A stretch of 64,000 bases of DNA from Pseudomonadota bacterium (GTDB lineage: Bacteria; Pseudomonadota; Alphaproteobacteria; Caulobacterales; Caulobacteraceae): assembly GCA_018241995.1 (NCBI GenBank), contig JAFECT010000009.1, positions 350,113-414,112 of the forward strand, in the 5' to 3' direction. A program made the position numbers and the translations under genes. Below are positions 1 to 64,000 of the stretch, piece by piece; the stretch's first letter is position 1, and each line of letters starts with the position of its first letter. Below the pieces are notes generated by a model that saw only the letters and a list, made by a program, of their open reading frames with translations, had not been told where the DNA came from and did no database searches.

Positions 1-540
1 CTGCATGACGTTGTTCAGGCCGACGAAGTGCACGCCCTGATGGTCGAAGCTGTACCAGCCCTTGTTCTTCGAGGCCTTGCCGAAGCGCTTGAAATACTCC
101 TCGCCGACGCCGTCGGTGACGTCGTGCTCGCCCGGCGTGGTGTGCAGCTCGGTGACGCGCAGACCTTTGAGGATCTGCTCGGCCGTGTCGAACTCCGCCG
201 CCTTGGACAGGTGGGTGATGTCGCCGGTGTGCAGGATCAGGCCGGGCTTCACCGGCATGGCGTTCACCAGGCCGATGGTTTCCTTTAGCGTGCCCTGGAC
301 GTCGGGGTTGGCTTCCTTGTTGAAGCCGATGTGGGTGTCGCTGATCTGCACGAACAGCGGCACGCCGGTGTGCGCCTTCTTGCCCGCGGGCGTGGCGGCG
401 GCCGCCAGGTCCATGGGCGCAAGCACGCCGCCGGACAGCATGAACAGGGTGCCCGCCCCGCCGAAGGCCATGCATCTCAAGGCCCCGCGCCGCGAAAGAT
501 CGGGCGTATCGGCGGCGTGGGCGTTCGTATCTTTGGTCAT
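1..540 (-). CDS. Metallophosphoesterase, Tat-exported (3' part missing)
   Basis: This is the N-terminal 180 residues of a calcineurin-like phosphoesterase that runs off the left edge. The reverse strand from the ATG at 538-540 gives a twin-arginine signal (SRRGAL at residues 16-21) followed by a hydrophobic stretch, so export by the Tat system is likely. Metal-binding motifs of the family follow: QISDTHIG, then GDITH, then GEHD, where the family usually has GNHD or GNHE. Such enzymes use a two-metal centre to hydrolyse phosphoesters; the substrate cannot be told. It reads in the same direction as the MBL gene upstream of it, with 81 bases between them. Confidence 0.85.
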   Translation of the reverse strand, partial: MTKDTNAHAADTPDLSRRGALRCMAFGGAGTLFMLSGGVLAPMDLAAAATPAGKKAHTGVPLFVQISDTHIGFNKEANPDVQGTLKETIGLVNAMPVKPGLILHTGDITHLSKAAEFDTAEQILKGLRVTELHTTPGEHDVTDGVGEEYFKRFGKASKNKGWYSFDHQGVHFVGLNNVMQ

Positions 541-621
541 GCGACTATCCCTGCGAGATCGTGGACTCGATGCAGGGACTCAGGGTCGGCGGGGTTTATT
601 CCCGGCGGGGCGCTTTAAGGG

Positions 622-1575
622 TCAGTGCGGCTTGACCAGACTGTCGTAGATCGCTTCGACGAACACCTCTTCGCGGCCCTCCATGCCCTTCTCGTAGGCC
701 AAGGCCGGCTTCGACGCGACGATCTGGGCCAGGGTCTTCTTCGCTTTGATCCCGGCCTTCACCTTGGCCTGCACGTCGACCAGCATGTCGCGATAGGCCT
801 TCAGCTGGGCCTTGCTTGCGAGCTCGCCGTGGGCGGGGATGATGGTGGTCTTGTCGTCGGCCTTGGCCAGCACCTGGTCGACGGCGGCGATCACGCCCTG
901 GATGCCGCCGCCCGAGGCGCGGTCGATGAAGGGCCAGATGCCGTTGAAATAGACATCGCCCATGTGCACGGCGTTGGCGCGCTCCAGCCAGACGATGGCG
1001 TCGCCGTCAGTGTGGGCGCGGGGCGCGTGGACCAGGCGCACGGTCTCGCCGCCGACATGCAGTTCCAGCCGGTCGTCGAACACCACCTGGGGCAGATCCT
1101 GCGGCGCGGCGGGCGGGATGTGGCTGTTATAGGCGGGCATGAACTGCTCTACCGCGCGGCGCGCACGCACCTCGCGCTGGGCCACGATCACCGCGCCGAG
1201 CTTGGCGAACACCGGATTGCCGCCGGAGTGGTCGAGGTGCCAGTGGGTGTTGACCACATAGCGGACTGCGCCCGGCGCCACATGACGGTAGGCGGAGATG
1301 ATCTCCGGCGCGTCGCGGGCGCGTTCGTCGTCGATGAGCAGGCAGCCTTCCGGCCCCTTCACGATCACCACATTGCCGCTCTGGCCGATCAGCACCCAGG
1401 CGTCAGGGCCCAGCGGACGGATGTCGAGCTTGGCCGGGTCGGGCAGGGCGGTTGCAGCGGGGGCGGCGGAAGGGGCGGGCGCCTGGGCCTGCAGCACGGC
1501 GGGCGCGGCTGCGAAGGCGAGAGCCAAGGCGCCGGCGCAACCTAAGCGGATCGTCAGGCGGAATTGGGCGGTCAT
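622..1575 (-). CDS. Secreted MBL-fold metallo-hydrolase
   Basis: A 317-residue protein of the metallo-beta-lactamase fold. The start at 1575 is preferred over an upstream one at 1668 because an AGGA-type ribosome site precedes it and it opens directly with a signal peptide (basic MTAQFRLTIR, then an Ala/Leu core ending AVLQAQA). The zinc motif THWHLDH lies at residues 110-116 (H111, H113, D115, H116), and later His residues in the HAPRAHTDGD and IPAHGE segments fit the remaining ligands. Periplasmic members include beta-lactamases and various hydrolases; the substrate is unknown. The adjacent exported phosphoesterase suggests a shared scavenging role, which is inference. Confidence 0.85.
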   Translation of the reverse strand: MTAQFRLTIRLGCAGALALAFAAAPAVLQAQAPAPSAAPAATALPDPAKLDIRPLGPDAWVLIGQSGNVVIVKGPEGCLLIDDERARDAPEIISAYRHVAPGAVRYVVNTHWHLDHSGGNPVFAKLGAVIVAQREVRARRAVEQFMPAYNSHIPPAAPQDLPQVVFDDRLELHVGGETVRLVHAPRAHTDGDAIVWLERANAVHMGDVYFNGIWPFIDRASGGGIQGVIAAVDQVLAKADDKTTIIPAHGELASKAQLKAYRDMLVDVQAKVKAGIKAKKTLAQIVASKPALAYEKGMEGREEVFVEAIYDSLVKPH

Positions 1576-2030
1576 GGTGGTCCTGACTGTACGGTTTCGA
1601 CGCAATCTCAAGGCCTTGGCCGCCGCTCGGCGCTCGAGGCTAAGCTTGATTGAAGTCCGACCCGACACAAGTCGAGCGCCTTTCGCCGAACGGTCGCAGC
1701 ATGGCGACGAAGGGTGGGAGGCGGGACGGGGGATCGGCTGTGTATGTGGAGCGCAGGTTGTATTTCCTGTGCTTGCCCAGGACTGTCGCGTTGCACTTGA
1801 GGCGACATTCTATGCTTTGCTGACTTCAGAACCGCAATGCCTAGCGGGCCAGTCGCCTTTCCTCAACTCAACGAAGACTAAAGCACTGAATTTTAAAGGC
1901 GAATTTCCGTAAAACACGTTCACTGAGCCTTGCCACAGTTGGCATGGCGGTGTTAGCTCGACGCGTAACAGTTGGGGGGAGTGCGCGCGCGGGAAACGTG
2001 CGCCTTCTCTGCGCCAGAGGGGCTTTTTAC
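1576..2030. promoter_or_regulatory. Divergent intergenic region upstream of the autotransporter
   Basis: 455 bases between the leftward MBL gene and the rightward giant autotransporter. Codon use and open frames here do not support a gene. The stretch 1850-1930 is clearly more AT-rich than its surroundings and is the likeliest place for a promoter, but I cannot point to a convincing -35/-10 pair. An AGAGGGG ribosome site sits 8 bases before the ATG at 2031. Confidence 0.35.
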
Positions 2031-5000
2031 ATGACCAATCGCGTTTCGCGGGCCAGCCGCCGTGCGTCCGCCGTGCCTGCCGTTCAGGCGCATCGCGCCG
2101 GCTTCACGATCAAGGCTTCCCGCAGCGCGCTGATGCTGGGCACGGCGCTGGGCTGCTCCATCGCGGTGTTCACCAATTTCACGCCGACGCCGGTCCTGGC
2201 CGCGGATGTGACCTGCACGCCCGACGCCTCCGGGTCGACGACGAGCGGCCCTCAGTTCTGCCAGAACTCGGGTGACAAGATCACCTACACCGCCAACGGC
2301 GACCTGACCGTGGTGCTGGACAATGTGGTCACCAACAGCGGCGGCGTGCAGCTCAACGCTTCCGGCGGCAAGTACAACGTCCACGTCTACGACCTGTTCA
2401 AGGCGGGCTTCCTCTACAACAACGCCGGCGCGGGCCTGAAGGTCGTCTCGGCCGATGGAAACATCGACATCGACACCACGACCGGCGGGGCCAACACCAC
2501 CGGCTCGGGAACCTTCATCCTGGGCGCGACCTTCGGCATCGACGCTGAGAATGCGGCGCCGGGCGGCACGGGCAAGATCGACCTGAACCTCGGCGCCTAT
2601 GTCAGCTCCAAGGGCACGGGCGTCTACGCCCACAGCTACAACGGCGCGATCAACATCACTTCGGTCGGCGGCAACGCGGGCGGTACGGGCCTCTACGCCC
2701 ACAGCAACTCGGGGCCGATCAACGTCCACCTGACCAACGGAACGATCCGGGGCGACTTCTACAACACGGGCACGGGCGCGGGCATCAAGACCGTGCAGAA
2801 CTCCGGCGGCGGAACCCATGTCTATGTGGACGCCGGCGCCATCGTCGACGGCGGCAACGGGACCGCGGGCAACAACGCCATCAACGTGCTGAGCGGCCTG
2901 GGCGCCGCCGTGGTCGGCATGTACGGCACGGTCGCGGACGGCGGGATCGTGGCCCGCTCTAACGGCTCGAACATCCTGGCTGCGGCGACCGTCGGCCTCA
3001 GGGGCGACGTGACCAACAACGGCGGCGACGGCGTGTTCGTGCGCGCCAGCGGCGGCGAGGCCAGCTTCGATCAGGTGACGGGCGCCATCACGGCCGCGGG
3101 CCGGGGCGTGTTCGTCCAGGACGCCAGCGACGCCAACATGGTGGCGGTGTCCGCGGCCGGCAGCTCGATCAACTCGACGGGCACGGGCCTCTATGCCCTG
3201 GCCACCGGCAAGGGCGGCATCCTGACCAACATGGCGGGCAGCATCGTCTCGACCAAGGGCGACGGCGTCGCCGCGCGCGCGGCCGGGGGCGACATCTATC
3301 TGATCAACTCGGGCGTGATCAAAGCCGGCGGCATCGGCGTCGTGGCGACCAACACCGGCGCCGGCGGGATCAAAGAACACACCTACGCCAACATCTACGG
3401 CGCCTCGGGCGCGATCTCGGCGACGGTGCAGTCGGGCAAGATCGACCTGGAGTTCGATCCGGGCGTGGTGCTGTCGAGCCAGAACGCGGGCGCGGGCCTG
3501 TTCGGAATCGGCGCCACGGCCACTGACGGCAATATCGTGATCAACGGCGGCGCCGGCGGCACGATCGCCGCCGACCATCAGGGCATCATCGCCACGACCA
3601 CGGCGGCGACCGCCACGGGCGCGGCCATCGCCATCAACTGGGGCGGCGACGTCAAGTCCGGCACGAACGCGGTGACGGCCACCACGGCCGACGGCGACAT
3701 CAGCGTCACGGTCGGCGGTGCGATCACTGTCGCCAACAACGGCGCGGGCGTTTCCGCCATCGCGGGCGGCGCCAACACTGTGACCGTCAAGACGGGCGAC
3801 ATCTCGGCCACGACCTATGGCGTGATCGCCAACAGCCAGGGCGGCGCCGTCGAGATCGACACCGGCGCGGTGAAGACCATCAATTTCGACGCGATCCGCG
3901 CTGTCAGCACCGGCGGGACGGGGGCTGATGTGACCGTCAAGGCGACCGGTTCGGTCACTTCGGTCGATGGCCGGGGCATATACGCCTTCAACGGCAACGA
4001 CGGCGGCGCGATCAACATCCAGGTGACGGGCGTCGGCTCCAGCGTCAGCGGTCGGGCCATGGGCGTCAGCGCCCAGGGCTACGGCGCCGGCGCGGGCGGC
4101 GTGAGCGTCGCGGTCGATGGCGGCGTGACTGCGACCGACGGCACCGGCGTCAGCGCGCGGGTGATGAACGCCGGCGCCACGGGCGATGTGGTGGTGAAGG
4201 TGGGCGGCGACGTCTCCGGCTCTACCGACGGCGTGTCGGCGATCAACCAAGGGACCGGGGGCGTCAGCGTCAACGTGACCGGCGCGGTGAACGCGGACCA
4301 TGGCGTGGGCGTCACGGCGCACACCTACGGCGCCGGCGCGATCGGCGTGAAGACCGGCGCGATCCACAGCTACGGCGACGGCGTCCATGTCGAAGCCAGC
4401 AACGGCGGCGCCGTTTCGGTGACCACCGGCGCGATCACCTCGAAGACCGGCTCGGGTGTCAGGAGCTACACCCTGTCCGGCGCCACCACGGTGCAGGTCG
4501 GCGGCGACATCAATGCTCAGTCCGCCGGCGTCGACGCCCATGCCGGCGCCGGATCGATCGACGTCACCGTCACCGGCGCGATCAGCGCCAATCAGGGCGT
4601 GAATCTGTTCAGCAACTCGGGCGACCTGTCCGCCAAGATCTCGGGGGCGATCAGCGCGGCCAACAGCGAAGGCGTCTATGCCTACGCCGGCGCGGGCAAG
4701 GTGACGATCGCGGCCAACGGCGGCATCGACGCGGCGACCTATGGCGTGCGGGTGAACGGCAACGGCGCGATCGGCATCGACACCACCGGCGGCACGGTCA
4801 AGGCGGGAAACAACGGCATCTATGCGGTGGTCCTGAACGGATCGATCGGCTCCATCACCGTCAAGGCTGACGACATCTCGGCCTACGACCACGGCGTTTT
4901 CGCTCACACCACCGGCGCGGGCGACGTCATCGTCAAGGCGGGCAAGGTCGACGCCGGGAGCACAGGGGTCTACGCCGTGGCCGCCAACGGCGCGGTCACG

Positions 5001-8000
5001 GTCGCGACCACCGGCGACATCTCCGCCACGAGCGGCCTGGGCGTCATCGCCCACAGCTCCGGCGGCCAGGACGTGTCGGTCGACGTGGGCGGGGCGATCA
5101 CCTCGGGCCAGAACGGCGTGTCGGCGGTTCAGTACGGCGCGGGCCTGGGCAAGGTCTCCGTGACCGTCGATGGCGACATCGATTCCACCGGCTCGAGCGT
5201 CAGCGCGCTGAACAGCGCCTCGGGCGGCGTCTCGGTCACCACCAACGGCGCGATCACCGGCAAGACCGGCGACGGCATCGTGGCGGTCGAGCTCGGCGCC
5301 GGCGGCGCCGTGACGGTCCAGGCTAACGGGGCCATCGGCTCCTCGGCCGACCACGTGTACGGGGCAGGCGTCTACGCCACCAACCACGGCTCCACGGGCG
5401 CGGTCTCGGTCGACACCCAGGCGGTCTATGCCGACCACAATGGCGTGTGGGCCCAGAACAGCGGATCGGACGCCACTGTCGTGAAGACCCACGGCAACGT
5501 CTATTCCGGCTTCGCCTACTTCGGCAGCGCGGCCGGCGGCATCCTGGTCAGCACCAACAACGGCTCGGCCTCGATCACCGCCTACGGCGACGTGACGGCC
5601 AAGGCGCACGGTATCGCCGCCCTTTCCAACTCGGGCGAAATCGACATCACCACCACCGCCGGCAAAGCGATCACCGCCGGCCGCGACGGCATCTACGCCC
5701 GCTCGACCTCGGGCAATATCCAGGTGACTTCGGCCGCGTCGATCACCGCCGATCCGGGCATCAACCTGACCACCGGCGGCGCCGGGACCATCGACGTCGA
5801 CTCCTCGGGCGCGATCAGCGCCCAGAACGGCGGCATCGTCACCGTGACGACCGACGGCCACAACACGGTGCTGGTCAAGGGCACGGTAGAGGGCGATAGC
5901 GACAACAACGGCTCGGGCCCGGGCGTGCGCGCCTACAGCTTCGGCGCGGGCTCCGTGCTGGTGCACACCTACGCGGGCGGCGACATCACCGGCTACAACG
6001 CCGGCGGCGTCAATGCAGCGAGCACGGGCGGCGGCAACGTCGCGGTGATCAACGATGGCCAGATCGGCTCCTCGACCCTGAGCGTCAGCGGCACGGGCGT
6101 GCGCGCTTCGAACTTCGGCGGCGGGACCGCGACGGTTTCGGTGTCGGGCGCGGGCGACGTCTTCTCGACCAGCTATGGCGTCTTCGTCAGCAGCAACGGC
6201 AGCGGCAAGGCCAGCGTCGCCGAGACCGGGGCGATCACCTCCGGCTATATCGGCGTGGAGGTGCGCACCAGCGGCGGCGGCGACGTTTCGGTGGCCACCG
6301 GCGATGTGACCTCCGCCTCGACCGGCGTCTATGTCAACGCTGCCGGCGGCGCGGGTTCGGTCGACGTCACCACCAACGGCCTGATCGACTCGTCGGGCTT
6401 CTCAGGTGTCTTCGTTCGCAGCTACAACAGCGGTTCCACCACGGTCACCGAGAACGGCGGCGTCAGCGGGAACGCCAGCCAGGTCGGCGTCAACGCCATG
6501 GCTTTCGGCGGCGGCGACGTGACCGTCCACGTCAACGGCGACGTCGGCAGCAAGGCGAACACGGTCGGCTTCTCCGGCGTTTCCGCCAGCGCCGTGGGCG
6601 GGTCGGGGTCGATCCTGGTCGACGGCGCGGGCGCGATCTACAGCGCTGCCTCAGGCGTTGGGGTCCGCAACGTCGGCACGGGCTCCTCGACGGTGAATAT
6701 GTCGGGCGCGATCAACGCGGGCTCCGGCATCGGCGTCTACGCCTACGCCCACGGCGGCGGCGTCAGCATCACCACGGCTGCGATCACATCGGGCACCTAT
6801 GGCGTGGACGCCACCAACGTCGGCGGCGCGGGCGCGGTCAGCGTGACGACCGCCGGCCTGATCGATGCGGGAGGCACAGCGGGGATCAAGGCGACCACCA
6901 CCGGCTCCGGCGGCGTGTTGGTCACCGAGAACGGCGGCATCACCGGCAAGGCCTTCTATGGCATCCAGGTCAGCGCCAGCGGCGGCGGAACAGGCTCTGT
7001 CGTCGTGCACGCGAACGGCGCGATCGGTTCGAAGGCCGATCCGGTCAACGCCAACGGCATTGTCGCCAGCCTGTCGGGCGGCGGCACGGGCGCCCTGACC
7101 ATCGACGGCGCGGGCAAGATCTACGCCTCCAACATCGGTATCAAAGCCACCAGCGACGCCAGCGGCCTGGAGACCATCAACACCAGCGGCGCGATCACCA
7201 GCAACGGCCCCGCGGTGTTCGCGGTCGAGACCGGCGCGGGCGGCGTCTCGATCACCACCACGGGCGCGCTCACCTCGAAGTACGGCGCCGGCGTCTATGC
7301 GCGCAGCACGACCGGCGCGCTCAGCGTCAACACCGGTACGGTCGTCGGCAGGTCCGGCGTGAACGCCGTCAGCAAGGGCGGCGCGGTGACGGTGACCACC
7401 GGCGATCTGACCGCGACCAGCGGCGACGGCGTCTACGCCTATGTTAACGGAGGCAAGGGCGCGGTTTCGGTGGACACGCGCGGCCACTTGGTCAAGGCGG
7501 CCAACGGCGGCGCGATCGTCGCGGCCAGCTCCGGCACGGGCGCGGTGACGGTCCTGGCGGGCAATCTCTCGGCTACCGGTTCCGGCTCGCTCGGCGGCCG
7601 GGGCGTCTTGGCGCTCGGCAATCGCGACGTGCTGGTCCACGTCTACGGCACGACCACCACGACGGCGGGCTCGGGCGTCTACGCCCTGGAATACGCCACC
7701 GGCAAAGGCAACGTGACGGTCACCACCGACGGCCTGGTCGACGGCTCGATCAACGGCGTCAACGCGTTCAACCTGGGTTCCGGCTCAGTGACGGTGACCA
7801 CCGGCGCTGTCACGGCCCACACCGCCAACGGTGCAGGCATCTACGCCAAGGCCAAGTCGGGGGCGGTCTCGGTGACCACCAACGGCGCGATCTCGGCCAC
7901 GGGCGGGACCTCCAACGGCATCCGCACCAAGGCCTACGGGGCGGGCGCGACCACGGTCACGACCAACTCGACCGTCGCGGGCGCGATCAACGGCGTGCTT

Positions 8001-11000
8001 GCCCAGGCCTACGGAACGGGCGGGGTGAGCATCACCACGGCCGGCCTGGTCACCGGCGGCGCCAAGGGCTCGGCCATCGCCGGCCAGTCGGCGGCGGGCG
8101 GCGTGATCATCACCGAAAACGGCGGCGTGGCCTCGGCGGGACGCGGCATCCTGGGCCTCGACACCGCGGCGCTGGGCGACGTGCAGATCCACGTCAACGG
8201 CAATGTCGGCTCGTCCGCAGTCAAGGTGGGCGCCGACGGCGTCGACGCCTGGATCCAGGGCGCGGGCTCCAAGGGCGCGGTCAGCGTCGACGGCGCGGGC
8301 AAGATCTACGCGGTCGGCAACGGCATTTGGGCCGACTCCACCGGAACGGGCCTGGTCAAGGTCGACACCACCGGCAATATCTCGGCCGGCGGCATCGGCG
8401 TGGAAGCCATCGGTCGGGCCGGCGGCTCGGTCACGGTCAACAATCATTCGGCCACGATCACTTCGGGCGGGACCGGCGTGTTCGCCAGCCAGATCGCGGG
8501 CGGCACGGGCGCGATCACGGTCACCGAAGGCGGCCTGATCGACGCGGGCGGCGACGGCATCTACGCCAAGAACGTGGCCACCGGCGGCGTGCTCGTCACC
8601 GAGACGGGCGGCATCACCGGCAAGGCGATCAACGGGATCAACGCCATCGCCTACGGCGGCGACGTAACCATCCACAACACCGGGAACATTGGCTCCGGCG
8701 CGGATGCGGTCGGTAACTACGGCGTCCAGGTGAAGCTCAAGGCCGGCGCCGGCACGGTCACCATCGACGGCGCGGGCGCGATCTTCGCCGGCGGCGCGGG
8801 CATCCGCGTGCAGACCTACGGGACGGGCGCGAGCACCAACGTGAACCTCGCCTCGACCACCGCGACGATCACGGGCGCGGGTGGCATCACCGTCGCGGGC
8901 ATGGGTGGCGGCGCGGGCGACATCACGGTGTTTGATAACGCCACGATCACCGCCAGCGGCGAGGGCATCTCGGCCGTACTGTTCGATCCAACCTCCACCG
9001 GCAAGGTCACCGTCACCGCCAACGGCTTTGTCGATGCAGGGGGCAGCGCGGTCTACGGCGCGAGCCGTGGCAGCGGTGACGTCGTCGTCACCCAGACCGG
9101 CGGCGTGTCCGGCAACGCCACCTTCGGCGTGGGCGCCACCGCCGCTTACGGCAACGCGACCATCCACAGCGTCGGCGCCATCGGCTCGGCGGCCAACTAT
9201 GTGAGCGGCGTCGGCGTCAACATCAGCGTGACCAAGGGCGACGGCCTCGCGCTGGCCGACGTGCAGGGCGCCGTCTACGGCGGCTCGGCGGGCGTGCAGG
9301 CGGCGACCTATGGCGTGAACTCGAGCATCGATATCGAGATCGCCAAGGGCGCCACGATCCACGCGAAGAACTACGGCGTCTACGCCACCGGCTACTCGAC
9401 CGGGGCGGGCTCCATCACCATCAACGACCAAGCGGCGGTCACCGGCACGCGGGCGGGCATCCTGGCGCGTCAGACCCAGTCGACCAACACCGGCGACATC
9501 TACATCACCACCTCGGGCGCCATCACCGCCACGAAAGGCGTGGGCGTCTATGCCCACACCCAGGGCTCGGGCGACATCTACATCACCACCACCGGCGCGG
9601 TGAACGCGACCAAGTTCGGCGTCGACGCCTACAGCGCCAACGGCAACGTCAACGTCACCACCGGCGCGGTCACCGGCTCTTCCGGCATCGTCGCCAAGGG
9701 CGGCCATGACGTGATCAACATCGTCGCCTACGGCGCCATTACCGGCACGAACGGCGACGGCGTCTACGCCAAGACCGGCGGGCCGGTCCTGATCGACACC
9801 CGCGGCCAGACCGTCAGCGCCACCAACGGCACGGCGATCTACGCCAACAGCACCTCCAGCGGTCTGGTCCAGGTGCTGGCGGGCGATGTGTCGGCTGTCG
9901 GCAGCGGCGCCCATGGCGGGCGCGGCGTCACCGCCAAGGGCCGCTACTCGGTCGACGTGCACGTCTATGGAGACGTCACCACCACCGCCGGTTCGGGCGT
10001 CGTCGGCTTCTCCAACTCTGTCAGCAGCGCCACCACGGTGACGCTCATCACCGACGGGTCGGTCGACGCCTACAACGCGGGCGTCGTGGGCTTCGCGGCG
10101 AACAAGGGCGCGGTTTCGGTCACCACCTATGGCGCGGTCACCGCCCACGCCCTGGCCGCCGACGCGGTCGGCGCCACGGCGCATGACGCCATCAGCGTCT
10201 CCACCTACGGGGCGGTGCTGTCCACCGGGGCCAACGGCATCGGCATCCACACGACGTCCTATGGGTCCTACGCCACCAACATCGCCGCCTTCTCCACGGT
10301 GAAGGGCGGCCTGGACGGGGTGCTGGCGACGGCGACCGGCTCGGGCGCGCTGAACATCGCCACCTATGACCAGGTGACGGGCGTCTCCGGCGCGGGCATC
10401 GCGGCGTCCAGCCAGGCCGGCGCGATCACCATCGCGGCCGAGGGCGTCTCGGGCAATGTGGGCATCCAGGCCGGCTCCGGCGCGGGCGCGGTGACCATCA
10501 ACGCCTATGGCGACATCACCACCGCCTCGCACGGCATCGTGGCCACCTCGACCACCGGCGCGATCACCGTCACCACCACGGCGGGCCATGCCATCGTCGC
10601 CGGCGGCGACGGCATCTACGGGCACTCGGCGTCGGGCAGCATCAAGGTGTTCTCCAACGCCGCCATCACCGCCGATCCGGGCATCAACCAGTCGACCGGC
10701 GGCTCAGGCACGATCGACGTCTATTCGAATGCGCCGATCACCGCCCAGAACGGCGGCATCGTCACCACCACCGTCGACGGCCATAACAACGTGTTCGTCA
10801 CGGCCACGGTCGAGGGCGATTCCGACAACAATGGAACCGGCGACGGCGTCCACGCCAAGACCACCGGCACGGGCTCGATCCTGGTGCACACCTATGCGGG
10901 CGGCGACATCGTCGGCCATAACGCGCGCGGGATTTATGCTCGCGGCATCGGCGCCTCCACCGGTGTGAGCGTCATCCTCGACGGCAATGTCGCAACTTCG

Positions 11001-14000
11001 GCCACGCCGGTCGCGCTCGACGGCGTCTATGCGGCGATCACCGGCGTCAAAGCGACCGGCTCCGTGTCGGTCATCGGGGCCGGGAACATCTACGGCGGCT
11101 GGGGCGTCACGGCCATCAACGTCGGGACCGGTAATGTCACGGTCGACCTTTCGGGCGACGTCACCGCCAAGTACGCGGGCGTGCTGGCCCAGGGCTCCGC
11201 CAATACCTCGGTCACGACCCGCGGCACGGTCACGGCCAATGTCGCCAGCGGCGTCATCGCTCGCGGCGCGGGCGTGGTCAGCGTCGATGTACGGGACAAC
11301 GTCTCGGCGGGGCTGAACGCGATTTCTGTGCGCAACACCGGGTCGGGCGCCACGACCATCGACACGGTCGCGGGCAAGAGCCTGACGGCGGCGACCGGCA
11401 ACGGCGTCTACGCCCAGGTCGCCTCGGGTCCGCTCACGGTGAACCTGAACGCGAACGTGGCCGCGGGGCTGAACGGTGTCTACGCGACGACCTCGGGCGG
11501 CGCGGTCACGGTCAACCTGGCGGGCGACATCGGCAATTCGACCACGGCGGTCGGCGCCAACGGCGTGCGGGTGAAGAGCCTGTCGGGCACGGGCGCGGTG
11601 CAGCTGAACGGGGCCGGCAACATCTTCGCCGCCGGCAACGGCGTGTCGATCAACGGCGGCGGCGCCGTCACTGTCGGGCTGACCGGCAACGTGACCTCGG
11701 GCGCGACCGGCATCTTCGCCGGCGGCAACGGCGCGGTGGATGTGACCACCCACGGGACCATCACTTCGGTGGGCACGGGCATCGCGGCGCGCAACTACAA
11801 CTCGCTGGGCGGCTCGGCCACGGTGCACAGCTACGGCCTGGTCGATGCGGGTGGCACGGGCATTTCGGCCATTGCCGGCCCGACCGGCGCCGCGACGATC
11901 GTTGAGACCGGCGGCGTCACCGGCAAGGCGGGCACGGGCATCTTCGCCACCGGCCTGACCGCCACGGTCACGGCCACCGGCGCGGTGGGCTCATCCGGCG
12001 ACCAGGTCGGCGGCGTCGGCGTCTACGCCAGCGGCGTCAAGGCGCAGATCTTCGACACCGGCGCGATCTTCGCCGACGGCGTGGGCCTCTACGCCAAGTC
12101 GACCACCGATATCGCGACGATCAACCAGAACGGCGCGGTCGTTTCGGGCGGCTCCGCGGCGGTGATCGCGGTGAGCGGCAGCGGCAATGTCGGCGTCTCC
12201 TCCGCGGCGGATATCACCGCCACGGCAGGCGCGGGCGTCTACGCCAAGACCAGCACGGGGATGATCGAGATATCGACCACGGCGGGCAAGACCATCACCG
12301 CGGCCGGCGACGGCCTGGTGGGGCGTTCGACCTCGGGGAACATCAAGGTCTACTCCTACGCGGCGATCCTCGCCGACCCGGGCATCGTCATGTCGACCGG
12401 CGGCGCGGGGACCATCGACGTCTATTCAAACGGCCCGATCACGGCCATGGCGGGCGGCATCGTCACCTCCACGGTCGATGGCCACAACTACGTGTTCTCC
12501 AAGGCCACGATCAGCGGCGACTCCGACGCCAACGGCGTGGGTGACGGCATCCGCGCCACCAGCTCGGGCCTCGGCAAGATCCTGGTGCACAGCTATGCCG
12601 GAGCCGACATCAGCCACTCCGCCAACGGCATCGTGGCGGCGGCCTCCGGCGCTTCGGGTGGTGTGACGGTGATCTCCGACGCCAAGATCGGGACCTCGGC
12701 CCTGTCGGTCACCGGCGGCGGCATCGAGGCCCTGATCACCGGCGGCGGCTCGGGCGCGGTCTCGGTCACCAGCTCGGGCGCCATCTACGCGGCGGGCAAC
12801 GGGGTCTACGCCTTCAGCAACACGACCGGCGCGGAGACGATCAACGTGACCGGCAAGGTCACGGCCGGCGGCGCGGGCCTTCTCGCCTACAACACCGGCA
12901 GCGGCGCGATCACGGTCACCGACACGGCGGCGATCAAGGCGGGTGGCGCGGGCGTTGTGGCCATCGGCACGGGCGCCGACACCGGCGGCCTGTCGGTCAC
13001 CACCAGCGGGGCCATCACTGCGGGCGGGGGCGGCATCTACGCCGAACTGCTGAACGCGAGCTCCACCGGCGCGGTCAACGTCAAGGCCACCGGCCTCATC
13101 GACGCGTCCGGCGCGGCGGGGATCGTGGCTCAGAACCAAGGCGTGGGCGGGGTGCTCGTCACCGAGTCCGGCGGCGTCACCGGCAACGCCACGAGCGGCA
13201 TCATCGCCTCGGGCGCGGGCGGGAACGTCACGGTCCATCACGTGGGCGACCTGGGCTCCTCGGCCAACACCATGAACGGCACGGCCATCTATGCGTCGCT
13301 GTCGGGCGGTTCGGGCACGGTGCTGGTCGACGGTGCGGGCTCGATCTGGGCGGCCGGCCGGGGCATCGACGCCCGCGTCTCCAGCGCGGACGCCGACATC
13401 ACCGTGACCAGCACCTCGGCGATCCATGCGGGCTCCGACGGCATCCGGGCGCGGGCCTTCGGCACGGGTTCCTCGACCCTGACCGTGTCCTCCAGCGCGG
13501 CCATCTCGGCCGGCGGGGACGCGATCTCGGTGTCGAACCTCAACCCCGCCAACACCGGTCCGGTCAGCGTCACCACCTCGGCCTCGACGGTCGGCGGCGT
13601 GGCCGGCGTGCGCATCGCCAACGCCGGGTCGGGCGCGAACACCCTGTCCAACACCGCCGCGATCTACGGCGGAACGACGGGCGTGATCCTGGCCAACGCC
13701 GGGGCGACCACGATCAACAACACCGGGACCTCCGCGACCATCGCGGGCGGGGCCGGCTTCGCGATCGACGGGTCGGCCTCGGCCGGCGCCATCACCGTCA
13801 ACAACACCGCAGGCGGCCGCATCTTCGGTCGGGCGGCGTTCGGCGGCGGCAATGACGTGGTCAACAACGGCGTGAACTCGACCTGGATCGCCTACGGGAC
13901 GACCAGCTTCGGCGGCGGGACCGACACGGTGAACAACGCCGGGACCGTCCTGGTGGCCCCGGCCTCCAGCGCCGCGACCACGGTCAACTGGACCGGCCTG

Positions 14001-15335
14001 GAGGTGTTCAACAACCAGGGCGGGGTCATCGACCTGCGCCAGAGCGTCGGCCACACCGGCGACGTGCTGAACCTGGGGACGGCGTCCTTCACCGGCTCCA
14101 CCTCCGGGGTCAACGACAGCCGCCTGTTCGTCGACGCGCGCCTCTCGGCTCCGCTGTCCTCGGACGAGCTGGTGATCGGCGCCGCGCACGGGACGACCAC
14201 GGTCGTCGTGCGCGACCTGACGCCGGGCTCGGTCGGCGCCCTGGACTTCACCGGCGTGACGGTGGTGGACGCGACCTCGGGCACGGGCTCGGAGTTCGTC
14301 ATGGCCGGCGGCCCGGTGGACAAGGGCTTCGTCCAGTACGAGCTGCGCTTCCTGCCGGCCTCGTCCAACTGGAACCTGGTGGGCCTGCCCTCGGCGGAAG
14401 GCTTCGAGATGCTCAAGGCGGCCTCGGCCGGCCAGGACTTCTCGCGCCGCACCACCGACGCCTGGACCGCGCGCATGCAGGAGGTTCGCGACAGCAACGC
14501 CTCCGCCACCCGCGGCGAGGGCTGGGAGATGTGGGCCCAGGCCCTGGCCGGCGGCGAGCAGCTGGGCCAGACCCAGACCTTCGCGGTCGGCGGCTTCAAC
14601 CTGACCCAGAACCTCAGCACCGACAGCGACTGGCGCGGGTTCCAGATGGGCGGCGACACCAAGACCGCCGGCGACTGGATGTGGGGCTTCACCGGCGGCT
14701 TCCTGCAGCAGGAGACCCGCCTGCACACGGACCACAACTCCTTCGACCTGGAGGGCTGGAACGTCGGGGCTTACGCGGGCATGACCCACGGCGCCTTCTT
14801 CCTGAATGGCCTGGTCAAAGGCGACTGGTTCAGCGTCGACGCCAACATGCACACCGTGCCGGCGATGGGCCACTTCGACGGCCACAGCTGGGGCGCCAAG
14901 GCCGAAACGGGCTTCCGCCTAGGCGGAGCGCACTTCTACGCCGAGCCGATCGCCGATCTCGCGTGGTCCTCGACCAAGCTGGACGACGCGAACTTCACGG
15001 CCCAGGCGGCGAGCTTCCGGTTCGCCGACGCCAAGAGCCTGCGCGGTTCGGCCGGCCTGCGGATCGGCGCGGACTGGGCGACGATCCAGCCCTATGTGGG
15101 CGCCTACTGGGTCGACGAGTTCGAAGGCAAGAACCGCATGACCATGCTGACCGGCGCCGGGTGCCCGTCCTGCATGACCATCGAGGATCGCGCCCAGGGC
15201 TCGTTCGGCAAGGTCGACTTCGGCTTCACCACCAAGAGCTGGGGCGGCCTGGAAGGCTTCCTCAAGGGCGAAAGCATCTTCGGGTCGGATGCTTCCGGCT
15301 TCACCGGGCGGCTGGGGGTACGCTGGCGCTGGTAG
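2031..15335 (+). CDS. Giant autotransporter adhesin (type Va, 4434 aa)
   Basis: A single uninterrupted frame of 4434 residues. The ATG at 2031 is chosen because it has an AGAGGGG ribosome site; the frame is open 29 codons further upstream. The N-terminus is a long basic signal (residues 1-60) ending in PVLAAD. Residues about 65-4100 are a passenger of repeating short strands rich in Gly, Ala, Thr, Val and Asn (patterns such as TTxGAI and GxGVYA), as expected for a right-handed beta-helix. Residues about 4160-4434 form an autotransporter barrel with alternating aromatic strands and the terminal sequence RWRW, ending in an aromatic residue as required for BAM insertion. Cysteines are scarce: two near residues 65-80 and a GCPSC in the barrel. 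The expected role is surface adhesion or biofilm formation. Repeats of about 170 residues and longer blocks point to internal duplication. A hairpin and a terminator follow the stop. Confidence 0.9.
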   Translation: MTNRVSRASRRASAVPAVQAHRAGFTIKASRSALMLGTALGCSIAVFTNFTPTPVLAADVTCTPDASGSTTSGPQFCQNSGDKITYTANGDLTVVLDNVVTNSGGVQLNASGGKYNVHVYDLFKAGFLYNNAGAGLKVVSADGNIDIDTTTGGANTTGSGTFILGATFGIDAENAAPGGTGKIDLNLGAYVSSKGTGVYAHSYNGAINITSVGGNAGGTGLYAHSNSGPINVHLTNGTIRGDFYNTGTGAGIKTVQNSGGGTHVYVDAGAIVDGGNGTAGNNAINVLSGLGAAVVGMYGTVADGGIVARSNGSNILAAATVGLRGDVTNNGGDGVFVRASGGEASFDQVTGAITAAGRGVFVQDASDANMVAVSAAGSSINSTGTGLYALATGKGGILTNMAGSIVSTKGDGVAARAAGGDIYLINSGVIKAGGIGVVATNTGAGGIKEHTYANIYGASGAISATVQSGKIDLEFDPGVVLSSQNAGAGLFGIGATATDGNIVINGGAGGTIAADHQGIIATTTAATATGAAIAINWGGDVKSGTNAVTATTADGDISVTVGGAITVANNGAGVSAIAGGANTVTVKTGDISATTYGVIANSQGGAVEIDTGAVKTINFDAIRAVSTGGTGADVTVKATGSVTSVDGRGIYAFNGNDGGAINIQVTGVGSSVSGRAMGVSAQGYGAGAGGVSVAVDGGVTATDGTGVSARVMNAGATGDVVVKVGGDVSGSTDGVSAINQGTGGVSVNVTGAVNADHGVGVTAHTYGAGAIGVKTGAIHSYGDGVHVEASNGGAVSVTTGAITSKTGSGVRSYTLSGATTVQVGGDINAQSAGVDAHAGAGSIDVTVTGAISANQGVNLFSNSGDLSAKISGAISAANSEGVYAYAGAGKVTIAANGGIDAATYGVRVNGNGAIGIDTTGGTVKAGNNGIYAVVLNGSIGSITVKADDISAYDHGVFAHTTGAGDVIVKAGKVDAGSTGVYAVAANGAVTVATTGDISATSGLGVIAHSSGGQDVSVDVGGAITSGQNGVSAVQYGAGLGKVSVTVDGDIDSTGSSVSALNSASGGVSVTTNGAITGKTGDGIVAVELGAGGAVTVQANGAIGSSADHVYGAGVYATNHGSTGAVSVDTQAVYADHNGVWAQNSGSDATVVKTHGNVYSGFAYFGSAAGGILVSTNNGSASITAYGDVTAKAHGIAALSNSGEIDITTTAGKAITAGRDGIYARSTSGNIQVTSAASITADPGINLTTGGAGTIDVDSSGAISAQNGGIVTVTTDGHNTVLVKGTVEGDSDNNGSGPGVRAYSFGAGSVLVHTYAGGDITGYNAGGVNAASTGGGNVAVINDGQIGSSTLSVSGTGVRASNFGGGTATVSVSGAGDVFSTSYGVFVSSNGSGKASVAETGAITSGYIGVEVRTSGGGDVSVATGDVTSASTGVYVNAAGGAGSVDVTTNGLIDSSGFSGVFVRSYNSGSTTVTENGGVSGNASQVGVNAMAFGGGDVTVHVNGDVGSKANTVGFSGVSASAVGGSGSILVDGAGAIYSAASGVGVRNVGTGSSTVNMSGAINAGSGIGVYAYAHGGGVSITTAAITSGTYGVDATNVGGAGAVSVTTAGLIDAGGTAGIKATTTGSGGVLVTENGGITGKAFYGIQVSASGGGTGSVVVHANGAIGSKADPVNANGIVASLSGGGTGALTIDGAGKIYASNIGIKATSDASGLETINTSGAITSNGPAVFAVETGAGGVSITTTGALTSKYGAGVYARSTTGALSVNTGTVVGRSGVNAVSKGGAVTVTTGDLTATSGDGVYAYVNGGKGAVSVDTRGHLVKAANGGAIVAASSGTGAVTVLAGNLSATGSGSLGGRGVLALGNRDVLVHVYGTTTTTAGSGVYALEYATGKGNVTVTTDGLVDGSINGVNAFNLGSGSVTVTTGAVTAHTANGAGIYAKAKSGAVSVTTNGAISATGGTSNGIRTKAYGAGATTVTTNSTVAGAINGVLAQAYGTGGVSITTAGLVTGGAKGSAIAGQSAAGGVIITENGGVASAGRGILGLDTAALGDVQIHVNGNVGSSAVKVGADGVDAWIQGAGSKGAVSVDGAGKIYAVGNGIWADSTGTGLVKVDTTGNISAGGIGVEAIGRAGGSVTVNNHSATITSGGTGVFASQIAGGTGAITVTEGGLIDAGGDGIYAKNVATGGVLVTETGGITGKAINGINAIAYGGDVTIHNTGNIGSGADAVGNYGVQVKLKAGAGTVTIDGAGAIFAGGAGIRVQTYGTGASTNVNLASTTATITGAGGITVAGMGGGAGDITVFDNATITASGEGISAVLFDPTSTGKVTVTANGFVDAGGSAVYGASRGSGDVVVTQTGGVSGNATFGVGATAAYGNATIHSVGAIGSAANYVSGVGVNISVTKGDGLALADVQGAVYGGSAGVQAATYGVNSSIDIEIAKGATIHAKNYGVYATGYSTGAGSITINDQAAVTGTRAGILARQTQSTNTGDIYITTSGAITATKGVGVYAHTQGSGDIYITTTGAVNATKFGVDAYSANGNVNVTTGAVTGSSGIVAKGGHDVINIVAYGAITGTNGDGVYAKTGGPVLIDTRGQTVSATNGTAIYANSTSSGLVQVLAGDVSAVGSGAHGGRGVTAKGRYSVDVHVYGDVTTTAGSGVVGFSNSVSSATTVTLITDGSVDAYNAGVVGFAANKGAVSVTTYGAVTAHALAADAVGATAHDAISVSTYGAVLSTGANGIGIHTTSYGSYATNIAAFSTVKGGLDGVLATATGSGALNIATYDQVTGVSGAGIAASSQAGAITIAAEGVSGNVGIQAGSGAGAVTINAYGDITTASHGIVATSTTGAITVTTTAGHAIVAGGDGIYGHSASGSIKVFSNAAITADPGINQSTGGSGTIDVYSNAPITAQNGGIVTTTVDGHNNVFVTATVEGDSDNNGTGDGVHAKTTGTGSILVHTYAGGDIVGHNARGIYARGIGASTGVSVILDGNVATSATPVALDGVYAAITGVKATGSVSVIGAGNIYGGWGVTAINVGTGNVTVDLSGDVTAKYAGVLAQGSANTSVTTRGTVTANVASGVIARGAGVVSVDVRDNVSAGLNAISVRNTGSGATTIDTVAGKSLTAATGNGVYAQVASGPLTVNLNANVAAGLNGVYATTSGGAVTVNLAGDIGNSTTAVGANGVRVKSLSGTGAVQLNGAGNIFAAGNGVSINGGGAVTVGLTGNVTSGATGIFAGGNGAVDVTTHGTITSVGTGIAARNYNSLGGSATVHSYGLVDAGGTGISAIAGPTGAATIVETGGVTGKAGTGIFATGLTATVTATGAVGSSGDQVGGVGVYASGVKAQIFDTGAIFADGVGLYAKSTTDIATINQNGAVVSGGSAAVIAVSGSGNVGVSSAADITATAGAGVYAKTSTGMIEISTTAGKTITAAGDGLVGRSTSGNIKVYSYAAILADPGIVMSTGGAGTIDVYSNGPITAMAGGIVTSTVDGHNYVFSKATISGDSDANGVGDGIRATSSGLGKILVHSYAGADISHSANGIVAAASGASGGVTVISDAKIGTSALSVTGGGIEALITGGGSGAVSVTSSGAIYAAGNGVYAFSNTTGAETINVTGKVTAGGAGLLAYNTGSGAITVTDTAAIKAGGAGVVAIGTGADTGGLSVTTSGAITAGGGGIYAELLNASSTGAVNVKATGLIDASGAAGIVAQNQGVGGVLVTESGGVTGNATSGIIASGAGGNVTVHHVGDLGSSANTMNGTAIYASLSGGSGTVLVDGAGSIWAAGRGIDARVSSADADITVTSTSAIHAGSDGIRARAFGTGSSTLTVSSSAAISAGGDAISVSNLNPANTGPVSVTTSASTVGGVAGVRIANAGSGANTLSNTAAIYGGTTGVILANAGATTINNTGTSATIAGGAGFAIDGSASAGAITVNNTAGGRIFGRAAFGGGNDVVNNGVNSTWIAYGTTSFGGGTDTVNNAGTVLVAPASSAATTVNWTGLEVFNNQGGVIDLRQSVGHTGDVLNLGTASFTGSTSGVNDSRLFVDARLSAPLSSDELVIGAAHGTTTVVVRDLTPGSVGALDFTGVTVVDATSGTGSEFVMAGGPVDKGFVQYELRFLPASSNWNLVGLPSAEGFEMLKAASAGQDFSRRTTDAWTARMQEVRDSNASATRGEGWEMWAQALAGGEQLGQTQTFAVGGFNLTQNLSTDSDWRGFQMGGDTKTAGDWMWGFTGGFLQQETRLHTDHNSFDLEGWNVGAYAGMTHGAFFLNGLVKGDWFSVDANMHTVPAMGHFDGHSWGAKAETGFRLGGAHFYAEPIADLAWSSTKLDDANFTAQAASFRFADAKSLRGSAGLRIGADWATIQPYVGAYWVDEFEGKNRMTMLTGAGCPSCMTIEDRAQGSFGKVDFGFTTKSWGGLEGFLKGESIFGSDASGFTGRLGVRWRW
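5640..6180 (+). repeat. Passenger long block, copy 1
   Basis: About 180 codons encoding TTTAGKAITAG, ITADPGIN, TDGHN, VEGDSDNNG, VHTYAGGDI and a closing GAGDVF. The same succession of motifs returns at 10562 and 12265, so this is an internal duplication, not general low complexity. Confidence 0.75.
10562..11107 (+). repeat. Passenger long block, copy 2
   Basis: Second copy of the block, with TTTAGHAIVAG, ITADPGIN, VDGHN, VEGDSDNNG, VHTYAGGDI and GAGNIY in the same order and at nearly the same spacing as at 5640. Confidence 0.75.
12265..12812 (+). repeat. Passenger long block, copy 3
   Basis: Third and most diverged copy: STTAGKTITAA, ILADPGIV, VDGHN, ISGDSDANG, VHSYAGADI and SGAIYA. It lies about 1.7 kb after copy 2, whereas copy 2 lies about 4.9 kb after copy 1. 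Confidence 0.7.
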
Positions 15336-15346
15336 GCGGAAAGCGA

Positions 15347-15380
15347 GGCCCGGCGGGGGGTTCCTGACCCTCGCCGGGCC
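15347..15380 (+). terminator. GC hairpin after the autotransporter
   Basis: Arms GGCCCGGCG (15347-15355) and CGCCGGGCC (15372-15380) form a 9-bp stem 12 bases after the stop codon. No T-tract follows. The same stem is used by the terminator at 33091. Confidence 0.5.
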
Positions 15381-15463
15381 GCCTCCGACCGTCAAATCTC
15401 GCTTCCTGCCCCAAACCGGCGTCAAAGCAATTGTTTGCGGCGACAGGGGAAGCTAACGTTGAG

Positions 15464-15496
15464 GCGCCGGCGTTCGATGACGCCGGCGCTTTTCTT
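15464..15496 (+). terminator. Rho-independent terminator
   Basis: Arms GCGCCGGCG (15464-15472) and CGCCGGCGC (15481-15489) enclose an 8-base loop and are followed by TTTTCTTTC. It ends about 20 bases before the next ATG, so transcription of the next gene needs a promoter overlapping this spot or readthrough. Confidence 0.75.
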
Positions 15497-15516
15497 TCGG
15501 GGCGATAATCGAGACC

Positions 15517-16755
15517 ATGGCTAAGAAACCCAAGACCGGCGACGCCGCATCGAACGAACCCAAGGCCGAAGGCCAGGTCACCGGCGGCGAGGGCACGGCC
15601 GTCTCCGCCCCGACCCAGGCCGAAGCCGGTCCCGCGCCGCAGGAGCAGGCGGAAGGGCAGCAGCAGGGTCAGCCGAACCCCAATTCCGAAGAGACCCAGA
15701 TCTCGGTCTCGCGCAATTTCTCCGGCTGGCTGGCGCAGCAGCGCTGCTCGCTGGCCTTCACCTCCTACCAGACCGGCAAGCTGTTCCTGGTCGGCGTCAT
15801 GCCGGACGGCCGCGTGTCGTTCCACCAGCAGACCTACCAGCGGGCCATGGGCGTGCACGCCCTGTCGGACCGCCTCTATGTCGGCTCTCTTTTCCAAATT
15901 TGGCGTTTGGAAAATGTGCTCCAGCCCAATGAGCGCGCCAACGAGCACTTCGACCGCCTGTTCGTGCCCCGCAACGCCCAGACCGTGGGCGACGTGGACG
16001 TGCACGAGGTCTCCGTGGACCGCGCCGGACGCATCATCTTCGTCAACACCAAGTTCTCGTGCCTGGCGACCGTCTCGACCAAGTACGGCTTCCGCCCGAT
16101 CTGGAAGCCGGAATTCATCTCCAAGCTGGCCGCGGAAGACCGCTGCCATCTGAACGGCCTGGGCATGGAGAACGGCCTGCCGCGCTACGTCACCGCCGTG
16201 TCGCGCTCGGACGTGCTGAACGGCTGGCGTGAGCGTCGCCACGAAGGCGGCGTGCTGATCGACGTGCAGAACGACCGCATCGTCACCGACCAGCTGTCCA
16301 TGCCGCACTCGCCGCGTGTGGTCGGCAACCAGGTCTATGCGCTGGACTCGGGCCGCGGCCACATCATCCGCATCGACCCGCAGACCGGCAAGAAGGAAGA
16401 TATCGCCTTCTGCCCCGGTTTCCTGCGCGGCCTGACCATCCACAACGGCTTCGCCATCGTCACCCTGTCGCTGCCGCGCGACGGCACCTTCCAGGGCCTG
16501 GAGCTCTCCGACACCCTGAAGAAGCGTGACGGCGAACCTTGGTGCGGCATCCTGATCGTGAACCTGCAGTCGGGCGACATCGTCGAGTTCATCCGCCTGG
16601 ACGGCCACGTGAAGGAGCTGTTCGACGTGGCGGTTATCCCGCAGGCCCTGTGCCCGATGGCCATCGGCGTGAACTCGCCCGAGATCCACTCGATGATCAC
16701 CTTCGACCGCCAGTTCGCCCCGCTGATCCCGCCGGGCCCGATGGCGGCGGCCTAA
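15517..16755 (+). CDS. TIGR03032/DUF4915-type protein
   Basis: A 412-residue protein. Residues 1-65 are low complexity (Ala, Gln, Glu, Pro) and probably disordered. From about residue 68 the sequence matches what I know of the TIGR03032 family: CSLAFTSYQTGKLFLVG, YVGSLFQIWRLEN, CHLNGLGMENG, and repeated blade-like segments such as LDSGRGHIIRIDPQTG and LPRDGTFQGLELS. The repeats suggest a beta-propeller. Members often occur near TPR or sulfotransferase genes. It has no signal peptide, so it is probably cytoplasmic. No catalytic function is known to me. It stands alone between a terminator and a repeat element. Confidence 0.8.
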   Translation: MAKKPKTGDAASNEPKAEGQVTGGEGTAVSAPTQAEAGPAPQEQAEGQQQGQPNPNSEETQISVSRNFSGWLAQQRCSLAFTSYQTGKLFLVGVMPDGRVSFHQQTYQRAMGVHALSDRLYVGSLFQIWRLENVLQPNERANEHFDRLFVPRNAQTVGDVDVHEVSVDRAGRIIFVNTKFSCLATVSTKYGFRPIWKPEFISKLAAEDRCHLNGLGMENGLPRYVTAVSRSDVLNGWRERRHEGGVLIDVQNDRIVTDQLSMPHSPRVVGNQVYALDSGRGHIIRIDPQTGKKEDIAFCPGFLRGLTIHNGFAIVTLSLPRDGTFQGLELSDTLKKRDGEPWCGILIVNLQSGDIVEFIRLDGHVKELFDVAVIPQALCPMAIGVNSPEIHSMITFDRQFAPLIPPGPMAAA

Positions 16756-16763
16756 CTCTCGGG

Positions 16764-16881
16764 CCTTCTCCCGGAGGGAGAAGGAAGGGACCCGCGCCGG
16801 AACGGCGTGGGGAGGATGAGGGGTTTTCACGGCCTGCGTCGTAACCCCTCACCCCCGCCCCTCTCCCTCAGGGAGAGGGGA
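16764..16881. repeat. Palindromic intergenic repeat, copy A
   Basis: Begins with CCTTCTCCC-gga-GGGAGAAGG and ends with CCCCTCTCCCT-ca-GGGAGAGGGG. Between them, GAGGATGAGGGG faces CCCCTCACCC. A similar element is at 61220-61382, so this is a dispersed chromosomal repeat of the REP/MITE kind lying between genes. Confidence 0.7.
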
Positions 16882-17011
16882 GCCTAGAAAAACCTATGCG
16901 TCCCGTGAGATAAGATGCGGCTGAACGGACTCGCCAAGGGGGCGCGGTCCGGCCATATGCCGATCCACGGAGCGCGCGCGAGGGGCCGTTGCGCTCCGCC
17001 GCAGGGTTTTT

Positions 17012-17950
17012 ATGACTGTTTCGACCTCCAGCCGCCCAGACACCGGAAGCGGCCTTTCCGATCACCTGAAGCGCCTGGAAGCGGAATCCATCGAGATCAT
17101 CCGCGAGGTCGCGGCCGCCTTCGACAATCCGGTCATGCTGTATTCGATCGGCAAGGACTCGGGCGTGATGCTGCACCTGGCGGCCAAGGCCTTCTACCCG
17201 TCCAAGCCGCCGTTCCCCCTGCTGCATGTCGATACGACCTGGAAGTTCGCCGACATGATCCGCCACCGCGACACCATCGCGGAGACCTATGGCGTGCGCC
17301 TGATTGTGCACATCAACGAGGAGGGCGTGGCCCGCGGCGTCAGCCCCATCGCATCCGGCTCTTCCGTGCACACCCAGGTGATGAAGACGGAGGCGCTCAA
17401 GCAGGCGCTCGACAGGTACGGCTTCGACGCGGCCTTCGGCGGCGCCCGGCGCGACGAGGAGAAGTCGCGCGCGAAGGAGCGGGTGTTCTCGTTCCGCTCG
17501 GCTGGCCACGTCTGGGACCCGCGCAATCAGCGCCCCGAGCTCTGGCGGCTCTACAACACCCGCATCAACAAGGGCGAGACCATCCGCGTCTTCCCCCTGT
17601 CCAACTGGACCGAGCTCGACATCTGGGAATACACGCGGGCCGAAAACATCCCGATCGTGCCGCTCTATCTGGCTGCGCCGCGCCCGGTGGTGAAGCGCGA
17701 CGGCATGCTGATCATGCGCGACGACGAGCGCATGCCGCTGCTCCCCGGCGAGGTCGAGGAGACGCGGGTGGTGCGCTTCCGCTCGCTCGGCTGCTATCCC
17801 CTGAGCGCCGCGGTCGAGAGCCCCGCCGCGAGCCTTGACGACATCATCGCCGAACTGAAGGCGTCGAAGACCTCCGAACGCCAGGGCCGCCTGATCGATT
17901 CCGACGAGGCCGCCTCGATGGAGAAGAAGAAGCGCGAGGGCTATTTCTGA
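17012..17950 (+). CDS. cysD: Sulfate adenylyltransferase subunit 2
   Basis: CysD, 312 residues, the usual family length. It is the catalytic subunit that makes adenosine 5'-phosphosulfate from ATP and sulfate in assimilatory sulfate reduction. It belongs to the PAPS-reductase/ATP-pyrophosphatase fold; the PP-loop SIGKDSG is visible near residue 46, followed by the [10 protein letters not shown] segment and [14 protein letters not shown] typical of CysD. It ends in [10 protein letters not shown], the normal C-terminus. The ATG at 17012 has an AGGG upstream. The stop overlaps the start of cysNC by one base (TGATG), so the pair is translationally coupled. Confidence 0.95.
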
Positions 17951-19839
17951 TGCACGCCCGCGCGAAACTCGACGATGCGACCATGGTCACCGAACGCGGC
18001 GACAAGGGTCTCTTGCGCTTCCTCACCTGCGGCTCGGTGGACGACGGCAAGTCGACCCTGATCGGGCGGCTGCTCTACGAGACCGGCCAGATCTACGAGG
18101 ACCAGCTGGCGACCCTGGAGCGCGACTCCAAGCGCCACGGCACGGTCGGCGAGGACATCGACTTCGCGCTCCTGGTCGACGGCCTGGAGGCCGAGCGCCA
18201 GCAGGGCATCACCATCGACGTCGCCTACCGCTTCTTCTCCACGCCCAAACGCAGCTTCATCGTCGCCGACACCCCCGGCCACGAGCAGTACACGCGCAAC
18301 ATGGCCACCGGCGCCTCGAACTCCGAGCTGGCGGTGATCCTGATCGACGCGCGCAAGGGCGTGCTGCCCCAGACCAAGCGCCACAGCTACATCGCCTCCC
18401 TGTTCGGCATCCGCCACGTGATCGTGGCGGTGAACAAGATGGACATGACCGGCTTCGACAAGGCCGTGTTCGACGCCATCATCGAGGAATACCTGGCCTT
18501 CGCCCAGGGCCTGGGCTTCGACAGCATCACCCCGATCCCGCTGTCGGCCCGCTTCGGCGACAACGTCTCGGAGCGTTCGGCGCGCACGCCCTGGTACGAT
18601 GGCCCGACCCTGCAGCAGCGGCTGGAGAGCGTGGACGCCCAGTCCAGCCTGCAGGCCCAGCCGTTCCGCTTTCACGTGCAGTGGGTCAACCGGCCGGACC
18701 AAAGCTTCCGCGGATACTCCGGCACGGTCGCCTCGGGCTCGATCTCGGTCGGCGACAAGGTGGTGGTGGCCGCCTCCGGCCGTGAAAGCCGTATCGCCCG
18801 CATCGTCACCTTTGACGGCGACCTGCAGACCGCCCACGCCGGCGACGCGCCGACCCTGGTTCTGGCCGACGAGATCGACGTGATGCGCGGCGACGTCCTG
18901 GCCAAGGCGGAGTCGCGGCCGGAGGTGATCGACCAGTTCTCGGCCCACGTGCTGTGGATGACCGACCAGCCGCTGTTCCCCGGCCGCCCCTATCTGATGA
19001 AGATCGGCGCCCGCTATCTGCCGGCCCAGGTCACCGAGCTGAAGCACAAGATCGACGTCGATACGCTGGAGCACCTCGCCGGCAAGACGCTGGAGCTGAA
19101 CGAGATCGGCCTGGCCAACCTGTCGGTCTCCCAGCCCGTCGCCATTGACCCCTTCCGCGAGAACCCGACCTCGGGCGCCTTCATCCTGATCGACCGCTTC
19201 ACCAACGCCACGGTCGGCGCGGGCGTGATCGAGCATGGACTGAGGCGCGCGACCAACATCCACTACCAGCAGGTGCTGGTGGACCGCGCCGCCCGCGAGC
19301 GGCTGAACGGCCACCGCGCGGCGGCGCTGTGGTTCACGGGCCTGTCGGGCGCGGGCAAGTCGACTATCGCCAACCTGGTCGAGCGCGAGCTGCATGCACG
19401 CGGCGTACGCACCTATTTGCTCGACGGCGACAACGTGCGCCACGGCCTGAACCGCGACCTGGGCTTCGCGCCCGCCGACCGGGTGGAGAACATCCGCCGC
19501 GTGGGCGAGGTGGCCAAGCTGTTCGTGGATGCGGGCCAGGTGGTGCTGTGCTCGTTCATCTCGCCGTTCCGCGACGAGCGGCGCATGGTGCGCGAGCTGT
19601 TCGACCCGGGCCAGTTCCTGGAAATCTTCGTCGACGCCCCGATCCAGGCCTGCATCGATCGCGACCCCAAGGGCCTCTACAAGAAAGCCCTGGCCGGCGA
19701 GATCAAGAACTTCACCGGCCTCGACAGCCCCTACGAGCCGCCCGAGCAGGCCGAGCTGGTGGTCAATTCCGGCGGCCTGACTCCGTCCGCCGCCGCCGAG
19801 GCGATCATCGCCGACCTGGAGGCGCGCGGGCTGATCTAA
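17950..19839 (+). CDS. cysNC: Bifunctional sulfate adenylyltransferase subunit 1 / APS kinase
   Basis: A 629-residue fusion of CysN and CysC. The N-terminal GTPase shows the P-loop GSVDDGKST (residues 28-36), DTPGHEQY (G3) and NKMD (G4), then EF-Tu-like beta-barrel domains. From about residue 450 there is an APS kinase: [11 protein letters not shown] (about 463), [15 protein letters not shown], and [14 protein letters not shown]. CysN couples GTP hydrolysis to APS synthesis with CysD; CysC phosphorylates APS to PAPS. The fusion is common in alphaproteobacteria. No terminator is evident between it and the phosphate operon; the gap holds the possible Pho box. Confidence 0.95.
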
Positions 19840-19855
19840 TTCGCGCGGCGCGCTA

Positions 19856-19873
19856 CAGTCATCACCCCGACAT
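19856..19873 (+). promoter_or_regulatory. Candidate Pho box (PhoB site)
   Basis: CAGTCAT-CACC-CCGACAT: two 7-base direct repeats separated by 4 bases, matching the PhoB consensus CTGTCAT-N4-CTGTCAT at 11 of 14 positions with exactly the right spacing. It ends 57 bases before the phoR start, so the whole phoR-pst-phoB cluster could be autoregulated by the PhoB encoded at its end. Confidence 0.5.
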
Positions 19874-19930
19874 ATCGGCGGGTCAGACAGAAGACTCTCG
19901 CGAATCGCGAAACTCGGAGACCTTCAGCCT

Positions 19931-21406
19931 ATGCCGTTCGAGCAGCCCCCATCGCCGGTCGCGCCGCCCTCTGCGCCGCCCCGGCCGTGGGCCGTGCCGC
20001 TGAGCGGGGGCCTGGGGATCGCGGGGCTCCTGGCCTTCGCCGCCTCAGATCCTGAGCAGGCCACCCTGGCGGTGGCGCTGGCGGTCGCGGCGACGGTCGC
20101 GACCTTGGTGCTGTCCGTGGACGCCTTCAGTCGTGCGCGGCCGCAGCCCGCCCCCACGGCACTGATCGAAGCCGCGGCCCAGGACGACGCCAAGACCTCC
20201 TCATGGGAGGCGGCGCTCGAGGCCCTGCCTGACCCCGTGCTGCTGATCGCCGCCACCGAGCCCGACGACGTGGCCGGCCGGCGCATCGTCTTCGCCAACG
20301 CCGCCGCGCGCGAGTTCCTCCGCGTCCCGCGCGAGGGCGCCCTCTTGGTCACCGCCCTACGCGATCCCGAGGTGCTAGAGATTGTCGATGAGGCCCTGTT
20401 CGGCCGTGTGCCCGCCTGCGCGGCCTATGAGACCGGCGGCGCGCAGGATCGCTTCTGGCGCGCCTGGAGCCGGCCGCTGCCCTCGCCGTCCGGCTTCCTG
20501 GCCCTGCTCAGCCTGCGCGACGAGACCGACGCCCGGCGCATGGAGCGGATGCGCGCCGACTTCCTGGCCAACGCCAGCCATGAGCTGAGGACGCCGCTGG
20601 CCTCCCTGGCCGGCTTCATCGACACGCTCAAGGGCCACGCCAAGAACGACGCGGAGGCCCGCGCCAAGTTCCTCGACATCATGGCGACGCAAGCCGACCG
20701 CATGCGCCGCCTGATCGCCGACCTGCTGTCGCTGAGCCGCATCGAGCTGAACGAGCACGTGCCGCCGTCGGGCGAGGCCGACGTTTCGCTGATCGTCACC
20801 GACGTGGTCGACGCCCTGACGCCGCTCGCCCACGAGAAGGGCGTGCTGCTGCAGGCGCACATGCCGCCCGCCGGCGCGGCCACGGTCTGCGGCGACCGCG
20901 ACCAGATCGTGCAGGTGGTCCAGAACCTGGTCGACAACGCGCTGAAGTACTCGCCCGAGGGCTCGGCGGTGGAGATCGAGGTGGCGCCGGGGCTGACGGT
21001 CGACCAGGCGGTCCTGCCGACCTCGACCCGCGCCGCGCGCATGTCCCTGCTGACCCCGGACCGCGCCGACGACGTACGCTATGTCCTGATCCGCGTGCGC
21101 GACCAGGGGCCGGGCGTGGCCCGCCAGTTCCTGCCGCGCCTGGCCGAGCGCTTCTACCGCGTGGAGGGCCAGAAGTCCGGCGAGCGCCTGGGCACGGGCC
21201 TGGGCCTGGCCATCGTCAAGCACATCGCCAACCGCCACCGCGGCGGCCTGTCGGTGGAAAGCGCGCCGGGCGAGGGCTCTGTGTTCTCGGTCTATCTGCC
21301 CCGGTCGGAGCCGCGCACCCGCGCGGTCGAACCCGGTCGCCTGCTGGTGATCGAAGGCCAGGCCGCCAACCAAGCCTCGGGCGACCAGCGAAGCTTGGCG
21401 TCGTAA
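19931..21406 (+). CDS. phoR: Phosphate-regulon sensor histidine kinase
   Basis: A 491-residue membrane histidine kinase. Two hydrophobic segments lie at about residues 20-38 and 43-63. A PAS-like region (WEAALEALPDPVLLI, residues 92-140) follows. The HisKA box FLANASHELRTPLASL puts the phospho-accepting histidine at residue 217. The ATPase domain has the N-box QNLVDNALKYSPEG (from 331), a DQGPGV G1 box and GTGLGLAIVKHI. Like other PhoR proteins it has no large periplasmic sensor, in keeping with sensing through PstB/PhoU. Position upstream of pstCAB-phoU-phoB supports the name over other kinases. Confidence 0.92.
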   Translation: MPFEQPPSPVAPPSAPPRPWAVPLSGGLGIAGLLAFAASDPEQATLAVALAVAATVATLVLSVDAFSRARPQPAPTALIEAAAQDDAKTSSWEAALEALPDPVLLIAATEPDDVAGRRIVFANAAAREFLRVPREGALLVTALRDPEVLEIVDEALFGRVPACAAYETGGAQDRFWRAWSRPLPSPSGFLALLSLRDETDARRMERMRADFLANASHELRTPLASLAGFIDTLKGHAKNDAEARAKFLDIMATQADRMRRLIADLLSLSRIELNEHVPPSGEADVSLIVTDVVDALTPLAHEKGVLLQAHMPPAGAATVCGDRDQIVQVVQNLVDNALKYSPEGSAVEIEVAPGLTVDQAVLPTSTRAARMSLLTPDRADDVRYVLIRVRDQGPGVARQFLPRLAERFYRVEGQKSGERLGTGLGLAIVKHIANRHRGGLSVESAPGEGSVFSVYLPRSEPRTRAVEPGRLLVIEGQAANQASGDQRSLAS

Positions 21407-21500
21407 CAAAACCGTCGCCGAAACGTCGTAATTGGCGCCCAGCCGGCGGGGCGTCGGTGTGGCGCCAGTCGCCGGGAAAGTCGGAAACAGTCGCGTCGCA

Positions 21501-22706
21501 ATGATCTGGCTCGCCGTCCCGCTCCTGGTGCTGTTCTCCGCCGCGGCCTTCGCGCTCGGCCGGCGGCGCGCCTTGGCCGTGACCGCCGGGGTGAGCGTCC
21601 CCTTCCATTCCCGCCCCGGCCACTACGGCCTCTACGTCGCCCTGTGGACCGTGGGTCCGGCCCTGGCCTTGCTGGCGGCCATCGCCTTGGCCGCGCCGAC
21701 GCTGGAGGCCTCCACCCCCGGCGCCGGAGCCCTGGCCCGCAACCTGGCGCTGGTGCTGGCCGGAGCCGCCGCCCTCATCGGCTTGTTCGCAGGCCTGGGC
21801 CGGATTGCCCCCGGCTTGCGCGCCCGCGCGTCAGTCGAGCGGGTGTTCCGCATCCTGCTGCTGATCAGCTCCGCCACCGCGGTCCTGACCATGGCCGGGA
21901 TCGCGCTGTCCCTGGCGGCCGAGAGCCTGCGCTTCTTCGCCGTGGTCTCGCCCGCGCGCTTCTTCGCAGGCTCGGTCTGGGACCCGGAGATCGGCGCCTT
22001 CGGGGCGGGGCGCCTGTTCGCGCGCACCGCGCTGGTCGCCGTGACCGCGCTCCTCACCTGCGCGCCCGCGGGCATCCTGGCGGCGATCTATCTGGCCGAG
22101 TACGCCACGCCGCGGGTGCGCAGCGTGCTCAAGCCCGGGCTGGAGATGCTGGCCGGCGCGCCCGGCGTGGTCTGGGGCCTGTTTGCGGCCCTGACCTTGG
22201 CGCCGCTGCTCCACGACGCCATCGCCGCCCTTCACCTGCGCCTGGGGCCGGGGACCCAGCTTTCCATGATCGCCGGGATCGCCATCGGCATGATGCTGCT
22301 GCCCTTCGTGGCCGCCTTGTCCGACGATGTGCTGCGCGCCACGCCCTCGTCCCTGCGCTGGGGCTCCTATGCGGCGGGCGCGACCAAGAGCGAGACGGTG
22401 CTGCGCGTGGTGCTGCCGACCGCCTGGCCCGGCATCGGGGCGGCGCTGCTGCTAGCGCTGGGCCGGGCGCTCGGCGAGACCATGATCGTGGTGATGGTCG
22501 CGGGCCTGATCGCACGCGCCGACGCCGCGCCGGGGATCAGCGCGGTCACCGCCGAGATCGCCAACCTGCTGCACTGGGACCAGGACTTCGCCCGGCCCAC
22601 GACGCTGGCCGCCTACGGCCTGGGCCTGACCCTGTTCCTGGCCACCCTCGGCATCAACTTCGCCGCCCAGAAGATCGTGCGCGCCTATGGTGAGCGGCAT
22701 GTCTGA
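21501..22706 (+). CDS. pstC: Phosphate ABC transporter permease PstC
   Basis: Inner-membrane permease of the Pst high-affinity phosphate importer, about 401 residues. I place the start at the ATG at 21501 (MIWLAVPLLVLF), which opens with a membrane helix; an in-frame TTG at 21432 would add 23 unlikely residues. The region from about residue 130 onwards is the standard binding-protein-dependent permease fold, with the EAA-loop segment LRWGSYAAGATKSETVLRVVLPTAWPGI. The first about 100 residues (extra helices) are longer than E. coli PstC, as in other Caulobacterales. The end overlaps pstA. Confidence 0.92.
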   Translation: MIWLAVPLLVLFSAAAFALGRRRALAVTAGVSVPFHSRPGHYGLYVALWTVGPALALLAAIALAAPTLEASTPGAGALARNLALVLAGAAALIGLFAGLGRIAPGLRARASVERVFRILLLISSATAVLTMAGIALSLAAESLRFFAVVSPARFFAGSVWDPEIGAFGAGRLFARTALVAVTALLTCAPAGILAAIYLAEYATPRVRSVLKPGLEMLAGAPGVVWGLFAALTLAPLLHDAIAALHLRLGPGTQLSMIAGIAIGMMLLPFVAALSDDVLRATPSSLRWGSYAAGATKSETVLRVVLPTAWPGIGAALLLALGRALGETMIVVMVAGLIARADAAPGISAVTAEIANLLHWDQDFARPTTLAAYGLGLTLFLATLGINFAAQKIVRAYGERHV

Positions 22707-23598
22707 GGCCTTGCTCACGCTTTCACCCGCGCGGCAGGCGACACTCCGAGGGCTCGCACGCCGCCGTCGCGCCGACCGCTGGGTGAAGGCGCTGACCTTG
22801 CTGGGTCTGGCCCTGACCGTGATGGGGCCTGTCGTGCTGCTGGTCAGCCTGGGGCTGCGAGCCTTACCCGCGCTCGATCTCGCCCTCTTCGCCCACGCCG
22901 ATTCCACCCGGCCCGAGCTTGCGGGCCTTCTGGGCGCGCTGACCGGCACCCTGCTCTCGCTCGGCGTGGCCTTGGCTGTCGCCGCGCCCATCGGTGTGCT
23001 GGCCGGGGTGCATCTCGAGGAATTCGCCCCGCGCGGCCGCCTCGTCGCCGTGGTCGAGGCCAATTTGAACAACCTCGCCGCCGCCCCCTCGGTGATCTAC
23101 GGCCTGTTGGGTCTCGCCGTCTTCGTGGAGTTGTTCGGCCTGCCGCGCGCCTCGCCCCTGGTCGCGGGCCTGGTGCTGGCGCTGATGGCCCTGCCGGTGG
23201 TGATCAACACCACGCGCTCCTGCTTGGCCGCCATACCGTTCCAGGTGCGTGAGGCGGCGCTGGGCGTCGGCGCCTCACCGGTGCAGGCGGTGTTCCAGCA
23301 CATCCTGCTCCTGGCTTGGCCGGGCATTGCGTCGGGCGTATTGCAGGCCCTGTCGCGCGCCATGGGCCAGGCCGCGCCGCTCTTGATCGTGGGTTCCGCC
23401 GCCTTCACCGCCGAGGTCCCCTCGTCGGTCACCGCCCCAGCCGAGACCCTGCCCAGCCAGATCTTCACCTGGTTCGCCAACGGCGCCGACGCCTTCGCCG
23501 CGCGCGCCTGCGCCGCCGCGCTGCTGCTTCTCCTCCTGATGGCTCTGCTCAGCGCCGCCGGGCAGTATTTCCGACGCCGTTTCGAGCGAGGCTGGTGA
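22687..23598 (+). CDS. pstA: Phosphate ABC transporter permease PstA
   Basis: 303 residues, with six predicted membrane segments and an EAA-type loop ([27 protein letters not shown]). It pairs with PstC to form the phosphate channel. The ATG at 22687 lies inside pstC; a second ATG at 22699, still overlapping the pstC stop by 8 bases, would shorten it by four residues and is equally possible. It stops 2 bases before pstB. Confidence 0.92.
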
Positions 23599-23600
23599 CC

Positions 23601-24440
23601 ATGGCGACCGATTTCCACAACGCCATGCGCGCCGCGGGCTCGCTCACCGCGCCGGGTGATCGGGGCGAGGCGAGCGACGCCACGCCCATCAAGGCCTCCG
23701 CCCGCGGCATCGTGCTCTGGTACGGCGAGACCCAGGCCCTGTTCGATGTCTCGCTCGACATCCCCGACCGCGCGGTCACCGCCCTGATCGGCCCGTCGGG
23801 CTCGGGCAAGTCCAGCTTCCTGCGCACGCTCAATCGCATGAACGAAGTGATGCCGGGCGTGCGCACCTCGGGCCGCGTCGAGATCGACGGCGAGGATATC
23901 TATGCGCCCTCGGTTGATCCGGTGCTGGTGCGCGCCCGCGTCGGGATGGTGTTCCAGCGGCCGAACCCGTTCCCCAAGTCGATCTACGACAATGTCGCCT
24001 ATGGCGCGCGCCTGCACGGCCTGGCCAAGGGCCGCGACGCGCTCGACACCCTGGTCGCCGACGCCCTGCACGCGGCCGGGCTGTGGAGCGAGGTGGCGCA
24101 CCGGCTGCATACCCCAGCCCTGGCCCTGACCGACGCCCAGCAGCAGCGGCTGGTGATCGCGCGTGCGCTCGCGCTTCAGCCTGAGATCATCCTGATGGAC
24201 GAGCCCTCCTCGGCGCTCGATCCCGTGGCCACCGCCCGCATCGAGGAGCTGATCGACGAGCTGGCCCAGAAGGTCTGCATCGTCATCGTCACCCACTCCA
24301 TGGCCCAGGCCGCGCGCGTCTCGCACAAGACCGCCTTCTTCCACGAGGGCCGGCTGATCGAGGCGGCCTCGACCGAAGAGATTTTCACCAACCCGCGGGA
24401 CGCCCGCACCCACGACTTCATCACAGGACGGTTCGGATGA
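23601..24440 (+). CDS. pstB: Phosphate ABC transporter ATPase PstB, altered signature motif
   Basis: 279 residues. The ATG at 23601 directly follows the pstA stop; the open frame extends further upstream but has no support there. Walker A is GPSGSGKSS (64-72), the Q-loop segment [17 protein letters not shown] is characteristic of PstB, and Walker B with D-loop reads [12 protein letters not shown]. The ABC signature, normally LSGGQQQRL, reads LTDAQQQRL at about residues 175-183, so the serine-glycine-glycine is missing. The H-loop histidine is present (VTHSM). It powers the importer and, with PhoU, signals phosphate status to PhoR. It shares ATGA with phoU. Confidence 0.93.
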
Positions 24441-25201
24441 GCGACACGACCTACTCCGGCCCCCAGCCGCTGGGCCAAACTCAAGTCCAGACCGATTTCC
24501 GGGCCAACCCGCATACGGTCAGGGCCTATGGCGACGAGCTGAACCAGCTGACCGCCGAGGTCACGCGCCTGGGCGGCATGGTCGAGAGCCAGGTGGCCGA
24601 CGCGGTCTCGTCCGTCGCCCGCCGCGACGTGGCCCTGGCCCGTGCGGTCATCGAAGGCGACGTCCGCATCGACGACCTGCAGCGCGAGATCGAGCGCCGC
24701 GCCATCCGCCTCATCGCTCTGCGCCAGCCCGTGGCCGCAGACCTGCGCCGCACGGTGGCCGCGCTGAAACTGTCGCTGTCGCTGGAGCGCACCGGCGACA
24801 TGGCCAAGGGCATCGCCAAGCGCGCCCTGGTCCTGGCCGAGGGCGAGCCGATGCTGCCCCTGACCCGCTCCATCGAGCGCATGGGCAAGCTGGTGCTGAG
24901 CCGCCTCAAGGACGTGCTGGACGCTTACACCACCGCCAACCTCGACCAGGCCATGAACGTCTGGGCCCACGACGACGACGTGGACGAGCACTACGACGCC
25001 CTGTTCCGTGAGCTGCTGACCTACATGATGGGCGATCCGCGCACGATCAACGGCTGCGCGCACCTGCTGTTCATGGCCAAGAACCTGGAGCGGATCGGCG
25101 ACCACGCGACCAACCTGGCCGAGATCATCCACTACGAACTGACCGGCGAGGACGTGCTGGCCGACCGGCCGCGCCGCCTCGCCCAGGACGCCCAGTCGTG
25201 A
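24437..25201 (+). CDS. phoU: Phosphate signalling protein PhoU
   Basis: 254 residues made of two three-helix bundle repeats. Each repeat carries the family pattern, visible as D-x-L-Q-R-E-I-E-R with LRRTVAALK in the first half and the [10 protein letters not shown] and [19 protein letters not shown] segments in the second. It is cytoplasmic and bridges PstB and PhoR to repress phosphate starvation signalling. The start overlaps the pstB stop by four bases. Confidence 0.94.
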
Positions 25202-25248
25202 ATTCGCCCTTTTCCCCCGCGCCCAGAGCCGCAAGAGAGCCACTGCAT

Positions 25249-25941
25249 ATGACGACGCCCTACATCCTGGTCGCCGAAGATGAGGACGCGCTCGCGACCC
25301 TGCTCCAGTACAACCTCACCAAGGACGGCTACGAAGTCGTCGTCGCCCAGGACGGCGAAGAGGCCCTGATGCTGATCGACGAGCGGGCGCCGGACATGGT
25401 GCTGCTCGACTGGATGCTGCCGAAGGTCTCAGGCATCGAGGTCTGCCGGCGCATCCGCAGCAAGACCGAAAGCCGCAACCTGCCGATCATCATGCTGACC
25501 GCCCGCGGCGAGGAGAGCGACCGCGTGCGCGGCCTCGACACCGGCGCGGACGACTATGTCACCAAGCCGTTCTCGATGACCGAGCTGACCGCGCGCGTGC
25601 GCGCCGTCTTGCGCCGCATCCGCCCGGCGCTGGCCGAAGACAGCGTCAAGCGCGGCGACCTGGTGATCGACCGCGTCGCCCACCGCGTGAAACGCGCCGG
25701 CCGCGACGTGCATCTGGGCCCGACCGAATTCCGCCTGCTCGATCACCTGATGCAGCACCCCGGCCGCGTGTTCAGCCGCGAACAGCTGCTCGACGCGGTG
25801 TGGGGCTCGGATGTCTACATCGAGGCGCGGACGGTGGACGTGCACGTCGGGCGACTGAGGAAGGCGCTGAACGCGGGCGAAGAGGCGGATCCGATCCGCA
25901 CCGTCCGATCGGCGGGGTATTCGCTGGACCTGGAGGGGTGA
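25249..25941 (+). CDS. phoB: Phosphate-regulon response regulator PhoB
   Basis: 230 residues: a receiver domain (acidic EDED at 10-13, phospho-acceptor D54 in LLDWMLP, K106 in TKPF) and a C-terminal winged-helix OmpR-type DNA-binding domain (RTVDVHVGRLRKAL, TVRSAGY). The start at 25249 is chosen because an AGAGAG ribosome site precedes it; an upstream GTG at 25198 overlapping phoU would add 17 residues lacking family similarity. It is the activator expected to bind the Pho box at 19856. Confidence 0.94.
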   Translation: MTTPYILVAEDEDALATLLQYNLTKDGYEVVVAQDGEEALMLIDERAPDMVLLDWMLPKVSGIEVCRRIRSKTESRNLPIIMLTARGEESDRVRGLDTGADDYVTKPFSMTELTARVRAVLRRIRPALAEDSVKRGDLVIDRVAHRVKRAGRDVHLGPTEFRLLDHLMQHPGRVFSREQLLDAVWGSDVYIEARTVDVHVGRLRKALNAGEEADPIRTVRSAGYSLDLEG

Positions 25942-25956
25942 GGAGGGGCCGGCATA

Positions 25957-26007
25957 GGATCGACGACGATTTGTCGATCCTCGCGACGAACGTCCGCGTC
26001 GCGGACG
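25957..26007 (+). terminator. Hairpins after phoB
   Basis: GGATCGAC (25957-25964) pairs with GTCGATCC (25973-25980), and a perfect palindrome CGTCCGCG-T-CGCGGACG follows at 25991-26007. There is no T-run, so this may be a weak terminator between convergent transcripts or only an mRNA stabiliser. Confidence 0.4.
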
Positions 26008-26035
26008 CGGGCCGGGCGTTGGCGGCTCGCGCTGC

Positions 26036-26422
26036 CTAGATCGCCGCCTTCACGTCCGTTCGATTGAAATCGTCGCCGACAAAGAGCAGCGGGCAGTCGG
26101 TGGTCTTGGCGAGCTCGTAGGCGAAGCAGTCACCGAAGTTCAGGCCGGCGGGGTTCACGCCCTTGCCCCAACGGTCGTAGGCTTGGGCCATGCGTTGCGC
26201 GGCGGCGGCAGTCACTGGTGCGACCTCGAAGCCAAGGCTTTCGATCAGGCTTTGAACTTCGTCCCGCGCGCCGCGCCTGCCTGCCACGATCAGCGCCTCG
26301 GCGACGGTGCCGGCGGAGATCAGGACGCGATCTTCCGCCTCAATGGCTGCGGCACAGGCGGCGGCGGTGGTGGGCTCGTCCTGGGCGATCGCCAGCAGGG
26401 CGGAGGTATCGACCACGATCAT
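26036..26422 (-). CDS. vapC: VapC-type PIN-domain toxin
   Basis: A 128-residue PIN-domain ribonuclease. The acidic site is visible: D5 in MIVVDTSALLAI, a central Glu in AGTVAEAL, and Asp residues in FGDCFAYELAK and VGDDFNRTD near the C-terminus. VapC toxins cut RNA (often initiator tRNA) with Mg2+ when free of antitoxin. The gene overlaps the antitoxin stop by four bases, so expression is coupled. Confidence 0.88.
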   Translation of the reverse strand: MIVVDTSALLAIAQDEPTTAAACAAAIEAEDRVLISAGTVAEALIVAGRRGARDEVQSLIESLGFEVAPVTAAAAQRMAQAYDRWGKGVNPAGLNFGDCFAYELAKTTDCPLLFVGDDFNRTDVKAAI

Positions 26423-26676
26423 TTGGGAAGGCCGTCCTCGTCGTAGAGGAAGTCCTGGCTGCGCGCGGCGCTCGGTCCGGGGGTTGCTTTGGCGCGTCCG
26501 GCTGCACGGACCTGATCCAGAATAGCCCGACGCGCGGCCCGGTCCGGTGCGGCCTTGATTGGCGCCAGACGCACGGCCGCGTGGCCATGACGCGTCAGGA
26601 TCACCTCCTCACCGGCTTCCGCCAGACGCACCAATTCGGTGAGCTGCGCCTTCGCCTCGCTTACGGACACCCGCAT
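26419..26676 (-). CDS. vapB: Phd/YefM-like antitoxin partner of VapC
   Basis: 85 residues. The start at 26676 has a strong AAAGGAG ribosome site; a longer frame from 26712 would run into the operator. The N-terminus MRVSVSEAKAQLTELVRLAEAGEEV is the Phd/YefM DNA-binding fold, followed by ITRHG-like ILTRHGHAAVRL; the rest is an unstructured toxin-binding tail ending in FLYDEDGLPK. It should neutralise VapC and repress its own promoter. Confidence 0.85.
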   Translation of the reverse strand: MRVSVSEAKAQLTELVRLAEAGEEVILTRHGHAAVRLAPIKAAPDRAARRAILDQVRAAGRAKATPGPSAARSQDFLYDEDGLPK

Positions 26677-26686
26677 GTGCGCTCCT

Positions 26687-26736
26687 TTGGACCAGTGGAT
26701 AGTCCAAGACATAATTAGACTAGTTATTGGTCCAAT
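26687..26736 (-). promoter_or_regulatory. Operator region of the VapBC pair
   Basis: Inverted repeat TTGGAC (26687-26692) / GTCCAA (26702-26707), then the palindrome ATTGG-T-CCAAT at 26726-26736, with an AT-rich stretch between them that could hold the -10 region. It lies directly upstream of the antitoxin start, as expected for autorepression. Confidence 0.5.
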
Positions 26737-26794
26737 TCAACGCTTCCCACCCCTCAAACCGTCTCCATCTCGATCCCATAGACCTGCGAGGACT

Positions 26795-28075
26795 CTACGC
26801 CCCCTCCTCCGGAATCCCGCGCCGCATGACCGCGAACGCGCCCGCCAGCAGGCAGCCGGCCACGATGCCGAAGGTCAGGTCCTTGGCCAGGGTCAGGCCG
26901 AAGGTCGCGAGCAGCACCATCGCCGCGCGCCAGTCGCGCAGCAGCCGCGCGAACTCGGCCTTCTCCGCCATGTTCCAGGCGACCACCACCAGGACCCCCG
27001 CCAACGCGGAGAGCGGCACGTAGCCGGCCAAGGGGGCGGCGAACAGCACGAACAGCAGCAGGAAGACGGCGTGCATCATGCCGGCCAGGGGGCTGCGCGC
27101 GCCGGCCCGCACATTGGTGGCGGTGCGCGCGATCGTGCCGGTGACGCTGATTCCGCCGAACAGGGCTGAGGCGATGTTGGCGACGCCCTGGGCGACCAGC
27201 TCCATGTTCGGGCGGTGCCTTCGCGCCGTCATGGCGTCGGCGACCTTGGCCGAGAGCAGGCTCTCGATCCCGCCCAGCAGGGTGAAGGACAGGGCGGCGG
27301 GCAGCACCTGCCAGACCAGCTGTGGCGTGACCGGCGGCAGGCCGGGCATGGGCAGGCCGCGGGGCAGGGCGCCGAAACGGCTGCCGATGGTTTCGACCGG
27401 CAGATGCAGCGTGGCCGCGGCGAGGGATGCGAGCACGACGGCGATCAGCATGCCCGGCCAGGCCGGCCGATAGCGCCTGACCAGGAAGATCAGGGCCGCG
27501 GAGCCCAGCCCGATCGCCAGGGCTGCCGGACGCAGGGTCGCGAACGCCCGGGCCAGGGCGCCGAGCTTGGGGATCAGGGGCCCGGGCTCGCCGGCGGACA
27601 GGGTCAGTCCGCCCAGGTCCTTGAGCTGGCTGGCCAGGATGGTGACGGCGATGGCGCAGGTGAAGCCGACCGTGACCGCATGCGGGATGTGCCGGATCAG
27701 CGAGCCCAGCCTGAGCAGGCCGAGCAGGGCCAGCAGGGCGCCGGACATCATCACCGTCAGCAGCAGCCCCTCGACGCCGAACCGTCCGACGGTTGCGGCC
27801 ACCAGCACGATGAAGGCGCCGGCCGGGCCGCCGATCTGGAACCGGCTTCCGCCCAGGGCGGAGACCAGGAACCCGCCGACGATGGCCGTGGTCAGGCCGC
27901 GGTCCGGTGAGACGCCCGAGGCGACCGCGATGGCCATCGACAGGGGCAGGGCCACGATCGCCACGGTCAGAGCCGCCACGGCGTCCTTGCGCAGCGCGTC
28001 GAGGCCGTAGCCCTCGCTCAGCGTCGTCGCCAGTTTCGGTCGAAGCAGATGCGAGGTGGCCGATCCGTCAGGCAT
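26795..28075 (-). CDS. SulP-family anion transporter without STAS domain
   Basis: 426 residues with about 10-12 membrane helices. The SulP pattern is clear in DAVAALTVAIVALPLSMAIA, GGSRFQIGGPAGAFIV and GGISVTGTIARTATNVRAGARSPLAG. The protein stops right after the last helix (CLLAGAFAVMRRGIPEEGA), so the cytoplasmic STAS domain of typical 550-residue SulP proteins is absent. The substrate may be sulfate, bicarbonate or another anion. An XRE regulator gene lies 30 bases upstream on the same strand. Confidence 0.88.
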   Translation of the reverse strand: MPDGSATSHLLRPKLATTLSEGYGLDALRKDAVAALTVAIVALPLSMAIAVASGVSPDRGLTTAIVGGFLVSALGGSRFQIGGPAGAFIVLVAATVGRFGVEGLLLTVMMSGALLALLGLLRLGSLIRHIPHAVTVGFTCAIAVTILASQLKDLGGLTLSAGEPGPLIPKLGALARAFATLRPAALAIGLGSAALIFLVRRYRPAWPGMLIAVVLASLAAATLHLPVETIGSRFGALPRGLPMPGLPPVTPQLVWQVLPAALSFTLLGGIESLLSAKVADAMTARRHRPNMELVAQGVANIASALFGGISVTGTIARTATNVRAGARSPLAGMMHAVFLLLFVLFAAPLAGYVPLSALAGVLVVVAWNMAEKAEFARLLRDWRAAMVLLATFGLTLAKDLTFGIVAGCLLAGAFAVMRRGIPEEGA

Positions 28076-28105
28076 GGGAAGCCCCCACGCCCGCTCCGGC
28101 CCGGT

Positions 28106-28357
28106 TCAGGCCCCTTCGATCAGGCGCACACCGCGCCCCGAGCCTTCGCTGCGCGCGCCGGCCCCGATCAGCTCCACGCCCGCGCCGTTCAGCGCGATCA
28201 CCACCTTCTCGAGGCTGTCCACCACCGCGCGCACCGTGCCGTTGCTGGCCTCCATCCGCTGGATGGTCGGAAGCGACAGGCCCGACAGGCGCGCCAGCTC
28301 CCGCTGGTCGATCCCCAGCAGCGCTCGCGCGGCCTTCATCTGTGCGGCGGTGATCAT
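28106..28357 (-). CDS. XRE-family transcriptional regulator
   Basis: 83 residues. The helix-turn-helix is MKAARALLGIDQRELARLSG with LSLPTIQRMEASNG as recognition part (residues 7-40); the remainder (VRAVVDSLEKVVIALNGAGVELI) is the short C-terminal extension found in small alphaproteobacterial regulators that precede SulP genes. It is probably co-transcribed with the transporter and may repress the pair. Confidence 0.8.
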   Translation of the reverse strand: MITAAQMKAARALLGIDQRELARLSGLSLPTIQRMEASNGTVRAVVDSLEKVVIALNGAGVELIGAGARSEGSGRGVRLIEGA

Positions 28358-28568
28358 GGGACTGCCTATAGCTGGCCTTTCCGGACGGGCAAGGCGCGGC
28401 GGCGGAACGGCGCGTCGCGGCGTCGCTGTCGAGACGGCGGGAAATGCTGCGCACCGCTTTCCGCACGGACCTGCTCCCTGGCTGCGGCCAGGATATATGC
28501 ATCAATTAAGATACATTAAACATCATATTGCAAATTTAATATTTGGATAATGAGGCCCTGGGCGAACC

Positions 28569-29480
28569 CTACACCGTCTCCGGCTCGATCACATAGATGC
28601 GAGAGCAGTACTCGCACGTCACCCGGATCTTGCCGTCGTCCTCGACCATCTCGCCGCGGTCAGATTCCGGGAACGAGCGCAGCATGCCCATGACCCGGTC
28701 CTCGGAGCAGCGGCAGAAAGCGCGCAGGGGCTTGGGCTCGAACAGGCGCACGCCGTCTTCGTGGAACAGGCGGTAGAGCAGGGTTTCGGGTGGGATGGTC
28801 GGGTCGATCAGCTCGTCTTCGCCGAGCGTCTCGAACAGCATCTGCTCGCGCTCCCAAGCGTCGCGGGTCTCGCCGCGGGCCTCGTCGGGCGCGATATACT
28901 GGATCATGGCCCCGCCGGCGCGCCAGCTCTTCTCGTCGCCGACCTGCAGCTCGCCGACGGCCAGGCGCACGCGGGTCGGCACCTGTTCGGACTGGGCGAA
29001 GTACTGCTCGGCGCACAGGGCCAGGGTCTCGCCCTCGATGGGGGTGACGCCCTGATAGCGGTCCTTGGCGGTCTCCGGGTCGATGGTCATGACGAACACA
29101 CCCTCGCCCAACAGGGTCTTGGCGCCGGGGCGTGAGAAGCCGTGGCTGACCGCCTCGACCTTCTCGGGGTCGAACTTGCAGTATCCGCGCAGCGCGCCGG
29201 TGGTGTCGTAGTCGGCCACCACATAGGCCACCGGCCCGTCGCCCTGGGCCTGGACGATCAGCCGGCCCTCGAACTTCAGGCTGGCCCCCACCAGGGCGGC
29301 GAGCGCGCAGGCTTCGCCGAGCAGGTTGGCCACCGGCTCGGGATAGGCGTGGCGCTTCAGGATCTCGTCGACCACCGGGCCCAGGCGCACCAGGCGGCCG
29401 CGCACGGGCCAGTTTTCGATCTGGAAGGCGGCGACCAGGTCGTCGGTGGGGGCGGGCGTCGGTAGGGTCACGGCGAACAC
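28569..29480 (-). CDS. hslO: Redox-regulated chaperone Hsp33
   Basis: Hsp33 holdase of about 303 residues. The C-terminal zinc switch is complete: FCRCSEDRV (CxC) and VTCEYCSRI (CxxC). On oxidation the four cysteines release zinc and the chaperone becomes active against protein aggregation in the cytoplasm. The central GYCKFDPEK, GVTPIEGETLALCAEQYFAQSEQ is typical. The start is uncertain: I favour the GTG at 29480 (or GTG at 29471), since the residues added by the ATG at 29555 are a basic, proline-rich stretch unlike the family. Confidence 0.92.
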   Translation of the reverse strand: MFAVTLPTPAPTDDLVAAFQIENWPVRGRLVRLGPVVDEILKRHAYPEPVANLLGEACALAALVGASLKFEGRLIVQAQGDGPVAYVVADYDTTGALRGYCKFDPEKVEAVSHGFSRPGAKTLLGEGVFVMTIDPETAKDRYQGVTPIEGETLALCAEQYFAQSEQVPTRVRLAVGELQVGDEKSWRAGGAMIQYIAPDEARGETRDAWEREQMLFETLGEDELIDPTIPPETLLYRLFHEDGVRLFEPKPLRAFCRCSEDRVMGMLRSFPESDRGEMVEDDGKIRVTCEYCSRIYVIEPETV

Positions 29481-29617
29481 TCTTGAGCGGGCGAGGCCCT
29501 GGCGGGGCGCCGCCCGTGGCTGTGGCTGACCTCGGGGGGAGGCGTAAGGGCGCAAGATAGGGAGCCATGACGGCCGCGAAAAGGCGCGCTGCCGTCGCGG
29601 GCTCGGTTCGGCCGGGC

Positions 29618-29794
29618 TCAGCGCTTCGGCTCAGGCCCCGTCACGGCCGTCTCCAGGGCCTCGGCCTCCCGGGCCAGACGCTCCCAACTTTCCGCGATCT
29701 CGCGCCAGGCCGCGCGTTCCTTGGGGCTGATGGCGTTGCTTGCGGCGCGGGCCGCGTCGCCGGCAAGTGTACGATACCGCTCAGAAGCACTCAT
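29618..29794 (-). CDS. Small hypothetical protein
   Basis: 58 residues starting MSASERYRTLAGDAARAA and continuing with a charged helix (SPKERAAWREIAESWERLAREAEALE). Short proteins of this type are frequent in alphaproteobacteria; no function is known to me. The amphipathic charged helix suggests a soluble oligomer. A longer start at 29836 is possible but less likely. Confidence 0.6.
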   Translation of the reverse strand: MSASERYRTLAGDAARAASNAISPKERAAWREIAESWERLAREAEALETAVTGPEPKR

Positions 29795-29879
29795 GCGATC
29801 GTCTTGGCGCGACCCGGCGCCGGAAGCAAGCGTCACCGTACAAGTTCACCGAACGGCGTGCGGGATGTCGAGGATCATC

Positions 29880-29957
29880 GACAATCTGACAAGGTCGCTT
29901 GACACGATCCCGGCCTGTAGGTAAATGGTACTTGTCACTTGGACAAGGAACATTGTC
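29880..29957 (+). promoter_or_regulatory. GACAA/TTGTC operator cluster and promoter
   Basis: Five copies of GACAA or its complement: 29880-29884, 29888-29892, 29932-29936, 29942-29946 and 29953-29957. The last three form back-to-back inverted repeats up to the start codon. A TTGACA box at 29899-29904 with TAAATG 17 bases on (29922-29927) is a plausible promoter. It fits autoregulation by the XRE protein encoded at 30380. Confidence 0.5.
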
Positions 29958-30383
29958 ATGTCCGGTTCCGAAGCCCGTCTGGGAGCGCCCCGTATGAGCA
30001 CCGCCAACCGCCGCTACGCCTTCCGCGCCGCCGTCGCTCTGATCGCCTATGTCGCCGCTACGGTGGCGGTGCATACGATGGTCCAGTCGAATCCGCCCGA
30101 AGGCGGGATGAAGTGGGCCCTGGCGCTCGCGCCCGCCGTTCCGGTGCTGGGCCTGTTCGGCGCGGTGGCCCTCTACCTCGTGGAGGAGACCGACGAGTTC
30201 GCCCGCATGGTCATCGCCCGCGCCCTGATCGGGGCCGCCGGCGTCAGCCTCGTCGCCGCCACCGTGTGGGATTCGCTGGTGGCCTACGGCGACGCCCCGC
30301 CCATGCGCCCGTTCCTGATCGTCACCCTGTTCTTCGTGGCGTTCGGCCTGATCCAACCCCTGGTGCGGCTGGGCTACCGGTGA
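29958..30383 (+). CDS. Membrane protein in XRE cassette
   Basis: 141 residues with four predicted helices (FRAAVALIAYVAATVAVH, WALALAPAVPVLGLFGAVALYLV, MVIARALIGAAGVSLVAATVW, FLIVTLFFVAFGLIQPLV). The start at 29958 follows an AAGGA site; the motif TDEFARMV after helix 2 recurs as ADEFVRRR and DELVRRVI in the two downstream membrane proteins, so the three are probably related. The last codons overlap the XRE gene. Confidence 0.8.
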   Translation: MSGSEARLGAPRMSTANRRYAFRAAVALIAYVAATVAVHTMVQSNPPEGGMKWALALAPAVPVLGLFGAVALYLVEETDEFARMVIARALIGAAGVSLVAATVWDSLVAYGDAPPMRPFLIVTLFFVAFGLIQPLVRLGYR

Positions 30384-30583
30384 AGAACCGCCTGCGCGTG
30401 CTGCGCGCCGAACGTGAGTGGAGCCAGGCGGACCTCGCCGACCGCCTGGGCGTCTCGCGCCAGACCGTCAACGCCATCGAGACCGGCAAATACGATCCGT
30501 CCCTGCCGCTCGCCTTCAAGATCGCCCGCGTCTTCGAAGCGCCCATTGAGCAGATCTTCGACGACGAACAGGAGACCGCCTGA
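30380..30583 (+). CDS. XRE-family regulator (short, YozG-like)
   Basis: 67 residues, almost entirely one helix-turn-helix: MKNRLRVLRAEREWSQADLA, LGVSRQTVNAIETGKYDPSL, then FKIARVFEAPIEQIFDDE. The start is a GTG at 30380 overlapping the preceding stop (GTGA). Regulators of this type are typically coupled to membrane proteins whose genes they repress. It overlaps the next gene by one base. Confidence 0.88.
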   Translation: MKNRLRVLRAEREWSQADLADRLGVSRQTVNAIETGKYDPSLPLAFKIARVFEAPIEQIFDDEQETA

Positions 30584-31212
30584 TGAGCGCCTCTCAAATC
30601 TCGCCCGAACCCGGCCGCCGCTCCGGCGCGCTGCTGAGCATGGGCCTGACCGCCGCGCTTGGCCTGGGCCTGCTGTGGCTGATCTGGACCCGTGGACACG
30701 GCCTGAGCTGGGCGGACAAGCTGGCCCTGATCGTCAGCCTGATGTGCCTGGCCTCGGCCATCCGCATCGGCCTGGAGTCGCTGGATCCGCGCCGCCTGTC
30801 GCAGCGCATGAGCCTGGAGGGCGAAAGCACCCCCGCCGAGACCGCCCAGGTGCGGCTGCAGGCCGGTGTGGTCGCTCTGATGGGCGTGGTGATCGCCCTC
30901 CCGCCGCTGGCCGACATGCTGGGCTGGCGGGCGCCGGAGGTGATCTACGGGGTGTTCCTGGCCTATGCCGCGATCCGCATCGTCTATGCCCGTCACGTCC
31001 TGAAGACCGCCGACGAGTTCGTGCGCCGGCGCATGGAGCGCGCGGCCCTGGTGATCATGATGCTGTTCCAGACAGGCTTGCTCCTCGTCGCCGGGGCGGA
31101 GCGCCTGGGCCTGATCGGCCCGGTGTCCGGCTGGGACGCGCTGGTCTGCCTGACCACCCTGGCCGTGCTCACCCCCGTTTTCCTGCAGTCCCGGCGTCAG
31201 GCCGAGGCCTGA
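30583..31212 (+). CDS. Multi-helix membrane protein, paralogue 1
   Basis: 209 residues with about six helices arranged in pairs. ATG overlaps the XRE stop (TGATG). It is related over its whole length to the protein at 31255: compare GLSWADKLALIVSLMCLASAI with LDWADALALVCSLMCLISAV, then ESTPAETAQVRLQAGVVAL with EATPAEVRGARLQAVVLAL, and GAERLGLIGPVSGWD with AAERLGLVPAATAWD. Function unknown. Confidence 0.8.
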   Translation: MSASQISPEPGRRSGALLSMGLTAALGLGLLWLIWTRGHGLSWADKLALIVSLMCLASAIRIGLESLDPRRLSQRMSLEGESTPAETAQVRLQAGVVALMGVVIALPPLADMLGWRAPEVIYGVFLAYAAIRIVYARHVLKTADEFVRRRMERAALVIMMLFQTGLLLVAGAERLGLIGPVSGWDALVCLTTLAVLTPVFLQSRRQAEA

Positions 31213-31254
31213 GCGGCCTCCCGAGCCCCCTCAACCCAGATCGAGAGCGTTCCC

Positions 31255-31881
31255 ATGAACTCCGGTTCCAGTCTCAAGCCCCCGGCCGCGGCCTGGCGTT
31301 CCCTCGGCCGCATGGTCATCGGCGCCGTGCTGGGCGGCGGGGCGACCCTGCTGCTCTACGTCGGCCTGCGCCGCCTCGACTGGGCCGACGCCCTGGCCCT
31401 GGTCTGCTCGCTGATGTGCCTGATCAGCGCCGTGGTCCTGGCTCTCGCCTCGCTCGACCGCAACGCCCTGTCGCGCACGCTCAAGGTCGAGGGTGAGGCT
31501 ACGCCCGCGGAGGTGCGAGGCGCGCGCCTGCAGGCGGTGGTGCTGGCCCTGGCCGGCCTGCTGCTGATCGCGCCGGTGATCGCCGAGGTCCTGGGCAATC
31601 CGGTTCCTCTGGCGACCTGGCTGTGCCTGGCGGCCCTGTTCGTCGCACAGAGCGGCTACAACCTTCAGCTCTGGCGCAAGGGCGACGAGCTGGTGCGCCG
31701 CGTGATCCTGGAGGCCGGCGCCCTGACCTTCTGGATCTTCCAGGGAGGCCTCTTCCTCTACGCCGCCGCCGAGCGGCTGGGCCTGGTCCCGGCCGCGACA
31801 GCGTGGGACCTCTTCAGCGCGATCATGGCCGCCTATCTTCTGGCAGGCTGCGTGATCACGCTGCGCCGCAAACTCGCCTGA
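31255..31881 (+). CDS. Multi-helix membrane protein, paralogue 2
   Basis: 208 residues, a tandem paralogue of the preceding gene with the same helix pairs and conserved loops (WADALALV, TPAEVRGARLQA, KGDELVRRVI, AAERLGLVP). The 42-base gap after paralogue 1 holds no terminator, so it probably belongs to the same transcript. Function unknown. Confidence 0.8.
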   Translation: MNSGSSLKPPAAAWRSLGRMVIGAVLGGGATLLLYVGLRRLDWADALALVCSLMCLISAVVLALASLDRNALSRTLKVEGEATPAEVRGARLQAVVLALAGLLLIAPVIAEVLGNPVPLATWLCLAALFVAQSGYNLQLWRKGDELVRRVILEAGALTFWIFQGGLFLYAAAERLGLVPAATAWDLFSAIMAAYLLAGCVITLRRKLA

Positions 31882-31909
31882 TCAACGCATCATCGCAAAG
31901 GACCACAAG

Positions 31910-32833
31910 ATGCGCTCTCTCGCCGACCTGAAATCCTTCCTGCCCGGCGTCGCGCGTCGCGCCACGGGCCTCGCGCTGGGGGCCGTGGCCTCTGTGGCCC
32001 TCGCCGCCGGCGCCTTCGCCGCCCCCGCCAAGGCCGAGCCGGCCATCTGGGTGGTCAAGGACGCGGACTCCACCATCTACCTGTTCGGCACCGTCCATGT
32101 GCTGAAGCCCGACGCCCAGTGGATGAGCCCCAAGATCAAGAAGGCCTTCGACGAGAGCCAGGACCTGACGCTCGAGATCGCCAATGTGGACGACCAGCAG
32201 GCGGCCGCCGCCTCCATCATGAAGTGGGGCCTGGACATGGCCCATCCGCTGTCGACCAAGCTGTCGGACGCGGACAAGGCCAAGCTGGCCGCCGCCGAGG
32301 CCGCCTATGGCATCCCCGCCGCCAACCTCGAGCCGGTGAAGCCCTGGTTCGCCGGCCTGACCTTCACCCTGCTGCCGCTTCAGAAGGTCGGCTTCGACGC
32401 CAAGTCGGGCGTGGAGCTGAACCTCCTGAGCATGGCCCGCGCGCGCCAGGAGAGCATCCTGGGCTTCGAGACCTTCGACGATCAGATGGGCTATTTCGAC
32501 GGCATGCCACTGGAACAGCAGGCGGCCTTCCTGCGCGAGGCGATCGACAACGGCCCCAAGGCGGCCGACGAACTCGACAAGCTGGAAAAAGCCTGGGAGG
32601 TCGGCGACGTCGACACGATCAGCCACCTGCTGAACGACGACATGAAGAAGGAAGACCCGAAGCTCTACGACCTGCTGCTGACCAAGCGGAACGAGCGCTT
32701 CGCCGCCAAGATCGCCGAGAAGCTGAAGGGCAAGGGCGTGAGCTTCGTCGCTGTCGGCGCCGCCCACCTGGCCGGCCCGGACAGCGTCCAGGCCCAGCTC
32801 GCCAAGATGGGCATCCAGGCCAAACGGCTCTGA
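31910..32833 (+). CDS. TraB/GumN-family protein, exported
   Basis: 307 residues with an N-terminal signal (basic start, then LALGAVASVALAAGAFAAPAKA). The TraB/GumN fold is shown by AIWVVKDADSTIYLFGTVHVL near the start, a central ESILGFETFDDQ with LLNDDMKKEDPKLYDLLLTKRNERFAAKI, and the terminal FVAVGAAHLAGPDSVQAQL. The conserved GTVH and GAAHL histidines suggest a metal-dependent hydrolase like Tiki proteases, though activity in bacteria is not established. It lies 28 bases after the membrane-protein cassette. Confidence 0.85.
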   Translation: MRSLADLKSFLPGVARRATGLALGAVASVALAAGAFAAPAKAEPAIWVVKDADSTIYLFGTVHVLKPDAQWMSPKIKKAFDESQDLTLEIANVDDQQAAAASIMKWGLDMAHPLSTKLSDADKAKLAAAEAAYGIPAANLEPVKPWFAGLTFTLLPLQKVGFDAKSGVELNLLSMARARQESILGFETFDDQMGYFDGMPLEQQAAFLREAIDNGPKAADELDKLEKAWEVGDVDTISHLLNDDMKKEDPKLYDLLLTKRNERFAAKIAEKLKGKGVSFVAVGAAHLAGPDSVQAQLAKMGIQAKRL

Positions 32834-32877
32834 TCGGAGCCGCAATCACAGCCGAGATCGGCATCAGGGAGGACGTC

Positions 32878-33063
32878 ATGATGAGTCTGCGTTTCTTCAT
32901 CCTGTTGGGGCTTGCCGCGGTGATGTGGGTCGGCGTCGCTGTCGTCGTCGCCCGCGGCCAGGACTGGCGCGAACCGGTCGCCATCGCCGCCTTCGGCACG
33001 CTGTGCCTCTCCGGTTTTGACGTGGTGGCTCGACGCAAGCCTGGGGACGGCAAGCGCGGCTGA
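32878..33063 (+). CDS. Small two-helix membrane protein
   Basis: 61 residues: a helix FFILLGLAAVMWVGVAVVV, the short loop RGQDWREP, a second hydrophobic segment VAIAAFGTLCLSGFDVVA and a basic tail. The ATG at 32878 has a GGGAGGA ribosome site. It lies 44 bases after the TraB-like gene and just before a strong terminator, so it is probably the last gene of that transcript. Confidence 0.65.
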   Translation: MMSLRFFILLGLAAVMWVGVAVVVARGQDWREPVAIAAFGTLCLSGFDVVARRKPGDGKRG

Positions 33064-33090
33064 GGCAAAGAATGCCTGAAGCTTGAAGGA

Positions 33091-33120
33091 GGCCCGGCGT
33101 CATGCGCGCCGGGCCTTTTT
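33091..33120 (+). terminator. Rho-independent terminator
   Basis: Arms GGCCCGGCG (33091-33099) and CGCCGGGCC (33107-33115) around a 7-base loop, followed by five T. It isolates the tRNA-Gly gene from the upstream transcript. Confidence 0.85.
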
Positions 33121-33177
33121 CGTGACGGGACCGCCTTGCGGCGCGCGCGTGATCCGCTAATGTCCGCCACCCTGAAT

Positions 33178-33252
33178 GCGGCCGTAGTTCAGAGGTAGAA
33201 CGTCAGCTTCCCAAGCTGAATGTCGAGGGTTCGATTCCCTCCGGCCGCTCCA
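33178..33252 (+). tRNA. tRNA-Gly (CCC)
   Basis: 75 bases including an encoded CCA. Acceptor stem GCGGCCG (33178-33184) pairs with CGGCCGC (33242-33248). The anticodon stem TCAGC/GCTGA encloses the loop TTCCCAA, giving anticodon CCC for codon GGG. The T-loop GGTTCGATTCC is standard. The gene is intact although an island is integrated at its 3' end, because the island carries a copy of the 3' half. Confidence 0.95.
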
Positions 33253-33253
33253 G
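33205..33253. other. attL: 49-bp core of the island
   Basis: The anticodon arm to the 3' end of tRNA-Gly, repeated exactly at 57004-57052. The identity starts at AGCTTCCC and ends at CTCCAG; flanking bases differ on both sides. It marks the left border of the integrated element. Confidence 0.9.
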
Positions 33254-33320
33254 TTTTAGCCAAGCAAATCAAAATCATATTTATCACCGGTCGGTCGAGC
33301 GTCCCACGTATTCCAAGGCT

Positions 33321-33340
33321 TGTCGCCACCGTGTCGCCAC
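33321..33340. other. Left arm-type integrase site (candidate)
   Basis: TGTCGCCACC followed by GTGTCGCCAC, i.e. two TGTCGCCAC units with an 11-base period. The same 20 bases occur in the same orientation at 56858-56877. Such paired direct repeats inside both ends of an element are what arm-binding domains of tyrosine integrases recognise. Confidence 0.6.
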
Positions 33341-33352
33341 GGTCGAGTGCGC

Positions 33353-33562
33353 CTAGAGCAGGTCTCGAGCGTCGGGTGGAAGCAGCGCTTCGATGATCCA
33401 GGCATCGATCTCGGTGCTCACCCACACGGCAATGTTCCTTCCTAGCTTCCGCGGTCGGGGAAACGTACCGGCGGCGATCCGCCGGTACACTTCCGATCTG
33501 GAAAGACCCACTCGCTTCAATACGTCAGGAAGGCGAAGGAGTGACGGCACGACTGCGGTCAT
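33353..33562 (-). CDS. AlpA-family regulator
   Basis: 69 residues of AlpA type: LLRLPDVLKRVGLSRSEVYRRIAAGTFPRP is the winged HTH, followed by KLGRNIAVWVSTEIDAWI, the usual AlpA closing strand and helix. The ATG at 33562 overlaps the preceding stop by four bases. AlpA proteins control excision or early genes of P4-like elements. Its place just inside attL fits that role. Confidence 0.85.
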   Translation of the reverse strand: MTAVVPSLLRLPDVLKRVGLSRSEVYRRIAAGTFPRPRKLGRNIAVWVSTEIDAWIIEALLPPDARDLL

Positions 33563-33786
33563 TGCGAAATGCCGGCTTCCGCAAGTGCGTGGCAGAAGCC
33601 AACTTCGATGCCTCCCCATCTGCCAGCCTGCACCATGGCCTTGATAGCTGAGCCAAGCGCGCTCGGATTGCGCCTGAGTCTCATGTGATCCAGCCACTCG
33701 CCAGCCAGGCGGCGACCGCGAGCGGTGTCTTCAGCCCAATCGTTAGTGGGCACAATTTCGGCAGTGGTTCGAATTGTCAGCATCAT
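33559..33786 (-). CDS. Small hypothetical protein coupled to alpA
   Basis: 75 residues; the stop overlaps the alpA start (ATGA). The core GEWLDHMRLRRNPSALGSAIKAMVQAGRWGGIEVGFCHALAEAGI appears helical. I do not recognise a domain. Its translational coupling suggests it acts with AlpA in island control. Confidence 0.7.
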   Translation of the reverse strand: MMLTIRTTAEIVPTNDWAEDTARGRRLAGEWLDHMRLRRNPSALGSAIKAMVQAGRWGGIEVGFCHALAEAGISQ

Positions 33787-34183
33787 CGTCTCCAGAATTC
33801 CCGATGCAGGCCTTGGCGGCCGGACGCAGCGTTTTCGGGACGCTCTGGAGAAAGCGTTGCGCGGATGCGCCCGCTACGCCCGGCCATAAGAATACTTGAG
33901 CGACACGGACTCACCGTACGCAATTTACCCCAGAAGCGGGCCCGACCCCGCATCACAGTCTATTCGCCGTGATCCTGCAAAAATGCATGGATTCGCGCAC
34001 TATACAACAGCTTTGCCAAAGAATGATAAGTATTCAACTTTCTGGTGACTATCCAACAATTTGTTGAGGTGAGTATCGCGCGCTATATCGGGTGCATCGG
34101 CGCGAAAGTGCCCCGGTGGACCTGCGCATTTCACCAAGTTCTCCGTGGTAGCTGGTCGACGCCCAAAGATCGGGGAGATTTCG
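33787..34183. promoter_or_regulatory. Divergent intergenic region in the island
   Basis: About 397 bases between the leftward alpA pair and the rightward 343-aa gene. 33975-34070 is AT-rich and contains the perfect palindrome CAACAA-T-TTGTTG at 34054-34066, a reasonable operator. No credible coding frame was found. Confidence 0.4.
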
Positions 34184-35215
34184 GTGACAGAGGTCACAAA
34201 CGAAGGCGTTGAACTGGATCGTCTCACTCGACTGCCACCGCTGACGCGGCCGGCGCCTTGGACGGAGGAACCGACCGGCCCGAACATCGGGCTTCTTCTC
34301 CGCGTCAGTGCCGCAAGCGGTGAATCGAACGGCCACGCTCAATGGCACGGCACGATGCCAAGCGACCTGCCAGATCCGTGCATGAAGTGGCCCGAGAGCG
34401 GTTACGTCCAGGCAGAGTGGGGCGGCCCGTGGTGGGGGATTTACGGCCTGCTTGAAGGGGTTGGGGATTGGGGGTCGCTTCCGCGCCATCCAGCTGCGAT
34501 CTGGCAGGTGGTCGCTGTCGACGTACGTGAATGCAAGAAAAGCCCGATTACGAAGGCTTATCGAGCGCCGCGCGGGTGGGTCATCTACAGCGGTGATGCG
34601 GTCGGCGCGCTCAAGATCATGATGCCCCGCATGGTGAGGAGCGGCCGTCTCCACGAAGCGCTCTGTGACACTGTCGTGGAGCCTGGCGCAGATGATCTTT
34701 GGGCAAAATACGGCGCCGGGGCCTCCGTCACGAACGAAGACCGCCACGGCGTGGCGGCAAGTCTTGGAATGGGCGGAATTGCCTACACCACTGGCGCGGC
34801 ACGCTATGCGGTCGCGATGGCCGGCGACAGCGTCGCGCGAGGCTGGTGGGGCATGGCGGTCAGCCTTCGCGGCGGCCATGCCAAGGCTCCTGCGAACTAT
34901 GGCGACGCGATCTCGAGACGGTCAGCCGGCCGTGATGTCGACAATGCTCCGGTTGCCGCCGAAGCGGGCAACTTCGGGGTGGCGGTCGCGTTGGGACCGG
35001 GAGGAATGGCCAAGGCGGGAATCGGCGGGGCGATCGTGCTGGGTGACTATGTCGAGGAGAATGACGGTCGCGCACGTCTCCGCGGTCTGTTTTCCACGAT
35101 GGTTGGAGAAAACGGGTTCCTGCCTGGCGTCTGGTACACGCTTGTTGATGGGTTCCCGAGCGCTTGTGTAGGTCCGAGGGATGATCTCACGCTCCTGCCT
35201 CGTCAGGCTGGCTAG
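34184..35215 (+). CDS. Hypothetical protein with Gly/Ala-rich short repeats
   Basis: 343 residues. GTG at 34184 is preceded by GGGGAGA, so I favour it over the GTG at 34145. The N-terminal 180 residues hold a compact Trp-rich region (CMKWPESGYVQAEWGGPWWGIYGLLEGVGDW). Residues 180-300 contain irregular repeats alternating Gly, Ala and Val (GAGASVTNEDRHGVAASLGMGG, GVAVALGPGGMAKAGIGGAIVLG), like the short-repeat solenoids of phage-associated DUF7666-type proteins, and the end (GENGFLPGVWYTLVDG) also fits that type. The family assignment is tentative and the function unknown. Confidence 0.6.
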   Translation: MTEVTNEGVELDRLTRLPPLTRPAPWTEEPTGPNIGLLLRVSAASGESNGHAQWHGTMPSDLPDPCMKWPESGYVQAEWGGPWWGIYGLLEGVGDWGSLPRHPAAIWQVVAVDVRECKKSPITKAYRAPRGWVIYSGDAVGALKIMMPRMVRSGRLHEALCDTVVEPGADDLWAKYGAGASVTNEDRHGVAASLGMGGIAYTTGAARYAVAMAGDSVARGWWGMAVSLRGGHAKAPANYGDAISRRSAGRDVDNAPVAAEAGNFGVAVALGPGGMAKAGIGGAIVLGDYVEENDGRARLRGLFSTMVGENGFLPGVWYTLVDGFPSACVGPRDDLTLLPRQAG

Positions 35216-35528
35216 CCCCTGACCCGCGCAAGTGTTGCCGCCCCTGGTCCCTCTCCTTCTGTCGATCTCGTGGCGAGGATCGTCTAAGGCGATCGCTGCC
35301 GCACAGACGGAGCCCGACCTGCCGCCTTCGCCTGTGGAGGGGGCATAACCGGAGCGCATACTTGAGCCTCCGATAGTTCCTCCCTGCTCGCCTCTGCCGG
35401 CAGTTCAAAGGCTGCCCGAGTTCCATTCGCAGGGCGCCGAGTCTGCTCATCGTGGACTCATGCGCCCCGTCCTATAAGCTGTGCCTTAGGGCGACATCCG
35501 CAACGGTTGCAATGCAAGGGGGCTTTCG
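35216..35528. other. Intergenic stretch without a recognised gene
   Basis: 313 bases. Short minus-strand frames here have Arg/Gln-rich, backbone-unlike translations and no ribosome site, so I do not call them. An AAGGGGG ribosome site for the next gene lies at about 35516-35522. A promoter for the AT-rich genes downstream is expected here but not resolved. Confidence 0.3.
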
Positions 35529-36389
35529 ATGGCTCTTGTAGCGTTCCTGCTTACGCTCGGCGTTTGCTTGGCAAACTTTGGCGACTTTATTTTGGGTGCA
35601 AAGATAGATGGCGGCATTAGAGCGGGGCTGCGGCGGTTTCGGGCGCAGGTAGAGGCGGATAGGACCTCAATTTATAGATTGCCAGCCGGTGTACTGCTGC
35701 AATTCTATGGGCATATTTTCGGTCGTCGCGGGCTTGTGCGGATTTACCGGGTATCGATGCTTAGTATTATAACAACAATGCTAATAGTTATTATTGGCAC
35801 ACTAATAAATATGAATGAAAATCATTGGAGGTCAGCATTCATCCGCGGCGCCTTTTCGTCGATAGAATTCGCCCTCTTGCCCGTCGCGGTAGTTGGGGTC
35901 GCCTGCGACTTGGTTGCGTGGAGCCTTTTTGGCTACGCCCTGAAAGCAATTTCCGAGTCACCGCCCCGCGCGGCGCTCACTTATCTTATTGCTACAATTA
36001 CCGTCGTAGGCCTCATGCCTTTTACGGCAATTGTCGGGTGGACGATAGTGGCGGCAGTTGCTACTGAGGCCGATTTTTCACAGGTAATTGGCGCTTCGCG
36101 CGATATGATCGCTATGTTTACGCATATATTTCTGTATTCGCATATTTCTACGGGCGACAGGGTTCTTTGGGTGCTTCCGCTGCTGAGCATCGTGCCGCTG
36201 GTTGTCTTACTGCTAGTGGTGGGAACAGGCTGGATGTTGGCGTCGCCACTTTCGCCGCTCCTATCTCCAGCGTTAATCTTTATGACGCGGTTAGAAGGGT
36301 CTACAAAACCTGTCCTTACCACCGTCGCAGCGGGCTTGACGGCCGCAGCCGCGCTTCTTGCAGCAGCTAAGGGGCTGCTTCATCCATGA
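35529..36389 (+). CDS. Polytopic membrane protein, AT-rich, unknown
   Basis: 286 residues with about six hydrophobic segments (for example ALVAFLLTLGVCLANFGDFIL, MLSIITTMLIVIIGTLINM, LPLLSIVPLVVLLLVVGTGW and a final TTVAAGLTAAAALLAAAKG). The codons are rich in ATA, TTA and AAT, unlike the chromosome, which points to recent acquisition. The ATG follows AAGGGGG. The stop overlaps by four bases the start of a shortened S1/P1-like gene, so the two are translated together. No family recognised. Confidence 0.7.
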   Translation: MALVAFLLTLGVCLANFGDFILGAKIDGGIRAGLRRFRAQVEADRTSIYRLPAGVLLQFYGHIFGRRGLVRIYRVSMLSIITTMLIVIIGTLINMNENHWRSAFIRGAFSSIEFALLPVAVVGVACDLVAWSLFGYALKAISESPPRAALTYLIATITVVGLMPFTAIVGWTIVAAVATEADFSQVIGASRDMIAMFTHIFLYSHISTGDRVLWVLPLLSIVPLVVLLLVVGTGWMLASPLSPLLSPALIFMTRLEGSTKPVLTTVAAGLTAAAALLAAAKGLLHP

Positions 36390-36721
36390 TCGGCGGCAGT
36401 TTAGTTGCAAGGACTTTCGCCGCCGCAGTTGCGACGCTTTCATTACCGTCACTCGCGTTTGCTTGGGGCTCGGTAGGTCACAGGATTACGGCGCTAATCC
36501 CGTGTCGCCCCCCAACACCCGCCGCGAGGGCCAGGCTCGACGCCCTTCTGGCGTCGGACACCGATACGCTCGCCTCTGGAGTGCTCTCCAGCGCCGGCCC
36601 TGCGGATGACTGTGTTGTGTACGAGCTCCAGGAGTTCTCCGTCCAGCTAGGGGGCGACAGGAGTAATAGGCTTGCAATAAGCTCGGTTTTGGCTAGCGCG
36701 CCTGAACGAGCACGTATTTGA
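36386..36721 (+). pseudogene. Shortened S1/P1-nuclease-like protein (N-terminal part only)
   Basis: 111 residues. A signal peptide (ARTFAAAVATLSLPSLAFA) is cut just before WGSVGHRITALIP; the N-terminal Trp and the His of WGxxGH are zinc ligands in S1/P1 nucleases. Similarity continues through ARARLDALLASDTDTL and then stops: the WHY, HxxxD-x2-HQPLH and LHxVWD motifs are absent. It may be a decayed remnant, or a small exported protein that kept the domain's first part. It shares ATGA with the upstream membrane-protein gene, and the next gene starts immediately after its stop (TGAATG), so it is embedded in an operon. Confidence 0.55.
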
Positions 36722-37705
36722 ATGAGCAGGCCCCGCCAATCTGCGCCAGAAAGTCGACCCAGCCAGACCACCGAGGGAATTAATAGGTGGTGGCAACTCA
36801 AAAACATAGCAGAGGTCACGTCTCTAGTGACCATTGTTGCGCTAATATATGCGCTTGTCGTCAATACCATTATTTTTGCCGCTTGGGGCTTGGATTTCGC
36901 GGCGATTGCAACTCCAGTGGATATTGGATCATCAGGTATTACGGTCGCATTGAAGACGATACCTGGTGTATTCGGCATGTTGTCTTCCTTCGCTATTGGC
37001 AACGTGCGGCTATTTAGATTTTCATCCAAACGATACCTGCGCCTTAGCGGCGTTCATTGGATTATTTTCCCGCCATTCGCCTTCGGTATGGTGTGCGTTG
37101 CTATAGAATTGTGGTACGAAGAAAATATGAACGCCACTGGATATATAATTGATTGGTATAAAACTTCAATTAATCCAACATTAGATTTATTGAAGCGCAA
37201 TGGTAGTATGTCGCTTGTGACCAATTATATAGCGTGCGCTGTGGCCATGACATATTTTAGAGCCCTTGCGCTGTCGCGCCGCGCCACCCGCTCTAAAGTT
37301 GGCTTGTCGATTGCTTGCGTGATAGCGTTACTCTTGACGTCAGAATGGCCAATATTGGATACAATTGAATACGGAATTATTAAGGAACCTACGTATATAA
37401 AATTTGTGAACTACAAGCCACACTGCGCCAAGATGTTGTTCCTATGGTCTGGTGAAAAATACCTCATTGCAAGGTGCTATGATGGTGAGACATTTGTGCC
37501 GCTTAAGCGAACAATGCTGGAGACTCAACCTCAATGGGTCGATAAGGTCGTAGTGCTTAAGGAGCCGGGACCATTCATACTAACACGGGATGGCAACAAG
37601 GCCTTTAGTGGAGAAGATATATTCCGGGACAAACCCGAGGTTAAGTCAGACGACAAGTCTACGTCGACCAAGCGTCCGGCGACGGTCGCAGCCCCAAAGC
37701 ACTGA
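36722..37705 (+). CDS. Membrane protein, AT-rich, unknown
   Basis: 327 residues. Four or five hydrophobic segments (VTSLVTIVALIYALVVNTIIFAA, GVHWIIFPPFAFGMVCVAI, LVTNYIACAVAMTYFRALAL, VGLSIACVIALLL) are followed by a soluble C-terminal region from about residue 215 that begins EPTYIKFVNYKPHCAKMLFLW and ends in a charged tail (KPEVKSDDKSTSTKRP). Codon use is strongly AT-biased. It begins one base after the stop of the shortened S1/P1 gene. No homology recognised. Confidence 0.7.
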   Translation: MSRPRQSAPESRPSQTTEGINRWWQLKNIAEVTSLVTIVALIYALVVNTIIFAAWGLDFAAIATPVDIGSSGITVALKTIPGVFGMLSSFAIGNVRLFRFSSKRYLRLSGVHWIIFPPFAFGMVCVAIELWYEENMNATGYIIDWYKTSINPTLDLLKRNGSMSLVTNYIACAVAMTYFRALALSRRATRSKVGLSIACVIALLLTSEWPILDTIEYGIIKEPTYIKFVNYKPHCAKMLFLWSGEKYLIARCYDGETFVPLKRTMLETQPQWVDKVVVLKEPGPFILTRDGNKAFSGEDIFRDKPEVKSDDKSTSTKRPATVAAPKH

Positions 37706-37798
37706 AGTCCATTGGTTGCAGCGAGCTTGCCCGTTCGAGTCAGGCATTCGCCAGGTTCATTCGCGCGCAGCGGCGTTTGCCGGCCCATCTCTGGAGAT

Positions 37799-38272
37799 TT
37801 ACCCTGGAATCCCATCCAGCCGGCGGCCTGTCGCGGCGCTGGATATTGCCGATGCACACGCATGGGATGCCATCACGGGACCCCGCAGGAACGCCGACAG
37901 TTCGGCTAGCAGCGCAGCCCTCGGGGGTGATCCCAGGCGGGTCCGATCCATCTTGGCCGCATATCGCACCTGGCCGATCGTCCTGAAGCCCTTACGCCAG
38001 AGGAACGCCTGAAGGTCGCCGCTTATGGGGAGATACCGAAGGGACGTGTCGTCGGGCCACCCTTCGGCGGCCGCAGCCTCCGCGGCGGCTTTCTCGCGGC
38101 GATCCTTTCGGGCGAGCCGGAGCAGCACGTAGAGGTTCCAGATGGTCGTCCTTTGGGCGTCCGCGAGGGCCTGCGGAGGGGCGCCGGCCTCGAAGGCTTC
38201 TAATAGGCTCAGCCTGCGAGCGGCGGCACCGTCTCTCGTTCTGCGCCCATGGCAGACAGCTAGGTGGCGCAT
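37799..38272 (-). CDS. Hypothetical protein with RpoA-CTD-like helix-hairpin-helix region
   Basis: 157 residues. The middle is a charged helical region (LYVLLRLARKDRREKAAAEAAAAEGW); it is followed by LISGDLQAFLWRKGFRTIGQVRYAA-like sequence and LGSPPRAALLAELSAFL, which resembles the helix-hairpin-helix of the RNA polymerase alpha C-terminal domain. That resemblance is by eye only. The last 25 residues are low in information and the ribosome site is weak. It lies just downstream of the S1/P1 nuclease on the same strand. Confidence 0.5.
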   Translation of the reverse strand: MRHLAVCHGRRTRDGAAARRLSLLEAFEAGAPPQALADAQRTTIWNLYVLLRLARKDRREKAAAEAAAAEGWPDDTSLRYLPISGDLQAFLWRKGFRTIGQVRYAAKMDRTRLGSPPRAALLAELSAFLRGPVMASHACASAISSAATGRRLDGIPG

Positions 38273-38285
38273 CCAATGTCCGTCA

Positions 38286-39353
38286 TCAGGGGCGATGCTT
38301 CGTACGGGGGTGCGACGTGTGTCGTCTGCAGTGGTGGGTGGCAGTTGCCTTGCAGTGGTGAAGCGTGTGTCTCGGCGTCGGCTTTGGCCTCGGAGGGGCC
38401 GGCACCGGCTCCTGAGGAAGGGGTATTGGCCCGAGTTGCGGGCCAGGCGTCCCTTGAGCCGCGGCGTTCAGAACTCCGGCTAGCCTGACGACGCCGCTTT
38501 GGAGCTGTTTTGCGACGATAGGGCTTTCCTGCGAAATGTACGACGCTCGGACGACGTAGGACGCTCCCGGAGTACAGGCGGGCGTGTATCCGATGTCGCC
38601 ATACGCATGTGCGGTCAGGGCGAAGCTCTCAGCCGCCCAGGCGTCTACGCTATTAACGTCCTGCGGATCTGCGATCGCCTGGCCCACGCTGGCGTCGACG
38701 GTCGCCTCCGCAGAGGCAAGGTCGGGACTAACGGCTGCCGCAACGAGGTCGTTATCCCAGACTGCGTGAAGTTCCTTGCTGTGCCGAACGCCCGGTAGCA
38801 CGCCAGAGTCGTAAGTCACCGGGACGTCGTTCCCGCCTTTGTCGCCCTGGTCGCCCATGTGCAGGGGTTGGTGGATGTCCCCAAGGAAGTGCGCCAGCTG
38901 CGCAAGGGCGAGGAGCCGAGCCTCCGGCGCGGCCGACGTGTCGCGCATCGCGGAATAGGCGCGCTTGATGGCCTCGGTCGCGCAGGCGCCCTGGTCGCAG
39001 TAGACGGCCGGCGGAAGCGGTGCGCCGCACTTGGACATGTTGTCGTAATGCCAATTGCGCATGAACTGGTACTTGCCGACGAGATGGTTGTTGGGAATTT
39101 TCACGCAGTCCGGAAACTCGGCCGCATCCTCAAGCGAGTGGATTGGACATGCCGTTTCGCCCGAGGCCTCTCGCGCCTGCTGGCCGGCGACGATGATGCT
39201 GTCGACTTCGGCTCTCGCTGCCGGCGAGAGGTGGCGGTACGCCAGAGCCCCGATGAGGCGGTGGCCCTCTTGGCCCCATGCCGATGCCTGGCTGGCGACC
39301 CCAATTCCCACTAGCAAAGCACACACGCTCGAAACGACACGCACTCGGGTCAT
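38286..39353 (-). CDS. S1/P1 nuclease, exported, full-length
   Basis: 355 residues. ATG at 39353 has GGGGAGGG upstream. The signal peptide ends ASQASA, leaving W26 as the mature N-terminal zinc-binding Trp (WGQEGH, H31). The other trinuclear zinc motifs are present in order: RNWHYDNM, AHFLGDIHQPLHMGDQGDKGGNDVPV, and KELHAVWDNDL. The C-terminal helix YISQESPIVAKQLQSGVVRLAGVLN follows, then an unusual Pro/His/Lys-rich tail of about 50 residues. Such enzymes cut single-stranded DNA and RNA in the periplasm or outside the cell. It is the only complete one of three related genes in the island. Confidence 0.9.
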   Translation of the reverse strand: MTRVRVVSSVCALLVGIGVASQASAWGQEGHRLIGALAYRHLSPAARAEVDSIIVAGQQAREASGETACPIHSLEDAAEFPDCVKIPNNHLVGKYQFMRNWHYDNMSKCGAPLPPAVYCDQGACATEAIKRAYSAMRDTSAAPEARLLALAQLAHFLGDIHQPLHMGDQGDKGGNDVPVTYDSGVLPGVRHSKELHAVWDNDLVAAAVSPDLASAEATVDASVGQAIADPQDVNSVDAWAAESFALTAHAYGDIGYTPACTPGASYVVRASYISQESPIVAKQLQSGVVRLAGVLNAAAQGTPGPQLGPIPLPQEPVPAPPRPKPTPRHTLHHCKATATHHCRRHTSHPRTKHRP

Positions 39354-39662
39354 CGCGCCCTCCCCGGCAACCGTGTGGAAGCGAGAAGATCGCGCTATTG
39401 GCGAAAAATGTCTACGTCGCAATCGTCTCTGCGACGGACCTGGCTGCGGAGAGATTTGACGCTAGCCTACCGATGTTCTGTCTGGAAGCGTACAATAAGG
39501 CGGCGCATCGACAGAGCATCGTTACCAAAATGTTAGGGTGCCTAGACCTGTGTAAGGTTTCGTTATGATCCGCGAAGCGTGGAGGCATATAATCCCCCGA
39601 ACAAGCCTCAAGCGCGGCCCAGCTGATTTGACAACTAAGCGATTTGTTCCATACGTAAAAAA
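39354..39662. other. Non-coding stretch before the abi leader
   Basis: About 310 bases between the leftward S1/P1 gene and the candidate leader RNA. A TTGACA box is at 39628-39633; 17 bases on lies the ATACGTAAAA region, a poor -10 but AT-rich. Another TTGACA is at 39673-39678. Rightward frames here are short and lack ribosome sites. Confidence 0.4.
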
Positions 39663-39758
39663 TTATTTCTCATTGACACCGAATCGGGGGGTTGATAGTT
39701 ATTACCCGTAACAACACCCCCCACGCCTCTCAACGATGCGCCTCAGGGGGGTTTCTTT
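39663..39758 (+). ncRNA. Candidate structured leader / abiF-type RNA upstream of abi
   Basis: A leader with three complementary tracts: G6 at 39686-39691, C6 at 39717-39722 and G6 at 39746-39751. C6 with the flanking A can pair with the second G6 plus T to form a 7-bp terminator-like stem, followed by TTTCTTTTT. It can instead pair with the first G6, enclosing a GTTA/TAAC hairpin (39698-39701, 39709-39712). The second G6 also looks like the ribosome site for abi. A structured RNA motif (abiF) is known to accompany Abi_2/AbiF genes in other bacteria; whether this belongs to it needs a covariance search. Boundaries are inferred. Confidence 0.5.
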
Positions 39759-40667
39759 TTGCCCAAAGCGCCTTACCAGAAGCCGGCAAAGTCGCTGGAT
39801 GACCAGCTAGCGTTACTGCGTGAGCGCGGCCTTATCATCCACGATGAGGCCGATGCGCGGCTGCATCTTGAAAACATCAGCTACTACCGGCTCTCGGGAT
39901 ACACGCGCTATTTCGCCGATCCCAGCGACCAGCGCCGCGAGCGCTTTCGTCCCGGCGTGACCTTCGGCGAAATTGGACAGTTGTACGTCTTTGATCGCCT
40001 GCTGCGAGTGCTTATGGCAGAGGCGTTTGAGCGAATTGAGGTCGCCGTAAAAGGTAGTCTCGCATACCACGGCGCTATGAACGCAGGCCCGTTCTGGATG
40101 ACGGACGCGGCCAACTTCGACCACGGGAGTCACGGCTCAGTCATGCGGCTGATCGATGAAGCCTGCATGCCCGGAAACGGCAAGCACAAGACTCAGTTCC
40201 TGGAGGCATTCTACAATAAATACAGCGATCCGCATCCGCCCGCATGGATGATATCGGAGGTATTATCATTTCACGGCGCTTCGATACTGTATAAAAATGC
40301 AAAGGGCATTATTAGAATTCCGGTTGCGGCCCGCTTTAATCTGCAACACGATATCATGGAAAGCTGGCTACACGCACTTGTATTCGCGAGAAACGTTTGC
40401 GCGCACCACCAACGACTTTGGAACAGAACCTTTACTATTAAGCCGAAGATCCCCAAAAACTACCAGGGTGAGTGGCCAGAAGGCGCAAGGGACAAGCTCT
40501 ACATCACCTGCTGCATCGTGAAGCACATGATGGATCGGCTTGGCGGGGATATGACGTGGGGACCCCGCTTGAGGCTTCTCATAAACTCACGCCCTGCCGT
40601 CCCGCTGCGGGCTATGGGCTTCCCCGACGATTGGGAATTATCGCCTGTTTGGGGCTTCAATCGCTAG
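39759..40667 (+). CDS. abiF: Abi_2/AbiF-family HEPN abortive-infection protein
   Basis: 302 residues, full length for the family. MPKAPYQKPAKSLDDQLALL and RGLIIHDEADARLHLENISYYRLSGY are the typical N-terminus; the HEPN ribonuclease motif RNxxxH appears as RNVCAHH with R211 and H216, followed by RLWNR. Members block phage growth by cutting RNA when released from control. The start codon is TTG at 39759, placed inside the U-tract of the upstream hairpin and 8 bases after a G6 ribosome site; no ATG or GTG nearby fits the family's N-terminus. It stands alone with its leader. Cytoplasmic. Confidence 0.88.
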   Translation: MPKAPYQKPAKSLDDQLALLRERGLIIHDEADARLHLENISYYRLSGYTRYFADPSDQRRERFRPGVTFGEIGQLYVFDRLLRVLMAEAFERIEVAVKGSLAYHGAMNAGPFWMTDAANFDHGSHGSVMRLIDEACMPGNGKHKTQFLEAFYNKYSDPHPPAWMISEVLSFHGASILYKNAKGIIRIPVAARFNLQHDIMESWLHALVFARNVCAHHQRLWNRTFTIKPKIPKNYQGEWPEGARDKLYITCCIVKHMMDRLGGDMTWGPRLRLLINSRPAVPLRAMGFPDDWELSPVWGFNR

Positions 40668-40717
40668 GCTGTGTCGGGGCTCTTTGAGGCGGACAATCCG
40701 CGCCGTAGGGTGTCGAT

Positions 40718-40897
40718 ATGGAACGCCCAGCCGACAACACCGACATTGAGTTGATAAGCGAATTCGCCGCGCGCTCCGAAGCCACGGTCAAACACCTCGC
40801 GGCGTGGCAAGCGCTCATTCCGCCGGAACAACGAAACGACTGGTGGGCCGATCTTCGGCAACTCGCCGAAGAGCACGCACGCAAGAGTCAGAACTGA
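40718..40897 (+). CDS. Small hypothetical protein, SRAP operon
   Basis: 59 residues: MERPADNTDIELISEFAARS, then EATVKHLAAWQALIPPEQRN and a charged C-terminal helix. The stop overlaps the next start (TGATG, one base). No family recognised; it is likely a helical cytoplasmic protein. Confidence 0.65.
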   Translation: MERPADNTDIELISEFAARSEATVKHLAAWQALIPPEQRNDWWADLRQLAEEHARKSQN

Positions 40898-41193
40898 TGT
40901 TCCCGGAAGCATGGAAAGAGGCCGAACAGCCCGCGACGCCTGAGGAAGCTGCCGCGGTCGATGCCGTTGTCGTCAATGAGTTCGCGCGCCAGGCCCTGCG
41001 GGCTTTCCGGAGCGCCGCGCCAGAGGCGTTCGCGACTTTCGAACAGGACTCAATTGATAACTGGGGCGAGATTGCCGAGGACTCCGACGAGGCGAATGAC
41101 GTCAGGATGTTCTATCGCGTCTGCAGCATGCTTGAAGACGCGAAGAAGGGGCCAGAGCCGTTCCTAGGGGGTGAGGATGTGCGGACGCTTTGA
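40897..41193 (+). CDS. Small acidic hypothetical protein, SRAP operon
   Basis: 98 residues, strongly acidic, with helices such as EEAAAVDAVVVNEFARQALRAF and FYRVCSMLEDAKKG. It starts on the overlap with the previous stop and its last 17 bases overlap the SRAP gene, so three genes form one transcript. Function unknown. Confidence 0.7.
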   Translation: MFPEAWKEAEQPATPEEAAAVDAVVVNEFARQALRAFRSAAPEAFATFEQDSIDNWGEIAEDSDEANDVRMFYRVCSMLEDAKKGPEPFLGGEDVRTL

Positions 41194-41809
41194 CACTTCG
41201 CATCTCGCGTGGCGCGACATTCACCACCAGCTTTCGACGCTGATCCCGGTGAAGTCGGCGGCTCAGAACATGGAGCCCAACGACGACGTGCGCCCGACGA
41301 CGCGCCAGCTGGTGGCCCGCATAGACGGTGACGGATGGGTGGTCGAGCCGATGCGCTGGGGCCTGATACCCTTCTGGTACAAGGGCCGTCTGAAGCCCTC
41401 CGAACGGGGCGCTGGCGACGGCTTCAAGCTGACGACGTTCAACGCCCGCACCGAGGACGTACACGCCAAGCCGACGTTCCGGGGACCGTTCGCCAAGCGC
41501 CGCTGCATCGTGCCTGCGTCGGGCTGGTACGAGTGGTCTGGAGACCCGAAGACCAAGCGCCGGTTCTCCCGCGTGGACGGCTCGCCCCTGTGGTTTGCCG
41601 GCATATGGGAGAGGGCCACAACCGAAGACGAAGGCGACGTTCAAAGCTTCACGATCCTGACCGGGCCTTCCTCAGGCTGGCTCTCCGATCACCACGACAG
41701 GGCGCCGGTTATCCTTGAGCCCGACGAGTGGGCTTCCTGGCTAGATCCATCGCAGGACGCAAAGCCGCTGATGGCCGCTGTTCGGCCTGATCGGTTCGCC
41801 CTGGCCTAA
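41177..41809 (+). CDS. SOS response-associated peptidase (SRAP/YedK/HMCES)
   Basis: 210 residues. The start at 41177 is chosen because SRAP proteins require the catalytic Cys at position 2 (MCGRFD) and AGGGGGTGAGG precedes it. N89 (FNARTED), E119 (SGWYEW) and H173 (HDRAP) complete the known site. SRAP proteins form a thiazolidine link to abasic sites in single-stranded DNA and so protect them; they are also frequent on phages and mobile elements. It is the last gene of a three-gene operon. Confidence 0.93.
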   Translation: MCGRFDTSHLAWRDIHHQLSTLIPVKSAAQNMEPNDDVRPTTRQLVARIDGDGWVVEPMRWGLIPFWYKGRLKPSERGAGDGFKLTTFNARTEDVHAKPTFRGPFAKRRCIVPASGWYEWSGDPKTKRRFSRVDGSPLWFAGIWERATTEDEGDVQSFTILTGPSSGWLSDHHDRAPVILEPDEWASWLDPSQDAKPLMAAVRPDRFALA

Positions 41810-41921
41810 CCGCAGGTAAAGGTCGTGCGGGAGACGGCCGGAAGTGGCCGATCGTGCACCTGCTCGACCCCGCGCCAGTAGGGGTGCGGCTTCGTATAGA
41901 CCCGCTCGACTACGAACCACG
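41806..41921 (-). pseudogene. 3' fragment duplicated from the gene at 43147
   Basis: The last 36 codons of the 96-aa gene at 43147-43437 are repeated here. The 111 bases at 41811-41921 match 43152-43262 with nine mismatches by my count. Reverse-strand translation reads WFVVERVY, then WRGVEQVHDRPLPAVSR, ending TFTCG and a stop, as in the intact gene. The remainder of the gene is absent. Confidence 0.75.
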
Positions 41922-42095
41922 ATAAGCCGTCCAAACAGGCCCCCGCTCACCGACGCTGAGCGCCATAAGCGCTTCATTGAAATGGCGAAGGAAGTCGAGG
42001 CGTCGGAGGATCCGGAGGACTTCGATTCGGCCTTCCGGACCGTAACCGCGACAGTAGATGCGCCAAACCGTCAAGGCGGCTCCGAAAAGCCTTAG
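41844..42095 (+). CDS. Small hypothetical protein, 5' end probably replaced
   Basis: 83 codons from a GTG. The C-terminal half, PPLTDAERHKRFIEMAKEVEASEDPEDFD, looks like a common small alphaproteobacterial protein. The first about 27 codons are only the antisense of the duplicated fragment at 41811-41921 (Arg/Pro/Ala-rich), so the native start has probably been lost by recombination at about 41922. Treat it as a likely broken gene. Confidence 0.4.
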   Translation: MADRAPARPRASRGAASYRPARLRTTISRPNRPPLTDAERHKRFIEMAKEVEASEDPEDFDSAFRTVTATVDAPNRQGGSEKP

Positions 42096-42213
42096 CTTAT
42101 CAAGCGCCTGATTCTGAAAGGCGAATCTTGCTTTGTTCTCGCTTTTGTCCTATATGTAGGGCGTCCCTGGGGCGAAGATTTGGGCCTTTGCTCGACCTGT
42201 TCCCGAAAGGGTT

Positions 42214-42963
42214 CTAGCCCCAGGGGCCGCGCACTGGTGGCCCGCTCGGAACAACGTTCCACACGGAGAAGACGCGCTCCGACTTCGGGCTGTTTTTCGT
42301 CAGATCAAGGCCGTTGAACTTCTCGCTGACGTAGTCCGCCAGTTCCCTTTTCGGACCCTTCAAGTCGCGCGCGTTCCTGATAGCCGTAAAGGCTCCAAGC
42401 GGAACGTCGAGAAGCTGCAACAAGGGGTCTCTGCGCGAGTCGCTCGGCTGGATGCTCTCAATGCAGTCTAGGGGCGTTTTGTAGTGATGGCGGCCCCAAT
42501 CATGGAGGCTGTCCAGCTGGTCAACCAACGCGGCCGTGCAGTCTCCGTTATCGGGGCGAATTCGCAGCTTGTAGTGCGGACCGTAAAACTGGACGGCTCG
42601 ATGAAGCAGAAGCTGGTAGTGCATCTTGCTGGTCGTATCAATGCGCCGCTTGGGTCCGCTGGCGCTGTGATCGTACTTCGCAAACGGTGCAAATCGAATG
42701 TGGAAGTGAATTCTACCCTTTCCGACCGCTTCGGCGAAGTAATCTACAAACGCACGATGAGCGCTGTCCCGCCGGGACTTGACGTTCGCCCATTTCGTTT
42801 CAGTTGGGCCGCCTTTGCCCTTCTTGATCGCGAGAAGGTCGTCCATCACGCGCTTCAGGGCTACGTCCGGAATAGCAAGGCCGGCGACTGCCATGAAATC
42901 GTCACTCACGAACGAGCTTTCGTCGCAGAAGTAATAGACGTGCTTGACGGATGGCCGCGCCAT
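42214..42963 (-). CDS. DUF3800 domain protein
   Basis: 249 residues. The N-terminal VYYFCDESSF (D14, E15) followed by DDFMAVAGLAI is the DUF3800 signature, a predicted RNase H-like fold with the first Asp as metal ligand; ETKWANVK and RPDNGDCTAALVDQLDSL fit the next parts, and LLQLLDVPLGAFTAIRN is the usual final acidic motif. DUF3800 genes are common in mobile elements and near defence genes, but their activity is not established. It stands alone on the minus strand. Confidence 0.8.
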   Translation of the reverse strand: MARPSVKHVYYFCDESSFVSDDFMAVAGLAIPDVALKRVMDDLLAIKKGKGGPTETKWANVKSRRDSAHRAFVDYFAEAVGKGRIHFHIRFAPFAKYDHSASGPKRRIDTTSKMHYQLLLHRAVQFYGPHYKLRIRPDNGDCTAALVDQLDSLHDWGRHHYKTPLDCIESIQPSDSRRDPLLQLLDVPLGAFTAIRNARDLKGPKRELADYVSEKFNGLDLTKNSPKSERVFSVWNVVPSGPPVRGPWG

Positions 42964-43146
42964 CCGCTCAGAAAACGACGAATCGCCTCAGTGACGCAAG
43001 GCACTCCTAACACTATCCCTGGTTACGGATATGGGAAGTGTAACGGCGCCCTCAATTTGCTGCATCCCCTGCCAATCCGGGTGCTCAGCCTGCACGCAGC
43101 CAGGCTGGGCGTCTACGCAAGACGCTGAAGAACTCTCGGCGGAGTG

Positions 43147-43437
43147 CTAGCCGCACGTAAACGTCACGCGGGAGACGGCCGGGAGTGGCCGATCGTGCAC
43201 CTGCTCGACCCCGCGCCAGTAGGCGTCCGGCCTCGCATAGACCCGCTCGACTACGAACCACGCCCGATAGCCTTCGAACTCGGGCATATGCTCTTTCTGG
43301 ATCACGCCGACTGTGCTGCGCCCTCGAGCGTAGTGTTGAAACGTGAAGTGCAGCAGCACCTTCCTACCGTCGAACTCCTCGTAGGTGTGGCGCGTGACCA
43401 GGGCGACGAATGAGCGGGCCATGCGAAATGGAACCAT
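43147..43437 (-). CDS. Hypothetical protein, 96 aa
   Basis: Start chosen at the ATG at 43437; the frame is open far upstream but that part is low-complexity Arg/Pro sequence. The core FVALVTRHTYEEFDGRKVLL and HFTFQHYARGRSTVGVIQKE suggests a compact beta-rich protein with Cys near the end (FTCG). No family known to me. Its 3' third is duplicated at 41811-41921. Confidence 0.6.
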   Translation of the reverse strand: MVPFRMARSFVALVTRHTYEEFDGRKVLLHFTFQHYARGRSTVGVIQKEHMPEFEGYRAWFVVERVYARPDAYWRGVEQVHDRPLPAVSRVTFTCG

Positions 43438-43504
43438 TTGTTCCACTTTTGTTCTAGTTCGTCGCGACGCCCCCTCGCTGATTCCTGTGGACGGGCGCCC
43501 TAGC

Positions 43505-43732
43505 TCAAAGCCACTTCGCCACGCCGCCATGATTCGAGCAGGCTCCGGAGTGGTGCTTGGACATGCTGTAAGTGCCGTCCTTGCAGAGGGCCGTTGCGCC
43601 AGCCGGTGCGGGCGTGGTCGCCGTCGCGGCCGGACACTTCGCGAACCGCCCATGCGCGTCCCTACAGGCTCCCTTGGCGCCGGCCTGAGTGGAGGCAAGG
43701 GCAAGGGCGAGGACGAGGATTGCAGCGCGCAT
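43505..43732 (-). CDS. DUF3761 domain protein, exported (copy 1)
   Basis: 75 residues: a signal peptide (MRAAILVLALALASTQAGA), a short Cys-containing linker, and the DUF3761 motif ALCKDGTYSMSKHHSGACSNHGGVAKWL at the C-terminus. Start at 43732 follows a GGAGACC site. Function unknown; the small Cys/His motif probably folds around a disulfide or metal in the periplasm. A second DUF3761 gene is at 46978. Confidence 0.8.
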   Translation of the reverse strand: MRAAILVLALALASTQAGAKGACRDAHGRFAKCPAATATTPAPAGATALCKDGTYSMSKHHSGACSNHGGVAKWL

Positions 43733-43810
43733 GGATGGTCTCCGGTTTGACCGCCCAACCCGTAGCGCTAGCAGAGCGTTCCGTAGGCCAGGCGCCATCC
43801 TGGCTACGAC

Positions 43811-45283
43811 TCAGTCCTCTTCGCCCTCCTGCTCCTCACTATCGGCCTTGATCTTGTTGGAGATCGCCTTCGCCAGGGGTTTGAAGCTTTGAGCCACGAT
43901 TGAGAGCGCCATCATCGGTTGTCCAAGTGCTAGGGCGAGCTCAGCGGCAGCGCCAAGCAAGGTGCCCTTGATGATGCCAGCGCTCGCCTCTCGAAGGCCA
44001 TCGAGCGCGCCGTCCCCAGTGGTTTTCGCAACTTTGCTTAAGGCGGCGGTGCCCAAGTTCCACACCGTAACTAGCTGCTGTTGAATAATCGAACCGCGGG
44101 CCCGAATAGCCGTGGCGCGAACGTCGGGCGCGGTGAGCGGGTCGTCGATCTGCTCCGAGAGGCTAGCGATCTCTGGATTGCCCTCGGTCAGCGCATCCAG
44201 GACTGATTGGCCAACCACATCGATGGCACTGACGGCCTCAACCATCTGCGAGACCGGCACCAACAGCTCATTGGGGTTGTCGGAAACTGCGACCGCCAAA
44301 CCGAGGCGGCCTGCCTCGATCTCCTTCAGGGCGGCGAACTGGCCCGCAAGATCCTGTATGCCAGCGTTTAGCGCATCGATTAGCACGGTCAGATTCAAGT
44401 CACGGCCTGCATCCGGCCGGCCGTAGAATGCGGCGATCGATCCGATCATCCGCGAGTCGATTTGGAGCTTTCCAAGTGGAATTGACGCGGCCTCGTAGGA
44501 CAGCGTGTCTTTCAGTGACTCGACCGCACGTGAAAGAGCGGCATCAGCTAAGTTATCGACGCAAAGCTGCTCAATTTGCTTGAGCAATCCAAGTATCGAT
44601 AAGCGCATCTGTTCCGAAACCGCGTGATCTTCGGGCGCCCCAATTGTACGCGCAGCCTCGAATTTGCGCTCACGAAAATTGATCGAATAGGAGCCAGGGA
44701 TTGGCGTCGGTGGTAAAGGAGATGCGCTCCAATACAAGAATTCTGCCGCATCCAACATAGCAAAATTATCAACAGTTAGCCCGATCTCGCCCCTGCTTAC
44801 GTAGATGAACGGCAGCCGTATCATGGCTGAATATATCTCTGAAGCAGCAGTGGTCTGAAAAATACTATTTTGCCCCGCATCGAATACGACAATGAGACCA
44901 AACACTGTGCTCATGGCCGTTTCTAGTATGCGCGATGCGTCTTGAGCGCTCGCGAAGATCACATCATAGTCATTGATATGTCGGGCAGGCTTGGAGTTGA
45001 CTATCTGGTAAATCGAGGCGGCGTTTATTCCTAGCGCTTTGAGTTGTGTGAGCGCTGGAGCGGCGGCCAAAGCGGTTGTGTGTTCGCTGTCGCCGATAAT
45101 AATGGTCCTAAAAGGACCAAAATGAAGTGCCTGTTTTCTAACAATCGGCAATATGTACTGAACAAATATGGAAATCCAAGCTATTGGGTCGTCAGTTATA
45201 ATGCGCAAATCTTCGTGCGATTCGATAATATCTACTGCCTTGGTGACTTTATCGAATTGATCCGCGGAAAGTTTATCAGTCAT
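43811..45283 (-). CDS. Unknown 490-aa protein coupled to a shortened S1/P1 gene
   Basis: 490 residues, no signal peptide, acidic end (ADSEEQEGEED). The first half alternates strands and helices with hydrophobic strands such as FRTIIIGDSEHTTAL, DYDVIFASAQDA and VFGLIVVFDAG, like a Rossmann-type or sensor domain. The second half is helical, with an Ala/Leu-rich hydrophobic stretch near residues 440-475 (GTLLGAAAELALALGQ, MMALSIVAQSF). The start overlaps the stop of the S1/P1-like gene by four bases, so the two are translated together. I do not recognise the family. Confidence 0.72.
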   Translation of the reverse strand: MTDKLSADQFDKVTKAVDIIESHEDLRIITDDPIAWISIFVQYILPIVRKQALHFGPFRTIIIGDSEHTTALAAAPALTQLKALGINAASIYQIVNSKPARHINDYDVIFASAQDASRILETAMSTVFGLIVVFDAGQNSIFQTTAASEIYSAMIRLPFIYVSRGEIGLTVDNFAMLDAAEFLYWSASPLPPTPIPGSYSINFRERKFEAARTIGAPEDHAVSEQMRLSILGLLKQIEQLCVDNLADAALSRAVESLKDTLSYEAASIPLGKLQIDSRMIGSIAAFYGRPDAGRDLNLTVLIDALNAGIQDLAGQFAALKEIEAGRLGLAVAVSDNPNELLVPVSQMVEAVSAIDVVGQSVLDALTEGNPEIASLSEQIDDPLTAPDVRATAIRARGSIIQQQLVTVWNLGTAALSKVAKTTGDGALDGLREASAGIIKGTLLGAAAELALALGQPMMALSIVAQSFKPLAKAISNKIKADSEEQEGEED

Positions 45284-45777
45284 CGCTGAAGCGCCTCGTT
45301 CAGCACGAAGGTGAGATGCAACCCGCCACGTTCAAGTTGCTTGGAGACTACTCTCTGGGCGCGCATCTGGTATTCCTCAGGGAGAGTCACTGGCTGCGAT
45401 TGGCTGTCGCAAGCGCCATGCACTGGCAGCTTGTATACTGCTGCTTTTGCGACACTGAACGATTCCCTCGTCCAGGCCTTCATGTCGGCCGGCGCGATTT
45501 CACGATCGAGGCTGTCCACGATCACTTCGGCAGGGTTGCCCAAGGTCCTGACGATCTGAGTATCCCAGACGGCGCGACTTCCGATGTCGGGCGGCGTCAG
45601 CGGGTCAGTGTCGCCAGAGAGGATCGCGTCGATTCGGGCCTTCGCAGTTGGGGAGAGGTGTTTGTACGCGATCAAGGCGACTACTCTGTGTCCGAGTTCG
45701 CCCCATGCCGAAGCCGGCGAAGCCGTCATTAGGGCAAGCGTGGCAGCGAGGGTCGGAAGTGCGAGCGGATGCATCAT
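45280..45777 (-). CDS. S1/P1-nuclease-like protein with internal deletion
   Basis: 165 residues. The signal peptide ends ASPASA before WGELGHRVVALIAYKHLSPT, as in the intact enzyme, and similarity runs to SGDTDPLTPPDIG. It then jumps to AVWDTQIVRTLG and the C-terminal region (AWTRESFSVAKAAVY, QLERGGLHLTFVLNEAL). The central about 110 residues, with the WHY and HxxxD-x2-HQPLH zinc ligands, are missing without loss of frame. It cannot be an ordinary S1/P1 nuclease. ATGA overlap with the 490-aa gene suggests it may be kept as a functional exported protein. Confidence 0.7.
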   Translation of the reverse strand: MMHPLALPTLAATLALMTASPASAWGELGHRVVALIAYKHLSPTAKARIDAILSGDTDPLTPPDIGSRAVWDTQIVRTLGNPAEVIVDSLDREIAPADMKAWTRESFSVAKAAVYKLPVHGACDSQSQPVTLPEEYQMRAQRVVSKQLERGGLHLTFVLNEALQR

Positions 45778-45921
45778 ATTCTCTTAGACGAGCCCAATGA
45801 GCGGGAGCGGACGTGGGTAGTGGTGGGACGGGCTTCCGGTACAGCTTGAAAGCGCTCATAGCTGCGGGATCGTGGGCCTCTCGCAGGAACGATGCTCATG
45901 CTGCGATCTCGCCGTCTTCAG

Positions 45922-46935
45922 TCACTTCGCGGCGCGCCCTGCTTTTGCCGTTGGCCTTGCCTGGCCCGGCTTCTTCGCGGGCACCGTGCGGCTCGCAAAT
46001 TTCTCCGCGGCAGCGAGAATGGTCGCATTGAGGCTATTCACAGTGGCCTTCAATTCAGCCCCGTTCCTGCGCTGTACGACAAAGGCGAGGGCCGCCGTTC
46101 CGACGCTAGTCACGATCGCGCCAACAACTGCGCCAAGGAGGGCGCCGAACAGCGTACTTTTTGCGCTTACCTGTGCAGCTTCCAATTGGGTCTCTCGCGC
46201 GATCCGCTGGTCTTCAACCTGAGCGGCGCGCTGGTAGGCCTGCTGCACAATGGGCATCGCCATGTGGGCTCGGTCAGTGCACGGCTTCGTGCAGAGGATC
46301 TGCAGATTCGTTTGAATGCTCGCCAAATCCTCTTTCGAACTTGGCCGAATTCGCGCCTTCAGCCATTCACTTGTAGCGACAGGGGGCTCCTTTTCCGGCC
46401 GGGCTAGGAGCTCTTTGACGACGCCTATCGCGAGGTCCGCATTAGCGTAGGAGTTGGACGGGCTGCTCTCGGTCGTGAGGCTTTGATGCACGCCGGCCGC
46501 GAGGTGGCGGCGAAAGCCTTGACTAGTGTCAGGCGGAAATTTCGCGTGGGCAGCTATATCGGCTTGGACGCTCGCTGCGGCTTGTTGCCGCCTCAGCGCC
46601 CATTCCCACCGCTGTCTTCCTATTCCACATTTCTCGGTCACGTTGCCTGGCTGACAAAGCGAAGCAATCTCGCGATCCGCGTAGTACCAGGCGCGGAGAT
46701 CGCGCCCTGCCATTAACCTGTCTAGCTTCGCTTGCACCTCTTCAGGTGAGCCCGGGCCAGTCGCGGTTTCAAGGATTACGCCACCTAGCGACTCGCAGTC
46801 TGCCGAGCATGGCGGCAGATCGATGTCTTCCGGCGGGTCAGCCGGAGTCATTGCGCGGCAAGGCCAAGCGTTGCCGGTCAGCATCAATGTCAGCCCGGCG
46901 CAGCCGATCGTTTTCAAGCGTTGCCATGCAACCAT
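45922..46935 (-). CDS. Hypothetical protein with signal peptide and C-terminal membrane helix
   Basis: 337 residues. N-terminal signal (LKTIGCAGLTLMLTGNAWPC), a Cys-containing soluble region (residues 30-260) with three Cys pairs (CSADC, CQPGNVTEKC, CTKPC), and one strong helix near 268-292 (LFGALLGAVVGAIVTSVG), then a basic tail. It appears to be an exported protein anchored near its C-terminus. It is divergently arranged with the gene at 46978 across 42 bases. No family recognised. Confidence 0.65.
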   Translation of the reverse strand: MVAWQRLKTIGCAGLTLMLTGNAWPCRAMTPADPPEDIDLPPCSADCESLGGVILETATGPGSPEEVQAKLDRLMAGRDLRAWYYADREIASLCQPGNVTEKCGIGRQRWEWALRRQQAAASVQADIAAHAKFPPDTSQGFRRHLAAGVHQSLTTESSPSNSYANADLAIGVVKELLARPEKEPPVATSEWLKARIRPSSKEDLASIQTNLQILCTKPCTDRAHMAMPIVQQAYQRAAQVEDQRIARETQLEAAQVSAKSTLFGALLGAVVGAIVTSVGTAALAFVVQRRNGAELKATVNSLNATILAAAEKFASRTVPAKKPGQARPTAKAGRAAK

Positions 46936-46977
46936 AGGACATGGTTAACCTCAGTTCGGCGTGTTGGGGAGGGAAAT

Positions 46978-47247
46978 GTGACGCTAGTACGCCGAGCTTT
47001 ATTCGCAGCTGCTTTGGCCGCCTTCGCGCTGACGGGCTTTGGTGCTGAAGCAAAGCCGAGCCGTAATGTGACCGGCGTCGCCTGCGACACTTACACAAAC
47101 AAGAGTGGCCACCAGATATGCCGGCCCCGCCGATCTACCAGCGTGCCACCGGGCGCAACGGCTCGCTGCCGAGATGGCGCCTATAGCTTCAGCGAACATC
47201 GTCGCGGCACGTGCTCACACCACGGCGGAGTTAGGTCATGGCTCTAG
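46978..47247 (+). CDS. DUF3761 domain protein, exported (copy 2)
   Basis: 89 residues from a GTG with GGGGAGGG upstream. Signal peptide (ALFAAALAAFALTGFGAEA), then a Cys-rich linker and the motif ARCRDGAYSFSEHRRGTCSHHGGVRSWL, close to the copy at 43505. Its end overlaps the next gene by ten bases, so it is coupled to the DUF2939 gene. Function unknown. Confidence 0.82.
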   Translation: MTLVRRALFAAALAAFALTGFGAEAKPSRNVTGVACDTYTNKSGHQICRPRRSTSVPPGATARCRDGAYSFSEHRRGTCSHHGGVRSWL

Positions 47248-47870
47248 AGCCTGGCCAGTCGACGGCCACAGCTACGCCGACCGGGGGCGGGGACTCACTC
47301 GGGACCTGGCTTCGCGGCCTCGTGAAACGGCGGTCGGTCTGGGCGGGCGTGACGGCCGCCGCTCTCGTGATCACCGCGACTAGCTATGCCGTATCGCCAT
47401 ACGTCGCGGCCCAGTCACTCGCGGACGCAATTCGCACGGGTGATCGCGATCGCCTTGAGCAGCTGATCGATTTCCCGAGCGTGCGAGAGAGCCTGAAGGC
47501 GGACCTCAAGGCGCAATTTCTGGAGCGGATGGAGTCCGATCCGGAGATGAAGAACAACCCCTTCGCGGGGCTGGGCATGCTCGTCGGACCGGCGCTCGTC
47601 GATCGCATGGTCGACTCCACCATCACGCCCGCCACCCTGTCGAAGATTGCTCAGACGAAGGAACAAGGGGCCGGGAGGGCGGAACCGGGTTCCGTTGTCG
47701 GAAAGGCCGTCGTCGAGTCCCGCTACACGAGCCTAGATCGGTTCCGGGCGAGCCGGACGGGGTCTGACGGCAAGACCTTCACGTTCATATTCACGCGACA
47801 CGGGCTATTCACTTGGCGTGTCTCTCGGATCGAAATCCCAGCCGGCATTCTCGATCCTAAGGATAGCTAG
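47238..47870 (+). CDS. DUF2939 domain protein
   Basis: 210 residues. A membrane anchor (SVWAGVTAAALVITATSYAV, about residues 33-53) is followed by SPYVAAQSLADAIRTGDRDRLEQLIDFPSVRESLKADL, the DUF2939 signature, and a C-terminal beta region (GKTFTFIFTRHGLFTWRVSRIEIP). It is probably a membrane-anchored periplasmic protein of unknown role, coupled to the DUF3761 protein. Confidence 0.8.
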   Translation: MALEPGQSTATATPTGGGDSLGTWLRGLVKRRSVWAGVTAAALVITATSYAVSPYVAAQSLADAIRTGDRDRLEQLIDFPSVRESLKADLKAQFLERMESDPEMKNNPFAGLGMLVGPALVDRMVDSTITPATLSKIAQTKEQGAGRAEPGSVVGKAVVESRYTSLDRFRASRTGSDGKTFTFIFTRHGLFTWRVSRIEIPAGILDPKDS

Positions 47871-48151
47871 GCGGAGGCGCGCTGATCGACGAGCCACCTG
47901 TTGCCGCGGCTGCTGGATCGGTCCGGTCTGCAAGGCCGTTCCCAGCCGTTGGCACATGCTCGACCACCCACGGCGTTTCGATCCGAGCCCGACTGACCTC
48001 GGCATTTTGTGGACTTGCTGCCGCCTCGTCTTCACTTCGGAAGCTCAAGACAGATCTGGGCGGAGGGGTGCCGCCAGCAACGGCGCAGCCTCATTAACCC
48101 TTGCCTGTTGATACCAGGCTATACTCATGCGCGCATCGGTCGGGGCGCTGC

Positions 48152-49870
48152 ATGAGAAAGCTGTATTTTGGGGACAACCTTGCGGTCCTACGGGACCGGA
48201 TCGAGAATTCGTCGGTCGATCTAGTCTATCTCGATCCCCCCTTTAATAGCCAAGCGCGCTACAACGTTCTGTTCAAGAGCCCGCGCCAGGACGTGGCCAC
48301 GGCGCAAGCTGCCGCGTTCCTGGATTTTTGGTCCTGGGGTCATGAAGCGGAGTCGGCTTACCACGAGCTTTTGACAACGGTGGGAGGAAGCACGGCGTCG
48401 ATTGTGCAGGCGCTTCGAAGCGCTTTGGGTGAAAGCGACATGATGGCGTACCTGGTCATGATGGCAGTGCGTCTTCAGGAGCTCCGGAGAGTACTGCGAC
48501 CTAGCGGCTCCATCTTTCTGCACTGCGACCCGACTGCAAGCCACTATCTTAAGGTGCTGCTTGACGCCGTATTCGGGGCTGGTGGGTTCACAAATGAGAT
48601 CATCTGGCAGCGCTCAATGGGCAAAGCCTTGATGACTAGGCGCCTTCCTTCGAACCACGACGTCATACTGTTTTATGCAGGCCCCGATGCTGCGTGGAAC
48701 GACGATCAGGCCTTTCTTCCGTATGACATCGATACGCTTTCGGGAAAGACTGCCGAGAAATACGCATTGAGGGATGGTTCGGGCCGGCCCTACCAGCTCA
48801 CTAGCCTGATCAACCCAAGCTCCGATCGCCCGAACCTGACCTACGAGTTTCTAGGCGTAACGCGAGTTTGGCGATGGACTCGTGAGCGCATGCAGGATGC
48901 ATACGAGCGTGGATTAGTTGTGCAGACCGCGCCAGGCCGAGTCCCGAGATTTAAGCGCTACCTCGACGAGCAGCGCGGTGTGCCATTGAGCGATGTCTGG
49001 ACCGACATACCGCCCCTCAACTCTCAAGCGCGGGAACGCATTGGGTATCCGACACAGAAACCACTCGCGTTGCTCAGTCGAATTATACAGCTTAGTTCAC
49101 GCCCGGATAGCGTTGTCCTAGACCCATTCTGCGGCTGCGGTACTACCGTTCACGCTGCGGAGCTTCATAACAGACCCTGGGTAGGCATCGACGTTTCCAT
49201 TCATGCGGTCCACGTTATTGAGCAGCGGCTCCTCGAAGCGTTTGGTGATCGACGTGTGCCGTCCGCTGAAGGGATACCTGCCGACTACGAATCTGCTGCT
49301 CAATTGGCTGCGACGAACCCATTCCAGTTTCAGTGGTGGGCGAACTACCTAATCGGCGTTCATCGGCTCAACGAGGTCAAGAGGGGACCAGATCGCGGCG
49401 TTGATGGTGAGGTGTTCTTCCCAAACGGACCTGGTCGCCCGTACGGCCGTATCCTCACCTCTGTGAAGGGCGGCAAGAACGTTACCCCCGCAATGGTTCG
49501 CGAATTGCGTGGGGTCATCGAGCGAGAGAACGCGGAGCTCGGCCTATTCATCTGTCTCGACGATCCAACATCGGCGATGGAACGTGAGGCGGTTGTGGCG
49601 GGTTTTGGAAACACCGTACACGGCCGAATTCCCAGGCTGCAGATCGTAAGTATTGCAGGGTGGTTCCGGGGAGAACGTCCGGCGATGCCGGCCCTGGATC
49701 GTCTTCCGTACGCTGCATTCAACGCTCCTCAGAAGCGGGGACGAGCGAGACGCCCGGATCCCAATCAACCGCACCTTCCCCTGAGTTTCATCGGGGACAA
49801 GGCGAACGTTGTAAGTCACCTGAATCCCGCCCTCGTTACCTCTACACCGCAACGTAGAGACGCTAGATAG
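48152..49870 (+). CDS. Beta-class DNA methyltransferase fused to Mrr-like nuclease domain
   Basis: About 572 residues from the ATG at 48152 (MRKLYFGDNLAVLRD). The catalytic YLDPPFNS comes first (residue about 30) and the SAM-binding FCGCGTT later (about 325), the order of beta-class N6-adenine or N4-cytosine methyltransferases. After residue 390 a second domain begins: FQFQWWANYLIGV, then GPDRGVDGEVFF and ILTSVKGGKNVTP, resembling the D...(E/Q/S)xK core of Mrr-type PD-(D/E)xK nucleases. One chain may thus modify and cut DNA, or cut in response to methylation. No separate restriction gene is adjacent. Confidence 0.82.
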   Translation: MRKLYFGDNLAVLRDRIENSSVDLVYLDPPFNSQARYNVLFKSPRQDVATAQAAAFLDFWSWGHEAESAYHELLTTVGGSTASIVQALRSALGESDMMAYLVMMAVRLQELRRVLRPSGSIFLHCDPTASHYLKVLLDAVFGAGGFTNEIIWQRSMGKALMTRRLPSNHDVILFYAGPDAAWNDDQAFLPYDIDTLSGKTAEKYALRDGSGRPYQLTSLINPSSDRPNLTYEFLGVTRVWRWTRERMQDAYERGLVVQTAPGRVPRFKRYLDEQRGVPLSDVWTDIPPLNSQARERIGYPTQKPLALLSRIIQLSSRPDSVVLDPFCGCGTTVHAAELHNRPWVGIDVSIHAVHVIEQRLLEAFGDRRVPSAEGIPADYESAAQLAATNPFQFQWWANYLIGVHRLNEVKRGPDRGVDGEVFFPNGPGRPYGRILTSVKGGKNVTPAMVRELRGVIERENAELGLFICLDDPTSAMEREAVVAGFGNTVHGRIPRLQIVSIAGWFRGERPAMPALDRLPYAAFNAPQKRGRARRPDPNQPHLPLSFIGDKANVVSHLNPALVTSTPQRRDAR

Positions 49871-50109
49871 CGCGCCACTCGCTAAGCCGCGCACTAAGTC
49901 CGAAGTCCGCCTTGTTGTCGCCGCTCCCGTGAAGCCGGGATTGCGGGTGTCCCATAGCGTCCCGGCCTCAGGGCTCGGGTGCGGCATGGGACGCGCTGGG
50001 ACGGTTTGGGTCCCTCTGCGGTTGGCCGGCGGGCCGGGGGCGCGCGGAGCCCCGGCGCTCGACCGTTTTGTCTCGCCCTAGGCTACACACGGTCGCTGCT
50101 AGGAGGCGC
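49871..50109. other. Non-coding stretch after the methyltransferase
   Basis: No gene supported. GC-rich, with short imperfect palindromes such as GTCCCATAGCGTCCC and GGCCGGCGGGCCGG; it continues into the iteron cluster. Confidence 0.3.
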
Positions 50110-50382
50110 CTACAGCCCTCCCGCCTGTAGTTGAACCTGTAGGTGCGTAAGCCATTGGCACTTCAAAACAATCTACAGCCCTACAAGAACTACAAGGGTT
50201 TCTGAGATCGGCATTAGGATTAGTTTAGGGGGCACCCCGCCTGGCAGAACGGAGCGCGGATTCTGCACATAGGAAAACGCGGTAGTTCCTGTAGGGCCTG
50301 TAGGCGGGTAGCCAAATTCCCTTATGGTGCACGGAATTCTCCACCTACAGGCTGGCCTACAGGTGGTCGAACCAGGCTGTAG
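50110..50382. repeat. CTGTAG/CTACAG iteron cluster (candidate replication origin)
   Basis: CTACAG at 50110, 50173, 50345 and 50357; CTGTAG at 50125, 50137, 50289, 50298 and 50377, plus two CTACAAG at 50181 and 50190. Many extend to CCTGTAGG or CCTACAGG, and several are arranged as inverted pairs. The cluster directly follows the primase-helicase gene, so it is a good candidate for the binding sites of that protein. Confidence 0.6.
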
Positions 50383-50406
50383 TTTTCTGAGGTTGGCAGT
50401 ACGCGC

Positions 50407-52872
50407 CTACGCGCGAATATAAATTCGCTGATTTCCGAATTTTTCGGTCACACGCGGGGTGCGCTTAATCCAGCCGTCGACCTTTCCCATCGCCCGGCCA
50501 AGTAGCTGGGCATCGGTCGCACGGTACGCGCTTCGATCGCGTCCGAGGCAATCGACCCAAATCTCTAGGAGGCACGTTTCGGCCCTCAGATGGCCCCCGC
50601 CAACTAGGTCGTCCTCGTCCGGATCGTCGAAGCCGACGAGGGGAAGATCGAGCCATCGGGAAATTTGCCCGGCGAGTGCATCCTCGGCGGTCTCAACGCG
50701 ACGGTCCTCCTGCACCTGAAGCGCCTCTTCGCGGGCCTTCTCATCCGTGAGGTAGAGAGGCAGGGTCCCGGTCCGCTGAACCTCGCGCATGCCGCGGTAC
50801 ACATGGACGGCTTCGGCCCAAAGTTGGTCCACCTCGGCGCTCAGCCTGGCAGTGTCGATTTCATCAACCTCACACCGAACGGGCCAAAAGCGCCGGCCCC
50901 CGGTGTCGTCGCGCAGGTACTCGTCGTCATTGGTCGAGCCGATGAAGATGCACTGCCGCGGGAAGACGCTCGCACGCCGTGCGTAGGCGAGCCGAGCCTT
51001 GTCGTGAGTGCGTGAGATGAAGGCCTTGATCTGGCGCACGTCTGATCGGCTGAAGCCAGACAGCTCCGGAATTTCAAGGATGAGCGCGCCGTGCATGAGC
51101 TCGATCATTTGGCGCGGGTCGTGGAAGTCGCCTTCAAGCTCGGCGAACCAATGTCGTGCGAGGATGCTGATAAACGTCGATTTTCGCTTGCCCTGAAGGC
51201 CCTCCAGGATCGGGGCGAAGTCGAACTTGTGGCCGGGCTCAAACACCCTCGCCACGGCGCCGACCAGAGTCAGGCGTGCGACACTGCGAATGTAGGCGGT
51301 GTCTCGGGCGCCCAGGAAGCGCACGAACAGGGACTCCAATCTTGGAACGCGATCCCATTCCAAGGTCTCAAGCCATTCGCGCACCGGGTGGAACTGCTGT
51401 TCGCGTGCGACCAAATCGGTCGCGGCGCTAAGATCCCGGTCAGTCACTTTCAGGCCATACCCGCCCTGGCGCACGGCCGTCTCCAGCATCGCGCGGATCG
51501 CGTTGTCTTTCTCGTCCGTCCACAGATCGCCATTGATCGGATCAAGAATGGACCACATGGGACCGGCCAATTGTCGGACACCTTTGGGAGATGGCCGGCG
51601 AACCTCCAGTCGACCTGGCTCGCCACGCTGCACCACCTCACCCGTGAACAGGTTCAGGCGTGCCAACCCGCGCGTTCGTGGATCGTGGCGAATGATAAGC
51701 TCGAGGTTCGCGAGCGTTGGTTTGATGGCCCCCTGTTCGGTCAGGTCGAGCCTCGAACGCCAGTTGAGGTTCGGATCGCTCGCCCCGTTGCCGATGGCCT
51801 CGATTTCGTCGACCCCACCGATGGCGCAGGATGGCACGTCGCCGAGCAGATCGTCATCGCCATCCTCGAAGCCTTCGCCGGCATGGTCGTTTTCAAGACG
51901 GGCCAGGGCCGCGGCCTTGACCAGGGTGGCCATGCGCAGCGGGTTCGGCTTCCCGGCGAACGACGCCCAGACTCGTTCCTGGTCCGCGGCGTCGAACTTC
52001 GGGCTGCGCTTGGAGAAGTCGTCCCAGACCTTCAGGCCTTCGGGCCGACCTTCGAACTCGTGGTGCAGGGCCATGCCGACCTGCAGCCAGCCCTCCCGGT
52101 CCTCGCACCAGGCGTCGAACGGGAGGTCGGCTAGGATGTCGTCGATCTCTTCGGGCGACAGGCCCATCGGCTTCTTGCGGACCAGCGCTGAGAGGTCGTC
52201 GTCTTCCTCATCCCGGCCGCGGTCGGCGGTGACGCCCCATTCCTCGACCGTCCCCGCCGACACGACCGGCCCGCAGCCCATCTCGACCAGGTCGAAGTCG
52301 AACTCACGCTCCCAGGCGTAGGGGTTGCCGGTGTCCGGGTGGATCGACGGCGGCAAGACGACCTGCTTGCCCGTGCCGAAGAGCTCGATTTCCCAGGCCC
52401 AATGCCGCTTGCCCTCGGGATCGACGAACTTCTCGGCGGAGTGGGCGAGCTTCTTCGACCGGAACGGGCGATCCGTCAGGAAGTAGACGTGCCGGCTGTC
52501 GCCTCCTGAGCCCGAGCGCACCAGCGGGAAGTTGCGCCAGCCCGGGAGAACGGCGTCCAGGGCGTCGCGGGCCTCATCGGTGAGGTGGACCTGTCGAATA
52601 TCCAGGTCCAGGACGTGCAGGAACAGGCCCGCCACCTTCGACGGCTCGCCCAGGCGCACGCCGACGTTCTGACCACGGCGGTAGGCGCGCGACAGGTCGT
52701 CGAAGGTGGCGACGGGGAGCGTCGACCAATCGTCCTTGAACGGGGCCTTCGACCGTTCCCTCAGAAGGTGAACGGCGAATCCCTGGTCGACGAGATGACG
52801 GACGGACTCGAGCACCCTTCGCGTCGGATCGGGCTGAGTGTCGGCGGGCGAGGAACTATCAAATGGAGCCAT
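50407..52872 (-). CDS. Primase-polymerase / VapE-type superfamily 3 helicase
   Basis: 821 residues. The N-terminal 200 residues resemble a Prim-Pol domain (GVRLGEPSKVAGLFLHVLDLDI with its acidic pair, and SGGDSRHVYF). Residues about 250-330 are a PriCT-2-like region (DDILADLPFDAWCEDREGWLQVGMAL, RVWASF). The C-terminal half is VapE-like: LEWDRVPRLESLFVRFLGA, a P-loop GLQGKRKST (about residue 559; GKRKST instead of GxGKST), Walker B LILEIPELSG, and CIFIGSTNDDEYLRDDTGGRRFWPV. Such proteins replicate satellites and plasmids from an iteron origin. It is the last gene of the minus-strand operon. Confidence 0.88.
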   Translation of the reverse strand: MAPFDSSSPADTQPDPTRRVLESVRHLVDQGFAVHLLRERSKAPFKDDWSTLPVATFDDLSRAYRRGQNVGVRLGEPSKVAGLFLHVLDLDIRQVHLTDEARDALDAVLPGWRNFPLVRSGSGGDSRHVYFLTDRPFRSKKLAHSAEKFVDPEGKRHWAWEIELFGTGKQVVLPPSIHPDTGNPYAWEREFDFDLVEMGCGPVVSAGTVEEWGVTADRGRDEEDDDLSALVRKKPMGLSPEEIDDILADLPFDAWCEDREGWLQVGMALHHEFEGRPEGLKVWDDFSKRSPKFDAADQERVWASFAGKPNPLRMATLVKAAALARLENDHAGEGFEDGDDDLLGDVPSCAIGGVDEIEAIGNGASDPNLNWRSRLDLTEQGAIKPTLANLELIIRHDPRTRGLARLNLFTGEVVQRGEPGRLEVRRPSPKGVRQLAGPMWSILDPINGDLWTDEKDNAIRAMLETAVRQGGYGLKVTDRDLSAATDLVAREQQFHPVREWLETLEWDRVPRLESLFVRFLGARDTAYIRSVARLTLVGAVARVFEPGHKFDFAPILEGLQGKRKSTFISILARHWFAELEGDFHDPRQMIELMHGALILEIPELSGFSRSDVRQIKAFISRTHDKARLAYARRASVFPRQCIFIGSTNDDEYLRDDTGGRRFWPVRCEVDEIDTARLSAEVDQLWAEAVHVYRGMREVQRTGTLPLYLTDEKAREEALQVQEDRRVETAEDALAGQISRWLDLPLVGFDDPDEDDLVGGGHLRAETCLLEIWVDCLGRDRSAYRATDAQLLGRAMGKVDGWIKRTPRVTEKFGNQRIYIRA

Positions 52873-52931
52873 CGATCACCCCCGGAGAAGACCCGCACGA
52901 CATTGACGGCGTCTTTTTGAGGCCGACGAAG

Positions 52932-53279
52932 TTAGGCCTGCGCGGCAGTGGTTGTTCGGCGGAAGAGGCCCAACTCCATGAGGGCGTCTGCTCCCATCAG
53001 AACTTGATGACCCGCGGACGGAAGATCGCACTTGCGGCCGAAGGCAAAGGTGCGAACGGCGCCATCTTCCTCCACGACCACGCCGACTGACGCGCTTTTC
53101 GCCGCCGTCTCACCGATCACGCGGGAAAGTTCGCGAAGGATTCGGGCCTCTCTGCCCGCGAGCCAACCGGCCTCTGTGCCTGTCAGGCCTTCTTTCATTA
53201 GCGCGTGCTTCCGCTCCGTTGCCCACGCTCTCCAGCGCTGCCGCACGTTTGGGTAGTGGTGTGCCCTGCGCCGTCTCAT
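52932..53279 (-). CDS. Hypothetical protein, island operon
   Basis: 115 residues, starting MRRRRAHHYPNVRQRWRAWA at an ATG that overlaps the preceding stop (ATGA). A helical part (ALMKEGLTGTEAGWLAGREARILRELSRVIGE) precedes a beta segment (SVGVVVEEDGAVRTFAFGR). No family recognised. It lies 59 bases before the primase. Confidence 0.6.
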   Translation of the reverse strand: MRRRRAHHYPNVRQRWRAWATERKHALMKEGLTGTEAGWLAGREARILRELSRVIGETAAKSASVGVVVEEDGAVRTFAFGRKCDLPSAGHQVLMGADALMELGLFRRTTTAAQA

Positions 53280-53731
53280 GGTCTGCCCGCCGATGGCCAT
53301 CGCGTGAGGGCAAACGCCTCGCCGTCGACCGAACTCCCGGAAGGAGAGCGCTTCTCCAGGACCAGCGCGGAAAATGCCTCGATCCAGCTTTCCGGAAGCG
53401 TAGGGGCTCCCATTCTGGCTCGCTGCGTATCGCTCAGGGCCGCGGCGCCTGGCCCACTCCACGAGAAGCCCGAGAGGTCCGGCGACTGTTCGACTTTGAC
53501 GAAGAGCCCCGGACGGATTTGGCCGCCCTGCGCCTCCATAGCGAGCAGAGGCGCGAGCGCTTCCACCGGCACGGCGAAGGCGCGGCAATGACCGCCTGAC
53601 CCGCTTGAGCGCGTCAACGACATTTCGGCAGGGCCGGGCAGGCCGACGAGAGCGCCGTACTGCCTTTCCAGCGTGCGGAGCGAAGCGCGGCCGCACTCGC
53701 CGAGTATAGAAATGAAGACGACTTGGGCCAT
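53276..53731 (-). CDS. Hypothetical protein, island operon
   Basis: 151 residues from the ATG at 53731 (MAQVVFISILGECG). The upstream stop overlaps this ATG (TGATG) and its own stop overlaps the next ATG, so translation is coupled on both sides. Contains FAVPVEALAPLLAMEAQGG and LFVKVEQSPDLSGFSW. No family recognised. Confidence 0.6.
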   Translation of the reverse strand: MAQVVFISILGECGRASLRTLERQYGALVGLPGPAEMSLTRSSGSGGHCRAFAVPVEALAPLLAMEAQGGQIRPGLFVKVEQSPDLSGFSWSGPGAAALSDTQRARMGAPTLPESWIEAFSALVLEKRSPSGSSVDGEAFALTRWPSAGRP

Positions 53732-53991
53732 CAGACCAGGTCCTCGTGAACGTCCGGCTGAGCCAGGATTTTCAGGCGCCGAAGCGTCGCGTGGTCCGGT
53801 GCCTGCACCGCGCCGCACGCCACTAGGTCAGCGAGCTCGTCAGGATCGCTGATCGTGAAGATGTCGCCGGGTTGGTGGATTTCGGGATCGGCGACAATGA
53901 TGGCATTGCCCTCACTATCGACGTTGCCAGTCGCTCGCATCCGGCCGTCCGGATTGCGATAGACACAGTGGATGGCCACTACTTCAGCCAT
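53731..53991 (-). CDS. Small hypothetical protein, island operon
   Basis: 86 residues (MAEVVAIHCVYRNPDGRMRA, NAIIVADPEIHQPGDIFTISDPDELADLVACGAV). The pattern of short strands and the PGDIF turn resembles small phage head-tail or regulatory proteins, but I cannot assign it. Overlaps neighbours at both ends. Confidence 0.6.
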   Translation of the reverse strand: MAEVVAIHCVYRNPDGRMRATGNVDSEGNAIIVADPEIHQPGDIFTISDPDELADLVACGAVQAPDHATLRRLKILAQPDVHEDLV

Positions 53992-54643
53992 GGGAGCAGG
54001 CTCCTTCTAGGGTTTCGGTGAGACGGCGAGCCTCGGCGGTAGCGAGTTCCATCGCGGCATCGAGGTTGAAATTGGGCGGGCGAAGACGCGCCGGCAGGCT
54101 CTCAATGAACCGCTTGGCGACCACCTCTCCCGAAAAGAGTTCCGGCACCCCGCTCTCGCGATTGAACTCGAATTTGGTCCCGACCAATTTCGTCTGCACG
54201 AGCTCTAGAGCGATCAGGTCCGCCAGATCGGGCAGCAGGCGCTCGATCGCGTCCCGAATGCGGGTCGCGTGCGCCTGGCGGGCATCGTTGAAGGTTGTGA
54301 GTACCTTGCCAGTGAGGTCGTCCTGCGCCGTGCGGAGTTGTGCGAGAGCGGCTGCGCGACGCTCGGCTAGCAGCGGCGCTGACGCGTTCGCTTCTCCGAG
54401 TCGGGCACGGGCCAGCTGCAGCTTCTTGCGCCTGGCGGCATTCGCGGGCACCGCGTCTTCGCCGTCTAGAAAGCGCCGGGCCGCGTCCCGTTTTTCAGCT
54501 TCGACCAGCCGTTCGATCTGGCGCTCGAGCTCTGCGGCTTCTGCCGCGGTCTCCCTCGCCCTTAGGTCCAGTTGAGAGATCGCTTCGTGTGCTTCAGCCC
54601 TCGCAGCAAGAGCGTCGCGAATATCGGGGGCAACGAGGTCCAT
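53984..54643 (-). CDS. Coiled-coil protein, island operon
   Basis: 219 residues. Residues 10-110 form a long charged coiled coil (AEAAELERQIERLVEAEKRD, ARARLGEANASAPLLAERRAAALAQL). A second helical region (DAIERLLPDLADLIALELVQTK) precedes a short tail. No enzymatic motif. It overlaps the 86-aa gene by eight bases. Function unknown. Confidence 0.65.
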   Translation of the reverse strand: MDLVAPDIRDALAARAEAHEAISQLDLRARETAAEAAELERQIERLVEAEKRDAARRFLDGEDAVPANAARRKKLQLARARLGEANASAPLLAERRAAALAQLRTAQDDLTGKVLTTFNDARQAHATRIRDAIERLLPDLADLIALELVQTKLVGTKFEFNRESGVPELFSGEVVAKRFIESLPARLRPPNFNLDAAMELATAEARRLTETLEGACSHG

Positions 54644-54644
54644 G

Positions 54645-54860
54645 TCAGCGCCTCGCTGCCTGGACTTCGGCGACGCGCGCAGCCATCCACGTTTCCAGGC
54701 TATCAGGCCCGGTGAGTGGATAGAGCACGCGGGAGCCTACCCTAAAGAAGGGCGGCGAGTGCTCGGGATCGTAGATCCGCATCTTGTCCAGTTTGGACTT
54801 CGACAGGCCTGAGAGTTCGGCGACTTTCCGAACGTCTCCCGCTCTTTGCGCGTCAGCCAT
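54645..54860 (-). CDS. Small HTH protein (excisionase-like)
   Basis: 71 residues with a helix-turn-helix-like start (DVRKVAELSGLSKSKLDKMRIYDPEHSPPFFRVGSRVLYPL), the arrangement of winged-helix excisionases and phage-type regulators (HTH followed by a wing VGSRVLYP). Its place between the integrase and replication genes fits an excisionase or early regulator. Confidence 0.65.
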   Translation of the reverse strand: MADAQRAGDVRKVAELSGLSKSKLDKMRIYDPEHSPPFFRVGSRVLYPLTGPDSLETWMAARVAEVQAARR

Positions 54861-54941
54861 TTGCTTTCCTTCGACTCCGTTGGTCGAAGGAACCCTGTGC
54901 GATGCGGCTGTAATTCCATACGTCGGAACGAACGCGCCTGA

Positions 54942-55574
54942 TTACAGCGGACTCGAGGGGGACAGGTTGGGTTCTCTCCGGGTTCGCCTTGCGGCTTCGT
55001 CGCGGCGCCGCTTTTCATCGACTCGTTCGGCGCTCATCGCCAACTCATCAAGCCAACGCAGGTCTTCGACACGCTCCAATACATCGGGAGGAGCGGCGTA
55101 TGTTGCTCCCGCGTCCTTCTGCTTTTGCCGAAAGCGGTTCACGTAAACTCGGGCGGACGAGGCTTGTAAGTTCCAGCCCCACGCCTTCGCGTGTTCGACG
55201 AGTACCTTTGCGAGCTCGGTGTCCGTGCGGCTTGACGGGCCAACCTGACCGTTGACGGGTGCGACAATCGCGGCAACTAGGCTCTCAAGGCCCCATGGGA
55301 TCTCCGAGGGGTTTTCGCCACCGGAATCGCGCCTCTTTAGTTGGAATGCCTGCATCTGCGCGGCAGATCCAAGATGTGCTGCCAGGCCAACTAGATATGT
55401 CGCTCGCAATCCGGTGATGCGGCTGAACGCGTCGAAGCGCCGGTCCAATTGGGCTTCAAACTCTCGGCGCGCTTCGGAACTGCCAATCGGTGGCAATTGG
55501 AGCGGTGAAGCGTTGCGGAGGAAATGCTCAAGCTTGCGCTCTTCCTCTCCGTTAGCGGTGAGCCGCTTAGCCAT
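54942..55574 (-). CDS. Hypothetical protein downstream of integrase
   Basis: 210 residues. Start overlaps the integrase stop by eight bases. Contains SSEARREFEAQLDRRFDAF, a middle part LAKVLVEHAKAWGWNLQASSARVYVNRFRQKQKD and a basic/acidic helical C-terminus. No family recognised. Confidence 0.6.
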   Translation of the reverse strand: MAKRLTANGEEERKLEHFLRNASPLQLPPIGSSEARREFEAQLDRRFDAFSRITGLRATYLVGLAAHLGSAAQMQAFQLKRRDSGGENPSEIPWGLESLVAAIVAPVNGQVGPSSRTDTELAKVLVEHAKAWGWNLQASSARVYVNRFRQKQKDAGATYAAPPDVLERVEDLRWLDELAMSAERVDEKRRRDEAARRTRREPNLSPSSPL

Positions 55575-56847
55575 GGTGACCGTGCTGCCCTGTCAGAGCT
55601 GCTTCAATGGCGCCAGAGATCGCGTTTGATGCGCGCCGGAGGGGATCGGCGTCCAAATGCGCGTAGCGCGTGGTCGTGGTCGCGCTCGAATGTCCGAGCA
55701 GCTGGCCAATGATCGGAAGGCCCAAGCCTGAGCCGGCGCCGACACTTGCAAAGCTATGGCGCAAGTCGTGGATTCGTACCCCCTCCAGCTTTGCGTGCTT
55801 GGTGATCCTCGCCCACGGGCGGTTCAGGTCAGACCGTTGGCGCTGACGCGGCTGACCTTCGCGGTTGAGGCTGGCGATCACATACGGGCCGATCTGTGGC
55901 AGGTCCCGAAGGACGGCGATTGCAGCTGAACCGAGCACAATCGTCTTCTTGCCGGTCTTTGAGTCCGGAAGCAGAAGCAGGCCGCGCGCAAGATCCACAT
56001 GCTCCCAACGCAGTCCCAGAATTTCGCGAAGTCGGGCGCCTGTCAGGAGCAGCAATCTCACAGCAGCGATTGCGAACGGATCGATCCGAACACGACGATT
56101 CTCGGCGCTGGGGGCGTGCTTCAGTTTGCGTTCTGGCCTGGGGTCCCACGGCAGCCCGGCAGTTTCAGCGAGCCGAAGGGCATCACCCAGGCGACCGAAC
56201 TCGTCGACCGAGAGAAAGCGCTCCCGCACGTTCTCCCTGAATGGTTCGATGTTCCGCGTCGGGCTCCTGTGGCTCTCTGGGATTGATCCTGTTGCAATCC
56301 CAAAGCCGTAGGCAGCCCGGAGCATTGAGACCACACGGTTTGCTGTCGTCGGCCGGCGAGCACCGATTTGCCGGTGAAGCTTGGACACTTCGGCGCGCGT
56401 GAGCTCAAGGGCACTCTTCCCGCCGATCGCGGGCTCAATGTGGTTAGCCAGGTAGCCTTCGAAAAGGCGCACCGTGCCCGGTTTGCGCTTCGGGCGAATT
56501 TGCTCGTCAAGGTACGCTTCGACGAGGTCTCGGACATGCGCCGCCGCGCGTCTTTCGGCTCGCGCCGCGGCCGGATCTTCGCCGAGCCGAACTCTCGCCA
56601 GAATGCGCGTTGCCGCGTCTCGCGCTGCATCTGCGCGGAAGCCTTCACAATCCCTGCCGAGCGACATCCGACGCTTCGCGATTTTTCGGCCTCCGTGACC
56701 TGGTCGGTACTCCACAATCCAGGTCTTCACCCCGCTAGGCATGATGCGCAGGCCGAAACCCGGGAGACGATCGTCGTAGTAGATGACCGGTCTCGTCTGG
56801 GCGACGAGCAGTGCCGATGTCTTGCGGTCCAGTCTCGTCGTCGGCAT
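55567..56847 (-). CDS. int: Tyrosine integrase of the island
   Basis: 426 residues; ATG at 56847 preceded by GGAGGGG. The N-terminus (DRLPGFGLRIMPSGVKTWIVEYR) is the P4-type arm-binding domain. The catalytic tetrad plus nucleophile is complete: R272 (GARLREI), H360 and R363 (HDLRH), H386 (LGHSS) and Y395 (RYAHL). It integrates the element into tRNA-Gly. It sits next to attR, transcribed inward, away from the intact tRNA. Longer starts upstream are not needed. Confidence 0.95.
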   Translation of the reverse strand: MPTTRLDRKTSALLVAQTRPVIYYDDRLPGFGLRIMPSGVKTWIVEYRPGHGGRKIAKRRMSLGRDCEGFRADAARDAATRILARVRLGEDPAAARAERRAAAHVRDLVEAYLDEQIRPKRKPGTVRLFEGYLANHIEPAIGGKSALELTRAEVSKLHRQIGARRPTTANRVVSMLRAAYGFGIATGSIPESHRSPTRNIEPFRENVRERFLSVDEFGRLGDALRLAETAGLPWDPRPERKLKHAPSAENRRVRIDPFAIAAVRLLLLTGARLREILGLRWEHVDLARGLLLLPDSKTGKKTIVLGSAAIAVLRDLPQIGPYVIASLNREGQPRQRQRSDLNRPWARITKHAKLEGVRIHDLRHSFASVGAGSGLGLPIIGQLLGHSSATTTTRYAHLDADPLRRASNAISGAIEAALTGQHGHHG

Positions 56848-56857
56848 CGCCCCTCCG

Positions 56858-56877
56858 TGTCGCCACCGTGTCGCCAC
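56858..56877. other. Right arm-type integrase site (candidate)
   Basis: The same 20 bases as at 33321-33340 (TGTCGCCACC then GTGTCGCCAC), same orientation, directly upstream of the integrase start. It could also act as an operator for integrase autoregulation. Confidence 0.6.
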
Positions 56878-57003
56878 CAAACCGCGTGTCACGGTGTTGC
56901 ATTGCGTACGCGCCAGTTGCCCGAAAGGCAATATAGTGAGGAAAAACAGTTGTTAATTGATGCGCCAGGAAACGCTAGGAAACGAGGTGCAAGGGCAATG
57001 GCA

Positions 57004-57052
57004 AGCTTCCCAAGCTGAATGTCGAGGGTTCGATTCCCTCCGGCCGCTCCAG
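57004..57052. other. attR: duplicated 3' end of tRNA-Gly
   Basis: Exact copy of 33205-33253 (tRNA-Gly anticodon arm to CCAG). It lacks the acceptor 5' strand and D-arm, so it is not a gene. It marks the right island border, 75 bases before the chromosomal serine hydrolase. Confidence 0.92.
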
Positions 57053-57127
57053 CCCTTCCCCCAAGGTCCTTCCCACCGACATATCCCTGTCGCAGGATCA
57101 TGGCGCCTTGCCGGTTTGGGGGATTGC

Positions 57128-58264
57128 ATGGCGAATGTTCTGGCCCGTCTGGCGATCGCGATAAGTCTGGCCCTGGCGAGCGCCAACGCGACCGTGGCCG
57201 GCCAGCCCGCGCACGTCTCAGCTGCGCGCGTGCCCGCCTGGACCATCCCGTCCGATGTCGCCATTCGCGCACGCCTCGCCGACATGGTGGATCGCCGTCA
57301 CGTCGCACCGGGGCTGGTGGTGACAATCGTGGGACCGACCGGCAAACGCGTGATCGCCTATGGCCGCATGGGGCCCGAGGATGCGCGTCCGGTCGATGGC
57401 GACACCCTGTTCGAGATCGGCTCGATCACCAAGCTGTTCACCGGCCTGTTGTTGACTGACATGGTCTGGCGGGGCGAGGTGGCGCTGGACGACCCGGCCG
57501 AACGCTACGCCCCTCCCGGCATGATCCTGCCGCGCTATGGTGAGCGGCGCATTACCCTGGCCGACCTCGCAACCCATACCGCGGGCCTGCCTGATTTCCC
57601 GCCGAACCTGACCGGGCAGGGGCGGCTGAACCCCTTCGCCGGCTACGACCAGGCGCGGCTGAACGCCGTCCTGGCCGAGTGGCGGCTTAGCCGTGCGCCG
57701 GGCGCCGGCTACGCCTATTCCAGCGTCGGCGTGGGGTTGTTGGGCGACCTCCTGGCCCGCCGCGCGGACACAGACTACGAGGTCCTGCTGAAGAACCGCA
57801 TCCTCGGGCCGCTCGGCATGGGCGACACCGGCGTGATCCTGGATCAGCGCCTGGCGCGGCGCCTCTCGCCCGGCCACACCGTCTCCTTCGCGCCGGCGCC
57901 GGTCTGGGACATGCCGGTGCTGAAGGGCGCCGCCGGGATGAAGTCCAGCGCGAACGACATAGCGAAGTTCCTGGCGGCGGAGCTCGGTTACAAGCCCTCG
58001 CCCCTGCATGGGCCGATGCAGGCCATGCTCAGGACCAACCGCCCGGCCGATTGGTGGGCCGATCGCCAGGCCATCGGCTGGGTTGTGTCGAAGACCGTGA
58101 TGGGCGAGATCTGGCAGCACGAGGGCATGACCTCCGGCTACCGCTGCTACATCGCCATCGACCCCAACCGCCGGACCGGCATCGTCGTCATGGCCAATGC
58201 CGCCACGCCGGTGACGCTGGATGACTTCGGCGACAGCATCCTGATCGGGACCGTCAGACCCTAG
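57128..58264 (+). CDS. Serine hydrolase (beta-lactamase/class C family), exported
   Basis: 378 residues from ATG at 57128 (GGGGGA upstream). Signal peptide LARLAIAISLALASANATVA. The active-site SITK (SxxK) is in EIGSITKLFTG; the second motif reads YSSVG where most have YxN; the third is HEGMTSGY. These enzymes act as beta-lactamases, DD-peptidases or esterases; the changed YxN motif favours an esterase-like role, but this is inference. Longer reading frames upstream cross attR and are artefacts. Confidence 0.88.
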   Translation: MANVLARLAIAISLALASANATVAGQPAHVSAARVPAWTIPSDVAIRARLADMVDRRHVAPGLVVTIVGPTGKRVIAYGRMGPEDARPVDGDTLFEIGSITKLFTGLLLTDMVWRGEVALDDPAERYAPPGMILPRYGERRITLADLATHTAGLPDFPPNLTGQGRLNPFAGYDQARLNAVLAEWRLSRAPGAGYAYSSVGVGLLGDLLARRADTDYEVLLKNRILGPLGMGDTGVILDQRLARRLSPGHTVSFAPAPVWDMPVLKGAAGMKSSANDIAKFLAAELGYKPSPLHGPMQAMLRTNRPADWWADRQAIGWVVSKTVMGEIWQHEGMTSGYRCYIAIDPNRRTGIVVMANAATPVTLDDFGDSILIGTVRP

Positions 58265-58278
58265 TCCAACGCCCCTCG

Positions 58279-58959
58279 TCAAGCGCGGTCGGAGGACCTG
58301 GAAATGGCGCCGGAGCGAGCCATCAGAGTGAGTCCCGCAAGCAGCCACCATAGCGACTGCACCGCCGCCAGCGATGTCACGGCGGGCGACAGAACGACCG
58401 TGTATATCGAGGTGATCCCGAGCGCCACGAACGCCACGCCAAGCAGGATTGCGAGGTAACCCAGGTAGCGAGGCAAAGCGCGAGAGGTTGCGATCACGAG
58501 GCCGAGAGGCAGGAAGAGCGATGGGGCGGCTATGATGAAGTACAGATGCTGCATCGCATGGCCGAGGTCGGCGCTGATCTGCGCGATATCGGCCGGGGCC
58601 TGGGCCAGCGCCGACAGGTAGATGGTCACCTCCGACAGGCTGACCATCATCAGCACCCCGGCGCCCAGCAGCGTCATCCAGCCGGACAGGCGCTGGGTCG
58701 CGCCGCATACATGCACGACCGCGAGGGCGAACAGGCTGATCAGCCAGGGACCCACCGCCTGAAGCCAGGCGCCCCAGACCACGCCCGGCAGATGCTGCTG
58801 CGCGTAGGCCTGAAGCTGATCGGTTCCGGCGTCGGCGGGCGGGCCGTAGTTGATGGCGAAAGAGGTTCCGATCATCAGCACCCCTGCAATGCCTGCCAGG
58901 CCGCTGAGGACGCAGAATGCGCGCGACGGGCGGCGCGGGGCGGAGAGGGCGTCAGTCAT
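58279..58959 (-). CDS. Membrane protein, 226 aa
   Basis: Start at 58959 with GGAGG upstream. Six hydrophobic segments (VLSGLAGIAGVLMIGTSFAI, WLISLFALAVVHV, WMTLLGAGVLMMVSLSEVTIYL, LYFIIAAPSLFLPLGLVIA, YLAILLGVAFVALGITSIYTV, SLWWLLAGLTLMA). A conserved-looking loop SADLGHAMQHLYF lies between helices. Not recognised as a named family. The TetR gene lies 47 bases upstream and may regulate it. Confidence 0.78.
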   Translation of the reverse strand: MTDALSAPRRPSRAFCVLSGLAGIAGVLMIGTSFAINYGPPADAGTDQLQAYAQQHLPGVVWGAWLQAVGPWLISLFALAVVHVCGATQRLSGWMTLLGAGVLMMVSLSEVTIYLSALAQAPADIAQISADLGHAMQHLYFIIAAPSLFLPLGLVIATSRALPRYLGYLAILLGVAFVALGITSIYTVVLSPAVTSLAAVQSLWWLLAGLTLMARSGAISRSSDRA

Positions 58960-59006
58960 CGGTGCGGCCTCCGAACAAGCTGATGCTTCGTCCGGCACAG
59001 TGAGCG

Positions 59007-59666
59007 TCAGGGCGCGTCATGGCCTGCTCCCATCGATGATTGCGATTGCGGCGGCGCCACGATCCATTGCTCGATCGCGCGATAGACGGCTTCGCGCTCC
59101 TCGTGCGCCAGCGGCAGGGTCGCGGCGCCCCACAGCGCGGCTACGATGACGCCTGATGCCAGCGGGGGCGACAGATCGGGGCGGAACGCACCTTCGCGAA
59201 CGCCCAGCGCCAGGGTCTCCTCAACGCTGAGCTTCCAAAAGCGCCTCAGCGGATCGACCACCTGCGCCACGGCAGGGTCGCGGCGGGATCGCAGGACCAG
59301 TTCCTGCATCACCGTCACCATCTGCGGCTGCGCATCGAAGTAGAGCCGCGCATCGGCGAACTCCTGGCGCAAACGGTCCAGGGCATTGGGTTCGGCTGCT
59401 TCGACCATGGGCGCGCGGATCGACCCGAACAGGCTCGCCAGATAGAGCGCGACCCCCTCGATCAGCTTCTCCTTGGTCGCGAAGTAGTAGTGCAGGGTGG
59501 CGATGTTGACGCCCGCCCGCGCCGCGACGTCGCGGGTGCGCAGGCGCTCCAGACCGCCTTCGGCGACAAGGTCGAATGCGGCGCGGACCAGGGCCAGCGG
59601 CCGTTCCTCGAAGGTGGGCAGCGCATCGTTCACATGATCTGGGGCGCCGGGGACGGTCATCGGCAT
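59007..59666 (-). CDS. TetR-family regulator
   Basis: 219 residues from the ATG at 59666. The HTH is at about residues 24-60 (ALVRAAFDLVAEGGLERLRT, RDVAARAGVNIATLHYYFATKEKLIEGV), and the rest is helical ligand-binding domain. It is divergent from no gene, but lies just downstream of a perfect palindrome (59686-59703). A longer start at 59690 would place the coding region inside that palindrome. It probably represses itself and the membrane-protein gene downstream. Confidence 0.88.
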   Translation of the reverse strand: MPMTVPGAPDHVNDALPTFEERPLALVRAAFDLVAEGGLERLRTRDVAARAGVNIATLHYYFATKEKLIEGVALYLASLFGSIRAPMVEAAEPNALDRLRQEFADARLYFDAQPQMVTVMQELVLRSRRDPAVAQVVDPLRRFWKLSVEETLALGVREGAFRPDLSPPLASGVIVAALWGAATLPLAHEEREAVYRAIEQWIVAPPQSQSSMGAGHDAP

Positions 59667-59685
59667 CCATTCCGCAAGTGAATCA

Positions 59686-59703
59686 ATCAATCAGTTGATT
59701 GAT
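59686..59703. promoter_or_regulatory. TetR-type operator
   Basis: Perfect palindrome ATCAATCA-GT-TGATTGAT immediately upstream of the tetR start, the right length and symmetry for a TetR dimer. Confidence 0.65.
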
Positions 59704-59796
59704 AATGCGGCCGCTGTCGGCGGTTGTCAATGCCGCAGTCCGGTCGGCGTTATCCCGGCCCGTGCGCCCAAGGCGCGGTGGCGCGAACGGGCAGGC

Positions 59797-60324
59797 CTAG
59801 TCGCCCATCGCCCCGGCGTTGACCTCGACCAGCCGGTGCAGGTCGCGTAGCAGAGTCTCCAGTTTCGCGCGGTCGGTGGCGCCCAGCCCCTCCAGCAGCC
59901 GCGCCTCGGCCGCGAGGTCGGCGCCGTAGGCCTCGACCGCCAGTTTGCGGCCCTTGGGTGTCGGGCGCACGCGCCAGCTGCGGCCGTCTTCGGCGGATTT
60001 CTCGCGCACGATCAGCCCGGCCTTTTCCAGCTGGTTCAGCCGGTGGGTCAGGCCGCCGGAGGAGATCATCAGCTCGGTGTAGAGGTCGGTCGGGGTCAGG
60101 CCGTCATCGCCGCCGGAACGCACCAGGGTCCCCAGGACGTCGAATTCCCCGCGGTCGAGGCCGTGCGCCTTGAAGGCCGCGGTGATCGGGCCGGACGCCA
60201 GGGCGGCGATGCGGTTGATGCGGCCGAGCACCCCGATCGGCGAGGTGTCGAGCTCCGGCGCCGCCTTGCGCCACTGCGCCTGCACCGTGTCGATGCGGTC
60301 GGGGGCCGGTCCGGACTTGCTCAA
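59797..60324 (-). CDS. MarR-family regulator
   Basis: 175 residues. The winged HTH is clear: FDVLGTLVRSG, LTPTDLYTELMISSGGLTHRLNQLEKAGLIVREKS with wing EDGRSWRVRPTPKG. The start is a TTG overlapping the stop of the upstream MBL gene by four bases (TTGA), so the pair is translationally coupled. It probably binds the operator pair at 61155-61201 upstream of the MBL gene. Confidence 0.88.
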   Translation of the reverse strand: MSKSGPAPDRIDTVQAQWRKAAPELDTSPIGVLGRINRIAALASGPITAAFKAHGLDRGEFDVLGTLVRSGGDDGLTPTDLYTELMISSGGLTHRLNQLEKAGLIVREKSAEDGRSWRVRPTPKGRKLAVEAYGADLAAEARLLEGLGATDRAKLETLLRDLHRLVEVNAGAMGD

Positions 60325-61139
60325 GCCGCTTCTCCTACCCCGATGGCGGCCAGGTAGCGGTCGAAGGACCGGTCCACCGCCTCGCGCCCGTGGCCTATGA
60401 TATTGCGGCCCCAGGTATAGCCGAACACGTCCTCGAACTGGCAGCCGGCGATGGAGTCGCTGAGGCGGCGGACCGCATCCGGGTGCAGGGGGATGTAGTT
60501 CGGATAGCTGTACATGAAGGTGACGTGGCGCCGGTCCGAGACCACCTGCAGGGCGTCGCCGGGGAAGAGGGCGCCGTTGGGCCGCGCCCTGTCGAGCCAG
60601 TGCAACACTGTTGAACCTTCAAAATGACCGCCGCAGCGGATCAGGCTGACGCCGTCGGAAAGCGGCTTGCGCTCGCCCTCCCACAGCTCGATCAGGGGCG
60701 ACGGCCGCATGATCCATTCGCGGTCCGCCGCGTGCAGCAGGATCGGCACGCCGCCCAGCGCCTGCGCCCACTCCACCATCGAGCCATAGAAGTGCGGGTG
60801 CGAGATCGCGATCAGGTCGATGGGGCCGTCGCGGGTGATCTGCTCGACCGCCTCTTCGGTGACGGCGCTGACGCACTCCCACAGGACGCGCGGGCCGGCC
60901 GTCGGCAGCACCAGGGCGCGCTGGTCGATGGCGAAGGCGGGTTTCGTGCCTATGCCCGAAAGGTCATGGTCGATCTCGATGCGCATCGGGCGGCTGGCGT
61001 TCAGCTCGGCGAGCGTCAGCCACCGCTGCCCCTTCCAGCCGACGTACTGCCGCTCGTCCTCGCAGATGGGGCAGACGGGGGGAGGGGCGTCGGAAGGCGC
61101 GAACTGGGTTCCGCAGGTCTGGCAGAGGAAGGGGGTCAT
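60321..61139 (-). CDS. MBL-fold hydrolase with N-terminal zinc ribbon
   Basis: 272 residues. The first 30 residues are a rubredoxin/zinc-ribbon (CQTCG and CPICEDE, two CxxC). The MBL part shows SHPHFYGSMVEW (HxH with Phe replacing the usual Asp-His spacing), the HFEGSTVLHW segment and FPGDALQ. It has no signal peptide, so it is cytoplasmic. It forms a two-gene operon with marR. The substrate is unknown; the altered HxHxDH motif makes a metal-poor or non-hydrolytic role possible. Confidence 0.82.
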   Translation of the reverse strand: MTPFLCQTCGTQFAPSDAPPPVCPICEDERQYVGWKGQRWLTLAELNASRPMRIEIDHDLSGIGTKPAFAIDQRALVLPTAGPRVLWECVSAVTEEAVEQITRDGPIDLIAISHPHFYGSMVEWAQALGGVPILLHAADREWIMRPSPLIELWEGERKPLSDGVSLIRCGGHFEGSTVLHWLDRARPNGALFPGDALQVVSDRRHVTFMYSYPNYIPLHPDAVRRLSDSIAGCQFEDVFGYTWGRNIIGHGREAVDRSFDRYLAAIGVGEAA

Positions 61140-61154
61140 GATGGTCGGTCCGGT

Positions 61155-61201
61155 GTCTTGATGTGAAGATATTTAGAGCTGTGATATCTCGATGTCAAGA
61201 C
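61155..61201. promoter_or_regulatory. Two MarR-type operator sites
   Basis: GTCTTGATGTGAAGAT (61155-61170) and ATCTCGATGTCAAGAC (61186-61201) match at 12 of 16 positions and have centres 31 bases apart, three helical turns. The outer arms TGTCTTGA (61154-61161) and TCAAGACA (61195-61202) also form an inverted repeat. They lie 15 bases upstream of the MBL start, in the position for repression of the MBL-marR operon. Confidence 0.6.
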
Positions 61202-61219
61202 AATCGGGGCGATCTTGGT

Positions 61220-61382
61220 CCTTCTCCCGGCCGGGAGAAGGAAGGGACCCGTTGCGAAGCAATGGGGAGGATGAGGGACACAGGACTGTCGGCAGAGGGC
61301 GGCGTGGGTTCTGAAAGCCCCGTATCCCTCACCCACCCACGCCTGACGGCGCGGGTCCCTCCCTCTCCCGATCGGGAGAGGG
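61220..61382. repeat. Palindromic intergenic repeat, copy B
   Basis: Starts with CCTTCTCCCGG-CCGGGAGAAGG and ends with CCCTCTCCCG-AT-CGGGAGAGGG; internal GGATGAGGG faces CCCTCACCC. The layout is that of copy A at 16764-16881, with different middle bases and greater length. Confidence 0.7.
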
Positions 61383-61442
61383 CTCAGGTGCCGCGCGCTC
61401 GCGATTGTGCGATAGGCTGATCCACCGGTGCCGGAGCCCTGC

Positions 61443-62201
61443 ATGATCGTCGCGCGTCGCCTTATGATGGCCTGCCTCGCCCTGGGCGGCCTGTGGCTGG
61501 CCGCAGCTCCGGCGTCGGCCGCCGACGTCCAGGTCGCCGTCGCCGCGAATTTCACGGAGCCGGCCAAGGAGATCGCCGCTGCGTTCCAGAAGAAGACCGG
61601 CCGCCGCGCGACCCTCAGCTTCGGCCCCTCCGGCCAGTTCTATGTGCAGATCGCCCACGGGGCGCCGTACCAGGTCTTCCTCTCCGCCGACGCCGAGCGG
61701 CCGATCCAGGCGGAGAGGGACGGTCTGGCGGTGAAAGGTTCGCGCTTCACCTACGCCACCGGGCGCCTCGTGCTCTATTCGCGCGACCCCGGGCTTGTCG
61801 ACGCTCGCGGCGCAATCCTCCGCTCGGGCCGCTTCGACAGGCTGGCCATCGCCGATCCGGCCGCAGCGCCCTATGGCCAGGCGGCGGTCGAGGCCATGAC
61901 GCGGATGGGCCTCTATCCGCAGCTGAAACCCAGGCTGGTCAAGGGCGCCTCGATCGCCCAGGCCTATCAGTTCGTGGCCACCGGCGCGGCGCCCCTGGGC
62001 TTCGTCGCCCTGTCGCAGGTGGCGGCCGAGAGGGGCGGCTCGCGCTGGCTCGTGCCGGCCAATTTGCATCGGCCCATCGAACAGCAGGCGGTGCTGCTGA
62101 AGACCGGCGCGCATGACGCGGCGGCCATCGCCTTCCTGGCCTTCCTGAAGGGGCCGGAGGCGCGCGCCGTGATCCGCCGCTACGGCTACGAGGTCCGCTG
62201 A
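61443..62201 (+). CDS. modA: Molybdate-binding periplasmic protein
   Basis: 252 residues. ATG at 61443 has GGAG upstream; a GTG at 61428 would add five residues. Signal peptide [21 protein letters not shown]. Family features: [57 protein letters not shown] and [23 protein letters not shown]. It captures molybdate (or tungstate) for the ModBC importer; with its operon it supplies molybdenum cofactor synthesis. Confidence 0.9.
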
Positions 62202-62202
62202 C

Positions 62203-62868
62203 TTGGGAGCGGTGATCGGCGTCACCCTGGCCCTGGCGACGGTCACGACCGCGCTCCTGCTGCTGCTCGCCACGCCGCTCGCCTGGTGGCTGGCGCACGG
62301 TCGCTCGTGGCTGAAGGAGCCGGTGGCGGCCATCGCGGCCCTGCCGATCGTGCTGCCGCCGACGGTGCTGGGCTTCTACCTGCTGATCGCGCTCGGCCCC
62401 GACAGTCCGCTGATGGCGCTCTTGCATCCCTTCGGCGTGCGCACCCTGGCCTTCACCTTCACCGGCCTGGTGATCGGCTCGGTGATCTATTCCCTGCCGT
62501 TCGCGGTCCAGCCCCTGCGCGCCGCCTTCGAGGGCGTGGGCGCGCGCCCGCTCGAGGTCGCCGCGACCCTGCGCGCCACGCCGCTGGACGCCTTCCTGCA
62601 TGTCGAGGCGCCGCTCGCCTGGCGCGGCTTCGTCACCGCCGCGATCCTGATCTTCGCCCACACCATCGGCGAGTTCGGGGTGGTGCTGATGATCGGCGGC
62701 TCGATCCCCGGCAAGACCGAGGTGCTGTCGATCCGCATCTATCAGTTCGTCGAGGCGCTGCAGTTCAAGGAAGCCCACGCCCTGGCCGCGGGCCTTGTCG
62801 CCTTTTCCTTCGTGGCGGTGCTGGCCATCCTGCTGGTCGGGCGGCGCCTGGGTAGGCCGCGGCCATGA
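62203..62868 (+). CDS. modB: Molybdate ABC transporter permease
   Basis: 221 residues with five or six helices and the EAA loop [46 protein letters not shown] and [27 protein letters not shown] are typical of ModB. The start is a TTG at 62203 two bases after modA; a GTG at 62212 with GGGAG close upstream is an alternative. It overlaps modC by four bases. Confidence 0.92.
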
Positions 62869-63593
62869 GCGCGCAGGAGACCATCGCCGTCGCCCTGCGG
62901 GGCCGGGTGGGATCGCTCGATCTCGACGCCGCCTTCGAGGTTCCGGCGCAGGGGATCACCACGCTCATCGGACCGTCGGGCGCCGGCAAGACCACGCTCC
63001 TGCGCTGCATCGCCGGCCTGACCCGCCTGGGCGGCCGGGTGCGGGTGGCCGACGCGCTCTGGCAGGATGAGCGGACCTTCCTGCGGCCGCATCGCCGCGC
63101 AGTCGGCTATGTCTTCCAGCAGCCGAGCCTGTTGCCGCACCTGTCGGTGCGCGCCAACCTCGCCTTCGGCCTGAGGCGCACGCGCGCGCCCATCCGCATC
63201 GGCCTGGAGGAGGTCGTGGCCCTGCTGGGCGTCGAGCGCCTGCTCGACCGTGCGCCCGAGCGCCTCTCCGGCGGCGAACAACAGCGCGTCGCTATCGGCC
63301 GCGCCCTGCTGAGCCAGCCCGAGCTGCTGCTGATGGACGAACCGGTCTCCAGCCTCGATCCCGAGAGCAAGGCGGAGATCCTGCCCTATCTGGAGCGCCT
63401 GCATCAGACCCTCTCGATCCCGGTCCTCTATGTCAGCCACGACCGGGCGGAGGTGGCGCGGCTGGCCGACCGGGTGCTGGCGATGCGCGAGGGGAGAGTG
63501 GAGACGGTTCAGGTCGCTGAACCCACGCTGGAGGGTCTGGACGAGGCGGAGGTGCGGCGGCTCGCCTTGGCGGCGTTAAGGGCCGGCCTGTAA
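62865..63593 (+). CDS. modC: Molybdate ABC transporter ATPase without TOBE/Mop domain
   Basis: 242 residues. Complete ATPase motifs: GPSGAGKTT (Walker A), Q-loop [26 protein letters not shown] signature, [10 protein letters not shown] (Walker B) and [14 protein letters not shown]. ModC usually has about 350 residues, with a C-terminal molybdate-binding TOBE/Mop domain; here the chain ends about 30 residues after the H-loop. ATGA overlap with modB. Function as the transporter ATPase is supported by the operon. Confidence 0.9.
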
Positions 63594-63617
63594 CAACGGC
63601 GCGAACCGCTTTTTCAA

Positions 63618-63647
63618 CCGTTTCCCCGGCGAAGGCCGGGGAAACGG
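63618..63647 (+). repeat. Perfect 13-bp hairpin after modC
   Basis: CCGTTTCCCCGGC (63618-63630) and GCCGGGGAAACGG (63635-63647) around GAAG. No T-tract follows. The sequence type is that of palindromic repeats common in this group, and it may stabilise or end the modABC message. Confidence 0.55.
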
Positions 63648-63670
63648 AGTTCCTCTTGGCTTTCCGCAAA

Positions 63671-63704
63671 GAAAAACGCCCGACGGTTTCGCAACCGCCG
63701 GGCG
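63671..63704 (-). terminator. Terminator of the leftward gene
   Basis: On the minus strand, CGCCCGGCGGTT pairs with AACCGTCGGGCG (stem at 63677-63704) and is followed by a T-run (the A-run at 63672-63676 on the plus strand). Confidence 0.8.
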
Positions 63705-63729
63705 CTTCAGTCACCGATGAAGCCGAAGC

Positions 63730-64000
63730 TTACCGGTCGTTGTTGTCCCGCACGTCGATGCGCACGTCGTTGGCCAGGGTGTCCAGGCGTTCCTGGATGT
63801 CGGCCTGGCGGCGGGGGCTGAGCATCCCGCCGCTGCGGCGGCGGGCCATGTGGTCGTCGCGGCGGATCGAGGACAGGGCGCGCAGGGCGCGGTTGGCCTC
63901 GCGACGGCTCAGGTCGCCGCGGTCCTCGGCGTTGCGGATACGCCGCTCCAGCCAGTCCTCGCGGGCCAGGGTGTCGGCCCCGGCGGCGACCCAGCGGTCG
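63730..64000 (-). CDS. Arg-rich small protein, 5' end outside window
   Basis: The last 89 residues are visible on the reverse strand: REDWLERRIRNAEDRGDLSRREANRALRALSS, then RRDDHMARRRSGG and a helix RRQADIQERLDTLANDVRI ending DNNDR. The two charged helices separated by a Gly/Arg loop are a common alphaproteobacterial hypothetical family, often exported. Its 5' end lies beyond the right edge; a terminator follows it. Confidence 0.75.
   Translation of the reverse strand, partial: DRWVAAGADTLAREDWLERRIRNAEDRGDLSRREANRALRALSSIRRDDHMARRRSGGMLSPRRQADIQERLDTLANDVRIDVRDNNDR

Follow-up and report, generated by a model that had tools for sequence, protein, structure and literature searches.

The leader of a putative toxin gene in which one C6 tract can pair with either of two G6 tracts, the second of them overlapping the ribosome site and followed by the start codon, raises the question of whether the toxin is governed by a switch between two exclusive RNA stems, as was originally predicted, or by one of these stems alone. 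The tracts are exactly where the original prediction placed them in the 64,000-nucleotide stretch of DNA analysed here (the window): G6 at 39686–39691, C6 at 39717–39722, G6 at 39746–39751, a tail at 39752–39760 and a TTG codon at 39759–39761. Pairing of the C6 tract with the first G6 gives stem 1, and pairing with the second gives stem 2. In our reading, which we hold with a probability of about 0.85, the locus is an AbiF-type RNA toxin–antitoxin module, with stem 2 as its abiF RNA.

The gene that begins at the TTG codon (39759–40667, + strand) is of the abiF/abiD type and encodes 302 amino acids. PF07751 (Abi_2) matches the product at E = 1.8e-45, the best PADLOC match is AbiD (E = 2.9e-62), and the HEPN motif, RNVCAH, contains R211 and H216, which are invariant in two alignments. 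A sequence search of the PDB returned a single relative, the Abi family protein 8vz6 (E = 1e-59), which is the PbAbiF dimer bound to ncRNA. The AlphaFold model of the window protein (mean pLDDT 93.1) aligns with this structure at a TM-score of 0.88 (E = 1.2e-21, 36% identity), and a fold search of the PDB gave no match other than 8vz6 at E below 0.001. All features that define AbiF/AbiD HEPN toxins, namely the Abi_2 domain, the RxxxxH motif and a PbAbiF-like fold, are present; judged by sequence and predicted structure, the product is an Abi_2/AbiD-F HEPN RNase that possesses the catalytic residues and is a putative toxin. Proteins of the AbiD/F group have been proposed as ancestors of Cas13 (PMC12165695, PMC12737573).

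The hairpin upstream of the gene spans 39716–39752 (+ strand) and consists of an outer stem (39716–39722 with 39746–39752), an inner stem (39724–39726 with 39738–39740), a loop (39727–39737) and a 3' bulge (39741–39745). The Rfam model of the abiF RNA (RF03085), a search with which was proposed as a check of the original prediction, matches 39717–39752 at 39.9 bits, above the curated gathering cut-off of 37, and R1, a model built from 40 homologous leaders, scores the hairpin at 52.6 bits. Folded alone, stem 2 reaches -17.1 kcal/mol (z = -3.0) and is more stable than 200 of 200 shuffles. The two-part stem, the conserved loop and 3' bulge, and the covariation of the family are all found, and the site is directly upstream of the Abi_2 gene (PF07751), with 6 nt from the end of the stem to the start codon. 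The curated family match and the covariation place stem 2 beyond chance, and the hairpin is, by these comparisons, the known abiF RNA, which in relatives binds and silences the toxin. The predicted combination of an Abi_2/AbiF HEPN RNase with an abiF RNA is thus borne out by PF07751, the 8vz6 fold and RF03085 together. The match is the only one to RF03085 in the whole genome, and within the leader both RF03085 and R1 match once, with no tandem antitoxin repeats. Since the 3' bulge of the window copy (CCUCA) is one nucleotide shorter than in most relatives, antitoxin binding could differ here.

An alignment query served to gather homologues, both within the family, order and class of the window and among 80 named genomes that include Bacteroidota, Pseudomonadota and Acidobacteriota. 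Hairpins were placed by an automatic picker, a few of them by hand; besides the window, 108 of about 120 loci, spread over several phyla, have a hairpin of the stem 2 type immediately before the gene. With model R1 it is recovered in most of the 99 loci searched and, on viral contigs, in 32 of 46. The Rfam model exceeds its cut-off in only 7 of the 20 leader loci scanned, and a search of 385 genomes of the class with it found only 3; because R1 finds the hairpin in most loci, a missing Rfam match does not mean a missing RNA. In the 40-row alignment 98.2% of the cells are paired, both partners vary in 9 of 10 pairs, and the covariation score exceeds that of every shuffle. These counts use a MAFFT alignment in which the window row is one column off in the 3' arm; the covariation counts were repeated on a model-fitted alignment, which leans towards structure. 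Some leaders contain a further hairpin. In L004, L021, L022, L026 and L030 another, near-perfect hairpin separates the abiF hairpin from the start codon, and several of these leaders have a T tract behind it, giving a terminator distinct from the abiF motif, as in C. difficile; L088 has two tandem abiF-type hairpins upstream of the gene, like RCd22.

Right behind the stem of the window hairpin is a U-rich tract (39752–39760, + strand; TTTCTTTTT) that has a C at its fourth position, is terminator-like and overlaps the start codon. Likewise, at least five T residues within 9 nt behind the stem are present in 106 of 109 leaders, compared to a background of 15% in the same upstream regions, the count of 106 being somewhat biased upwards because the hairpin picker favoured T-rich tails; the T tracts can also be read by eye. 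As stem 2 is both conserved among the leaders and followed by a T-rich tail, it is at once a conserved RNA and a terminator-like element, in agreement with the terminator-like appearance originally noted for it. The claim that its 3' arm is the sole ribosome site of the gene holds as well: the Shine-Dalgarno (SD) sequence (39746–39751, + strand) is part of the arm AGGGGGGU, which pairs with the anti-SD at -10.7 kcal/mol compared to -11.9 for the canonical sequence, and no other candidate precedes the start codon, since between stem and start codon there is almost nothing but a short pyrimidine stretch.

The start codon follows the stem by 5–6 nt in the window and in L012, L031, L041, L045, L050, L061, L072, L080 and L109, and several loci of a second leader set have a comparable distance; start codons were picked by script, wrongly in a few rows (L031, L089), and the compact set is based on recomputed starts. 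Some ten homologues, proteobacterial for the most part, thus share this compact layout. Many other genes begin at a greater distance from the stem, some with an SD of their own, so that SD masking is a trait of the compact subset and not of the family. What stands out at this locus, as read from its sequence, is compaction: a single 37-nt hairpin is the antitoxin motif, the terminator-like element and the only SD.

Leader comparison also bears on where the transcript begins. A probable -35 element, TTGACA (39673–39678, + strand), is located 43 nt upstream of the hairpin and was assigned from consensus and position; after a 17-nt spacer it is followed by a probable -10 element, TAGTTA (39696–39701, + strand), which resembles those of related leaders in form and place, with TACTTA (L012, L023) and TATGTA (L078) as counterparts at the same position. 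Among homologous leaders, 21 of 28 occurrences of TTGAC cluster 40–42 nt upstream of the hairpin, and in 31 of 61 leaders of the non-Bacteroidota type the best TTGACA-like hexamer falls 39–44 nt upstream, compared to 10% in shuffles. In Bacteroidota-type leaders, 35 of 48 occurrences of TAnnTTTG precede the hairpin by 17–18 nt. A consensus promoter scan found no promoter, and the -10 element is weak. The predicted 5' end region of the transcript (39706–39715, + strand) holds a conserved AACAAC that adjoins the hairpin, and 57 of 109 leaders have AACA at 5–6 nt before the hairpin. These positions suggest that transcription probably starts near 39706–39711, downstream of the first G6. A second exact TTGACA, one of only five on the same strand of the 64 kb, is found at 39628–39633, 45 bp upstream of the chosen -35 element, with TACGTA (39652–39657) 18 nt further on; it is a possible second promoter and the one lead towards a longer transcript covering the upstream G6. 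In L134–L143, mostly from one family of the phylum set, a G-rich run such as GCGGGT directly follows the -10 element and adjoins the hairpin; it may be a G-rich discriminator, or else a pairing partner of the 5' arm.

The RNA and protein families, the covarying hairpin with its U-rich tract and SD overlap, and the promoter position are established by comparison. From them we infer how the promoter would be used, where transcription would end, and how antitoxin and toxin would act in this organism, as follows. The promoter at 39673–39701 would give rise to a short RNA that starts near 39706–39711 and folds into the abiF hairpin (39716–39752). Most transcripts would probably end in the U-rich tract at 39752–39760, leaving an antitoxin RNA of about 45–50 nt that would bind the AbiF dimer and block its HEPN RNase site. 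Those few transcripts that read through would carry the gene, and translation of the toxin from them would be limited by the locking of the sole SD in the same hairpin.

This scheme has close parallels among known systems. AbiF–RCd22 of the C. difficile phi027 prophage (Saunier et al. 2025, PMC12373285) likewise has an abiF motif upstream of an Abi_2/AbiF HEPN gene, a shared promoter, and a terminator between promoter and gene, which corresponds to the terminator-like element of the window. RCd22 and abiF share a transcript, which in most cases ends before the gene at a separate terminator, and RCd22 neutralizes AbiF by direct binding (PMC12373285). In contrast to the window, where a single motif doubles as terminator-like element and ribosome site, RCd22 consists of two abiF motifs (PMC12373285), with the terminator behind them and a ribosome site of its own, AGGTGA. 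The phiC2 homologue shares 28% identity with the window protein. The PbAbiF–AbiFr system of Prevotellaceae (8vz6) shares the protein fold at the values given above, and the Prevotellaceae leaders L035 and L038 contain a single hairpin of the same family, although their promoter is of the Bacteroidota type and their start codon comes 17 nt behind the stem, and the 3' bulge of the window is shorter than that of PbAbiF–AbiFr. According to a review of Zilberzwige-Tal et al. 2025 (PMC12737573), the PbAbiF toxin is neutralized by RNA binding, with one AbiFr RNA bound per monomer and bulge nucleotides inhibiting the RNase. Classical type III systems (ToxIN, TenpIN, CptIN) likewise have an RNase toxin gene preceded by an RNA antitoxin, with attenuation by termination in between (PMC12373285), but they employ other toxins, other complex structures and tandem-repeat antitoxins (PMC12373285), and the window has no tandem repeat.

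The original prediction of a toxin control switch, by either an antitoxin RNA or a cis attenuator, is thus well supported as regards an antitoxin RNA, here combined with a cis attenuator, through its fit to the published AbiF–AbiFr and RCd22 systems, and fails to find support in its two-state switching. A hairpin acting purely in cis, that is, limiting expression by termination and SD masking with no antitoxin action on the protein, would account for the hairpin, the U-rich tract and the SD overlap, all of which are there, and RCd22 too acts in cis via premature termination (PMC12373285). However, the conservation of letters in the loop and inner stem (CGCCTCTC...GC) far exceeds the requirements of a terminator, and relatives of both partners are found in complexes that have been solved or shown biochemically (8vz6; PMC12373285), which makes a purely cis-acting element unlikely.

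Still less probable is riboswitch-like control in which the upstream G6 would compete for the C6 and open both terminator and SD. The two stems are indeed both thermodynamically possible in a transcript starting upstream of 39686, as the second TTGACA at 39628, with its TACGTA, could produce: the computed folds are nearly isoenergetic (-31.7 kcal/mol with stem 1 and -30.2 kcal/mol with the abiF hairpin), and, compared to shuffles of the window leader, stem 1 is conspicuous (mid-p 0.008). In the computed ensemble of this longer transcript, however, the SD is still mostly paired. Moreover, the first G6 (39686–39691, + strand), the 5' arm of the proposed stem 1, is positioned in the spacer between the -35 and -10 elements of a promoter whose spacing to the hairpin is conserved, so that stem 1 is probably not transcribed; the closeness of the two folds, should a longer transcript exist, makes the switch improbable rather than impossible.

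Comparison of homologous leaders, from which conservation of both stems would be expected under such a switch, upheld stem 2, which is conserved and covarying, and not the G6 of stem 1. Upstream tracts complementary to the 5' arm of the hairpin are not enriched relative to shuffles across 108 leaders (mean mid-p 0.53). In favour of a switch, L050, L061 and L083 also carry 6-nt tracts of this kind, in the promoter spacer, with the window as the most extreme case (7 nt), and a proteobacterial-type subset, chosen post hoc and with the window excluded, gives a combined p of about 0.05. The tract at the spacer position was not reproduced in the second set of 28 leaders, in which three values of p < 0.05 come from near-identical leaders of one family, where the site adjoins the hairpin instead of being in the spacer. 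Stem 1 as a family-wide element was rejected on the grounds that it is neither conserved nor enriched across the leader sets. Finally, although the hairpin does look like a terminator, the idea that it is just an ordinary one, or an inverted repeat that arose by chance beside a decayed abi gene, is hardly credible in view of the curated RNA-family match, the covariation, the PbAbiF-like fold and an intact 302-aa reading frame with all invariant residues.

Under the toxin–antitoxin reading, the window represents a further member of an already published kind of RNA module, possibly with an autoregulatory twist. We suggest, tentatively, that the one 37-nt hairpin may serve as RNA antitoxin, intrinsic terminator and SD lock, and that AbiF, by binding the hairpin of its own read-through mRNA, might allow free toxin to repress its own translation; such feedback through the leader, like any response to phage, is speculative. 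If true, this minimal, single-hairpin version would offer a simple, testable model for how a HEPN RNase acquires an RNA and how such toxins stay silent. We found no description of the compact layout in the literature covered, which excludes Weinberg et al. 2017, reportedly the original abiF motif paper, and the primary article of Zilberzwige-Tal et al. 2025.

Elsewhere in the window, a DUF3800 gene (42214–42963, - strand), assigned to PDC-M04A by PADLOC, is flanked by a 116-nt direct repeat (41806–41921 and 43147–43262, 91% identical). A DNA methylase with an Mrr-like C-terminal part (48101–49870) is encoded beside a VapE/Prim-Pol protein (50407–52872), which places defence and mobile-element genes (48101–52872) within about 10 kb of abi. 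On the other side, a short reading frame (36386–36721, + strand) starts, by eye, like the S1/P1 nuclease encoded at 38286–39422 on the - strand (AFAWGSVGHRI compared to SAWGQEGHRLI), and looks like a truncated second copy of it.
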